Assembly (NCBI GenBank): GCA_035939775.1
Contig: DASZFO010000148.1
Location: 1-42,641 of the forward strand
Direction of reading: 5' to 3'
Origin: Pirellulales bacterium
Lineage (GTDB): Bacteria; Planctomycetota; Planctomycetia; Pirellulales; DATAWG01
Length of the DNA stretch: 42,641 bases
The notes under the pieces are model-generated. The model had not been told where the DNA came from. It saw only the letters and a program-made list of their open reading frames with translations, and did no database searches. Of the stretch, positions 1 to 42,641 are shown one piece after another. The position numbers were made by a program, and so were the translations under genes. Every line of letters starts with the position of its first letter. The stretch's first letter is position 1.

Positions 1-476
1 TCCACGACGGCGCGAGCAAGACAATCTTGCTAGGGGAAGTCCGCGCCGGTTTGATCGCTCAAGACACTCGCGGCACCTGGGCGATGAGCGGCGGCGCCAG
101 CGCGCTTTGGGCCCATGGCTATGTGCAGGACGACAATGGGCCGAACGCCATTTACCCCGACGCCGACGACGAGCGGACGTGCACCGAGGTGCAAACGGCT
201 TTCGGTGGCAGTTCCGGCACCGGGAGCAAGGGACAAAAGATCTTAATGCAGATGGGAATGCCGTGCTGGAGCGGCAATGGGCCGGACTTCCAGCAAACCG
301 CCCGCAGCATGCATCCAGGCGGCGTGCTGGTCGCCATGTGCGACGGCAGCGTCACTTGGATCAACGATTACATTGAGGTGGGCATCACCTACGGTAGCCC
401 ACCGGGCGCTCTGCGGTTGTGGGATAAGCTCAACCTGTCGAACGACGGGCTGGCGCTAAACGCCAACGGCTACTAG
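1..476 (+). CDS. DUF1559 family protein, C-terminal part (5' end outside window)
   Basis: The reading frame is open from the left edge and ends at TAG 474-476, so only the last ~157 residues are seen. Visible motifs are a DGASKTILLGE stretch, an RGTWAMSGG stretch, and HPGGVLVAMCDGS near the C-terminus, which is the H-X9-DG signature of planctomycete DUF1559 proteins. Family members usually begin with a type IV pilin-like N-terminal methylation helix, exist in many paralogues per genome, and are thought to be exported; the exact role is unknown. The N-terminus cannot be judged here. A 17-bp tandem repeat starts directly after the stop. The family call is strong; function remains open. Confidence 0.85.
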   Translation, partial: HDGASKTILLGEVRAGLIAQDTRGTWAMSGGASALWAHGYVQDDNGPNAIYPDADDERTCTEVQTAFGGSSGTGSKGQKILMQMGMPCWSGNGPDFQQTARSMHPGGVLVAMCDGSVTWINDYIEVGITYGSPPGALRLWDKLNLSNDGLALNANGY

Positions 477-532
477 CGTCACAGCGCCCTCTACGTCGCA
501 GCGCCCTCTACGTCACAGTGCCCTCTACGTCA
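477..532. repeat. 17-bp tandem repeat, three copies plus a partial fourth
   Basis: Three head-to-tail units of CGTCACAGCGCCCTCTA lie at 477-493, 494-510 and 511-527, with one substitution in each of units 2 and 3, followed by the start of a fourth unit (CGTCA). The array begins immediately after the DUF1559 stop codon. No function is apparent. Confidence 0.9.
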
Positions 533-588
533 TCGCCGATCGCCTATGGAGTGCGATATCTCTCGCGCTGGCACGGCCGTTTGTCGAC

Positions 589-1725
589 TCACGCGGCCGG
601 GACCACCGGCTTACGGCCCGCTTCGCGCGACAGGCGCCATAGCCGTCGCAGAGCGCTCAATAAGCTCGATTCTTCGGTCGCCCGATAAGGCGAGTCGGTC
701 GGCAGCTCGACCATCAGCCGGCGATGGGCCTCCGCCAAGTTGTGATAAGGGAGCGAAGGAAACAGATGGTGCAGGGCATGAAACCGCAGCCCGACCGGCG
801 CCCAAAGCCCGGTCAACAGCGGCCGCCGCGGATAGTTCACCGAATCGAGCAACTGCTCGACAAACGTCAACTCGCGGCCGTCGTTGATAAACCGGTGCGC
901 GCCGAGCGTGCGAATCGAATTGAGCAGCACGACCGCGACCCCCGTCAGATAGGCCTGCACGAGAAATGTGATCGGCAGCACACCGTGAGCAACCGGAAGG
1001 GCAACATACGGATCCGCTCCAGGCTGCAATCCGCGGAGGAGTAAAATGGCAACAGTCCAGCAAAATAAGCAACTGCCCAACTCTTGGAGTCGCCAGACGC
1101 GGAGCACCTCGCGCGATGGCAGCGGCCGCACGTAGCTCGGGTCCATCACCAGCGACGATGCCCGCTGATGGACCCACCGCCGCACTCCGGGAAAAACCCA
1201 AGTAAGTGGCGTGAGCAGCATGAAGCGGACCACGGCCAGGCCGGGGATAATCAGACTTTGCGACAGGTAAAACCAGATGGCCCAGGTGGATTGATGCCCC
1301 AGCGGCAGGTACTCGCCGTCTTGCTTGGTGCCGAAATGCTTGCGACGATGATGGTCCAGGTGCGTGTAATAAGTGAACGAGGGGAGCAAAAACGGGATGC
1401 CGCAGAGCAGGTTCCAAACCACCCGAAACACGCGGAATGATCCACTGCGGAAGTGCACGATCTCGTGGATGAATAGCGCGGCCCGATAATAAAGCAGGCT
1501 CGAAACCAGGAACAGCATTAGCTGCACGAAACGCCCGGACGGCCCGGGCATCCACGTCGGCACCCGGCGGACAAGCCCGAAACAGACCGCTCCCACCACC
1601 AGCGACATGAGGAAATCGGCCCAATAAACCCAGGGATTCGGCGCGAACAGGTCGCGGACGATGTGCCGCGTCTCGGCGAGCGAGAAGGAGGTCTGCTCCT
1701 GTTGTTCTTCTTCGACTTCAAGCAT
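589..1725 (-). CDS. Fatty acid desaturase (membrane di-iron family)
   Basis: A 378-residue protein of the membrane fatty acid desaturase family, which uses two irons and O2 to introduce double bonds into acyl chains. The three histidine boxes are visible: HEIVH at about 87-91, HLDHH at 122-126 and HALHH at 316-320. Hydrophobic segments surround them (about 38-53, 66-86, 104-118, 150-172, 217-230, 252-271). The frame is open back to 1860, but the ATG at 1725 (MLEVEEEQQ) is preferred because a longer start would overlap the divergent gene at 1808. No strong ribosome site precedes it. It is divergently paired with a ketoacyl-synthase homologue across an 82-bp gap, suggesting a shared lipid role. 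Substrate and regiospecificity cannot be told from sequence. Confidence 0.87.
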   Translation of the reverse strand: MLEVEEEQQEQTSFSLAETRHIVRDLFAPNPWVYWADFLMSLVVGAVCFGLVRRVPTWMPGPSGRFVQLMLFLVSSLLYYRAALFIHEIVHFRSGSFRVFRVVWNLLCGIPFLLPSFTYYTHLDHHRRKHFGTKQDGEYLPLGHQSTWAIWFYLSQSLIIPGLAVVRFMLLTPLTWVFPGVRRWVHQRASSLVMDPSYVRPLPSREVLRVWRLQELGSCLFCWTVAILLLRGLQPGADPYVALPVAHGVLPITFLVQAYLTGVAVVLLNSIRTLGAHRFINDGRELTFVEQLLDSVNYPRRPLLTGLWAPVGLRFHALHHLFPSLPYHNLAEAHRRLMVELPTDSPYRATEESSLLSALRRLWRLSREAGRKPVVPAA

Positions 1726-1807
1726 TCTTATCTCATCGGTCGAGAAACCCTCTATCCCTTGACGATTACCCAGTATCTTATCTCCGCGGCAAAATGCCGC
1801 CAATCCC

Positions 1808-3079
1808 ATGTCCCCTGCCCCGGAAGTGGTGATAACTGGAATGGGGATCATTAGCCCCATCGGGATTGGGCGCGAGGCGTTTTGGGATTCGCTCGCAGCC
1901 GGCCGGAGCGGCGTGAGGCCGTATCAATCGTTCGACGCCAGCGGCTGCGGCGTGAGGTTCGGGGCCGAAGTGCTCGGTTTCGACCCCAAGGCGTTCGTCC
2001 GCCCGCGGAAGAGCCTGAAGGTCATGGCGCGCGAGATTCAATTGGGCTTCGCTGCCGCCGAAATGGCGCTGGCGGATGCCGGATTTTCTCCGTCGATCGT
2101 CGCCCCGGAGCGGCTGGGGGTCGTGTTCGGCGCCGATACGATCTATTCCGAGTTGGCCGAATGGTTGCCGGTCTATCGGCGAGCGATGGTTGAGGGCGAA
2201 TTTGAATACGCTCGTTGGGCGCCGAGCGTGATGAGCGAACTTTACCCACTCTGGCTGCTAAAGTACTTACCGAACATGGCTGCCTGCCATGTGGCGATCG
2301 CCCACGACGCTCGGGGGCACAACAACTCGATCGTAATGGCGGAGGTTTCGAGCTTGTTGGCGGTGGCCGAGGGGATGCGGATCATCGAGCGCGGGCAAGC
2401 CGACATGATGATCGTCGGCGCGGCCAGCGCGATGCGGGTGCATCCGACTTCGCTGATCTTTCATGGCGATGCGCTGCTCTCACGGCGCAACGACAATCCG
2501 GCCGGTGCTTGCCGCCCGTTCGACGCCGATCGCGATGGGATGGTCAACGGCGAAGGGGCCGCCGCTTTCATTCTCGAAACGCGGCAACATTCCGAGCGGC
2601 GCGGAGCGCGCGCTCTCGCCCGAATCCTGGCCGCGTCGAGCCGCTTTGAACCAGTTCGCGATGGTCAATCGCTCCGCGGCACCGCGATACAACAATCGAT
2701 CGTCGCCGCGCTTGATGCGGCGCGGCTCAGACCCTCGGAGATCGGACACGTCAACGCGCACGGCGACGGAACCATCGAGCACGATCGGGCCGAAGCCCAG
2801 GCGATTCACGAAGTGCTGGGAAACGTTCCTGTCACCGCCCCGAAGAGTTTCTTCGGCAACCTCGGCGCTGCCAGCGGGGCGGTGGAAATAGCGGTCAGCT
2901 TGTTGGCCTTCGAGAGAGGCCGGATCGCAGCGACGCTCAACTATTCGCGCCCCGATCCCGAGTGCCCGGTCAACGTCGTCCACGGCGCCGCGGAACCGTC
3001 CGGCAAGCCGGTAGCGCTGCTCCTCAATCAAGCGCCCTCCGGCCAATCCGCTGCGCTGCTGCTAGCGGCCCACAGTTGA
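1808..3079 (+). CDS. Beta-ketoacyl synthase homologue lacking the catalytic Cys (chain-length-factor-like)
   Basis: A 423-residue thiolase-fold protein of the KAS I/II type, with the VVITGMGIISPIG N-terminus typical of FabF-like enzymes. Normal members use a Cys-His-His triad. Here the nucleophile segment that normally reads STACASG reads VMAEVSS, placing Glu179 where Cys is expected. The first His is kept (NAHGDGT, His318). The second His segment reads KSFFGNLG, with Asn351 instead of His; Lys346 is kept. This resembles the chain length factor (KS-beta) partners of type II polyketide synthases, in which Cys is replaced by Gln. It probably cannot condense acyl chains alone. It may be a partner of an active ketosynthase, a decarboxylase, or a lipid-binding scaffold. 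The divergent neighbour is a desaturase; no active KS partner or ACP lies in the window. Confidence 0.82.
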   Translation: MSPAPEVVITGMGIISPIGIGREAFWDSLAAGRSGVRPYQSFDASGCGVRFGAEVLGFDPKAFVRPRKSLKVMAREIQLGFAAAEMALADAGFSPSIVAPERLGVVFGADTIYSELAEWLPVYRRAMVEGEFEYARWAPSVMSELYPLWLLKYLPNMAACHVAIAHDARGHNNSIVMAEVSSLLAVAEGMRIIERGQADMMIVGAASAMRVHPTSLIFHGDALLSRRNDNPAGACRPFDADRDGMVNGEGAAAFILETRQHSERRGARALARILAASSRFEPVRDGQSLRGTAIQQSIVAALDAARLRPSEIGHVNAHGDGTIEHDRAEAQAIHEVLGNVPVTAPKSFFGNLGAASGAVEIAVSLLAFERGRIAATLNYSRPDPECPVNVVHGAAEPSGKPVALLLNQAPSGQSAALLLAAHS

Positions 3080-3155
3080 TCGAAGCATCTGCGCATGCTT
3101 CCGTGAGATGCGCGGAGACCGTATTCTCCACGGGCTAAACCTGCTTTTGTTTGCT

Positions 3156-3177
3156 TCCTAACGAAATCCTAACATTC
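3156..3177 (+). promoter_or_regulatory. Pho-box-like 11-bp direct repeat upstream of pstS
   Basis: TCCTAACGAAA (3156-3166) is followed at exactly 11-bp spacing by TCCTAACATTC (3167-3177), sharing TCCTAAC. An 11-bp period is the layout of sites for PhoB/PhoP-type OmpR-family regulators. A weak -10-like TTAAAC lies at 3183-3188, about the distance expected when the regulator replaces the -35. The site is about 70-90 bp upstream of the pstS ATG. The core differs from the E. coli CTGTCAT core and is closer to the TTAAC cores of other phyla. Assignment rests on spacing and context only. Confidence 0.5.
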
Positions 3178-3244
3178 GAGCCTTAAACTGTGGTGCAAGC
3201 GTACGAAAAAAGCCAATCGAAACCACGGTCAGGAGCATGGTCTT

Positions 3245-4294
3245 ATGTTGAATTCATCGCTGTTTAAGCTGAGTTTATTGGTTTCGGGAATTGCCATCGC
3301 GTGTGGCGCGCCAGCAGTCGGCGCCGAGGGCGCGGGTCCGGTCCGTCTTGCGGCGGCTTCCACCGTTTCGACGGCTTCCTCATTAGCAGTCGCGGTGGAT
3401 AAGGGCATTCCCGAGTATAAGAAAACCTCGGCCGAGGTATCCGGCTCGATCAAGATCGTCGGCTCCGACACGATGGCCGAAGTGTCGACGGGTTGGACCG
3501 AAGGTTTCCGCAAGTTTTATCCCGACGTGCAGGCGGAGGTGGAGGCCAAGGGATCGGCCACCGCGCCCCCCGCGTTGATTCAAATGACGTCGAACTTCGG
3601 TCCGATGAGCCGCGATTGGGCAAAGGGTGAGATTGATTTGTTCGAATCTAAGTTCGGCTATAAGCCGACCGTGTTGCCCGCGGCGATCGACATGCTGGCC
3701 GTGTATGTGAATAAGGACAATCCGATCCAAGGGCTGACGTTCCAGCAAGTCGACGCGGTGTTCTCGAAGAATCGCAAGGGGGGCGCCTCGAAGGAAATCA
3801 CGACCTGGGGCGATCTGGGACTGACCGGTGAATGGGCCGACAAGCCCATCAATCTTTACGGCCGCAACTCGGCTTCCGGCACGTACGCCTATTTCAAGGA
3901 GCACGCGCTTTTCAAGGGAGACTATAAGGACACGGTAAAGGAAGAGCCGGGCAGCTCCGCCGTGGTTCAGGCCGTGACGAGCGACAAATTCGGCATGGGC
4001 TATAGCGGCATCGGCTACAAGACGGCCGGGGTTCTCGCGGTCCCGTTAGCGCTAAAAGCCGGCCAGTCGTTCATCCCCGCCGAACCGGCTAATGCCTACT
4101 CGGGCAAGTACCCGCTGGCCCGATTCTTGTACGTCAGCGTGAACTACAAGCCGGGGAGTAACCTCGACCCGTTGCGAGCGGAGTTCATCAAATACTTTTT
4201 GAGCCGTAGCGGCCAGGAGGAAGTGATCACCAACGGCTACTTGCCGATCTTGCCGAAGATCGCGACGGCGGATTTGAAGAAGGTCGGGTTGTGA
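3245..4294 (+). CDS. pstS: PstS, periplasmic phosphate-binding protein
   Basis: A 349-residue solute-binding protein that captures inorganic phosphate in the periplasm and delivers it to PstCA. It has a Sec signal peptide (about 1-27, hydrophobic stretch then VGA before the mature start), the GSDTM motif at 73-77 and GRNSASGTY near 206, both parts of the phosphate-binding loops of this family. Length is usual. The start ATG at 3245 follows AGGAG (3231-3235) with 9 nt spacing. It is the first gene of pstS-pstC-pstA-pstB-phoU, and a Pho-box-like direct repeat lies upstream, so induction by phosphate starvation is expected. A hairpin with a short T-run separates it from pstC and may keep expression of the binding protein above that of the permease genes. 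Confidence 0.95.
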   Translation: MLNSSLFKLSLLVSGIAIACGAPAVGAEGAGPVRLAAASTVSTASSLAVAVDKGIPEYKKTSAEVSGSIKIVGSDTMAEVSTGWTEGFRKFYPDVQAEVEAKGSATAPPALIQMTSNFGPMSRDWAKGEIDLFESKFGYKPTVLPAAIDMLAVYVNKDNPIQGLTFQQVDAVFSKNRKGGASKEITTWGDLGLTGEWADKPINLYGRNSASGTYAYFKEHALFKGDYKDTVKEEPGSSAVVQAVTSDKFGMGYSGIGYKTAGVLAVPLALKAGQSFIPAEPANAYSGKYPLARFLYVSVNYKPGSNLDPLRAEFIKYFLSRSGQEEVITNGYLPILPKIATADLKKVGL

Positions 4295-4363
4295 GATCGT
4301 TGCCGGCGCGAGTTGATCAGCCGTGATCACCATGAGAGCGTGCTTGGGCAGTTGTCAAACACC

Positions 4364-4397
4364 GTGGGTGGCGGTCTCAGGGCCGTCACCCACTTTT
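4364..4397 (+). terminator. Hairpin plus short T-run between pstS and pstC (possible attenuator)
   Basis: GTGGGTGGCGG (4364-4374) pairs with CCGTCACCCAC (4383-4393) with one mismatch position across an 8-nt loop, followed directly by TTTT. The U-run is short, so termination would be partial. Binding-protein genes are often expressed above their permease genes by such a structure. Confidence 0.45.
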
Positions 4398-4416
4398 GTC
4401 GGCAGACGAACCTGTC

Positions 4417-7026
4417 ATGACGGAACAGCGAACATTCACGGGCGTCAGGCGCAAGCGCCAGACCAAACGGTCTGTCGCCGTGGGCGACCACGTTGCCAAG
4501 GGACTGATCACCGTCGGCGGTGTGGGGACGATTATCGCCGTGTTGCTCGTCTGCGCGTATCTCGTGTCGGTCGTCATCCCACTCTTTGCTCCCGCCAGGA
4601 TCACGGCTTCGGAAAAGCTGGCGGACGTGCTCGATCGTGGCCCGCGCCCGTTGGCAGTCGGCGTGGATGAATTCGGGCTGATCGGCTGGGCGCTCTATCC
4701 CGACGGACGGATCCGCGCGTTTCGGATGGATAGCGGCGCGATACTGCAGGATTTGACTCCGGATAAGTCAGGGCTAGCCGGCGTGACAGCCGCTTCCTTT
4801 GCGGTCGACGGACAACAAGGAGCGTTCGGTTTCGGCGACGGTAAGCTACGATTGGGGCGGATCGAATTCACGACGAAGTTCTTCGAGCCGAAGGATGTAT
4901 CGGACGCCGTGCGGAAGGGGACGGAATTGCACGCCGTTGAGATGGATCACGGAATGGTCACGCGCACGCCGAGCGGTCAGTTCCGTCTTCAACAGTTGAA
5001 AGTCGAATTGGAGGATCCGCTGGATAGCGGCGCGAAAGGGTCCGTGCTGTTGGTCGACCATGTGGCCGCTCCTTCGGGAAGCGTCTTCTGCACGTACATG
5101 TCGAATGGAAAGCTCCGGATCGCCGCGCCGCCAGCGGTGGGAGGTCTGAATCTCGGAGGCGAAGAGAGCGCCAAGCTCGTCGGCACAGATCTGGAGATTC
5201 CCTCATCGGTCGAGGGGCCGCCTAAGTATCTCGTGATCTCCGGATTGGGGGATTACGTCTATGCGGCCTGGGAAAACGGTCAGTTGCTGCGTTACGAAAT
5301 CCGCGACGTCGAGAAACCGCGACTGGTCGAGGATTTGCGGATCTTCAGCGAACCCGGCGCGAAGCTCACTTCGCTCGTTCCGCTCTTGGGTGGCTTTACG
5401 ATCGTCGCCGGCGATTCGCTCGGACAGGTGAGAACCTGGTTTCCAGTAATCGTAACCGATAGCAAAGATTCGGCTGGCCTCGACGGTCGCAAAATGGCCA
5501 ACGCGCAAGCGTTCGCAGCCGAGGGTAGTCCGGTGACGGCGATGGTCTCGTCGCCGAGCGGGCGCGAGGTCGCCGCCGGCTATGGGAGCGGTCGAGTTCG
5601 CCTGTTGTTCATCACCAGTCAGAAGATTGTTCTCGATCAACTCGTGCAGGGCGGCAATCGCATCGATGCCCTTCGCGTCGGGCCCAAAGCGGACCGCGTC
5701 ATTGCCGCGGCTTCCGGCGGAATTAGTAGTTGGGCATTCGACGAAGGACATCCCGATGCGACCCTCTCGGGTCTCTTCCTGCCGGTCTGGTACGAAGGGG
5801 AGCCTAATCCGAAACAGGTGTGGCAAACCTCCGGCGGGGAAGGTTCGGAGCCGAAGTTCGGACTGACGCCACTGATCTTCGGCACGCTCAAGGCGACATT
5901 TTACTCGATGCTCTTTGGCGCGCCGCTGGCCCTGCTGGCGGCACTCTACACGAGCGAGTTTCTGCACCCCAACAATCGCGCTCGGATCAAGCCCACGATC
6001 GAACTCATGGCCAGCCTGCCGAGCGTCGTGCTCGGGTTCTTGGCCGGCTTGGTCATCGCCCCCGTCTTCTCGCAAGTCGTGCCGGCGTCGCTCGCGGCGC
6101 TGGTCACCGTGCCGCTGACCTTGATGCTCGGCGCTTATCTGTGGCAATTGTTGCCCGTCAACTTGAGCATCCGGATGGCGTGGCTTCGATTTCCGGCAAT
6201 GCTGTTCGTGGCTCTCCCAGTCGGATTGGCCGTGGCCGGGGCGGCGGGCCCGCGGGTCGAGCGGATCATGTTCGATGGCGACATCAAAGCCTGGCTCATT
6301 CATCAGCGCGGCAGCGGCATCCCGGGCTGGATGCTGCTCTTACTGCCGCTGGGGGCGATTGCCACCATGTTGTTCATGACGCGCGTCGTCAATCCCTGGC
6401 TCCGAGGGTTTGCGGGATCGTGGGGCCGCCAGCGCTGCGCTCTCATCGAACTAGGCAAATTCCTGATCGGCGTCTGCCTGACCGTCTTACTGGTCGGAGC
6501 GGTCGCGTGGATCCTGGATGCTGTGAAGATCGACCCGCGCGGCAGCTTGGTCGGCCGATATGAACAGCTCAACGCGCTGGTCGTCGGCTTCGCGATGGGT
6601 TTTGCGATCATTCCGCTGATTTATACGCTGGCCGACGATGCGCTCGCGTCGGTGCCGGCGCATCTCCGCTCGGCCTCGCTCGGGGCGGGCGCCACGCCGT
6701 GGCAGACCGCGGTGCGGATCGTCGTCCCCACGGCGATGAGCGGGCTATTCTCCGCGGTGATGATTGGTCTGGGTCGCGCGGTCGGCGAGACGATGATCGT
6801 GTTGATGGCGGCAGGCGGAACGCCGATCATCGACCTGAATCTGTTCAACGGTTTTCAGACGCTTTCGGCGGCGATCGCCTCCCAATTGCCGGAGGCGGCG
6901 GTCGGCTCGACCCACGCCCGGGTGTTATTCCTGGCGGCGTTGACGTTGTTTCTAATCACTTTCGTCATCAACACCGTCGCGGAGATGGTGCGGCAGCGGT
7001 TCCGCAGGAGGGCGTATGACCTCTGA
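4417..7026 (+). CDS. pstC: PstC-like phosphate ABC permease with large N-terminal propeller-like domain
   Basis: An inner-membrane permease subunit of the phosphate importer, 869 residues from ATG 4417; a TTG seven codons upstream is possible. One membrane segment (about 30-56) is followed by ~420 mostly soluble residues (60-478) with repeated strands of the type seen in WD40-like propellers, then the permease core from about 482. The ABC-contacting EAA-type loop is at about 740-785, with GLGRAVGETM. Simple PstC proteins are about 300 residues, so this one is nearly three times as long; some proteobacterial PstC proteins also carry an N-terminal extension. The core contains a further long segment between early and late helices. 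The gene overlaps pstA by 11 bp. Topology suggests the soluble domain faces the periplasm, where it could meet PstS; that is inference. Confidence 0.88.
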   Translation: MTEQRTFTGVRRKRQTKRSVAVGDHVAKGLITVGGVGTIIAVLLVCAYLVSVVIPLFAPARITASEKLADVLDRGPRPLAVGVDEFGLIGWALYPDGRIRAFRMDSGAILQDLTPDKSGLAGVTAASFAVDGQQGAFGFGDGKLRLGRIEFTTKFFEPKDVSDAVRKGTELHAVEMDHGMVTRTPSGQFRLQQLKVELEDPLDSGAKGSVLLVDHVAAPSGSVFCTYMSNGKLRIAAPPAVGGLNLGGEESAKLVGTDLEIPSSVEGPPKYLVISGLGDYVYAAWENGQLLRYEIRDVEKPRLVEDLRIFSEPGAKLTSLVPLLGGFTIVAGDSLGQVRTWFPVIVTDSKDSAGLDGRKMANAQAFAAEGSPVTAMVSSPSGREVAAGYGSGRVRLLFITSQKIVLDQLVQGGNRIDALRVGPKADRVIAAASGGISSWAFDEGHPDATLSGLFLPVWYEGEPNPKQVWQTSGGEGSEPKFGLTPLIFGTLKATFYSMLFGAPLALLAALYTSEFLHPNNRARIKPTIELMASLPSVVLGFLAGLVIAPVFSQVVPASLAALVTVPLTLMLGAYLWQLLPVNLSIRMAWLRFPAMLFVALPVGLAVAGAAGPRVERIMFDGDIKAWLIHQRGSGIPGWMLLLLPLGAIATMLFMTRVVNPWLRGFAGSWGRQRCALIELGKFLIGVCLTVLLVGAVAWILDAVKIDPRGSLVGRYEQLNALVVGFAMGFAIIPLIYTLADDALASVPAHLRSASLGAGATPWQTAVRIVVPTAMSGLFSAVMIGLGRAVGETMIVLMAAGGTPIIDLNLFNGFQTLSAAIASQLPEAAVGSTHARVLFLAALTLFLITFVINTVAEMVRQRFRRRAYDL

Positions 7027-9022
7027 ACTTGCCACGCCGGCCAAAGCTTCGCCATCCAATAAACCGGCTGCTCGCGCCCCGCGAAAGCCGACCCGGCCCA
7101 AAGCCTCGCCGTTTACAACGCTCGCCGCGCGAGGCGAACCGATGGTCTGGCTCACGGGCGGGGCGCTCGCCGTCGCGCTGGTCATGGTCTTCGGGCTAAT
7201 GGGATTGGTCGTGTATCAAGGGATCGGCACCTTCTGGCCGCAGCCGGTCGTGCGAGTGACGACCGTCGATGGCAAAGTGTACCTTGGAGAGATCGCGCGG
7301 TCGGAGGTCTATCGCCCAGAGGATCGCGTGTTTGCCGCGCTGCCGAAGGAGGCAGCCGAACAAGCTCGCGCCGCCGTCGCGAGCGCCGCCGGCCAGGCGA
7401 CGAGGCGGCTCTACCGCGTCGGCAATTTTGAGTTGACCCAGGCGCCATTCCATTGGGTCGATGATTTTGCCGCAAGCGCTCAGGAGCGGCCGCAGTGGGC
7501 GATGGTCGTTGAGCGATTGGAGCACGGCCGGTTCTACGGCGAGCTACAGGCGCTCTTGATCGACGGGAAAGTCGTCGTCGACACGCCCGACGAGGCCTGG
7601 AAAAAATTCGACGAAATCCAGCCCGACGTTCGCCGCCGTTGGAGCGAAGCCCTCTCGCTCGATAAGCATGAGCTGGGTGCCATCCATCGCGAGGAGAAAC
7701 GGGCTCGGTTGGCCAGAATTCAGGCGGGGCTCGATTATGGCGAAGATTCTCCGCAGTACAAAGCGGCGGGCGAAGAGGTCGAGCGCATCGCCAAGTCAGC
7801 GCGAGAGCAGAGCAAATCGATCCAAGCGGAAATCGACAAGCTGCATGCTGAAAACGCCCGCTATCAGCTTCGCCTCAAGCCGGTTCAAGCCGCGGCGATG
7901 GACATCCCGGCGGATATGATCGTGCGCGCCTATCCGGCCAATCAACTCGGTTTCGGCGACAAGGTCGGCATCTACTTCTCCCGATGGAGGGAATTCCTCC
8001 TCGACGACCCGCGCGATTCCAACACGGCCGGCGGCTATTTCCCGGCCATCTGGGGCACGATGGCGATGACGCTCATCATGACGATCATCGTCGTGCCGTT
8101 CGGAGTGCTCGCCGCGCTATACTTGCGCGAATATGCCAAGGCGGGGCCGATCACCAGCGCCGTGCGGATCGCCATCAATAATCTCGCCGGCGTGCCGAGC
8201 GTCGTGTTCGGAGCGTTTGGGTTGGGGTTCTTCTGCTATGGAATGGGAAAGTATATCGACGGCGGGCCGGATAATCCCTGGCCCCCATTGATTTGGTTTG
8301 CCGCACTGGCGGCCGTGGGGCTGCTTGGCGTCGCGGCATTCTTTATCGGCGTCGCCGGCACGCCACGAATCGGCGCGCTCGCATCGCAACGCAGCTTAAG
8401 CCTCAGACGACTGTCGATGACGCTCTGGCTCGTTTCGCTCGGCGTGGCCGTGCTGCTAGTCGCCAAGACGCCGTTCTTTCATGGGTTTTTCCGGGCGAGC
8501 CTGGCGGACAACGATCCGACGTTCAACAAAGGGGGCCTGCTGTGGGCCTCGCTGACGCTAGCTTTGCTCACCGCTCCCGTGGTGATCGTGGCGACGGAAG
8601 AGGCGCTGGCCGCGGTGCCCAATTCGATGCGAGAAGGCTCCTATGCCTGCGGAGGAAGCAAATGGCAGACCATCCGACGGATCGTCTTGCCGCGCGCACT
8701 CCCCGGAATACTCACCGGGATGATCCTGGCGATGGCTCGTGGGGCGGGCGAGGTCGCGCCGCTGATGCTGGTGGGGGTCAAGAAATACACGCCCGAACTG
8801 CCGCTCGACTCCGTCTTCCCGTATGTGCATCCCGATCGCAGCTTCATGCACTTGGCGTATATGATTTATGATGTGGGCTTTCAGAGTCCCGATAGCGAGG
8901 CCGCCCGACCGATGCTATTCACGACCACGCTTTTGTTGATCGCGATCGTCGCGTTCGCGAACCTGGCGGCAATCTGGTTGCGCAAGCGGTTGCGGCGGAA
9001 ATTCATCAATGCTCAATTCTAG
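7016..9022 (+). CDS. pstA: PstA-like phosphate ABC permease with extended soluble/coiled-coil region
   Basis: Second permease subunit, 668 residues where about 280-300 is usual. It has a Pro/Lys/Ala-rich cytoplasmic N-terminus (1-40), a membrane segment (about 43-68), about 270 soluble residues including a charged helical stretch likely to form a coiled coil (about 213-285), then the permease core from about 340. The EAA-type loop is at about 528-575, with [15 protein letters not shown]. The ATG at 7016 lies inside the pstC end and has AGGAGGG at 7006-7012, a strong but closely spaced ribosome site, so the two subunits are probably translationally coupled. The stop overlaps pstB. Both permeases carry matching soluble extensions after the first helix, suggesting that the two domains pack together. 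Confidence 0.88.
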
Positions 9023-9980
9023 AACGAACGACATCGCGTCGGGCACCGAGATTTCTATGACATCTTTCAATTCAGCTTCTCCAACGGTTGGGGCGCCGAG
9101 CGGCGCGACCGTCACTGCTCCGGGCGCCCGCCCTGCCGCGAATTCGCACGCTGCGGGAGACCGGCTCTCCGCGATCACCCGTGGCGAGCGATTTCCGGCG
9201 GAAGTCCATCCGTCGCTTGCCAAGGAGGTCCCGGTCGTCAAGATCGAAAACTTCTGCCTCTGGTACGGCCAGAAGCAGGCCTTGCACGATGTCACTTTCT
9301 CCGTCCCGTTGAACAAAGTGACCGCCCTGATCGGACCCAGCGGTTGCGGCAAATCGACACTATTGCGCTCGGTCAATCGGCTCAACGACCTCTTGAGCAA
9401 CGTGCGGATCGAAGGCGACATGCAGCTCAACGGCGACTCGATCTACCGCACGGCCGTCGACGTGATCGAGCTGCGCAAGCGGATGGGAATGGTATTCCAG
9501 AAGCCGAATCCCTTCCCGATGAGCATCTACGAAAACGTCGTCTATGCCCTGCGGATCGACGGGATTCGCGATCGCGGCCTGTTGGATGAAGTTTGCGAGC
9601 GGAGCCTCCGCGGCGCCGCCCTCTGGGACGAAGTGAAGGACCGGCTGCACGAGAGCGCGCTCGGCCTGTCGGGAGGGCAGCAACAGCGGCTCTGTATCGC
9701 TCGGGCGATTGCCGCCGAACCGGAAGTGCTGCTCTTGGATGAGCCCTGCTCGGCCCTCGATCCAATCGCCACCGGCAAGGTGGAAGACCTGATTCACGAA
9801 CTTCGCGGTTCGTACTCCGTATTGATTGTAACCCACAATATGCAGCAGGCCTCGCGGGCCAGTGATTATACTGCGTTCATGTACCTGGGGCATTTAATCG
9901 AATACGGCCCCACGACCGACATTTTCACGAAACCCGTTCTTAGGGAAACTGAAGACTACGTGACCGGAAGATTCGGCTGA
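9009..9980 (+). CDS. pstB: PstB, phosphate importer ATPase
   Basis: Cytoplasmic ABC ATPase that powers phosphate import. Visible parts are Walker [10 protein letters not shown] (about 109-117), the Q-loop region [12 protein letters not shown], the signature LSGGQQQR near 220, Walker B LLLDEP, and the switch His in VTHNMQQ. These motifs are closest to PstB within the ABC family. The ATG at 9009 overlaps the pstA end by 14 bp; a second in-frame ATG at 9057 also gives a full ATPase, because the first ~75 residues are a low-complexity Ser/Ala/Gly-rich extension not needed by the family. It is the fourth gene of the pst operon, followed by phoU after a repeat-filled gap. Confidence 0.95.
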
Positions 9981-9985
9981 CGCCG

Positions 9986-10116
9986 GAAATACAAAATACG
10001 AAGTGCGAATCGTGGCAGCCAGCCGAGCAAGGCGCTTTTTCAAGTTCGCTTCGGTCTTTCCGGATGCTCTCTTGTTCGTACTTTGTACTTCGCACATCGT
10101 ACTTTCTATTTGTTAT
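9986..10116. repeat. Heptad-phased repeats as inverted arms between pstB and phoU
   Basis: The right arm (10075-10116) reads as six 7-bp units related to TTCGTAC: TTCGTAC, TTTGTAC, TTCGCAC, ATCGTAC, TTTCTAT, TTGTTAT. The left arm (9986-10013) holds four units of the complementary orientation. 9987-10007 and 10091-10111 match in inverted orientation at 18 of 21 positions, with about 83 nt between. The last unit runs into the phoU ATG. The same 7-bp motif recurs three times at 28935-28955. Confidence 0.8.
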
Positions 10117-10774
10117 GACCAAGCACATCCTGCGTCAGATCGATAATCTCAAGCAGAAGATTCTTTATGTCGGCACGCTCGTCGAGGAAGCGATCGCCAA
10201 CGCGATCTCGGCCTTGATCAACCGCGATGCGGCGCTGGCCGAGAAAATCATCGCCAACGACGCGGTCGTCGATCGGATGGAAGTTGAGGTCGAGGAAGAA
10301 TGCCTAAAAATTCTCGCGCTGTATCAGCCGGTTGCCGCCGATCTGCGGTTCGTGGTGGCCACGCTCAAGATCAATAACGATCTCGAGCGGATGGGTGACT
10401 TGGCAAAGAATATCGCCAAGCGCGTGGCTTATATCGCGAAGGCGGACCCGGTCGACGTGCCGATCGACTTCCGCGGCATGGCCACGCAGGCGCAACACAT
10501 GGTCAAGCAAAGCCTCGACGCCCTGGTCAACGCCGACGCCAATTTGGCCCGGCAGGTCCGGATCGAGGACGACATGGTCGATGCGTCTCGGCAGCGAATT
10601 CGCCAACAGGTGCTTCAAGGCATTCGCCGCATCCCCGAGCGAACTGAATACCTTCTCAAGCTCAATTCGGTCTCGAAGCACCTCGAGCGCCTGGCCGATA
10701 TGGCCACGAACGTCGCCGAGGACGTGATCTACATGGTCGAAGGGGAAATCGTTCGCCATCAGGCGAGCGAATGA
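10115..10774 (+). CDS. phoU: PhoU, phosphate signalling/transport regulator
   Basis: A 219-residue cytoplasmic helical protein with two PhoU repeats (about 10-100 and 115-210). The start reads MTKHILRQIDNLKQKIL and metal-binding type E/D-rich helices such as LERMGDLAKNIAKR and LERLADMATNVAEDV are present. PhoU normally damps PstSCAB uptake and signals sufficiency to the PhoR/PhoB pair. The ATG at 10115 is preferred over the upstream frame, whose extra codons come from the heptad repeat. No clear ribosome site is seen. The gene ends one base before the stop codon of the convergent small gene, leaving no room for a separate terminator. No phoR or phoB lies in the window. Confidence 0.93.
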   Translation: MTKHILRQIDNLKQKILYVGTLVEEAIANAISALINRDAALAEKIIANDAVVDRMEVEVEEECLKILALYQPVAADLRFVVATLKINNDLERMGDLAKNIAKRVAYIAKADPVDVPIDFRGMATQAQHMVKQSLDALVNADANLARQVRIEDDMVDASRQRIRQQVLQGIRRIPERTEYLLKLNSVSKHLERLADMATNVAEDVIYMVEGEIVRHQASE

Positions 10775-11086
10775 CTACTTAATCTTCGAGTCGATCGTCG
10801 CGATCGAGACGGCGTCTCCCTCGACGTTCATCCTCACCCGGACCTGAGTCCCCGTCTTCAAGTCCATCAGCTTCGACGGCTTGCCGTTGATGGTCACTTG
10901 AACCGAATCGGCGAGGTTCAGGTTCGATTTCATACCGCCGGCGTCCAACAAGACGAGCTTGCGCGCGTCGACCGACACGATCGCGCCCTCCTTCACGTTC
11001 GGGTCGTCGGCGGGCGCCGCGCGAGTCATCCGGATCGTCACCGTGAGCGCCAAAAGAATCGCGATGGGTGCGATGAGCGTCTTCAT
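10775..11086 (-). CDS. Small secreted protein of unknown function
   Basis: A 103-residue protein with an N-terminal signal peptide (MKTLIAPIAILLALTVTIRM, cleavage probably near residue 24) and a short mature part rich in beta-prone residues, including the segments VNEGDAV-like and KLMDLKTGTQVRVRM. It looks like a small beta-barrel of the general kind seen in exported DUF5666-like proteins, but I do not recognise it firmly. The ATG at 11086 is chosen because GGAGGAGG lies 8-15 nt upstream and because the signal peptide starts there. It is a single gene, convergent with phoU with no gap; its upstream region (11087-11294) holds only a short degenerate repeat related to the one at 33484-33693. 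Confidence 0.72.
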   Translation of the reverse strand: MKTLIAPIAILLALTVTIRMTRAAPADDPNVKEGAIVSVDARKLVLLDAGGMKSNLNLADSVQVTINGKPSKLMDLKTGTQVRVRMNVEGDAVSIATIDSKIK

Positions 11087-11294
11087 ACGAATTCCTCCTC
11101 CCAAAGCTCCGGGAATTGTCACAAACTTGCGACCTGGGCTTGGTTTCAGGGCGCACTGCGCTGCAAAGCTCATGCCGCTGTCGCACCACTTCGACCGACA
11201 ACTGCTTTATTCTCCGAATCCGCGTTCATCCGTGCCAATCAGTGGCTAATAATGACGGTATCGCCTGATCCGACAGATTTCGGAACCAAAGTTT

Positions 11295-12278
11295 ATGCGC
11301 GCGATGGCGCTTTCCGCGGCTGGTTCGCCGCTGATCGAGACGGAGTTGCCCGAGCCTCGGCCGGGCGCGGGTCAGCTTCTGGTGCAGGTTCGGGCCTGCG
11401 GTGTTTGCCGCACCGATCTGCATGTCGTGGACGGCGAGCTGCCAGACCCGAAGCTGCCGCTGGTGCCGGGGCATGAGATCGTCGGCGTCGTCGCGCGGCT
11501 CGGCGAGCGCGTCGAGCGATTCGCGATCGGCGATCGAGTCGGCGTGCCGTGGCTCGGGTTCACGTGCGGCAAATGTCCCTACTGCCTGTCGGGGCGGGAA
11601 AATCTTTGCGACTTCGCTCGCTTCACCGGCTACACGCTCGACGGCGGCTACGCGGAATTCGCGCTCGCCGACGAGCGCTGCTGCTTTCCGATCCCCGCCG
11701 GCTATTCCGATGCCGCGGCGGCGCCCCTGATGTGCGCCGGGCTGATCGGGTATCGCTCGCTCGTGATGGCGGGCGACGCGCGGCGGTTGGGCATTTACGG
11801 CTTCGGCGCGGCGGCTCACATCATCACTCAAGTGGCGCGACATCAAAGGCGGCAAGTGTTTGCCTTCACGCGGCCGGGAGACGAAGCGGGCCAGCGGTTC
11901 GCGCGCGGACTCGGCGCCGTGTGGGCAGGCGATTCGACCGCAGCTCCACCTGAGGCCTTGGACGCCGCGATCATCTTCGCCCCGGTCGGATCGCTCGTGC
12001 CGCAGGCTCTGCAAGCGTTGGCCAAGGGGGGCGTCCTCGTTTGCGCCGGCATCCACATGAGCGACATCCCGAGCTTCCCCTATCGGCTGCTGTGGGGCGA
12101 GCGAACGGTGCGCTCGGTCGCGAACCTCACTCGCCGTGACGCCGAAGAGTTTCTAGCCATCGCCCCGCAGATCCCCGTCCGCACCGAAGTCCAAACCTTC
12201 CCGCTCACCGAAGCCAACGAAGCCCTCCGCCGGCTGCGCTGCGCCGAGATTCGAGGAGCGGCGGTTTTAGAAGTGTAA
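11295..12278 (+). CDS. Zinc-dependent alcohol dehydrogenase (MDR family)
   Basis: A 327-residue medium-chain dehydrogenase/reductase. The catalytic zinc ligands are visible as Cys38 (GVCRTDLH), His60-Glu61 (PGHE) and Cys147 (PLMCAGLIGY). The structural zinc loop has Cys91, 94, 97 and 105 (CGKCPYCLSGRENLC). The nucleotide-binding motif is GIYGFGAAAH (166-175). It probably interconverts alcohols and aldehydes with NAD(P)H in the cytoplasm; the substrate is not predictable. Its length and the loop sequence resemble the cinnamyl-alcohol-dehydrogenase-like bacterial subgroup. No strong ribosome site precedes the ATG. The neighbours do not suggest a pathway. Confidence 0.88.
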   Translation: MRAMALSAAGSPLIETELPEPRPGAGQLLVQVRACGVCRTDLHVVDGELPDPKLPLVPGHEIVGVVARLGERVERFAIGDRVGVPWLGFTCGKCPYCLSGRENLCDFARFTGYTLDGGYAEFALADERCCFPIPAGYSDAAAAPLMCAGLIGYRSLVMAGDARRLGIYGFGAAAHIITQVARHQRRQVFAFTRPGDEAGQRFARGLGAVWAGDSTAAPPEALDAAIIFAPVGSLVPQALQALAKGGVLVCAGIHMSDIPSFPYRLLWGERTVRSVANLTRRDAEEFLAIAPQIPVRTEVQTFPLTEANEALRRLRCAEIRGAAVLEV

Positions 12279-12356
12279 TTCAATTGTAACGTAGGCAACC
12301 TCAGGCCAGGGATGCTATGCTTTGGCTGGTGGCAGACATTCGAGGTAATTGAAGAA

Positions 12357-12638
12357 ATGGTACAGTCCGTGGACACTACGAACTACGACGTTGCCGCATT
12401 TGATCGCGTCACCGATCCGATTCTGAGAATCCTAACCGCTGACCAGGCCCGCGCGCTCATCCAATATCGCGGCGACGAAGCGCTCCGCCTGCGGATCGAG
12501 GAATTGGCTGCCAAGAGCAACGAGGGCGACCTCACCGCGTTGGAGCAGGCCGAATACGAAGCCTATGTGCGGGCCAATAAATTTGTTGCCGTCCTGCAAG
12601 CGAAGGCCCGAAGAATCCTCGCCGGCCAACCGAATTAG
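12357..12638 (+). CDS. Small hypothetical protein coupled to an HNH nuclease gene
   Basis: A 93-residue, mostly helical, acidic-basic protein with no signal peptide or membrane segment. I do not recognise a named family. The ATG at 12357 is chosen over an upstream in-frame ATG at 12312 that would add a Trp/Phe-rich stretch out of character with the rest. Its TAG stop (12636-12638) overlaps the GTG/ATG start of the HNH gene (TAGTGATG), so the two are translationally coupled. Tight coupling of a small helical protein with a small nuclease is compatible with an immunity or antitoxin role, but nothing in the sequence proves this. Confidence 0.7.
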   Translation: MVQSVDTTNYDVAAFDRVTDPILRILTADQARALIQYRGDEALRLRIEELAAKSNEGDLTALEQAEYEAYVRANKFVAVLQAKARRILAGQPN

Positions 12639-12640
12639 TG

Positions 12641-13029
12641 ATGGACCGCGCGACTCGAAATCGTGTTAGTGCGCGAGCGCGGAATCGTTGCGAATATTGT
12701 CGGCTGCGTCAGGACGAGACCCCGCTGGCGCCGTTACAGATTGAACACATCATTCCGCGCAAGCACGGCGGCGACGATAATACCGACAACTTGGCGCTGG
12801 CTTGCATCGACTGCAATTTGGCGAAGGGGCGAATATTGCGGGCATTGACCCCGAGACAAAGCAGGTAACATCGCTGTTTCATCCTCGTCGCGATCGGTGG
12901 CGCGATCATTTCGGATGGCGACGCGTACGAGTCGTCGGCAAGACCGCTGTTGGTCGAACAACCATCGAAGTTCTCCGGATGAATTCCGAAGACCAACTCG
13001 AGTTGCGGCGAGCAAGAAGCTCGGGTTGA
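12641..13029 (+). pseudogene. HNH endonuclease, interrupted by a single-base frameshift
   Basis: The first frame encodes about 63 residues of a typical HNH nuclease: CEYCRLRQ (zinc CxxC), IEHIIPRKHGG, DNLALACIDCNLAKG. It then runs into an unrelated tail and stops at 12868. The rest of the protein continues in the -1 frame: NIAGIDPETKQVTSLFHPRR to TTIEVLRMNSEDQLELRR, ending at TGA 13027-13029. The switch point is the GGGGCG run at 12827-12832; restoring one base there gives a continuous protein of about 129 residues. Either one base was lost in the genome (recent pseudogene), the assembly has an error, or a -1 slip is used. A GTG at 12638 is an alternative start. It is coupled to the preceding small gene. 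Confidence 0.8.
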
Positions 13030-13059
13030 GAAGATCTCACGACCGCAACCTCCTTCGTG

Positions 13060-14322
13060 CTAATGCTCTTCAATCCGATACAAGGTCGTCTTCGTCCGCA
13101 GGATGAGTGATTGGCCGACGGCGGCCGGCGAGGCTTTGCAGCCGTCGCCGAGCGTGTTGGCGGCTAACTCTTCATACTTGTGACCAGCCGCGACGACCGT
13201 CGTCTTTCCGCCCTCGTCGCAAAAGTAGAGGCGCCCCGCCGCGTAGATTGGCGAGGCCGAGAAGTCGCCTCCGAGGCGCTTGCTCCAGACCTCTTTGCCG
13301 GTCTGGGCATCGATGCAGGAAGCCACGCCGGCGTCGTGGACCAAATAGATCAAACCTTCGACGAGCAGCGGCGACGGCTTCGATCCGACGCTTTTCGTCA
13401 GCTTCCAGGCGATGTTCGTGTCCGTGAGATCGCCGTCCCCTTCCGGCCGCACTGCCAGCAGATTGGCCTTGCCGAAGCCGGTGTTGATGAACAGCAGCCC
13501 GTCGCCAAACACGGGGCGCGCGGCGGACGAGTACCCGGTGTGCCGGATTCGCCAGAGTTCCTTGCCGGTCCGCGGATCGTAGGCCAGAGCCGCCTTCGAG
13601 CAAGCGCTGATCAACTCCAATCGCCCCGCCGCTTCGATCACCAGCGGCGTCGAAAACGACTTCTTCATATCGCCGTCGGTCGTGCCGTAGTCCACGCTGC
13701 GGTCGGTCTTCCACACGGTCCGGCCGGTTTGCTTGTCGAGAGCGATCAGATATTGATAGTCAAATCCGTCGAAATCCAGGATCAGCAGATTTTCGAACAG
13801 GATCGGCGACGAGCCGGGGCCGCGGAAATGATTGCAGGGCAAATCGCGGCGTTGCCAAAGCACGTCGCCGCTCTGCGTGTCGAGGCAGGCCGTGCCGTAA
13901 CTGCCGAAATGGATGTAGACCCGCCCCGGCTCGATCACCGGAGTCGGCGAGGCGTAGCTGTTGTATTGGCGGGTGTCGGCCGGGCTATCGACATCGAAGA
14001 GTTCCAGATCGCGAATGATGTGTCCGGTGGCCAGATCGACGCAGATGGCAAACAACTTCTTCCCGTCGGCAGTGGCCGTGGTGAGCCAAATCTGGTCGCC
14101 CCAGACCACGGGGCTCGACCAGCCGCGATCGTGGATCGGCGTCTTCCAGCGAATATGCTCGGTTTCGCTCCAAGTGAGCGGCACTCGCGCCGCGGCGCTG
14201 TGCCCCTGGCCGTCCGGGCCGCGAAATTGGGGCCAGTTTTCCTCAGCTTGTAGCCGGCCATAACAGATAAGCGCGCCAACGAACCAACCGAGAATACCGA
14301 GTGACTGACGCGCGTTAAGCAT
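13060..14322 (-). CDS. Secreted PQQ-type beta-propeller (BamB-like) protein
   Basis: A 420-residue exported protein with a signal peptide (about 1-26) followed by the WPQFRGPDGQGHS start that is frequent in planctomycete PQQ-repeat proteins. Repeated blades of the DLATG, DTQSGDVLW, DKQTGRTVWK, DPRTGKELW, DAQTGKEVW type run through the chain, which is the structural repeat of quinoprotein/BamB propellers. No enzyme active site is evident, so a binding or scaffold role in the periplasm is more likely than a dehydrogenase. The ATG at 14322 is preferred to an upstream one at 14376 because GAGGAG lies 10 nt upstream and the signal peptide begins there. It is monocistronic. Confidence 0.88.
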   Translation of the reverse strand: MLNARQSLGILGWFVGALICYGRLQAEENWPQFRGPDGQGHSAAARVPLTWSETEHIRWKTPIHDRGWSSPVVWGDQIWLTTATADGKKLFAICVDLATGHIIRDLELFDVDSPADTRQYNSYASPTPVIEPGRVYIHFGSYGTACLDTQSGDVLWQRRDLPCNHFRGPGSSPILFENLLILDFDGFDYQYLIALDKQTGRTVWKTDRSVDYGTTDGDMKKSFSTPLVIEAAGRLELISACSKAALAYDPRTGKELWRIRHTGYSSAARPVFGDGLLFINTGFGKANLLAVRPEGDGDLTDTNIAWKLTKSVGSKPSPLLVEGLIYLVHDAGVASCIDAQTGKEVWSKRLGGDFSASPIYAAGRLYFCDEGGKTTVVAAGHKYEELAANTLGDGCKASPAAVGQSLILRTKTTLYRIEEH

Positions 14323-14763
14323 GCTATCGAATCTCCTCAGCACTGGATCATAGCCCAAAGCCATGCTCGAAATCAAACCGCTGTGCTACCTGACAGAGAC
14401 CCCGTAAATCGCGCGGGCAACACAATTCGTACGGTCGGCGATTGCCAGACTCGCACGTTGTAAGTCTTACAATTCGGTGTCGATTGGATCGATTCCGCTC
14501 GCGGATCAGCCGCGGTGCCAACCCTAGTTTTTCCGTGATTTCTCCGCCATCGCTCCAGAAATCGAGTCGAGCAGCCGGGATTGGCACGCGCGCTGCTCTA
14601 TAGGGCCATCGCTCAAGTTCGACCCAGTTGGCCGCGAGCGACGCCCGCACGCCGCTCGCGGCCAAGACCGCAATCGCAACGTCGAGCACCGTGAACTTTA
14701 TCAGCCTTGTCGCCGCAGTATGGCGACCACTGCCCGCCTCGGGAGAGCTTGCTTTTCACGGCT
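14323..14763. other. Gene-free stretch between divergent genes
   Basis: No convincing coding region is seen. A minus-strand frame at 14348-14689 (113 residues) starts without a ribosome site, has no recognisable motif and is not treated as a gene. The stretch must contain the promoter of the propeller gene (minus) and, given the strong plus-strand terminator at 14764-14808, probably the start of a short plus-strand transcript. Confidence 0.5.
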
Positions 14764-14808
14764 AAAGGGCCCGGTCGGCTGCTTGTCGGCTCACCGGGCC
14801 CTTTTTTT
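14764..14808 (+). terminator. Strong intrinsic terminator with no gene upstream
   Basis: AAAGGGCCCGGT (14764-14775) pairs perfectly with ACCGGGCCCTTT (14793-14804) across a 17-nt loop, and the T-run reaches 14808 (seven T). The minus strand has only three T after the hairpin, so it works on the plus strand. The nearest plus-strand gene upstream is the HNH gene, with the whole minus-strand propeller gene between, so it most likely ends a small RNA or an attenuated leader for the glycosyltransferase-lpxB genes. Confidence 0.85.
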
Positions 14809-14894
14809 ATTCCAACTGACCTTTGCTCATTTGCCGGGGTTTGCCATACTTCCGGCGCCCCCAATGCCAAATCCTCGGTCGCAAGGATGCGACG

Positions 14895-15632
14895 ATGGTC
14901 CGTTACTCCGTTATTATTCCCCAACGCGATTGCGGCGAGCAGCTTCGCAGTCAAGTGCCGCGGCTTCGAGCGGAACTAGATCGCTTGTCACTTCCCTACG
15001 AGATTCTGTGCGTCGACGACGGTTCGGCGCCCGCGACTCTCGACGTGCTTAACGAATTGCTGAGCTGCGAACCGGCGTTGAGGCTCCTGCGGCTTGCGGA
15101 GCCGGCCGGCACGAGCACGGCGCTCTCCGCCGGCATTGCCTCCGCACGCGGCGAGATCTTGATCGCCATCGAGGCGGGAGACCACTACTCGGTCGATCAA
15201 GTTCCGCACCTGGTCGCGCGGCTGTCGCGGCTCGATTTGGTGTTCGGCCGAATGCGGCTCGGGGCCTGGCGGAAATTCTGGCACCGCGTCGGGCGGATTC
15301 CACGCTGGATGCTCTTGGGTCTCGAAGTCCGCCATCCGGATTGCCTGTTTTGGGCAGCGCGGCGCGAGGCCGTCGAAGGGATTCATCTGGCTCGCGGGAT
15401 GCGGCGCTATCTACCTTGGCTGGTGGCGCGGCGCGGCTTTCGCGTCGGCGACATGTATGTGGATGAAAACCCGAGTCGAACCTGCTTGCACGATCCGCGC
15501 GCGAATCCGTTCGATCTGCTCACCGCCTGGTGGACCTGCCGCCGCTGGCGCAACGACACGGCGCAAGAAATCCGACCGGCGACGATTGTCCATCACGAAC
15601 TCGAGATGGCGGCGGTGAACAAGAAGTTTTGA
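14895..15632 (+). CDS. GT2-like glycosyltransferase homologue with degenerate DxD site
   Basis: A 245-residue protein with the GT-A fold N-terminus of family 2 glycosyltransferases (dolichol-phosphate mannosyltransferase type): VIIPQRDCGEQL, then CVDDGSA (the first Asp pair), then the block where the metal-binding D-x-D is normally found. In that block it reads IEAGDHYSVDQVP rather than a DADLQ-type sequence, so the metal site is altered. There is no membrane anchor. The ATG at 14895 has AAGGA seven bases upstream. It lies just before lpxB and could act in envelope sugar or lipid chemistry, but the altered site leaves catalytic activity uncertain. Confidence 0.78.
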   Translation: MVRYSVIIPQRDCGEQLRSQVPRLRAELDRLSLPYEILCVDDGSAPATLDVLNELLSCEPALRLLRLAEPAGTSTALSAGIASARGEILIAIEAGDHYSVDQVPHLVARLSRLDLVFGRMRLGAWRKFWHRVGRIPRWMLLGLEVRHPDCLFWAARREAVEGIHLARGMRRYLPWLVARRGFRVGDMYVDENPSRTCLHDPRANPFDLLTAWWTCRRWRNDTAQEIRPATIVHHELEMAAVNKKF

Positions 15633-15726
15633 CAGGATTAACCGGATCGACAGGATTTCCAATCAAGCCGATACGACAAGCACGCGACCAAAGAAGATCA
15701 TTCCTGCAAATCCTGTTAATCCTGTC
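15631..15726. repeat. Inverted ACAGGATTAAC repeat between GT gene and lpxB
   Basis: 15631-15647 (GACAGGATTAACCGGAT) is matched in inverted orientation by 15710-15726 at 16 of 17 positions, with about 62 nt between. The left arm overlaps the TGA of the glycosyltransferase gene. It fills almost the whole 112-bp gap and would fold as a long hairpin in RNA. Confidence 0.8.
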
Positions 15727-15744
15727 GAAACAACGTCCGCTCGC

Positions 15745-17067
15745 ATGAAGATATTCTTTTCCGCGGGGGAGCCGAGCGGCGATCTGCATGGCGCGAACTT
15801 GATTCGTCAGCTTCGTGCTCGCCGGCCGGACATCGAGTGCGTCGGCTATGGCGGGCCGCTCATGGCGGCGGCCGGCTGCGAGTTGCACGCCGATCTAACC
15901 GCGCTGGCCGTGATGTGGTTGCTTCGCGTGCTGTTGAACATCCACAAGTTTCTTGCGCTGGCCAGCCGAGCCGATCGCTATTTCCGCCACCATCACCCCG
16001 ACGCCGTCGTGCTGATCGACTATCCGGGCTTCAATTGGTGGATCGCGCGGCGGGCGAAGGCCCACGGCATCCCGGTCTTCTACTACGCCCCGCCGCAAAT
16101 TTGGGCTTGGGCGCAGTGGCGCGTGAAGAAGATGCGGCGGCTGGTGGACCACGTGCTGTGCAGCCTGCCGTTTGAGGAAGCCTGGTTCAAAGAGCGCGGC
16201 TGCAACGCAATCTTCGTCGGACATCCGTATTTCGACGAAGTGCGACAGCAGCAGCTCGACCAGGACTTTCTAGCCCGAATGCGGCGCGACGATCGGCCGC
16301 TGGTGACGATCCTGCCCGGCTCGCGCACTCAGGAGGTCACGCAGAATCTCGATTGGTTTCTGCGGGCGGCGGCGGTCGTGAAGGCGCGGGTGCCGAACGT
16401 GCGTTTCGCCGTCGCCGCATATAAGCCGCATCAAGCCCAATTCGCCCGCGAACGAATCAAGGAGACCGGGCTGGCGATCGAGGTGTTCGTGCGCAAGACC
16501 CCGGAACTGATCCATCTGGCCGAATGCTGCATGGCCGTGAGCGGCTCGGTGTCGCTGGAACTCTTGTATCAGAAGAAACCGACGGTGATTTTGTATTGGA
16601 TCAATCGGTTCGCCAATTTCATACAGGCCCGGTTTCGGCGGGTGAAATACATCACGCTCGTGAATCTACTCTCGGCGAACGATATCTTCGTCGAGCGCGG
16701 CGCGGCCCGGCAGGAGACCCGCAAGCCGGCCGGATCGGACCGCGAACGCGAGTCGTTCCTGGAGCAGCGCGACCGCGTGCTGTTTCCCGAATATCTAACG
16801 TCGAGCGACAAGACGCTGGAGATCGCGGCCCACGTGATTCGCTGGCTGGTGGTGGAGGAGACGCGCGAGGGCCTGGTCGCCGAGTTGGCGAAGCTGAAGG
16901 CCCGCATCGGCCACGGCGGCGCATCGCGGATCGCCGCCGACTATATTTTGGGCGAGTTGGCCAAGCGCGCGGCGCCGATCCCGCGGCCGCACTTCATCCC
17001 CGGCATGGCGGTTGCGTCGAGCGGCGGCGCGGTTGAGCCAACGGAAGCTGCGACGCAACGCCCGTAG
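15745..17067 (+). CDS. lpxB: LpxB, lipid A disaccharide synthase
   Basis: Peripheral inner-membrane GT19 enzyme joining UDP-diacylglucosamine and lipid X to make the lipid A disaccharide. Family motifs are clear: SAGEPSGDLHG near the start, GYGGPLM, IDYPGFN, YYAPPQIWAW, the LPGSRTQEV turn and SGSVSLELLYQKKP at the nucleotide-binding site. At 440 residues it is longer than the usual ~380, with a C-terminal tail after the conserved region. The ATG at 15745 starts directly at MKIFFSAGEPSG; there is no clear ribosome site. Its presence implies a lipopolysaccharide-type outer membrane, consistent with planctomycetes. The usual lpxD-fabZ-lpxA neighbours are absent here. Confidence 0.95.
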   Translation: MKIFFSAGEPSGDLHGANLIRQLRARRPDIECVGYGGPLMAAAGCELHADLTALAVMWLLRVLLNIHKFLALASRADRYFRHHHPDAVVLIDYPGFNWWIARRAKAHGIPVFYYAPPQIWAWAQWRVKKMRRLVDHVLCSLPFEEAWFKERGCNAIFVGHPYFDEVRQQQLDQDFLARMRRDDRPLVTILPGSRTQEVTQNLDWFLRAAAVVKARVPNVRFAVAAYKPHQAQFARERIKETGLAIEVFVRKTPELIHLAECCMAVSGSVSLELLYQKKPTVILYWINRFANFIQARFRRVKYITLVNLLSANDIFVERGAARQETRKPAGSDRERESFLEQRDRVLFPEYLTSSDKTLEIAAHVIRWLVVEETREGLVAELAKLKARIGHGGASRIAADYILGELAKRAAPIPRPHFIPGMAVASSGGAVEPTEAATQRP

Positions 17068-17162
17068 CAAGCGGTCCCTAGCCACTGGCCACGGATCGAC
17101 GCTCAACGTATGCTACCGATGAATCCTTGTAGTCTCCTCGTATTTGAGTTTGGAGTTTGTCC

Positions 17163-17900
17163 GTGCTGATTGGCAACGTGCCTCCAACCGCGTGGGATCT
17201 GAACTTCTCGTTATTTCGGATCCCCGTGCGTGTGCATCCACTTTTCTGGCTGGTCTCACTTCTTTTGGGGCCACACGCTCCGCCACAATTGGTGATTTGG
17301 GTTCCGGTGGTATTCGTCTCGATTCTCGTCCACGAGATGGGACACGCCTTGATGATCCGCCAATTCGGCTGGTGGCCATCAATCCTGCTTTACACATTCG
17401 GCGGACTTGCGATTTATCAGGCGACTCATCGCGATCCGCGGAAGCAGATGCTGATATCATTCGCCGGACCGCTGGCTGGATTCTGTTTGGCGGCGGCCGT
17501 GGTCATTGCGCTGCGGGCCGCCGGACATCCATTGACGTTTCGCTCGGGAGGCCCGTTTGGGTTTCAAATCGAGCGGGAAGGATTTAAGAACGTCAATTTG
17601 GACTTGCTGGTCGATTTCCTGCTGTTTGTGAACATCGCTTGGGGTCTGATCAACCTGCTGCCGGTTTATCCTTTGGACGGCGGCCAATTCCTGTATGCCC
17701 TGCTGGACTCCGTGCGCGTGCCAGATGCGTTGGTCAAATCTCTCTGGGTCTCGATCGTCACGGCGACGGCGGTGGCGATTTACGCGGTAGCCCGAATGCA
17801 CGACTTCTATCTGGCGGCCATGTTTGGCTACCTGGCGTTCACAAGTTTTCAAACGCTTCAGGCCCACTCGAGTCGCGGCGGCGGATATGGCAGATGGTGA
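17163..17900 (+). CDS. Site-2-type intramembrane metalloprotease (M50)
   Basis: A 245-residue membrane protein with the zinc site HEMGH at 57-61 and the third ligand motif NLLPVYPLDGG with LDG at about 171-173, as in M50 proteases of the SpoIVFB/S2P type that cut within membranes. Five to six hydrophobic segments are visible. There is no PDZ or CBS domain. The GTG at 17163 is preferred to a TTG at 17157 because TGGAG (17151-17155) is seven bases upstream of the GTG and only one from the TTG. The end overlaps the next gene by 14 bp. The substrate is unknown. Confidence 0.88.
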   Translation: MLIGNVPPTAWDLNFSLFRIPVRVHPLFWLVSLLLGPHAPPQLVIWVPVVFVSILVHEMGHALMIRQFGWWPSILLYTFGGLAIYQATHRDPRKQMLISFAGPLAGFCLAAAVVIALRAAGHPLTFRSGGPFGFQIEREGFKNVNLDLLVDFLLFVNIAWGLINLLPVYPLDGGQFLYALLDSVRVPDALVKSLWVSIVTATAVAIYAVARMHDFYLAAMFGYLAFTSFQTLQAHSSRGGGYGRW

Positions 17901-18690
17901 GCGGAAGAACGGGCAGAGCTTGGCGCCGCGGCGCGTCGTCCTGTTGGGAGCGAGCAACCTGACCCGCGGCATCTCGACGGTAATCGAGACGGCCCAGGGA
18001 ATCTTGGGCGGTCAGCTTGAGGTGCTCGCGGCGCTTGGTCACGGCCGCTCCTACGGCATGGCCAGCCGTGTTTTGGGCCGGGAATTGCCGGGGATTTTGC
18101 AATGCGGGCTGTGGAACGCCCTGTCCTCCCTGCCACCGGCGCCAACGGCCGCGCTTGTCACCGACATCGGTAACGATCTGCTCTACGGGGCATCGGTCGG
18201 ATCGATCCTCGACTGGGTCGGCGCGAGCTTCGATCGGCTGGCGCTTTCGGAGGCCAGAACGATTGTCACGCTGCTGCCGCTGGAGAGCATCGCCAGGCTC
18301 TCGAAGCGGCGCTTTCTTTTGATGAGGACAGTCAACTTTCCCAAGTGTCGCGCTGGGCTCGATGAAGTTCTCTTGCGCGCCGGAGAATTGAACGCGGGCC
18401 TCATCGACCTGGCCCGAGCGCGGCGGATTCCGACGGTCGCGCTGCGCGGCGCATGGTATGGATTCGATCCGATCCACATTCGTCTGCGATTCTGGAAATC
18501 GGCGTGGCGCGAGATTCTTTCCGGATGGTGCGATGCGCCTGCGGCAGCGGCTTTTGCTCGCGGATCGCTCACTCGCTGGCTATATCTGCGGTCGCGCGCG
18601 CCGGAAGCGCGCCGGCTGTTCGGCGTCGCGCGCCGCGCGCCGCAACCGTCGGGACGATTGCGCGACGGCACCACGATCGCGCTCTATTGA
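17887..18690 (+). CDS. SGNH/GDSL-like hydrolase homologue
   Basis: A 267-residue soluble protein. Motifs resemble the SGNH hydrolase blocks: GASN (21-24) where GDS is usual, with the Ser as possible nucleophile; GHGRSYG (51-57); IGNDLLYG with Gly-Asn-Asp at 95-97; and DPIH (194-197) matching the C-terminal Asp-His pair. The fold therefore fits an esterase or acyl hydrolase, but the first block is atypical. The ATG at 17887 lies within the protease gene end, so the two are probably coupled. An in-frame start at 17824 would lie deep inside the protease gene and is unlikely. No signal peptide is seen. Confidence 0.72.
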   Translation: MADGERKNGQSLAPRRVVLLGASNLTRGISTVIETAQGILGGQLEVLAALGHGRSYGMASRVLGRELPGILQCGLWNALSSLPPAPTAALVTDIGNDLLYGASVGSILDWVGASFDRLALSEARTIVTLLPLESIARLSKRRFLLMRTVNFPKCRAGLDEVLLRAGELNAGLIDLARARRIPTVALRGAWYGFDPIHIRLRFWKSAWREILSGWCDAPAAAAFARGSLTRWLYLRSRAPEARRLFGVARRAPQPSGRLRDGTTIALY

Positions 18691-19032
18691 GAATGCAAGA
18701 TGCGCGGCGCGAAGCGCGGAAATGATTTCTTCATTCGTCATCGCGCATCCTTAGTTCGCCGCGCTCTCTTGACTCGCGCGAAAAACTTTTGAAAGATTTA
18801 TCAAAGTCGTGTTGCACATTCTGAAGGAATTCGTACAACTACGTTTCATGTGTCCCGTGCATCAGAGGAATTCGTCGCTCGAGTGGATCGCGGAAGTGCG
18901 ATCGATCGAACGGCTTCCTAGGATGGGAACTGTTTTTTGTTTTGTGGTGTGACCGCTTCGCTTCAATCTTCCCGCGTTGGGAAGAGAGGGCGAGCCAAGT
19001 TGCACCGGAACCTTTTGTACGGAGGACGTGCT
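18691..19032. other. Gene-free stretch upstream of the 27-residue peptide gene
   Basis: No coding region is supported. It begins with a weak inverted pair (GATGCGCG at 18699-18706 and CGCGCATC at 18742-18749), possibly a terminator-like hairpin for the preceding gene, then AT-richer DNA with a candidate promoter at 18812-18839 and a poly-T tract near 18930-18945. Confidence 0.5.
18812..18839 (+). promoter_or_regulatory. Candidate sigma-70-type promoter
   Basis: TTGCAC (18812-18817), a 16-bp spacer and TACAAC (18834-18839) match -35 and -10 consensus at four or more positions each, within locally AT-rich DNA. It is about 190 bp upstream of the Lys/Ala-rich peptide gene, which is a long leader, so the link is tentative. 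Confidence 0.35.
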
Positions 19033-19116
19033 GTGGCCAAGAAGAAGAAGGCCGCCAAGAAGAAGGCGGGCGCGAAGAAGTCAGCGAAGAAGTCGGCCAA
19101 GAAGAAGAAGAAGTAG
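19033..19116 (+). CDS. 27-residue Lys/Ala-rich basic peptide
   Basis: A short frame starts at GTG 19033 with GGAGG (19021-19025) seven bases upstream, a near-ideal ribosome site, and ends at TAG 19114-19116. The product starts MAKKKKAAKKKAG and has 17 Lys among 27 residues, the rest being Ala, Ser and Gly after the start. This resembles the C-terminal tails of histone H1-like and other bacterial nucleoid proteins; a role in nucleic acid binding is inference. A perfect 13-bp hairpin at 19245-19280 downstream can end the transcript. The very strong ribosome site is the main argument that it is real rather than a chance A/G-rich frame. Confidence 0.62.
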   Translation: MAKKKKAAKKKAGAKKSAKKSAKKKKK

Positions 19117-19244
19117 GCCGCCAGGGAGCGGCGTCTCAGACGACGCTGGCTCTCACGACGCTGGCTCGCGCGATGAATATCGCGCGACATGCTTCGCGCG
19201 GTGACGCGCTCTGGCGCGCCGCGCTCTTCATGATACGACGAGAA

Positions 19245-19287
19245 AGAGCCTCGCGGGTTGGCAACAGCCCGCGAGGCTCTGATTGTT
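19245..19287 (+). terminator. Probable terminator after the Lys-rich peptide gene
   Basis: AGAGCCTCGCGGG (19245-19257) pairs perfectly with CCCGCGAGGCTCT (19268-19280) across a 10-nt loop, followed by GATTGTTT. The hairpin is very strong but the T-run is poor. Confidence 0.6.
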
Positions 19288-19307
19288 TGCGAGGCGGAAG
19301 TTCGCGT

Positions 19308-19359
19308 GTTGGAGTTCAGTCGTCAGGCTGCGCCTTGCAAGCTAGAAGCCTGAACTCCA
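19308..19359. repeat. Dispersed hairpin element, copy 1 (GTTGGAGTTCAG family)
   Basis: Starts GTTGGAGTTCAG (19308-19319) and ends with AAGCCTGAACTCCA (19346-19359), the inverted complement. This copy has diverged in the middle. Related copies lie at 29770-29822 and 40083-40134. Next to it, 19360-19392 holds a short imperfect repeat of CCGTGATTTC type. Confidence 0.8.
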
Positions 19360-19411
19360 CCGTGATTTCCGTGAATTCCCGTGTATTTCCGGCCGTTTTT
19401 CGCCGTCCGGG

Positions 19412-20491
19412 TCACAGCACCGGCAGCGTCGGCATTGGCGGGTGACGGCGGTGCTGATCGGCCAGGTTCTTGACCAGGCGGAAGCAGATCGCCTCTAGGA
19501 ACGGCGCCGACACCGGGTCGTCGAAATTTCGGGTCGTCTGCCCTTCGTCGCCGAACACGCGGATCGAAATGTTGATCGGAACCTCGCCTAAGAAGGGCAT
19601 GTCCAGCTCGGCCGCTCGGCGCTTCGCCCCGCCGCTGCCGAAGATGTCGTAACGCTTGTTGCAGTTCGGGCAAACGAAATAGCTCATGTTCTCGACCATC
19701 CCGAGGACTGGGATATTCACCTTGCGGAACATGGCGATCGCCTTCACGGCATCCAAAAGCGCGACGTCCTGCGGCGTGCAAACGACCACCGCGCCGGTGA
19801 GCGGCAGCAGTTGCGAAAGCGTGAGCGCAATGTCGCCCGTGCCCGGCGGCATGTCGATCACGAGGTAATCGAGGTCGCCCCAGAGCGTGTCGCGGAGAAA
19901 CTGCGTGATCGCGCCGTGCAACATCGGCCCGCGCCAGATCACGGCCTCGCCGGGCGGCATCAGAAAGCCCATCGACATCACGCGCAGCCCATCCACCTCG
20001 ATCGGCAGGATCCGCTGTTCGCTCACCTCTGGCTTGCGATTGACGCCCAAAAGATGTGGGATGCTGGGGCCGTAGACATCGGCATCCATCAGGCCGACTG
20101 TCGCGCCGGCGCGCTTCAGGCCGAGCGCCAAGCAGGAAGCGATCGTGCTCTTGCCCACGCCTCCCTTGCCAGACCCAACGGCGATCACACTCTTGGCAGT
20201 GAGCCCGATCTGGCCGAGCTTCTGCGGCGGGCGGTCGTGAACCGCCAAGTTGACTTCGACCGTATTCAATTGCGGGAAGCGGCTCCGCAGCAGCTCGACC
20301 AAGTCCGCTTGAGTCGTCTTCCACAGCGGAGCGGAGTGGGTCGTGAGCGCGAGTGTGAGCGACAAGCAATCGCCGGCCAATCGCACATCGCGCACTTGAT
20401 CCATCTCGACGATGCCGCGGCCCGTCTCGGGATCAGGAAAGTCATTGAGCGCGGCTCGGACCGCGGCTTCGCTTAATTGGTGTTCGTCCAT
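19412..20491 (-). CDS. mrp: Mrp/ApbC-type Fe-S cluster carrier ATPase
   Basis: A 359-residue P-loop ATPase that carries and delivers [4Fe-4S] clusters. It has an N-terminal DUF59/MIP18-like domain (about 5-85), the deviant Walker A GSGKGGVGKST (GKGGVGKS at 108-115), MDADVYGPSIPH, VIDMPPGTGD, and the cluster-binding CPNC (Cys274, Cys277) of Mrp/NBP35 proteins. The C-terminus has a His/Pro-rich tail. The start at 20491 has no strong ribosome site. It lies downstream on the same strand of the receiver-like gene, separated by a repeat-filled gap. A functional link to the complex I operon, which needs many clusters, is possible but only by proximity. Confidence 0.93.
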   Translation of the reverse strand: MDEHQLSEAAVRAALNDFPDPETGRGIVEMDQVRDVRLAGDCLSLTLALTTHSAPLWKTTQADLVELLRSRFPQLNTVEVNLAVHDRPPQKLGQIGLTAKSVIAVGSGKGGVGKSTIASCLALGLKRAGATVGLMDADVYGPSIPHLLGVNRKPEVSEQRILPIEVDGLRVMSMGFLMPPGEAVIWRGPMLHGAITQFLRDTLWGDLDYLVIDMPPGTGDIALTLSQLLPLTGAVVVCTPQDVALLDAVKAIAMFRKVNIPVLGMVENMSYFVCPNCNKRYDIFGSGGAKRRAAELDMPFLGEVPINISIRVFGDEGQTTRNFDDPVSAPFLEAICFRLVKNLADQHRRHPPMPTLPVL

Positions 20492-20525
20492 GTCGTATTC
20501 TCACTTATGAGTTCAGTCAGAGACT

Positions 20526-20640
20526 TAACCGCCAAGAACGCCAAGAACGCTAAGAAGAATCCATAAGCTACAGCCATGCTTCGCCGGCGTCGCCGATTCC
20601 GATGCCTTTTGTCTTGGCGTCCTTGGCGTCTTGGCAGTTT
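20526..20640. repeat. 9-bp tandem repeats as inverted arms between the receiver-like gene and mrp
   Basis: The left arm has three 9-bp units (CGCCAAGAA, CGCCAAGAA, CGCTAAGAA) at 20530-20556. The right arm, 20613-20640, is the inverted version built from CTTGGCGT-type units. The two arms can pair over about 27 bp with one indel. It fills the gap between mrp and the receiver-like gene and touches that gene's stop. Confidence 0.8.
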
Positions 20641-21226
20641 ATTCCATAGCTTCCGACCAAGGTAAATTCGCGTGAATTTCGTCGGTCGGTGTCTCGACCG
20701 TCTCCGCGGCTCGGAAACGTTTCAAGCGGCGATCCACGATGTCCGCCACTTCGCCGAGCCGCCGCGGGGAGATGATGAAGTGTACTGCCCCCGCCTCGCG
20801 GATCAAGTCGCGATAGCCGGCCAGGCGTCGATCGGCCAGCGCTACGAGCGCCGCTTGAGGAAATTCTCGATCGAATCGCGATAACGCAGCGAGCATCTCT
20901 CCCGCACCCGCCTCGGTCAACTCCGCTGCAATCACGGCCGTCGGACACTGAGCCAATCGTTCCCGACATTCCCCCCAGGAACGAACCTCGATGATGCGGA
21001 CCGGTACCGGACTGCCAGATGATCGCCGGCGCCATTTGACCGTCCCCTCTCCCTTTGGGAGAGGGTTAGGTTGAGGGGAAGTGGCGATCGACTCTGCCTC
21101 ACCCTCACCGCGGCCCTCTCCCGGAGAGAGAGGGAGAAGAGGCCGCGATTCGCGGCCCAGCTCTTGACGCAATGCGGCGGCCCAGTGCCCGTCGCGCTCC
21201 AGCACAATTAATTGGCCGGCAGGCAA
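20639..21226 (-). CDS. Receiver-like (pseudo-CheY) protein with in-frame repeat insertion
   Basis: About 195 residues from TTG 21226, which has GAGGAGGA six bases upstream; a TTG at 21232 overlapping the previous stop is the alternative. The ends of the chain resemble a CheY receiver: LIVLERDG at the start, then VRIIEVRSWGECRERL, CPTAVIAAEL and REAGAVHFIISPRRLGEV. The phospho-acceptor position appears to hold Glu (~102), and the conserved Thr and Lys positions hold Ala and Ser, so it is unlikely to be phosphorylated normally. Residues about 31-65 (LSPGEGRGEGE to NPLPKGEGT) are not receiver sequence and are encoded by a palindromic repeat. It directly follows a degenerate sigma-54-type regulator, suggesting a signalling pair. 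Confidence 0.68.
   Translation of the reverse strand: MPAGQLIVLERDGHWAAALRQELGRESRPLLPLSPGEGRGEGEAESIATSPQPNPLPKGEGTVKWRRRSSGSPVPVRIIEVRSWGECRERLAQCPTAVIAAELTEAGAGEMLAALSRFDREFPQAALVALADRRLAGYRDLIREAGAVHFIISPRRLGEVADIVDRRLKRFRAAETVETPTDEIHANLPWSEAME
21043..21141. repeat. Palindromic GAGAGGG repeat inserted inside the receiver-like gene
   Basis: Two hairpins are present: CCCTCTCCC-TTT-GGGAGAGGG at 21045-21065 and CCCTCTC/GAGAGGG arms at 21114-21134, joined by about 48 bp. The segment is read in frame as a Pro/Gly/Glu-rich stretch (LSPGEGRGEG, NPLPKGEG), a peptide pattern produced when this kind of repeat lies inside a gene. Confidence 0.75.
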
Positions 21227-21228
21227 AT

Positions 21229-22611
21229 TCAATCCTCCTCCTCAAGGCCCAATTGCACCATTCGGCGATAGAGCCGCGGGCGGGTGAGCCCGAGCAGGCG
21301 CGCCGCTTTGGTCTTATTTCCTTTGCAAAGCCGCAGCGCCCGCTGGATCAACTCCAACTCGATGCTCCCCAGGAATTCCTCGATTTTGATCGGCTGGGGA
21401 TCGCGTCGTGGGCGGCGGTTCGCGGCTGCGGTCAGGAAAATCCGTTGCGGCAGGTCGCGCGGACCAACTAGATTCCCCTCGGCCCGCTCGTGCGCCTCGC
21501 GGACCATCGCCGCCAGCTCGTCGATGTTGCCGGGCCAAGGATAGGCGGCGAGCTGGTCGAGCGCCTCGGGTGAAAAGCCGTGCAATTGCCGATCGCCTTG
21601 AGCGTTCAACTCTTCGAGAAACATCTGCGCCAGCAGCGGCAAATCCTCGCGGCGCTCGGCCAGCGGCGGAAGCTGGATTTCGATCGTCGAAAGGGCGCAG
21701 GCCAGGTCGTGGCGGAATTCGCCGCGCGACGCATATTGCTCGAGCGGCGCCGCGGCCGTCGAGACGATTCGCAACTGAGAATCGCCGCCGATTTGCCCGG
21801 CCAACTTGGCCTGCGCCTCGGCCGGCAGCTCGGGCACGTCGGTGAGCAACAGCGTGGCGGCAGGACGATCGGCCGATAATTTCTGTCGGCCGAGCAACGC
21901 GGAAAGCGTCGAACGGAGCAATTCAGTTCCCAGCGTGGCGCAGGACAGTGGCACCAGATCGCCGATCTCGGCAGCCGACTGACCGTAATGGATGGCCTTG
22001 GCCACATGCTGACGACCGCTCCCCTGCTGCCCGATGACCACCGCTGCCGCACGACTGCGCCAAGCCAGCCGCACCTGCGATCGCACTCGCGCCATTGCAG
22101 GACTTTCGCCGACCAAACGATCCATTTGCCATGGAGCGCGCAACTGGTCGTGAAACTGCGCGAGCCGCTCGTGCAGGGCGTTGGACTCGGCGGCTAAATC
22201 GTCCGCATCGATCGAGGCCGCAGAGCCGGGCGGCATGTCGTTCAGCGCAGCGATCGCGAAGACACCGGCGCAGTTCTCGTTTTCATCGAACAACGGGATG
22301 AACTCGGCCTTTCGATGGATTAGCTGACCATTACCGCCGCCGCGTGAGACGGCGGCCCGCATTCTCGCGCCGGCGAGCGCTTCCGGCGGCGGGCAGAGTC
22401 CCGCGATCTTTGCATCCAACGGCGACCCGATCGGGCTGGAATGAAAGGCGCACGTCTGGCCGATCAGGTCCTCGATGGGCACGCCGAGCCAAGTGGCGCA
22501 GGCCGGGTTGGCATAGACGATCCGCCGTTCGTCGTCCAATACGTAGATCGGTATGGCGATCGAGGCCAGCAGCCGAGCGAGTTCGGCGGTTAACGTGCGC
22601 AGTTGAACCAT
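21229..22611 (-). CDS. PAS-AAA-Fis regulator resembling a sigma-54 activator but lacking GAFTGA
   Basis: A 460-residue protein: PAS sensor domain (about 8-125, with VYANPACATWLGVP), AAA+ domain like those of NtrC-type activators (about 165-390, ending AYPWPGNIDELAAMV), and a Fis-type helix-turn-helix (about 415-455, GNKTKAARLLGLTRPRLYRR). Key AAA+ parts are degenerate: Walker A is GQQGSGRQ (194-201) with Arg for Lys, Walker B is TLLLTD (253-258) without the DE pair, and the GAFTGA loop that contacts sigma-54 is absent, with a short LLRSTLSALLGRQ stretch in its place. It probably binds DNA and senses a ligand but does not hydrolyse ATP to open sigma-54 promoters. It is followed within 2 bp by the receiver-like gene, whose ribosome site lies in this gene's last codons. 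Confidence 0.83.
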   Translation of the reverse strand: MVQLRTLTAELARLLASIAIPIYVLDDERRIVYANPACATWLGVPIEDLIGQTCAFHSSPIGSPLDAKIAGLCPPPEALAGARMRAAVSRGGGNGQLIHRKAEFIPLFDENENCAGVFAIAALNDMPPGSAASIDADDLAAESNALHERLAQFHDQLRAPWQMDRLVGESPAMARVRSQVRLAWRSRAAAVVIGQQGSGRQHVAKAIHYGQSAAEIGDLVPLSCATLGTELLRSTLSALLGRQKLSADRPAATLLLTDVPELPAEAQAKLAGQIGGDSQLRIVSTAAAPLEQYASRGEFRHDLACALSTIEIQLPPLAERREDLPLLAQMFLEELNAQGDRQLHGFSPEALDQLAAYPWPGNIDELAAMVREAHERAEGNLVGPRDLPQRIFLTAAANRRPRRDPQPIKIEEFLGSIELELIQRALRLCKGNKTKAARLLGLTRPRLYRRMVQLGLEEED

Positions 22612-22806
22612 GCGGCGGCAAGCAGGCTAAAATGCGAAATCGCGTCGTTGAACAAAGATCAATCAATCGGTCAACTTTCAGCCTACTTGTCGGCCATTGC
22701 GGAGGGTAGTGCCCGAAACGCCGGAATAAAATCGAAAGACCGAGCGAATTAGAGGACGGGAAACGAAATCCTCGTTCCACGCAACGCGTCTTGACCGCCA
22801 CCCGAG

Positions 22807-24450
22807 TTACCGGGGCAGACTCGGGCTGGCGGTTTTCTCAAGCGGCAATGGCTCGCCGGACAGCGAGACGGGGATTCTCACGTCCTTGTCGGTGTCTCTC
22901 GGTTGAAACTGCTGAACCGTGCGGCCGGCCTGGTCTGCGGCGTTGAGCGCGGGGCCCCAATCGAGTCCGACCGCCAGCACCAAGAGCGCGCAGGCGACCA
23001 TCGCCAACCACGCGCCCGGCCCGCCTTCCGCTTTGGCGGTCGTCACCGGCGAGCGGAAATACATCACGGCGACGATCCGCAGATAATAGGCCATCGCGAT
23101 CGCCGCGTTCAACACGCCGATGATCGCCAGGGCGACGAACCACATCCCCAGCGAGCCACCAGTTCCCCCGACTTCGAGCGCTCCGGTGAAGAGCGTGAGC
23201 TTTCCCCAGAAGCCGGCCAGCGGCGGCACTCCCGCCAGACTAAACATCGAAATCGCCAGCGCCAGCGCGGCCAGCGGTCGAGTACGACCGAGGCCGGCCA
23301 ATTCGTCGACGCCATCCACTTGCCGGTCCTGCGACCCAAGGTATTTCAACGACGCGAAGGCCCCGATCGTCGCCAGGCAGTAGACTGCCAGATAAAAGAG
23401 CGCGGTCCCGACGCCGTTGATTCCGACGCGGGCCGGTGACGTTCCCGCCGCCGTCGTCGCAAACCCGACCGCCACGCCGATCAGCATGTATCCGCCATGC
23501 GCGATCGACGAATACGCCAGCAGCCGGCGGATGTTGTCCTGCCAGAGGGCCAGCACGTTGCCAAGCGTCATCGTCAGCACGGCCATCACGAGCGCCACGC
23601 GCCAGCCGAGCCCCTGCAACTCGCCGCCCGGCATCGACACCATGACCACCCGCACCAGCACCAAGAGCCCCGCGATCTTGGGAAGCGTCGAGAGCAAGCC
23701 GGCGTTTGGATGGTTCGTTCCCTGATAGACGTCGGGGGCGTAGAAGTGAAACGGCACGGCCGTCATGCGGAAACCAAGGCCGGCGAACACCAACAGCATC
23801 GCCACGGGGGCGAGCTTTCCGTACATCGAGGCCGCGCCCTCCTGCAATTGCGACGCTTCGCTCAATCGCTCGAAAAGATGATCCAACCGCGTCGAGCCGG
23901 CTAGGCCATAGAGAAAGCTGAAGCCGTAGAGCAGCAAGGCCGACGAGAGGATGCTGAGGAAAAAGTATTTCGCCGTGGCCTCTTGCCCCGACGCATCGCG
24001 CCGGCCAAGGTACAGCACAACGTAGGTTGGGATTGAGATCAATTCCAAGCCGAGAAACAAGACAACCAGGTCGTAGCCCGCGGCCACCAGCATCAATCCG
24101 GCGACGATCAGCAGCAGCGAGCCGACGTATTCGGCCGCCGGGCGAACCGTCTTGGAATGCGACGAAAGCATGACGAACAACAGGCCGAAGAGTAGGATGG
24201 CCCAGCGGGCCGTATGGCCGAAAACATCGTGCGTGATCGGCCCGCTGATCCACGGAGCGATCCCGTGGAGCGGCAGAGCGCGGCCGTCCTGGTAGAAGAC
24301 GACGGCCGCGGCAATGAGTATCGCGCCCCCGGCGACCATATTTGGACGAAAGTGCTTGGGAAAGAACGCCCCCATCAAATAAATGATCGTTGCCGCGGCG
24401 AGCAGCAGCGCTTCTGGAAGCAACAAATAAAGCGTTCCCAGATCGGTCAT
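22807..24450 (-). CDS. nuoN: NuoN, complex I antiporter-like subunit
   Basis: Membrane-arm subunit N of NADH:quinone oxidoreductase, one of three Mrp-antiporter-like proton channels. 547 residues with about 14 hydrophobic helices. Family segments seen: the N-terminal LPEALLL, FLGLELISIPTYVVLYLGRRD with the channel Glu, FHFYAPDVYQGTNHPNAGLLSTLPKIAG, and LALSMFSLAGVPPLAGFWGK-type helices. The ATG overlaps the nuoM stop as ATGA, so the two are translationally coupled. It is the last gene of the operon, with 195 bp before the regulator gene on the same strand. Confidence 0.95.
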   Translation of the reverse strand: MTDLGTLYLLLPEALLLAAATIIYLMGAFFPKHFRPNMVAGGAILIAAAVVFYQDGRALPLHGIAPWISGPITHDVFGHTARWAILLFGLLFVMLSSHSKTVRPAAEYVGSLLLIVAGLMLVAAGYDLVVLFLGLELISIPTYVVLYLGRRDASGQEATAKYFFLSILSSALLLYGFSFLYGLAGSTRLDHLFERLSEASQLQEGAASMYGKLAPVAMLLVFAGLGFRMTAVPFHFYAPDVYQGTNHPNAGLLSTLPKIAGLLVLVRVVMVSMPGGELQGLGWRVALVMAVLTMTLGNVLALWQDNIRRLLAYSSIAHGGYMLIGVAVGFATTAAGTSPARVGINGVGTALFYLAVYCLATIGAFASLKYLGSQDRQVDGVDELAGLGRTRPLAALALAISMFSLAGVPPLAGFWGKLTLFTGALEVGGTGGSLGMWFVALAIIGVLNAAIAMAYYLRIVAVMYFRSPVTTAKAEGGPGAWLAMVACALLVLAVGLDWGPALNAADQAGRTVQQFQPRDTDKDVRIPVSLSGEPLPLEKTASPSLPR

Positions 24451-26204
24451 GGCTGCGGCGCTCCTGGACGAACGGGAACGTGCGCCGCTAGCCCCGACGA
24501 AGAGGTCGAGGGCCGGGTGCTCGCCGCGTACTGCCGTTCAAAGCGATCGCTGACGGTTGTCGTTACATTTTGCACCGCCGGAGCGACCGGCCCGAGGAAC
24601 GTGCCCGGCGCTATGCCAATCCAGAACACAAATACGGCTAGCGGCGCAAGCGCCAGAACCTCGCGGAGGTTCATGTCGCGCACCGAGTGTTCTATGGCTG
24701 GAAGCGCATGAGTGTACTCCTCACGCTCCGCGTGAGCATTCTCCCTCGCGCGGAGCGTGAGGGGTTCACTGCCTGACTCCGGCTCGCGCAGTGATCCAAA
24801 AAACACACGCTGCACGAGCCAGAGCATGTACCACGCTCCGAGAACGACGCCCGATACGGCCAGCACCGCGATCACGAGCAGTTGCCAGCCCAATCCGGGC
24901 GGAGATTGCGACCAGCCGCGCTGAAACATACCCAACAGAATCGGGAACTCGCCAGAGAAGCCGTTCAGCCCTGGCAGCCCGATGCTCGAAAACGTGAACA
25001 GCAGCATGAAGAACGTCAGCCGCGGCATTCGACGGGCGATCCCACCCAGATCGGAAATCTGCCGCGTGTGATAGCGATCGTAGAGCATGCCGATCAGGGC
25101 GAACAGCGCCCCGGTCGAGATGCCATGATTGAGCATCTGCAACACGCCCCCTTGCACGCCGGGTGAGTTGAGCGCGAAGATGCCCAACATGCAAAAGCCC
25201 AGATGGCTGACGCTCGAGCAAGCCACCAGCCGCTTCATGTCGGTTTGCGCGAGCGCCAAGAGCGCCCCGTAAACGATCCCAATCACCGAGAGCCATAAGA
25301 GCCAGGGGATGCAGATTGCCGCGGCCTCGGGAAGCATCGGCAGGCTGAACCGCAGGAATCCGTAGCAGCCGATCTTGAGCAGGATGCCGGCCAGGAGCAC
25401 GCTTCCCGCGGCCGGGGCCTGCGTGTGGGCCAGCGGCAGCCAGGTGTGCAGCGGAAACAACGGCACTTTGATCGCGAACCCGGCGAAGAGAGCGAGAAAC
25501 ACAATCAACTGCAGATACGCGTGTTCGGCATCGTTTGGCAGAGGATGGGCGGCGAGCGCGGCCGTCAGCTTCGGAATCGAAAACGTCAATGCGTGCTCAG
25601 GCGAGGTCGAGTATTGCCAGAGCACGATCGTCAGCAGGCCGAGAAACGTAAGCACACTCCCGGCAAACGTGAACAGGAAGAACTTCAAGGCCGCATGACG
25701 CCGCTCCTCGCTCCCCCAGATCCCGATCAGGAAGAACAGCGGAATCAAAGTGAACTCGAAGAAAACGTAAAACAGGATGATGTCGCGAGCGGCGAACACG
25801 CCGAGCATCCCCATCTCAAGCAGCAGGAGCATCGCGTAATACGCTGCCGGCCGCTCGCGGATCGAATCCCAACTGATCAGCACGGCGGTGAACGTGAGCA
25901 GTGCCCCCAGCCCGAACAGCCAGAGGCTCAGCCCGTCCAATCCGACGCTGAACTCGATGTTGATCGGCGAATGGTTGCCGAACCAGGGAAGTTCGCTACT
26001 GGCGAAGACGGGCGCCTGGCCGGCAACAATACCCGCGGCATGCGGATAACGAACCACTAGCACTACCGCCAGCGCTAGCGTAACCACGCTCGTGATCAGT
26101 GCGCTTTGCCGCACGATCGCCTGACCCCACGGCGCAAGCACGGCGACCAGCGCCACTCCGACCAGCGGAAAGAAGATCGTGGTTAGAAGGAGCGATTCGT
26201 TCAT
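24447..26204 (-). CDS. nuoM: NuoM, complex I antiporter-like subunit
   Basis: Proton-channel subunit M, 585 residues from ATG 26204, which overlaps the nuoL stop as ATGA; the open frame upstream belongs to the nuoL shadow. The channel Glu region LLLLEMGMLGVF and FEFTLIPLFFLIG are present, as are the Lys/His helices FAIKVPLFPLHTWLPLAHTQAP and GLPGLNGFSGEF. About 14 membrane helices. A C-terminal tail of about 70 residues after the last helix region is rich in Ser/Pro and charged residues. Confidence 0.95.
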   Translation of the reverse strand: MNESLLLTTIFFPLVGVALVAVLAPWGQAIVRQSALITSVVTLALAVVLVVRYPHAAGIVAGQAPVFASSELPWFGNHSPINIEFSVGLDGLSLWLFGLGALLTFTAVLISWDSIRERPAAYYAMLLLLEMGMLGVFAARDIILFYVFFEFTLIPLFFLIGIWGSEERRHAALKFFLFTFAGSVLTFLGLLTIVLWQYSTSPEHALTFSIPKLTAALAAHPLPNDAEHAYLQLIVFLALFAGFAIKVPLFPLHTWLPLAHTQAPAAGSVLLAGILLKIGCYGFLRFSLPMLPEAAAICIPWLLWLSVIGIVYGALLALAQTDMKRLVACSSVSHLGFCMLGIFALNSPGVQGGVLQMLNHGISTGALFALIGMLYDRYHTRQISDLGGIARRMPRLTFFMLLFTFSSIGLPGLNGFSGEFPILLGMFQRGWSQSPPGLGWQLLVIAVLAVSGVVLGAWYMLWLVQRVFFGSLREPESGSEPLTLRARENAHAEREEYTHALPAIEHSVRDMNLREVLALAPLAVFVFWIGIAPGTFLGPVAPAVQNVTTTVSDRFERQYAASTRPSTSSSGLAAHVPVRPGAPQP

Positions 26205-28411
26205 TTTGCGGGCCAGACGATTAGGGCGCCGATGAGGACCAGGAGGCCGAGAATCATTGCCAGCCCGTAAAACTGCACGACGCCGTTTTGCAGCGATCGT
26301 AGCGAGCGGCCAATCACGGGCGGGATCGCGCCGGCGAAATCCACCAAACCGTCGACCACCCAACGGTCAAACCAGTTGCTCGCGGCGGCCAGCGTCGCCA
26401 GCGGCCGAACGACGAGCCAATCGTAAATCGGGTCGAAGAAGAATTTGCCATACGACAGCCAATAGAGCGGGCGAATCGCTCCGGCCAGCCACGTCACCTG
26501 CCGGCGGTCGCCCAAGTAGAGGAACGCCGCGCCGCCGATGCCCACCAGCGCCAAGAGCGTGCTGGCCACCGCCACGAAGTCGTGAATCCGCTCGCGATTC
26601 TCCAAGGCTGCCTCGGTGGAATCCGGCCGCGGCACGAAGTACCAGGCCAGCGAGGGTGTCTCCGCGATCAGACTGCTGAACCAACCGAGCAGCAAGAAGC
26701 CGACCACGGTAGCGCAAACCGCGAGCACGACAAGCGGAATCGTCATCGCAGGCGGAGATTCATGGGCGTGATGCCTTGCCTCGTCAGGAATCTTCTCCGG
26801 TCCAAGGAAAGTGAGGAACAGCGCCCGGAATGTGTAAAAGGCCGTGAGGAGCGCCGTGAACATCGCGATCCAGAACAACGCCAAGTGGAATTGCGCCGCA
26901 GTGAGGCCAGCGATCCCGAGCACGCTTTGCGATCCGTGCTGCGACCGTTCGTAAAGCGTGGCCAGGATTCCATCTTTGCTCCAAAAGCCAGCAAACGGCC
27001 ACACGCCGGCGAGTGCGAGCGAGCCGACCACAAACGTCCAGAAGGTAATCGGCATCAGCCGCCGCAGGCCGCCGAACCGCCGCATGTCGATCACGCCCCC
27101 CATCGCGTGCATCACGCTGCCTGCTCCGAGGAACAACAGGGCCTTGAAGAACGCGTGGGTGAACAGATGAAACATGCCGAATACGATTCCCGGCAGCACG
27201 CCGATGCCGAGGCCGAGAAACATGTAGCCGAGTTGGCTGATCGTCGAATAGGCGAGCACGCGCTTGAGATCGGTTTGCGTCACCGCGATCAGCCCAGCCA
27301 GGAGGGCCGTGAAGCAGCCGACGATCGCCACGACGTGCTGCGCCTGCGGCGCGGCGACGAACAGCGGCGTGCAGCGAGTGACCATGTAAACCCCCGCGGT
27401 GACCATCGTTGCCGCGTGAATGAGCGCACTCACGGGTGTCGGGCCTTCCATCGCGTCGGGGAGCCAGATGTGTAACGGGAATTGGGCGCTCTTGCCGCAA
27501 GCGCCGAGCAGCAGCAACAGGCAGATTGCCGCGCCAACCTTGCCGCCGACGTAGCCATCGCCGGCGCCGGCGGTAAGGCGAGTTTGCCCGAGGACGCCGA
27601 TCGTCTCGACGGCGGCAGTTCCTTGGCTCGCCGCCGCCGTCCCCTGAGCGCTGGGCAGCAGAGTGTCGTGAAAATCGAGCGTGCCGTATGTCGTCCAGAT
27701 CAAGAACAGCCCGAGCGCAAAGCCGAAGTCGCCGACGCGGTTGACCAAGAATGCTTTCTTGCCCGCCGCGACCGCCTCGGGCTTCTGATACCAAAAACCG
27801 ACCAGCAAATAGCTGCACAGCCCGACCGCCTCCCAGAACACATAGAGCAAGGCAAAGTTGCTCACGGAGACGAGCATCGTCATCGAAAAGACGAACAGGC
27901 CGATGAAGCTGAAGAATCGCCAATAGCCCGGATCGCCGTGCATGTAGCCGATCGAATAGATGGCGACGAGCGTGGAGATGAACGTGACCATGGCGAGCAT
28001 GATGGCGGTGAGCGGATCGGCCCGTAGCGTCACCTCGATTTTGAAATCGCGGCTCTTGCTGGGAGAAATGCCGGGAGCGACTATCGGCCTGGTCTCGATC
28101 GAATTGGCTTCGACACTCGCGGGATGCACCGAGCGGGAAGGATAGGCCTCGGCGATGTTGGCCCATTGCCAAAGCGTGAACGTTCGCTCGAAGCCGACCT
28201 CACTCTTGGCCGCGCTCTTCGACGCATCATCGACACCGGAACTGACTTCCCTTAAGAGCGCGAGGCTCAATAGGAACGAGATTGCCAGCGCGGCGACGAC
28301 CGGCAGATGGCTGCGAGCCTTTAGCAGCCAGCCGAAGCAGCCGACAATCACCGCCGCCGCCAGCGGCAAGAGCGGAATCAGGATCAGGAGGCTTTGCATC
28401 ATGTCGTTCAT
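26201..28411 (-). CDS. nuoL: NuoL, complex I antiporter-like subunit with lateral helix
   Basis: Proton-channel subunit L at the tip of the membrane arm, 736 residues, longer than the usual ~610. The family signature FWEAVGLCSYLLVGFWY with channel Glu, GKSAQFPLHIWLPDAMEGPT and the C-terminal long region for the lateral helix are present. Extra length comes from a soluble insert between the second and third helices (about residues 57-125, including SVEANSIETRPIVAPG) and a QGTAAASQGTAAVE linker near 250. The start at 28411 (MNDMMQSLL) has in-frame ATGs close by at 28402 and 28399; it is four bases after the nuoK stop. Confidence 0.94.
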   Translation of the reverse strand: MNDMMQSLLILIPLLPLAAAVIVGCFGWLLKARSHLPVVAALAISFLLSLALLREVSSGVDDASKSAAKSEVGFERTFTLWQWANIAEAYPSRSVHPASVEANSIETRPIVAPGISPSKSRDFKIEVTLRADPLTAIMLAMVTFISTLVAIYSIGYMHGDPGYWRFFSFIGLFVFSMTMLVSVSNFALLYVFWEAVGLCSYLLVGFWYQKPEAVAAGKKAFLVNRVGDFGFALGLFLIWTTYGTLDFHDTLLPSAQGTAAASQGTAAVETIGVLGQTRLTAGAGDGYVGGKVGAAICLLLLLGACGKSAQFPLHIWLPDAMEGPTPVSALIHAATMVTAGVYMVTRCTPLFVAAPQAQHVVAIVGCFTALLAGLIAVTQTDLKRVLAYSTISQLGYMFLGLGIGVLPGIVFGMFHLFTHAFFKALLFLGAGSVMHAMGGVIDMRRFGGLRRLMPITFWTFVVGSLALAGVWPFAGFWSKDGILATLYERSQHGSQSVLGIAGLTAAQFHLALFWIAMFTALLTAFYTFRALFLTFLGPEKIPDEARHHAHESPPAMTIPLVVLAVCATVVGFLLLGWFSSLIAETPSLAWYFVPRPDSTEAALENRERIHDFVAVASTLLALVGIGGAAFLYLGDRRQVTWLAGAIRPLYWLSYGKFFFDPIYDWLVVRPLATLAAASNWFDRWVVDGLVDFAGAIPPVIGRSLRSLQNGVVQFYGLAMILGLLVLIGALIVWPAK

Positions 28412-28415
28412 TTAC

Positions 28416-28859
28416 TCAAACGTGCTCTCGATGCAGCTCTTCATCGGGCAAGGTCGGAGGCTCGACGCCGGCGGGCGTCAGATGCGGCCAGGCTTTCGGC
28501 GTTTCGCGGAACTCCGGCAGCTCCGCGTCGGTATAGGGAGGCAGATTGCTCTCTCGCAGATCGTGCCAGGCATCGATGTCCAGCTTGCCGTTGCGATGAT
28601 AGAGCATCAGCACTAGCGCCAACGCGATGGCCGCCTCGCAGGCGGCGACCGTGAGGCTGAAGATCACTAGGATCTGGCCTCCCCAATCGTTGTGGAACCG
28701 TCCCCAGGCGATCAGGCTCACCGAGACGCCCTGCAGCATCATCTCGGCCGCCAGGAACATGACGATCATATTCCGCCGGCTCAAAAAGCCCACCAGCCCG
28801 ATGCCGAATAGCAGCGCGCCGACCAAGAGCGAGTTGAACAACAGCGCGGATTCATCCAT
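28416..28859 (-). CDS. nuoK: NuoK, complex I membrane subunit with C-terminal extension
   Basis: Small membrane subunit carrying conserved Glu in the proton path: FLAAEMMLQGVSVSLIAW and LTVAACEAAIALALVLMLYHR. Three helices are visible (about 7-25, 29-53, 62-86). The family is about 100 residues; this protein has 147, with a soluble, Pro/Glu-rich tail from about 97 (AWPHLTPAGVEPP). The start overlaps the nuoJ end by 8 bp. The tail has no recognisable repeat and may be a lineage feature. Confidence 0.94.
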   Translation of the reverse strand: MDESALLFNSLLVGALLFGIGLVGFLSRRNMIVMFLAAEMMLQGVSVSLIAWGRFHNDWGGQILVIFSLTVAACEAAIALALVLMLYHRNGKLDIDAWHDLRESNLPPYTDAELPEFRETPKAWPHLTPAGVEPPTLPDEELHREHV

Positions 28860-29643
28860 GCGTTGGCTCCTTGGCGCGGGCCGCGCTCGCCTGGGGCTCG
28901 CGGCTAAACGAACCGAGCCCGTCCTGCTTCATAGTTCGTACTTCGTACTTCGTACTTTCGCTCGCTCTCTGGTGCCCCACCATCGCCACGGCGCCGACGA
29001 GCGCGACGAGCAGCAGCGTGCCCGCCACTTCGACCGGGATCAGATAGCGGCTGAACAATTCCGCTCCGAGATGGGCGACGTGCTCGTCGGACAAGATGTT
29101 CTGGGGCAATTCGGCGGGCGATTTGACCGGCACTTTGTCGAGCGCCGAGCCGACAAATGCCATCGTCAGAACGCCGACGAGCACGGCGCCCGTGGCGGAT
29201 GCCAAGAGCGGCTCCCAGGAGATGCGGTCGTAAAACGCCCGGCCGCTCGCTTGGGCCAGCATCAAGACGAACAGAAACGTCACCAAGATCGCCCCCGCAT
29301 AGACGACGATCGTCGCCACCGCGAGGAACTGGGCCCCTTGAAACAGAAACAATCCGGCGGTGCCCAAGAGCGAGAGAGCGAACCAGACGGCGCAATACAC
29401 GGGGCTGCGGAATGTCACAGCCGCGCCAGCCGAGACCAATGTCACTGCCGCCAGGGTCCAAAACAGAGCGTTACTGCTCCAACCCGGCAGCCGCCAGAGC
29501 AGCGAGCCAAACAATCCTAAGCTCACCAGACCGAGTAGTACCCCGAGCATCCGGCCGGGGGCCGTGCCGCGCGGCAGCATCAGCCAGACGCCGATTGCAC
29601 CGGTCGCAGCCGCCGCGGCGATGATGGCTTGGTTGTGATCCAT
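28852..29643 (-). CDS. nuoJ: NuoJ, complex I membrane subunit
   Basis: Membrane subunit J, 263 residues where about 170-200 is common. Five helices are visible; the conserved VVYAGAILVTFLFVLML helix, important for conformational coupling in complex I, is present. The C-terminal part after the last helix (about residue 223 on) includes KYEVRTMKQDG, which is the translation of the TTCGTAC heptad repeat at 28935-28955; this tail is probably not part of the ancestral protein. The N-terminus has an extra pair of hydrophobic segments. The preceding gap (29644-29851) holds repeats. Confidence 0.93.
   Translation of the reverse strand: MDHNQAIIAAAAATGAIGVWLMLPRGTAPGRMLGVLLGLVSLGLFGSLLWRLPGWSSNALFWTLAAVTLVSAGAAVTFRSPVYCAVWFALSLLGTAGLFLFQGAQFLAVATIVVYAGAILVTFLFVLMLAQASGRAFYDRISWEPLLASATGAVLVGVLTMAFVGSALDKVPVKSPAELPQNILSDEHVAHLGAELFSRYLIPVEVAGTLLLVALVGAVAMVGHQRASESTKYEVRTMKQDGLGSFSREPQASAARAKEPTHG
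28935..28955. repeat. Three perfect TTCGTAC heptads inside the nuoJ 3' end
   Basis: TTCGTAC occurs three times head to tail at 28935-28941, 28942-28948 and 28949-28955, followed by TTTCGCT. It is the same unit as in the pstB-phoU gap at 10075-10116. It is read within the nuoJ tail on the minus strand. Confidence 0.85.
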
Positions 29644-29650
29644 GAGAGAC

Positions 29651-29685
29651 AGAGGTCAGAGGTCGGAGGCCAGAGGTCAGAGGTC
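29651..29685. repeat. Five 7-bp AGAGGTC tandem units between nuoI and nuoJ
   Basis: Units are AGAGGTC, AGAGGTC, GGAGGCC, AGAGGTC, AGAGGTC at 7-bp steps. Directly after it, 29690-29706 (GTTAGCCGGTTCGCTTG) is the exact inverted copy of 40164-40180, showing that parts of this gap are shared with the 40-kb gap. Confidence 0.85.
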
Positions 29686-29769
29686 AGACGTTAGCCGGTT
29701 CGCTTGTCTTCGACCCTGAGGCTCAGACCGAAGGGCGAACCGATGTGCCATGGCTTTGGAATTGGATAT

Positions 29770-29822
29770 GTTGGAGTTCAGCTTTCAGGCTGCTGCCCGC
29801 AGGCTAAAGCCTGAACTCCAAC
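29770..29822. repeat. Dispersed hairpin element, copy 2 (GTTGGAGTTCAG family)
   Basis: GTTGGAGTTCAGCTTTCAGG at 29770-29789 pairs with the inverted complement CTAAAGCCTGAACTCCAAC (29804-29822) around a GC-rich loop. It lies in the nuoI-nuoJ gap, so it would fold within the operon mRNA. Confidence 0.85.
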
Positions 29823-29851
29823 GCTTGATCGGAAAGCTAATGTGATTTCAT

Positions 29852-30385
29852 CTACAACGTCCCGCCAAGCTTGGCCGATTGCATCGGCTCGTGGTCTTTG
29901 GTTTGGTCGAACACGCTCAACAGTTTTTCCTTGTCGAAGATCATTTCCTCGCGGCTGCGGCCGGTCAGGTCCATGAAACTGGTCAGCTCGATCGCATCGA
30001 CCGGACAGGCCTCTTCGCACATCCCGCAGTAGATGCAGCGCAGCTCGTCGATCGAGAAGCTCTCGGGGTATTTTTCTCGATCGGGCCAGGGGCTTTCCAC
30101 GCCGACGATGTCGATGCAATGGGCCGGGCAGGCCGTGGCGCAGAGAAAGCAGGCCACGCACTTCACCCGCCCTTGCGAATCCTTGTTGAGCCGATGCACA
30201 CCGCGATAGATTAGCGGGTTGCCAATCTTGGGGCGCTCCTCGGGAAAGCTCTGCGTCACCTTGGGGCTGAATAGGTGCTTGATCGTCGTGCCTAGCCCTC
30301 CGACGAACAAGGGCAGATACATCCGGCCGGAAAGGCCGAGCTGCGGGTCTTCGATCCAACGGATGCTCGTGTCGTCAGGTTTCAT
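29852..30385 (-). CDS. nuoI: NuoI, 2x[4Fe-4S] subunit of complex I
   Basis: Peripheral-arm ferredoxin-like subunit, 177 residues, passing electrons toward cluster N2. Two cluster motifs are clear: CVACFLCATACP (about 76-87) and CIYCGMCEEACP (about 115-126), each C-x2-C-x2-C-x3-C-P. The N-terminal half has the amphipathic region that sits on the membrane arm (TTIKHLFSPKVTQSFPEE). The start ATG abuts the nuoH stop with no gap. Confidence 0.96.
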   Translation of the reverse strand: MKPDDTSIRWIEDPQLGLSGRMYLPLFVGGLGTTIKHLFSPKVTQSFPEERPKIGNPLIYRGVHRLNKDSQGRVKCVACFLCATACPAHCIDIVGVESPWPDREKYPESFSIDELRCIYCGMCEEACPVDAIELTSFMDLTGRSREEMIFDKEKLLSVFDQTKDHEPMQSAKLGGTL

Positions 30386-31630
30386 TTAGTCTCTCAACTC
30401 AAACTCGCTGTCCCAGGGGCTGATTTCGCTTCGCGGGCGGTTATCGGTCGCAAGCGGCGCCGTAAGTCCGGCTAGCGCCCAAGCCAGGACCATCACGATC
30501 CAACTGATCGCCGCCGGGACCCACATGCTGTCGGTGCCGATCGCTCGAGCCAGCGGCCCGCGGTACTCCAGAAGCACGGCAATCGTCACCAGGTTCACCA
30601 GTCCCAACGGCAGCATCACCTTCCAGGCCAGCGCCATCAACTGATCGAAGCGAAACCGCGGCCAGCTCCAGCGGACCACCATGAAAAACAGGATCACTCC
30701 GAGCACCTTTACCCCCAGCACGATGATCCGCAGGATGGCGATCGGCCATGTCACGTCGTTGGCCGAGCCGGTCAGGCCCCAAAAATGCCAGCCACCGAGG
30801 AAGAGGATCACGATCAGAAATGCCGCCGTAAGCATGTGCAAAAACTCGGCGATCAAAAACAGCAGCAGTTTCATACCGGAATACTCGGTGTGATAGCCGC
30901 CGATCAGTTCCTGCTCTGCCTCGGGCAGATCGAACGGCAAACGGGCGGCCTCGGCAAACGAGGCGACCATGAACACGATCAGACCCAATGGCTGCACGAA
31001 CGCATTCCATACACCGGTCGTCGCTTGATCGGAAATAATCCGGTCCAGCCTGAGCGTGCCGCTCGCGAGCACCACGCCGAGAATGCCCAGCCCGAGTGGG
31101 ATTTCGTAGGCGATCAACTGGGCGCTCGACCGCAAGCCGCCGAGGAAGCTGTATTTGTTGTTGCTCGCCCAGCCCCCAAGAATGACGCCATATACAGCGA
31201 TGCTCGACAAACCGAACACGTAGATCAGGCCGACGTCGATGTTCGGCGCGACCACCAGCGGCACTGGATCGGGCAAGCCTTGAATCCCCAGCGGCGGCAA
31301 CACGCTGCCAAACGGGATCACCGCGAAGATCGCCAGCGCTGCCGACATGATGATCACCGGTGCGAGCGCGTACAGGGCCCTATCGACTTGCCCCGGCGTA
31401 TAGTCTTCCTTGAAGATGAATTTCAGACCGTCGGCCAGCGGCTGACCGAGACCGAACAGGCGGATTTTCGTGAGCGGTATGCCGACGCGGTTCGGCCCGC
31501 GGCGATCCTGAATCCAAGCCGCCATCCAGCGCTCGACGAGCACGAGATACGCCGCAGCAGTCATCAGCCCGCCGATGAGCAGGGCAATCTTGATCAGGGC
31601 GGCGAAGAAAGTGGCGGTGAGCATGAACAT
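30386..31630 (-). CDS. nuoH: NuoH, quinone-site membrane subunit of complex I
   Basis: Membrane subunit H, 414 residues from ATG 31630 with AAAAGG upstream; a second ATG at 31624 is possible. The frame continues upstream but those codons come from a repeat. Conserved parts: RRGPNRVG after helix 1, LADGLKFIFKED, the AEAARLPFDLPEAEQELIGGYHTEYS loop (fragment FDLPEAEQELIGG) that lines the quinone channel with acidic residues, and WPRFRFDQLM. About eight helices. It may be slightly longer at the C-terminus than usual. Confidence 0.95.
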   Translation of the reverse strand: MFMLTATFFAALIKIALLIGGLMTAAAYLVLVERWMAAWIQDRRGPNRVGIPLTKIRLFGLGQPLADGLKFIFKEDYTPGQVDRALYALAPVIIMSAALAIFAVIPFGSVLPPLGIQGLPDPVPLVVAPNIDVGLIYVFGLSSIAVYGVILGGWASNNKYSFLGGLRSSAQLIAYEIPLGLGILGVVLASGTLRLDRIISDQATTGVWNAFVQPLGLIVFMVASFAEAARLPFDLPEAEQELIGGYHTEYSGMKLLLFLIAEFLHMLTAAFLIVILFLGGWHFWGLTGSANDVTWPIAILRIIVLGVKVLGVILFFMVVRWSWPRFRFDQLMALAWKVMLPLGLVNLVTIAVLLEYRGPLARAIGTDSMWVPAAISWIVMVLAWALAGLTAPLATDNRPRSEISPWDSEFELRD

Positions 31631-31642
31631 CGAGCCTTTTAC

Positions 31643-31787
31643 GTAGCCCAGGCGTTCACGCCTGGGTTGTCGAATCAAACAATCTTTTTTCAGCCCCGTT
31701 CACGGGCTTTCAATTCGTGCGGCTTTAGCCCCTGAAGGGGCAAGGTTTTCGGTGGCCCGGCGGCCCAGGCATAAATGCCTGGGCTAC
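31643..31787. repeat. Compound hairpin element between nuoG and nuoH
   Basis: The outer arms GTAGCCCAGGCGTTCACGCC (from 31643) and GGCATAAATGCCTGGGCTAC (ending 31787) pair over 24 bp with three mismatches, and each arm is itself a small palindrome. Inside are two further hairpins, GCCCC-GTTCAC-GGGC near 31692-31707 and GCCCCTGAAGGGGC near 31727-31740. The element spans 145 bp and lies just upstream of the nuoH start. Confidence 0.85.
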
Positions 31788-31835
31788 ATAAAAACTTGAC
31801 CTCTGATTTTGATTTGTCGAACGCTTGGACGCCCG

Positions 31836-33452
31836 TTATGTGGCGCTTGCCAACAAACTGACTTTCAAATCGACTCCGACCGGCGGGACTTCGTCCCCAG
31901 CGGCGGCAAAATAGCCGATGTTGGCGGCGATTTCGCTTAGCACCGTGCGCGGATTGTACAAGCCGCGCATTCCAAGCATCCGCCAATACAAATGCCCCTC
32001 GATCCAAACGCCGGCCGGCGGCCGGATCGCCCATTCGAATGATTGCAGCCGGTCGGCGAAATTCACATACGAACCGGACCGCTCGGCGAACGAGGCGCCC
32101 GGCAGTTGATAAGTCGCCCGCTGCCAGAGCGGCGAATCGAACAAGTCCTGAACGATCAACAATCGCTCGCCGGCGAGCCGCTCGGCCGTCGCATCGTCGA
32201 TCCAAGGTTCGCGATACCCGCCGGCGACCCACACGGCCTGAATCTTTTCCGCGTCGAGTTGGTCGAGCATTTCGTCGAACGTCATCACAGCGCCGGAAAA
32301 GTCTTTGAGCACGGCCTCGACGCCGCGGCGATTCGGGCATTTCTCGGCATGGATCGTGAAACCGCTGGCGAACCGTTCATCCTCGCCGGCCATCGGCACC
32401 GGCCCGAGCGCGAGTGGGGCTTCCGGATCGTATTGGCGCACCAGCTTCGCCAATAGATACGCTTCCTCGACCGTCTGGTGCGGCGAAATCACCGCCGCCA
32501 ACCGCCCCGCCTTCGTCAAGCGAGCGTCCAATTCAGCCGGAATCACCGACCAATCGACATTCACATAACCGGTCGCCTCGTGCCGACGGGCCTCGACCAG
32601 CCGCTCCGGGTGGTGAACGTGATGGTAGCCGTAGCGCCCTTCGTCGCACATCCACCATTTGTTGATGAATGGATTCTCGCGAGGGCGGAGGCGATAAACC
32701 GTGTCTTGATTCTCGTCGACCAGAATCGAGCAGCCGGTCGAACAGCCGGCGCAAACGCCCGGATGGCTCTGCATGAACCAGACCCGCTGCGTGTAGAGGA
32801 AATCCTTGTCTCCCAGCGCTCCGACCGGGCAGAGATCGACCACATTGCCCGACATCTTGTTCGCCAGCGGATGGCCTGGGAAGACGTCGATCTCTTCGTG
32901 GCTGCCGCGGTTGATGACCAAAAGCTCTTTCGTGCCGCTGATCTCGCGCGTGAAGCGCACGCAACGGCTGCACATCACGCAGCGATCGACGAACAGCGTC
33001 ACTGTCTCGCCCAACTCGCGGCGGCGGCTGCTGAAGGGGCGGATGTCGGCCCGGCGCTGGTTCTGGCCATGCTTGAAGTGATAGTCTTGCAGCAGGCATT
33101 CGCCGGCCTTGTCGCAGATCGGGCAATCGATCGGGTGATCGATCAGCAAGTCTTCTTCCACCCGAGCGCGGCTCTGCTTGACCGCTTCGCTATTGGTGAC
33201 GAACACGATTCCGGCCTTGGCGGGCGTTTGGCAGGCGGGGACGAGCTTGGGGATCATCGTGATCGCGCCAGTTTCCGGATGGCGGCTGCCGGTTTCGACG
33301 AGGCACATTCGGCAGCTTGCGACCACGGTCAGCCCCGGATGCCAACAGTAATACGGTATCTCGACGCCGGCCCGGCGAGCCGCCTGAATGCCATTCAAGC
33401 GCTCGTTGTCGCCGACTTCGACTTCTTTGCCGTCGATTAGCACGATTCCCAT
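31836..33452 (-). CDS. nuoG: NuoG, Fe-S subunit of complex I (short form)
   Basis: Peripheral-arm subunit, 538 residues, shorter than the 680-900 of many NuoG proteins. The N-terminal [2Fe-2S] ferredoxin domain (Cys in YYCWHPG, SCRMC, PACQTP), the His/Cys region HFKHGQN, and [4Fe-4S] motifs CPICDKAGEC, CVMCSRC and LCPVGAL are present. The distal N7-type cluster motif CAGCSTGC with the later Cys of WWMCDEG is also retained. The C-terminal molybdopterin-oxidoreductase-like domain is cut down to about 280 residues. The ATG at 33452 has AGGA five bases upstream. Confidence 0.95.
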   Translation of the reverse strand: MGIVLIDGKEVEVGDNERLNGIQAARRAGVEIPYYCWHPGLTVVASCRMCLVETGSRHPETGAITMIPKLVPACQTPAKAGIVFVTNSEAVKQSRARVEEDLLIDHPIDCPICDKAGECLLQDYHFKHGQNQRRADIRPFSSRRRELGETVTLFVDRCVMCSRCVRFTREISGTKELLVINRGSHEEIDVFPGHPLANKMSGNVVDLCPVGALGDKDFLYTQRVWFMQSHPGVCAGCSTGCSILVDENQDTVYRLRPRENPFINKWWMCDEGRYGYHHVHHPERLVEARRHEATGYVNVDWSVIPAELDARLTKAGRLAAVISPHQTVEEAYLLAKLVRQYDPEAPLALGPVPMAGEDERFASGFTIHAEKCPNRRGVEAVLKDFSGAVMTFDEMLDQLDAEKIQAVWVAGGYREPWIDDATAERLAGERLLIVQDLFDSPLWQRATYQLPGASFAERSGSYVNFADRLQSFEWAIRPPAGVWIEGHLYWRMLGMRGLYNPRTVLSEIAANIGYFAAAGDEVPPVGVDLKVSLLASAT

Positions 33453-33483
33453 GTAATTCCTACTCGATCGGTATGCCGGGGGC

Positions 33484-33693
33484 GACCGCAGATGGACGCA
33501 GATGAACGCAGATCATCGCGGATGACGACGATTGATTCTGAGTGGAAAAGGAAACCAAAAATCCAACGATTCCGAGCGCGTATCGCGGCCAGACTGATTC
33601 GAAGTTGAAATCCCTCTCCTGCATTTCTGGCCTCCGCATAAGAAACCTCCGCAATCTGCGCCAATCCGCGTTAATCAGCGTCCATCTGCGGTC
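33484..33693. repeat. 10-bp tandem repeat with distant inverted arm between nuoF and nuoG
   Basis: Four 10-bp units lie at 33487-33526: CGCAGATGGA, CGCAGATGAA, CGCAGATCAT, CGCGGATGAC. The region 33652-33693, ending in CATCTGCGGTC, is the inverted counterpart of GACCGCAGATG at 33484. The two could close a loop of about 130 nt in the mRNA. A weak relative occurs near 11209-11250. Confidence 0.8.
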
Positions 33694-33700
33694 GACCTCG

Positions 33701-35056
33701 TCAATGGGCCGCAAGGATCGGCAGGGCATTAACCGCGTCGGTGACGTTGTATCCCGTGGGGTTGGTGCGTTTGATGTAATCTTCGAACTCGCCGCGGAAT
33801 TTCCGGATCGCGTTCTTCATCGGCCAGGCCGCGCCGTCCGCCAGCCCGCAGATCGTCGTGCCGGGGATGATGCCGATCGAATCGGCGATTTCCAGCAGCA
33901 GGTCGAGGTCGCGGAGCCGGCCGCGGCCGGCCTTGATGCGTTCGAGCATCCGCAGCGCCCAAGCCGTTCCTTCGCGGCATGGAGTGCATTGGCCGCAGCT
34001 TTCGTGCTGGAAGAAGCGGCAACTGTTGTGCAGAAAATCGACGATCGAGACGGTCTCGTCGAGCACGACGACCGCGGCGGTCCCCAGGCCGAGGCAGCCG
34101 ACCTTGCCCGGCCCGGCGAAATCGAGCGGCGTGTCGAGTTCGTCGGCCGACAACAGGCCCATGCTGATCCCGCCGGGGATCGCGGCCTTCGCCTTCCGCC
34201 CTTTCCAAACGCCGCCGCCGTATTCGTCGATCAACTGCCGGCAGGTGATCCCCAGCGGGGCCTCGTAGCAGCCGGGCTTGTTCACGTGACCGCTCAGGCA
34301 ATAAAGCTTGGGCCCGTAGCTCCCCGGATCGCGCGGGTTCTTCGGATCCGCCGGCACTCCGATCGACTTGAACCACTCCGCCCCGCGGCGGGCGATGTGC
34401 GTGACGCAAGCGACCGTCTCGATGTTGTTCACGACCGTCGGCTTGCGGAATAGCCCTTCGACGGCCGGAAACGGCGGCTTGATCCGCGGCCACGCCCGTT
34501 TACCCTCGAGGCTCTCGATCAGGCCCGTCTCCTCGCCGCAGATATAAGCGGCCGCGCCGCGATGGAGGTAGATATCGAGCGAGAATTGGGTGCCGAGAAT
34601 GTTCTTTCCCAAGTAGCCGGCGGCATAACATTCGTCGATCGCGGCCTGCAGGCGCTCGTAGCTGAGCGGATACTCGAAGCGAAGGTAGATATACGCAGTG
34701 GTGGCCCGCGTGGCGTAGCAGGAGATGATGGTTCCTTCGAGCACCTGATGCGGGTCGTCTTCCATTAGGATGCGGTTGTTGAACGTGCCCGGCTCGCTCT
34801 CATCCGCGTTGATGCACATATAGATCGGGCCGGGATGGTCCTTGGGCAGGAAGGTCCATTTCAGCCCGGTGGGAAACCCGGCCCCGCCGCGACCGCGGAG
34901 ATTGCTCTGCTTGACCAGCTCGGTCGTCGCCGGAGGCGTCATCTCCGTCAGCACCTTGCGCAGCGCCGCGTAGCCGCCGGCAGCTTCATACGCGGCCAGC
35001 GTATGGCTGTTCGGCTTTCCGACGTTGGCGAGGAGGACGGGTTCGAAAGTGGGCAT
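33701..35056 (-). CDS. nuoF: NuoF, NADH- and FMN-binding subunit of complex I
   Basis: NADH dehydrogenase site of the peripheral arm, 451 residues from ATG 35056; a GTG at 35080 is the alternative and sits 3-4 bases from the nuoE stop. FMN/NADH motifs are GRGGAGFPTGLKW and CGEETGLIESLEGKR; the N3 cluster motif is ESCGQCTPCREGT with the later Cys in TICGLADG. All key residues of the family are present. It directly follows nuoE. Confidence 0.96.
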   Translation of the reverse strand: MPTFEPVLLANVGKPNSHTLAAYEAAGGYAALRKVLTEMTPPATTELVKQSNLRGRGGAGFPTGLKWTFLPKDHPGPIYMCINADESEPGTFNNRILMEDDPHQVLEGTIISCYATRATTAYIYLRFEYPLSYERLQAAIDECYAAGYLGKNILGTQFSLDIYLHRGAAAYICGEETGLIESLEGKRAWPRIKPPFPAVEGLFRKPTVVNNIETVACVTHIARRGAEWFKSIGVPADPKNPRDPGSYGPKLYCLSGHVNKPGCYEAPLGITCRQLIDEYGGGVWKGRKAKAAIPGGISMGLLSADELDTPLDFAGPGKVGCLGLGTAAVVVLDETVSIVDFLHNSCRFFQHESCGQCTPCREGTAWALRMLERIKAGRGRLRDLDLLLEIADSIGIIPGTTICGLADGAAWPMKNAIRKFRGEFEDYIKRTNPTGYNVTDAVNALPILAAH

Positions 35057-35083
35057 CGGGTTTGGGCACGCGGAGCGCACCTA

Positions 35084-35587
35084 CTACGGTTGTCCGTTCG
35101 TGCCGCGGCATTGCTCGAGGAATGCGTCGGCTTTTTCGGGTGTCAGGTCTTTGTGCAATGTCTGATTGGCCAACATGCAGGGGGCGAATTCGCAGGCTCC
35201 GAGACACTCGGCGAATTCGAGCGTCAGCTTGCCATCGGCCGTTGTTTGTCCCGGTTGAACACCCGCCTTGTGGCAAAGATGTTCCAGAATCTCTTCACCG
35301 CCGCGCAATGCGCAGCTCACCGAGCGGCAAATCCAGGCCCGGGTCTTGCCGTGCGGGCGGTCCTGCTTGAAGAGCCCGTAGAACGAGAGCGTGTCTTGTA
35401 CTTCGGCGGGCGCCAGTTCGAGCAACTCGGCAATCTCCTCGACGGCCGCCAACGGCACGTACCGCAAACGCTCGTTCACAATGTGTAGCGCTGGCAGGGT
35501 GACCGCTTGCCGAGTCGGATAGCGCGGAAAATACGCCTTGATGGCGGCAACCATTTCGTCGGTCAAGATACGTTCGGCGGTGGCCAT
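35084..35587 (-). CDS. nuoE: NuoE, [2Fe-2S] subunit of complex I
   Basis: Thioredoxin-fold subunit (24-kDa type), 167 residues, next to NuoF in the NADH module. The N1a cluster ligands appear as CRSVSC (C-x4-C) and CLGAC (C-x3-C), the canonical pattern. The N-terminal helical bundle with YPTRQAVTLPALH is present. It starts six bases after the nuoD stop. Confidence 0.95.
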   Translation of the reverse strand: MATAERILTDEMVAAIKAYFPRYPTRQAVTLPALHIVNERLRYVPLAAVEEIAELLELAPAEVQDTLSFYGLFKQDRPHGKTRAWICRSVSCALRGGEEILEHLCHKAGVQPGQTTADGKLTLEFAECLGACEFAPCMLANQTLHKDLTPEKADAFLEQCRGTNGQP

Positions 35588-35593
35588 GCTCTT

Positions 35594-36820
35594 TTAGCGG
35601 TCCAATTCCGCCGCGATGATGTTCAGGCTCCCCAGCACGGCTACGATGTCGCTCAGCGTGTGGCCGCGGATCAAATCCGGGAACAAGGCAAAGTGGATGA
35701 ACGAAGGCGGGCGGCAGCGGGCTCGCCAAGCCACGTCGGTGCCGTTTCCCACGAGATAAAAGCCCAGCTCGCCGTTGGGGGCCTCGATCGCCGAATAGCA
35801 CTCGTCGTGCGGCACATTGAACCCGCGGTTGCTCATCTCCAGCTCGAAGTGCGAGATCGTCCCTTCGATCGTCGAATAGACCATGCGCTTGTTCGGCAGC
35901 GCCGTCCGCTCGCCGATCGCCACGTTGATCGGCCCCGACGGCAGGTTCTCGATCGCCTGCGCCACGATCCGCAGGCTCTCCCGCATCTCGCCCATGCGAA
36001 CAAGATAGCGGGCGTAGCAATCTCCCGCCTTCGCGCAACAGATCTGGAAATCGAAATCGGCATACGGCAGTTGCGGCTGCGGCTCGTCCTTGCGGAGATC
36101 GCGAGTCACTCCGCTGGCGCGAGCGACCGGCCCGCTGGCGCTGCGATTGATCGCTTGGTCCTTCGAGAGCACGCCGACTCCCTTGGTGCGATCGATGAAG
36201 ATCCGATTGCGGTTCAAGAGCCGCTCCATGTCGTCGAGCGTCTTGGGGAAGTTCTTGACGAACGCCCTCACCTTCTCGACCACCAGCGGCGTCATGTCGT
36301 ACATCAATCCGCCGACGCGAGTGTAGCTGTTGGTGAACCGCGCGCCGCAGAGGGTCTCGAAAATGTCGTAGAGCACCTCGCGCTGGTAGAAAGCATACAT
36401 GAAGTAAGTAAACGCCCCGGTGTCGAGCCCCGCCGCTCCATTGCAGAGCAGATGATCGCTGATTCGCGACAGCTCGGCGATGATCACGCGGATGTACTGC
36501 GCACGTTTCGGCAGCTCGATTCCCAGCAGCTTCTCGACCGCCCCGTGCCAGGCCACGTTGTTCGACATCGGCGAGATGTAGTTCATCCGGTCGGTGACGG
36601 TGACGTATTGGTTATAATCGAGGCTCTCGCCGAGCTTCTCGAATCCGGAATGGAGATAGCCGATGTCGGGCAGGGCGTCGATCACGCGCTCACCGTCGAG
36701 CTTGAGCACCAGCCGCAGCGTCGTGTGCGTGGCCGGATGCTGCGGGCCGAAATTGAGCGTCCAGACATAGTCTTTCGACTCGTCCTGAAGCATTTCGGGG
36801 TTGGTTGGTGCAATGGCCAT
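35594..36820 (-). CDS. nuoD: NuoD, 49-kDa quinone-site subunit of complex I
   Basis: Quinone-reducing module subunit, 408 residues, homologous to hydrogenase large subunits but without their metal-binding Cys. FGPQHPATH near the start provides the His at the quinone head-group pocket, and IGYLHSGFEKLGE and DRMNYISPMSNN follow. The C-terminus ends in the conserved ...GSLNIIAAELDR. It is separate from NuoC, unlike the fused NuoCD of enterobacteria. Confidence 0.96.
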   Translation of the reverse strand: MAIAPTNPEMLQDESKDYVWTLNFGPQHPATHTTLRLVLKLDGERVIDALPDIGYLHSGFEKLGESLDYNQYVTVTDRMNYISPMSNNVAWHGAVEKLLGIELPKRAQYIRVIIAELSRISDHLLCNGAAGLDTGAFTYFMYAFYQREVLYDIFETLCGARFTNSYTRVGGLMYDMTPLVVEKVRAFVKNFPKTLDDMERLLNRNRIFIDRTKGVGVLSKDQAINRSASGPVARASGVTRDLRKDEPQPQLPYADFDFQICCAKAGDCYARYLVRMGEMRESLRIVAQAIENLPSGPINVAIGERTALPNKRMVYSTIEGTISHFELEMSNRGFNVPHDECYSAIEAPNGELGFYLVGNGTDVAWRARCRPPSFIHFALFPDLIRGHTLSDIVAVLGSLNIIAAELDR

Positions 36821-36829
36821 TCGCGTTGG

Positions 36830-37327
36830 CTATGCGTTCTCCCGCGTGAGCACGGGGAAGTTGTGCCGCTCGCCGCGGCCTTGCAATGGGTAATCCTTTC
36901 GGAGCGGGAAGGCCGTGAATTCTTCTGGAAGCAGAATCCGCCGCAGGTCGGGATGTCCGGCGAAGGTGATGCCGAACATGTCATACACCTCGCGCTCCAT
37001 CCAATTCGCGCCTTCCCAAAGCGGCACGGCCGAGGGAACGGTGAGGTCCGGCTCGTTCAAGAAAGTGCGAACTGTGATTCGCTCGTTCGATTCCGTGCCC
37101 GCCAGTAGGTAGACAAGCCCGAATCGATCGCTCGCCCCGCGATAGTGCAGATAATCGACGCAGGTGATATCGACCAAGAAATCAAATCGCCGCTCACGGT
37201 TGAGGAACTCCAGCACGGCGTAAACCGCGCCTGGCTGAACGACGGCGCGCAGTTCGCCACGAAACTCGCTCGTCTTCACTTCTGGAAAACGGGCCGACAG
37301 CGCGGCGATCGTGGCGGGATCGGTCAT
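36830..37327 (-). CDS. nuoC: NuoC, 30-kDa subunit of complex I
   Basis: Peripheral-arm subunit C, 165 residues. The signature WMEREVYDMFGITFAGHPD and the LLPEEFTAFPLRKDYPLQG end are characteristic. The ATG at 37327 has AAGGATG just upstream. It overlaps no neighbour; the 99-bp gap to nuoB holds an inverted repeat. Confidence 0.95.
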   Translation of the reverse strand: MTDPATIAALSARFPEVKTSEFRGELRAVVQPGAVYAVLEFLNRERRFDFLVDITCVDYLHYRGASDRFGLVYLLAGTESNERITVRTFLNEPDLTVPSAVPLWEGANWMEREVYDMFGITFAGHPDLRRILLPEEFTAFPLRKDYPLQGRGERHNFPVLTRENA

Positions 37328-37359
37328 CTGACATCCTTGGTCCGAGGGACTTTTTCCTC

Positions 37360-37430
37360 GTAGCTGAATTCGCCAGAATTCAGCCGCATCACGTTTGCAT
37401 CGGCATCGGAATTCTGGCGAATTCCGCTAC
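37360..37430. repeat. GAATTCGCCAGAATTC inverted repeat between nuoB and nuoC
   Basis: GTAGCTGAATTCGCCAGAAT (from 37360) is matched in inverted orientation by ATTCTGGCGAATTCCGCTAC (ending 37430): the 22-bp arms 37360-37381 and 37409-37430 agree at 21 positions. The right arm contains the nuoB stop codon (37427-37429), so the repeat sets the end of NuoB. Confidence 0.88.
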
Positions 37431-37993
37431 AAGATCGGGCTCCGCGCGCCGTCGATCTGCGGCAGCCCGTTGATCTCCACCAGCGCTCGTTTCGGCTGCT
37501 GCCGCTTGGCTGAGTCGAATTCCGTCCCCCGCCGCGTCCCTTCCCGTTGAATCTTGTCTTGTAAATCGATGATCGACTGGATCAATTGTTCCGGCCGCGG
37601 AGGGCAGCCCGGCACATAGATATCAACCGGAATGAATCGATCGATGCCCTGCACGACGCAGTACGTGTCGAACACGCCTCCGGTCGACGCGCAGGCCCCC
37701 ATCGAAATGCACCACTTCGGCTCGTGCATCTGCTGCCAAATCCGCTGCAACACCGGCAGCATCTTCATCACTACGCGCCCGGCGACGATCATCAAATCGC
37801 ACTGCCGCGGGCTGAAGCGAAACACCTCGGCCCCGAAACGGGCGATATCGTGCTTGCTCGCCCCGGTGGCCATCAACTCGATCCCGCAGCAGGCCGTGGC
37901 AAAGGGCATCGGCCAAAGGCTGTTCTTGCGGCACCAACTCGCCAACGCGTCGAGTTGGCTCAACATCACGTTTTCGGGCACTTCTACCGCCAT
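37427..37993 (-). CDS. nuoB: NuoB, N2-cluster subunit of complex I
   Basis: Subunit carrying the terminal [4Fe-4S] cluster N2, which reduces quinone. Ligand motifs: ATACCGIE with the tandem Cys pair, GACASTGG, and PGCPPRPE. 188 residues from ATG 37993, which has AAGGGG seven bases upstream; a TTG at 38014 is less likely. It overlaps the nuoA end by 10 bp. The last residues and stop are inside an inverted repeat. Confidence 0.96.
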
Positions 37994-38421
37994 CGAAATA
38001 CCCCTTTTCGCCAAACATAGACGAAGCCCAGCGCCAGCAAGCCGATAAACACCATCGCCTCGCCAAACACCAGCCCGCGGCTTTGCACCAATCCGTGAGC
38101 GACGGCCGAATCGATTCCCACCAGCGACTGGCCGGCGGCAGCGGCAATTCCGGGGTCTTCGCCGTGCGGCCGACTGGCGACCGCCCAGGGGTAAAGGAAC
38201 AGCAGTTCGACGTCAAATACCAGGAAAGCGATCGCCACTAAGTGGAACCGAACGTCGAACCGCCGCCGCGTGTCGTGGATCGGGTCCATGCCGCTTTCAT
38301 ACGGCATTTGCTTGACGGCCGTCCGCCGCCGCGGAGCTAGCAATTTGGCCGGCATTAACAGAGCAACGGAGAGAAGCGTTGCCAGCACAACGAACAAGAT
38401 GACAGGCAGGATCGTTGCCAT
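37984..38421 (-). CDS. nuoA: NuoA, complex I membrane subunit
   Basis: Small membrane subunit A, 145 residues from ATG 38421; a TTG at 38433 is the longer alternative. Three helices are visible, with the loop [32 protein letters not shown] (fragment [15 protein letters not shown]) where the family usually has a conserved Cys at ECG; here it is ESG. It is the first gene of the nuo operon, with an operator-like palindrome 38-61 bp upstream and a promoter beyond it. Confidence 0.94.
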
Positions 38422-38458
38422 AACCGACTTCAAATCTGTAGGTTGCGCCGGCCCAGTG

Positions 38459-38482
38459 ACTTTGTGAATCTTGTCACAAAGT
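38459..38482 (-). promoter_or_regulatory. Rex-type operator upstream of nuoA
   Basis: Perfect inverted repeat ACTTTGTGA-N6-TCACAAAGT. Its core TTGTGA-N6-TCACAA (38462-38479) is the half-site and spacing pattern of Rex, the NADH/NAD+-sensing repressor, and also matches the CRP core TGTGA-N6-TCACA. Location just downstream of a -10 element (about +5 to +28) favours a repressor, and the gene set (complex I) favours Rex. No rex gene is in the window. Confidence 0.72.
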
Positions 38483-38492
38483 AGCCGTAAGA

Positions 38493-38522
38493 ATCCTACC
38501 GACTCGGCGAATCAATCGTCAA
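38493..38522 (-). promoter_or_regulatory. Promoter of the nuo operon
   Basis: On the minus strand TTGACG (38522-38517), an 18-bp spacer and TAGGAT (38498-38493) form a sigma-70-like promoter. The -35 matches five of six positions, the -10 four of six. A start near 38486 would give a leader of about 65 nt with the operator immediately inside it. Confidence 0.6.
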
Positions 38523-38561
38523 GCCGCCCGCTGCGAATGCAGAGACGCTTCATTTCAGCGT

Positions 38562-38605
38562 AAAAAAAAGAACCCTTCGCAGGTGGGGCAGGAACCTACG
38601 AAGGG
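38562..38605 (-). terminator. Minus-strand intrinsic terminator upstream of the nuo promoter
   Basis: On the minus strand CCCTTCGTAGGT (38605-38594) pairs with ACCTGCGAAGGG (38584-38573), 12 bp with one G-U pair, followed by TTC and eight T (38569-38562). On the plus strand the wobble becomes a mismatch and there is no T-run, so the minus strand is the functional one. There is no recognised gene upstream of it on this strand. Confidence 0.8.
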
Positions 38606-38849
38606 CAGGAAGCAAGGGCAAGCCCTCGATCCGCGGCTGAGTATCATCATGCAGGGAGTCACTCACAATACCACGGAAAGGGGGTGAGCAGGATATGCAA
38701 AAATCTGAAGAAATGTCGCTGCGGAAGGCATACAATCGGATTCGGTCGCCGTTAGCTCTCGGTTAAACGACCGCGATGGCCACCACCTTGGAAAGCACGT
38801 TTCGTATGCCGTCGCCCCGGCTTGGAATCCGCAGTGCTTCGATTTCCGC
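38606..38849. other. Gene-free stretch, possible source of a short minus-strand RNA
   Basis: Lies between the minus-strand terminator and the start of the M20 peptidase gene. Frames here lack ribosome sites and motifs. A 31-codon minus-strand frame (38650-38555) with CPC and CPTC pairs runs through the terminator hairpin and has no ribosome site, so it is not called. The stretch should contain the peptidase promoter and the origin of the terminated transcript. Confidence 0.5.
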
Positions 38850-40046
38850 ATGACTCTCGATCTGGTCAGCACGCTCCGTGACTTAGTCGCCATCCCGAGC
38901 GTCAATCCGATGGGCCGGTCCGTTAGTGGGCCTGAGTATTTCGAGCATCGGCTCACCGATCATCTCGAGCGGTTGTTCCAGCGGCTGGCGCTGCCCATCG
39001 AGCGGCAAACGATCGCTCCGCTGCGCGACAACATTCTGGCGAGGGTCGATGGCGACGTACCGCCGGAGCATGGCGGGCCGCTGCTGCTCTTCGAGGTGCA
39101 TCAAGACACGGTTCCCGTCGAGGGAATGACCATCGAACCGTGGACGCCGGCCACCCGCGACGGCCGACTCTATGGCCGCGGCTCGTGCGATGTGAAAGGG
39201 GGCATGGCGGCCATGCTCGGCGCCATCGCGCGATTGGCGGAGGAACGCCCACCGGGCCGCGCCACCGTCGTGCTCGCCTGCACGGTGAACGAGGAGCATG
39301 GCTTCACGGGCGCGAGCGGGCTTTGCCGCCTGTGGTCGGGCGAACGGTCGTCGCTCGTCCCACGCGCGCCGGACGCGGCGATCGTGGCCGAGCCGACGCG
39401 GCTGGGCATCGTCGTCGCGCACAAGGGCGTCGTCCGCTGGCGTTGCCGCACGAACGGGCGCGCGGCGCACAGCTCGCAGCCCGAAGCCGGAGACAACGCC
39501 ATTTATCGGATGGCGCCGATCGTGGCGGCGCTCGAGCGCTATCATCGAGAGGTGCTCGGCGGCTCTGCCGCGCATCCGCTCTGCGGCCGGCCGACGCTCA
39601 GCTTGGGAACGATCGCCGGAGGAATTAGCGTCAACACGATCCCCGACCAATGCACGATCGAAATCGATCGCCGGCTGCTCCCCGGCGAAGACCCGGCCCG
39701 AGCGTATCAGCAGGTGATCGACTACCTATCCGCGACAATCGGCGATAAGGATTCCAGACGCCACATCGAGCATGACCCGCCATTGATGCAAAGTCCTGGG
39801 CTTTCCGATGCAGCGAATGGGCCGCTCGCCGAGCGCCTGGCTGAAGCCGTTCGCGGAGTGATCGGCAGCGCGACGAAAACCGGCGTGCCCTTCGGGACCG
39901 ACGCCGCGGCAATCGCTCGGGCCGGCGTGCCGACGGTCGTATTCGGGCCCGGCTCGATCGACCAAGCGCACACGGCCGACGAATGGGTGCCGCTCGATGA
40001 AGTCGCGCAAGCGAGTGAGATTCTTTATCGCTTCGCGCGCCGATAG
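38850..40046 (+). CDS. M20 family metallopeptidase/deacylase (ArgE/DapE-like)
   Basis: A 398-residue two-zinc amidohydrolase of the ArgE/DapE/carboxypeptidase G2 family. Metal ligands and catalytic residues are visible: FEVHQDTVP (His, Asp), GRGSCDVKGGMAA (bridging Asp), VNEEHGF (catalytic Glu-Glu), VAEPTRLG, and the C-terminal DQAHTADEWV His. The dimerisation domain contains KGVVRWRCRTNGRAAHSS. It acts in the cytoplasm, probably on an N-acyl amino acid or a peptide; ArgE, DapE or a general deacylase cannot be separated by eye. The ATG at 38850 has no clear ribosome site. Confidence 0.9.
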   Translation: MTLDLVSTLRDLVAIPSVNPMGRSVSGPEYFEHRLTDHLERLFQRLALPIERQTIAPLRDNILARVDGDVPPEHGGPLLLFEVHQDTVPVEGMTIEPWTPATRDGRLYGRGSCDVKGGMAAMLGAIARLAEERPPGRATVVLACTVNEEHGFTGASGLCRLWSGERSSLVPRAPDAAIVAEPTRLGIVVAHKGVVRWRCRTNGRAAHSSQPEAGDNAIYRMAPIVAALERYHREVLGGSAAHPLCGRPTLSLGTIAGGISVNTIPDQCTIEIDRRLLPGEDPARAYQQVIDYLSATIGDKDSRRHIEHDPPLMQSPGLSDAANGPLAERLAEAVRGVIGSATKTGVPFGTDAAAIARAGVPTVVFGPGSIDQAHTADEWVPLDEVAQASEILYRFARR

Positions 40047-40082
40047 CCGTGGGACTCAAGGCACAGGTTTCGATTTCCGAGT

Positions 40083-40180
40083 GTTGGAGTTCAGGCTTTA
40101 GCCTGCCGTCTACGCCTAAAGGCTGAACTCCAACGGCCGTCGACCGATGCGCGCTTCGGTTCGCAAGCGAACCGGCTAAC
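40083..40180. repeat. Dispersed hairpin element, copy 3, with an adjacent GGTTCGC palindrome
   Basis: GTTGGAGTTCAGGCTTTAGC (from 40083) pairs with the inverted complement GGCTGAACTCCAAC ending at 40134. At 40157-40174 there is a second palindrome, CGGTTCGC-AA-GCGAACCG. 40164-40180 is the exact inverted copy of 29690-29706, so the two gaps share two separate elements. Confidence 0.85.
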
Positions 40181-40202
40181 GATTGACCTCCGGGCTTCGA
40201 CT

Positions 40203-40751
40203 TCAGATTTGAGATTTCAGATTTGGAATCTCAGCAGCCTGCCGCCAGGCGCGGAAGATCATCTTCAAGAAGCTGCTCGAAAGGAACCCGAAGAATCCGC
40301 CGAGGATCGCCGACGAGACGGCCCCCACGATCAGCCCCGCGGAGTTTACGTCGGTCCAATAGGCATAGGCCAGACTGCTGAGCGATCCGCCGAGCGCCGC
40401 TCCAAGCGCCGTCAGTACGAACACCGACCACCCCAGCGGCGTCCGCTCGCGAAGGCGGCTCGGCGAATTCGCGATTTGAAGAGCGGCGGGGGCAGCGGGC
40501 CGCGGCGACACTTCGCTCGTCTCGTTATCGCGGCTCGCTTCGTCGCGCAGCGATGTGCCAATCGCGTTGCCCGCCCCATGCAGGAACACGAGCAACAAGA
40601 AGAAGCATAGCCCGACCGAAGCTAGCGGGCCGATTTCGCGCATGAGTCCAAACAGCACGCAACAGCCGGTGACCCCCAACATCAAGGTCCGCAGCCGAAA
40701 CTGCGGCCATTTCATCGGCCGATGAACCGTTGATGAAATGGGCGCCTGCAT
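40203..40751 (-). CDS. Membrane protein of unknown function
   Basis: A 182-residue protein with about four hydrophobic segments (around 23-38, 43-60, 107-128, 137-162) and a Pro/Ala/Ser-rich loop between them. The QFRLRTLMLGVTGCCVLFG start resembles the FRLRTLL-type leader helices common in planctomycete membrane proteins. The ATG at 40751 is kept because AAGGG lies seven bases upstream; an ATG at 40715 would give the same membrane part. The last six residues (NLKSQI) are the translation of a 7-bp repeat. No function is suggested by the neighbours. Confidence 0.7.
   Translation of the reverse strand: MQAPISSTVHRPMKWPQFRLRTLMLGVTGCCVLFGLMREIGPLASVGLCFFLLLVFLHGAGNAIGTSLRDEASRDNETSEVSPRPAAPAALQIANSPSRLRERTPLGWSVFVLTALGAALGGSLSSLAYAYWTDVNSAGLIVGAVSSAILGGFFGFLSSSFLKMIFRAWRQAAEIPNLKSQI
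40205..40232. repeat. AGATTTG heptad repeat inside the 3' end of the membrane protein gene
   Basis: Four 7-bp units: AGATTTG, AGATTTC, AGATTTG, GAATCTC (the last one partly inverted). It encodes the final residues and adjoins the stop codon of the minus-strand gene. Confidence 0.75.
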
Positions 40752-40780
40752 TGATCATCCCTTTTGACCGGATCGGATTT

Positions 40781-40845
40781 ACCACGAAGGACACGAAGCG
40801 CAACTGATAGATATAACTCTTCGTGTCCTTGGTGCCCTTTGTGGT
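40781..40845. repeat. ACCACGAAGGACACGAAG inverted repeat
   Basis: ACCACGAAGGACACGAAG (40781-40798) is matched in inverted orientation by CTTCGTGTCCTT (40819-40830) perfectly over 12 bp, with a looser match continuing to 40845 (TTTGTGGT). It occupies the gap between metF and the membrane protein gene. Confidence 0.8.
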
Positions 40846-40876
40846 TTTCAAAGCCGGACTTGTTCCGCGATCAATT

Positions 40877-41755
40877 CTACACTTTCGCGCCCCAATTCAC
40901 GCCCTGCAAAACGCGCACCGCGGCCGGGGATTTGTTCAGCACGTAGAAATGAATTCCCGGCACGCCGCCGTCAAGCAATTCCTGAACCTGCCGGGTCGCG
41001 AACTCGACCCCGACCTCGAATTGCCACTCGTCGCTGTCCCCCTCGCGTTCGAGCGCCGCAACGAATTTGTCCGGCAGCCGCGCCTTGCAGAGCGCGGTGA
41101 TCCGCTGGATTTGGCTGAGATTAGTAACCGGCAGGATGCCCGGGACGATCGGCACGCCGATCCCTGAGTTCCGGCAGCGATCGCGGAAGCGGAATAGATC
41201 GGCGTTGTCGTAGAACAATTGTGTGATGACCACGTCTCCCCCGGCATCGACTTTCCGCTTGAGATTCTCCAGATCAATCTCGGGGTTCGGCGCCTCTTGG
41301 TGTGTCTCCGGATAGCCGGCCACGGCGATGCCGAACTGCGGGAACTCGCCGCGAATCAGCGCGACCAATTCATTACCGTAGCGCAACCCGCCGGCGACAG
41401 GCCGGAACGAGCTGTCTCCTTTCGGCGGATCGCCGCGCAGGGCGACGATGTTCTCGATCATCCGCTGGCTCGCCTGCCCGAGGTAATCGCGAAGCTCAGC
41501 AACGGTCGAGCCGACGCAGGTGAGGTGCGAAGCGACGGTGCAGCCATAGCGCCGCAGGACTTCGGCGACGATGTCGAGTGTCTTCTTGCGGGTCGAGCCT
41601 CCCGCACCGTAAGTGCAGGTGACGAAGCTGGGGCGAAAGACCATCAGCTCATCGAGATGGCGGAACAGCGCCACATCGCCCGCCTCGGTCTTAGGCGGAA
41701 ACAACTCGAACGACAATCCGAGCTTGCCGGGGCCGTAAGCTTCAGAGACTCGCAT
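40877..41755 (-). CDS. metF: MetF, methylenetetrahydrofolate reductase
   Basis: A 292-residue FAD-dependent TIM-barrel enzyme reducing 5,10-methylene-THF to 5-methyl-THF for methionine synthesis. Family sequences: LSFELFPPKTEAG with the catalytic Glu near residue 18, FVTCTYGAGGSTR, ALRGDPP, VAGYPETHQEA, and FDNADLF-like TQLFYDNADLF, plus VPGILPV. Length is that of bacterial MetF without a regulatory domain. The ATG at 41755 begins at MRVSEAYGPGKLG; the longer frame upstream comes from an inverted repeat. Monocistronic or read with rpsT; an 84-bp repeat gap separates them. Confidence 0.95.
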   Translation of the reverse strand: MRVSEAYGPGKLGLSFELFPPKTEAGDVALFRHLDELMVFRPSFVTCTYGAGGSTRKKTLDIVAEVLRRYGCTVASHLTCVGSTVAELRDYLGQASQRMIENIVALRGDPPKGDSSFRPVAGGLRYGNELVALIRGEFPQFGIAVAGYPETHQEAPNPEIDLENLKRKVDAGGDVVITQLFYDNADLFRFRDRCRNSGIGVPIVPGILPVTNLSQIQRITALCKARLPDKFVAALEREGDSDEWQFEVGVEFATRQVQELLDGGVPGIHFYVLNKSPAAVRVLQGVNWGAKV

Positions 41756-41766
41756 ATTTTGTAGTC

Positions 41767-41819
41767 GGCACACTCCGCGTGCCGCGACCGAATGCGGCGG
41801 ACGGCACACGGAGTGTGCC
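41767..41819. repeat. GGCACACTCCGTGTGCC inverted repeat
   Basis: GGCACACTCCGCGTGCC (41767-41783) and GGCACACGGAGTGTGCC (41803-41819) are inverted copies agreeing at 16 of 17 positions, with a 19-bp loop. It lies between rpsT and metF. Confidence 0.85.
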
Positions 41820-41839
41820 TGCGACGTTGCGCCGCGCGC

Positions 41840-42112
41840 TTACTTCTTCCCTTTCGCCGCTTTGAGCCGGGCGGAGATTCGGGATTTGACCCGACTGGCG
41901 CGATTCGCATGGATGACCCGGGCCGCAGCGGCCTGATCGAGCTTCTTGGTAGTCAGGCGGAACTCGGTCTCACTCTTCTCGATATCGCCGGCCGTCGCCA
42001 GCTCGAGCACCTTGCGAATCCGGGTCTTCAATTCCGACTTCGTGGCCCGATTCCGGGCGCGGCGGACCAAACTCTGACGCAAACGCTTTTTGGCGCCGGC
42101 AATATTAGGCAT
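41840..42112 (-). CDS. rpsT: Ribosomal protein bS20
   Basis: A 90-residue, strongly basic, helical 30S protein that binds 16S rRNA early in assembly. Typical sequence: MPNIAGAKKRLRQSLVRRAR at the start, KSELKTRIRKV, and the C-terminal helix with HANRASRVKSRISARLKAAKG. Length matches the family. No strong ribosome site is visible, which is common for this gene. It sits alone between metF and a TPR gene on the same strand. Confidence 0.95.
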   Translation of the reverse strand: MPNIAGAKKRLRQSLVRRARNRATKSELKTRIRKVLELATAGDIEKSETEFRLTTKKLDQAAAARVIHANRASRVKSRISARLKAAKGKK

Positions 42113-42160
42113 GGATTCACGGCCATCGGGGCTAGAGTCGAAAAAGGGTTCGTGTGCGAA

Positions 42161-42641
42161 TCAACCACCATCGCGCATCTTGTTGATTTTGTCAAGCCGT
42201 TCCGAGACGTCTTTGAATCCAAAATCGAGGCCGGCCAGCTCCGTCAAGTACTTTTCTGCCCGATCGAGGTCGGGAGGATTCAACTTGTCCATCGCTAAAA
42301 CCCCGATACGATACAGGGCCTGCTTTCGCGGCTCTTTGTCCCGGTCTCCCATATGCTCGATGGCCTGGGCAAAGTTGTCGATCGCCAACTTGACTTGCGC
42401 GATCGCCTCAAAACATTTGCCCAGCTCGATATGCACGGCAGCCTTCCGCTTGGAATCACCGCGAGCCTCCTGGAAGGCTGGAATTGCCTCGCGAATCTTA
42501 CCCGCGCGCCGCAGCCGCAGGGCATACTCGAATTTCCACGTGGTGTTGCCTGGATAGCGTTCGCTGCGGGCACGAAAAACCTCCAACTCGACCTTGTTCA
42601 TTTCCGCGGCCATCTGCCGGGCGCGCTCGCGGTTCTCGTCG
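42161..42641 (-). CDS. TPR-type protein, C-terminal part (5' end outside window)
   Basis: The frame is open to the right edge and ends at 42161; at least 159 residues are seen. It shows TPR-like helical pairs: NTTWKFEYALRLRRAGKIRE, AAVHIELGKCFEAIAQVKLA and QALYRIGVLAMDKLNPPDL. An ATG at 42613 exists, but the codons before it (NRERARQ) continue the same helical, charged character, so the true start lies beyond the window. TPR proteins are protein-protein adaptors; no specific partner is indicated. Confidence 0.72.
   Translation of the reverse strand, partial: DENRERARQMAAEMNKVELEVFRARSERYPGNTTWKFEYALRLRRAGKIREAIPAFQEARGDSKRKAAVHIELGKCFEAIAQVKLAIDNFAQAIEHMGDRDKEPRKQALYRIGVLAMDKLNPPDLDRAEKYLTELAGLDFGFKDVSERLDKINKMRDGG

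Follow-up and report, generated by a model that had tools for sequence, protein, structure and literature searches.

Which protein recognizes the palindrome lying between the predicted promoter of the nuo operon and its first gene in a Pirellulales bacterium, and at what step would that protein act on the transcription of complex I? We examined these questions in a window of 42,641 nucleotides from contig DASZFO010000148.1, in the remainder of the source genome, and in related Planctomycetia. Rex control of nuo is already known, and in Gram-positive bacteria the regulation of respiration by Rex is well established. Our literature search, which took in few subscription papers, found no work on Rex in Planctomycetes. 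The palindrome is very probably the operator of the NADH-sensing repressor Rex controlling nuo, with binding by Rex, control by NADH and repression at this promoter being predicted from the behavior of known Rex proteins.

The palindrome at the nuo promoter

The nuo transcript is read from the minus strand, and the palindrome consists of two 9-bp arms, ACTTTGTGA (38459-38467) and TCACAAAGT (38474-38482), that flank ATCTTG and pair without mismatch, as claimed in a first-pass annotation of this DNA. Its core is an exact match to the TTGTGA-N6-TCACAA inverted repeat of Rex operators. In the direction of transcription, TTGACG is followed by an 18-nt spacer, TAGGAT, 10 nt, the operator, and 37 nt that end at the nuoA ATG (38421), which places the operator in the promoter region of a respiratory gene (Table 1). 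Given the predicted +1, the operator would occupy about +5 to +28, and the placement proposed in the first-pass annotation therefore stands. A start site downstream of the palindrome, which would have spoken against that proposal, is unlikely because most relatives keep a promoter ahead of the palindrome, TTGAC[CG]-N17-TANNAT being conserved at this position in dozens of them.

When three mismatches are allowed, the window contains one match against 0.61 expected, and that match has no mismatches. The exact 12-base pattern occurs once in the source genome (an assembly of 6.39 Mb in 384 contigs, 96% complete), at nuo, while the reversed control pattern does not occur at all; at one mismatch the counts are nine and three, respectively. 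We rejected a chance palindrome on the basis of this exactness, the uniqueness of the site in the genome, and the control-pattern counts in the genome and its relatives.

Table 1. Features of the nuo locus in the window, and other genes of the source genome preceded by predicted Rex sites
Feature	Position	Strand	Basis
-35 box TTGACG	38517..38522	-	TTGAC[CGAT]-(16-18 nt)-TANNNT in most relatives
-10 box TAGGAT	38493..38498	-	+1 near 38486 predicted from promoter sequence
Rex operator (predicted), ACTTTGTGA-N6-TCACAAAGT	38459..38482	-	exact match; kept upstream of nuoA in relatives
Terminator hairpin (separate), CCCTTCGTAGGTTCCTGCCCCACCTGCGAAGGG + T8	38562..38605	-	precedes the nuo promoter
nuoA (145 aa), opens the nuo operon	37984..38421	-	Pfam PF00507, E 2e-29
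nuoB	37427..38014	-	Pfam PF01058
nuoC	36830..37327	-	Pfam PF00329
nuoD	35594..36820	-	Pfam PF00346
nuoF (NADH-binding subunit)	33701..35080	-	Pfam PF01512, PF10589
Rieske protein	locus L005		one-mismatch site upstream
mqnA (menaquinone gene)	locus L006		one-mismatch site 26 nt before the open frame
ATP synthase operon	locus L007		PF09527; one-mismatch site upstream

Rex as the predicted binder

The first-pass annotation had proposed Rex from the core and spacing of the palindrome, a reading that gains support from the motif published for Streptomyces Rex, TTGTGAANNNNTTCACAA (PMC5355995), and from a rex gene in which the sensing residues are present. The homologue implied by that proposal was found at one clear locus in the source genome (PF06971, E 3e-16), where the last part of a longer open frame encodes a protein of about 225 aa, counted from the likely ATG. 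This protein combines winged-helix and Rossmann domains, also matches the NCBIfam Rex models and PF02629, and has Rex proteins as its closest solved structures by sequence (best E 2e-48). It keeps Arg16, Tyr98 and Asp188 of Thermus Rex, which we take to be the NADH-sensing residues, together with the GxGxxG motif of that protein and, in the DNA-binding domain, the QVRKDL stretch. A tRNA gene lies near rex in all six loci scanned (L013, L017, L018, L022, L029, L041), and in G016, G022, G032, G063, G071, G078, G088, G093 and G097 the distance between rex and a CRP-family gene is about 1 kb.

With NAD+ dominant, a Rex dimer would occupy the operator, about +5 to +28 relative to the predicted nuo start, and would prevent promoter escape or elongation by RNA polymerase, keeping expression of the complex I genes low. 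A rise in NADH would make Rex let go, so that the nuo operon would be transcribed and NADH re-oxidised. Streptomyces Rex, which binds at nuoA1, atpI, cydA1 and rex-hem, has a regulon (nuoA1-N1, atpIBEFHAGDC, cydA1B1CD and rex-hem) whose operators have the same 18-bp core as the site studied here, and complex I and ATP synthase are kinds of target common to it and the planctomycete sites (PMC5355995). Moreover, Streptomyces Rex protects -3 to +25 at cydA1 (PMC5355995), an operator downstream of the start and therefore in the same position as that of nuo in the window.

As anticipated in the first-pass annotation, the site also precedes other redox genes. Among eight further one-mismatch sites in the source genome, three stand before respiratory genes, namely those for the Rieske protein, ATP synthase and MqnA (Table 1), four lie inside long open reading frames, where they may be chance occurrences, and the eighth, L010, could be placed in neither group. 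Across the source genome and its relatives, the targets besides nuo are likewise respiratory (Rieske, ATP synthase, mqnA, nqrA and ferredoxin), with lineages that possess Na+-NQR having the site at nqrA (PF05896). At Rieske promoters the operator lies roughly 7-11 nt past the -10 box with no hairpin, which is the geometry of nuo in the window, and because of this agreement a simple block inside the transcript would hold for the source genome. At the atp promoters (L007, L042, L050, L073, L093), 13-14 nt separate the palindrome from TTGAC-N17-TA(G/A)ATT downstream of it, and its centre falls near -61.5, which is the position of a class I activator and atypical for a repressor; Rex may activate at ATP synthase or act differently there. 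The operators of nqrA (L069, L092, L100, from lineages without a close nuoA homologue) represent a third geometry, directly behind the -35 box and between it and the -10 box. In Streptomyces, the nuo and atp operators both overlap the -35/-10 spacer (PMC5355995), unlike the window nuo operator at about +5 and the atp sites described here.

These positions bear on the notion that the palindrome acts as RNA, folding into a 9-bp stem within the 5' leader instead of serving as a DNA operator. Although the palindrome would be transcribed from a start near 38486, its letters are themselves conserved beyond what pairing alone would need, and the same sequence is found elsewhere outside transcripts, upstream of the -35 box at atp and between the -35 and -10 boxes at nqrA; we regard an RNA stem as scarcely credible. 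It is also highly improbable that a CRP/FNR-family protein binds in place of Rex, even though the core recognized by this family, TGTGA-N6-TCACA, has the same half-sites at the same spacing, a CRP-family protein occurs in about half of the relatives, and the activator-like position of the atp sites would suit CRP. No CRP-type helix-turn-helix (HTH_Crp_2) scores over the cut-off in the source genome, and the single sub-threshold hit resembles a DtxR/MntR-type protein, judged from its sequence. Thirty relatives have the sites and rex with no clear CRP protein, most genomes of family f17 have CRP proteins and lack the sites, and the presence of CRP among relatives is unrelated to that of the site (p = 0.82). 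An operator downstream of the -10 box is, in addition, ill suited to an activator, and the doubt about CRP voiced on this ground in the first-pass annotation was well placed. We rejected CRP as the binder because none was found over the cut-off in the source genome and site presence in relatives is independent of it.

Binding by Rex, by contrast with CRP, is consistent with the distribution of rex and the site, although the counts for sites, rex and leaders among relatives were taken without correction for relatedness. Exact sites are present in 72 of 98 genomes of the same order, often several per genome, against four for the control pattern, which appears once in each; rex was found in 75-77 of the 98. 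Most of the families sampled in Pirellulales have the operator upstream of nuoA, as do, beyond the order, Gemmata sp. IIL30 and Singulisphaera sp. GP187 (Gemmatales and Isosphaerales records). In the ten f17 genomes, rex is absent or divergent, no exact site occurs, and the nuo promoters have no operator. A class-wide sample gives 204 sites against 9 control matches in 120 genomes with rex, and 22 against 20 in family f22, in which none of 55 genomes has rex. The association between rex and the site is weak within the order alone (p = 0.057) and has p = 7e-11 across the class, a value from a test that ignores relatedness and in which one family dominates. In family f8 the operator is altered to ACTTTGTGA/ACTTCGTGA-N6-TCACGAAGT, and its nuo leaders (e.g. 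L121, L122, L124, L128) have the consensus TTCGTGA-N6-TCACGAA and a different promoter (TATAAC).

The operator is therefore kept at orthologous promoters together with rex, apart from 13 draft genomes that have the exact site and no detectable rex (G015, G023, G031, G034, G035, G036, G044, G053, G055, G060, G067, G073, G090); this set takes in both f15 genomes and two of the three f18 genomes. Loss of rex in assembly is plausible for these drafts because the gene often lies near a contig end, frequently about 1.2 kb away. Twelve of 21 loci are within 3 kb of an end compared to 8.1 expected, which is only suggestive of contig-end position as the cause, and some of the 13 genomes may truly lack rex.

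Hairpin and operator in the nuo leaders of relatives

The comparison covered 74 leaders of nuo belonging to three orders within Planctomycetia. In most relatives the order of elements is TTGAC[CG]-N17-TA[CG][CG]AT, a short hairpin, a T-tract and the operator. A strict test for hairpin plus T-tract is passed by 54 of the 74 leaders compared to one of 50 other exact operators, and stems of at least 6 bp ending 14 nt before the operator are found in 52 leaders (shuffled sequences: mean 5.9, largest 13). The distance from the 3' end of the hairpin to the operator has a sharp peak at 13-15 nt, and T makes up a fraction of 0.53-0.85 at -14 to -7 from the operator. Stem sequences differ among leaders and show compensatory change, in that doubly changed pair cells number 36 against 7.9 in shuffles; all seven pairs are involved, and the signal is gone when the partner strand is slid. 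Folding energy is only modestly below that of shuffles (mean z -1.5), and the evidence for the hairpin consequently rests on position and covariation. The leaders of relatives thus contain a G+C-rich covarying stem and a T-tract within the predicted transcript, as in an intrinsic terminator. The simple block pictured in the first-pass annotation would hold for the window, but the terminator-like hairpin present in most relatives was missed.

This arrangement suggests that Rex in most relatives stops polymerase on its way, and not by blocking its binding. The front edge of polymerase lies roughly 15 bp beyond its active site. Given this reach and a Rex footprint of 23-29 nt (PMC5355995), Rex would stall polymerase with the hairpin end or the first part of the U-tract in the active site, where a delay would be expected to benefit a weak terminator. 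Rex bound at the operator would then halt polymerase while the weak leader terminator, about 14 nt away, forms and releases it; NADH would remove Rex, and polymerase would read through. We put forward tentatively, as a possibility that falls a little short of an even chance, that the nuo leader of relatives across Planctomycetia is a Rex-gated terminator and that the window genome is a natural deletion of its terminator half.

Ordinary termination of upstream transcription, with the hairpin and T-tract placed there by chance and Rex blocking as usual, seems to us unlikely. The elements do resemble any intrinsic terminator, and the window nuo and Rieske promoters manage without a hairpin. On the other hand, the hairpin is preceded by a conserved promoter, usually with at least about 7 nt from the -10 box to the stem, and for this reason we place the hairpin inside the transcript. 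Moreover, the distance from hairpin to operator holds at about 14 nt whereas all others vary, including those from the -10 box to the hairpin (mostly 7-22 nt) and from the operator to nuoA (28-154 nt), and only one of 50 other Rex operators has such a hairpin. The fixed helical distance would also suit a bent or cruciform DNA structure that aids Rex binding. We consider this very unlikely given that the other Rex operators, with that one exception, lack the hairpin, that the compensatory changes are RNA-like and include G-U pairs, and that the operator in the window has no hairpin.

No hairpin is found between promoter and operator at nuo in the window, where only 10 nt follow the -10 box and none would fit, and this copy looks like a classical operator at about +5. 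The leader hairpin has probably been lost in the window lineage because G001, the one other genome of the same family compared, has it.

Repressors such as CcpA, CodY and LacI act as DNA-bound roadblocks downstream of a promoter (PMC4132739, PMC10310618), as proposed here for Rex. The roadblocks reviewed in these papers, however, release polymerase through Mfd or possibly Rho, whereas in relatives the operator is preceded, at a fixed distance, by an intrinsic-terminator hairpin. Removing stalled polymerases is, according to a review, the work of Mfd or possibly Rho (PMC10310618), for which the built-in terminator would stand in. Attenuators with a leader terminator share with these leaders a promoter-proximal hairpin and U-tract ahead of the first gene, but relatives show no sign of an antiterminator structure or an RNA-binding protein, and the signal is proposed to come through a DNA-bound repressor. 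The nuo operator of Streptomyces differs again in overlapping the -35/-10 spacer (PMC5355995), whereas that of relatives stands behind a hairpin. Literature on roadblocks and intrinsic terminators, of which few subscription papers were covered, gave no match to this arrangement, and the terminator-operator unit appears to be undescribed. If the proposal is true, intrinsic termination is the means by which a redox repressor bound to DNA exerts its effect in a conserved unit; such a unit would be a natural conversion of a repressor into a switchable terminator and would answer what becomes of polymerases stalled at a repressor.

A separate hairpin upstream of the nuo promoter

A second terminator hairpin, followed by T8, stands upstream of the nuo promoter in the window (Table 1). 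We rejected the idea that this hairpin (38573-38605 without its upstream flank) is a displaced leader hairpin since G001, of the same family, carries both elements separately. In f17 genomes, which have no operator, the leader hairpin was not found, and terminators there are mostly of this separate upstream type. Rfam gave no match for either the leader or the upstream hairpin. The upstream hairpin is probably the 3' end of an undescribed small RNA outside the Rex switch. This candidate, which would extend about 60-70 nt further upstream on the minus strand, has a first hairpin that varies and follows a -10-like box, and a terminator-hairpin loop, GTTCCTGCCCCRCC, that is almost invariant. It is found upstream of nuo in several families, as a single copy in the source genome and as three tandem copies in G021.
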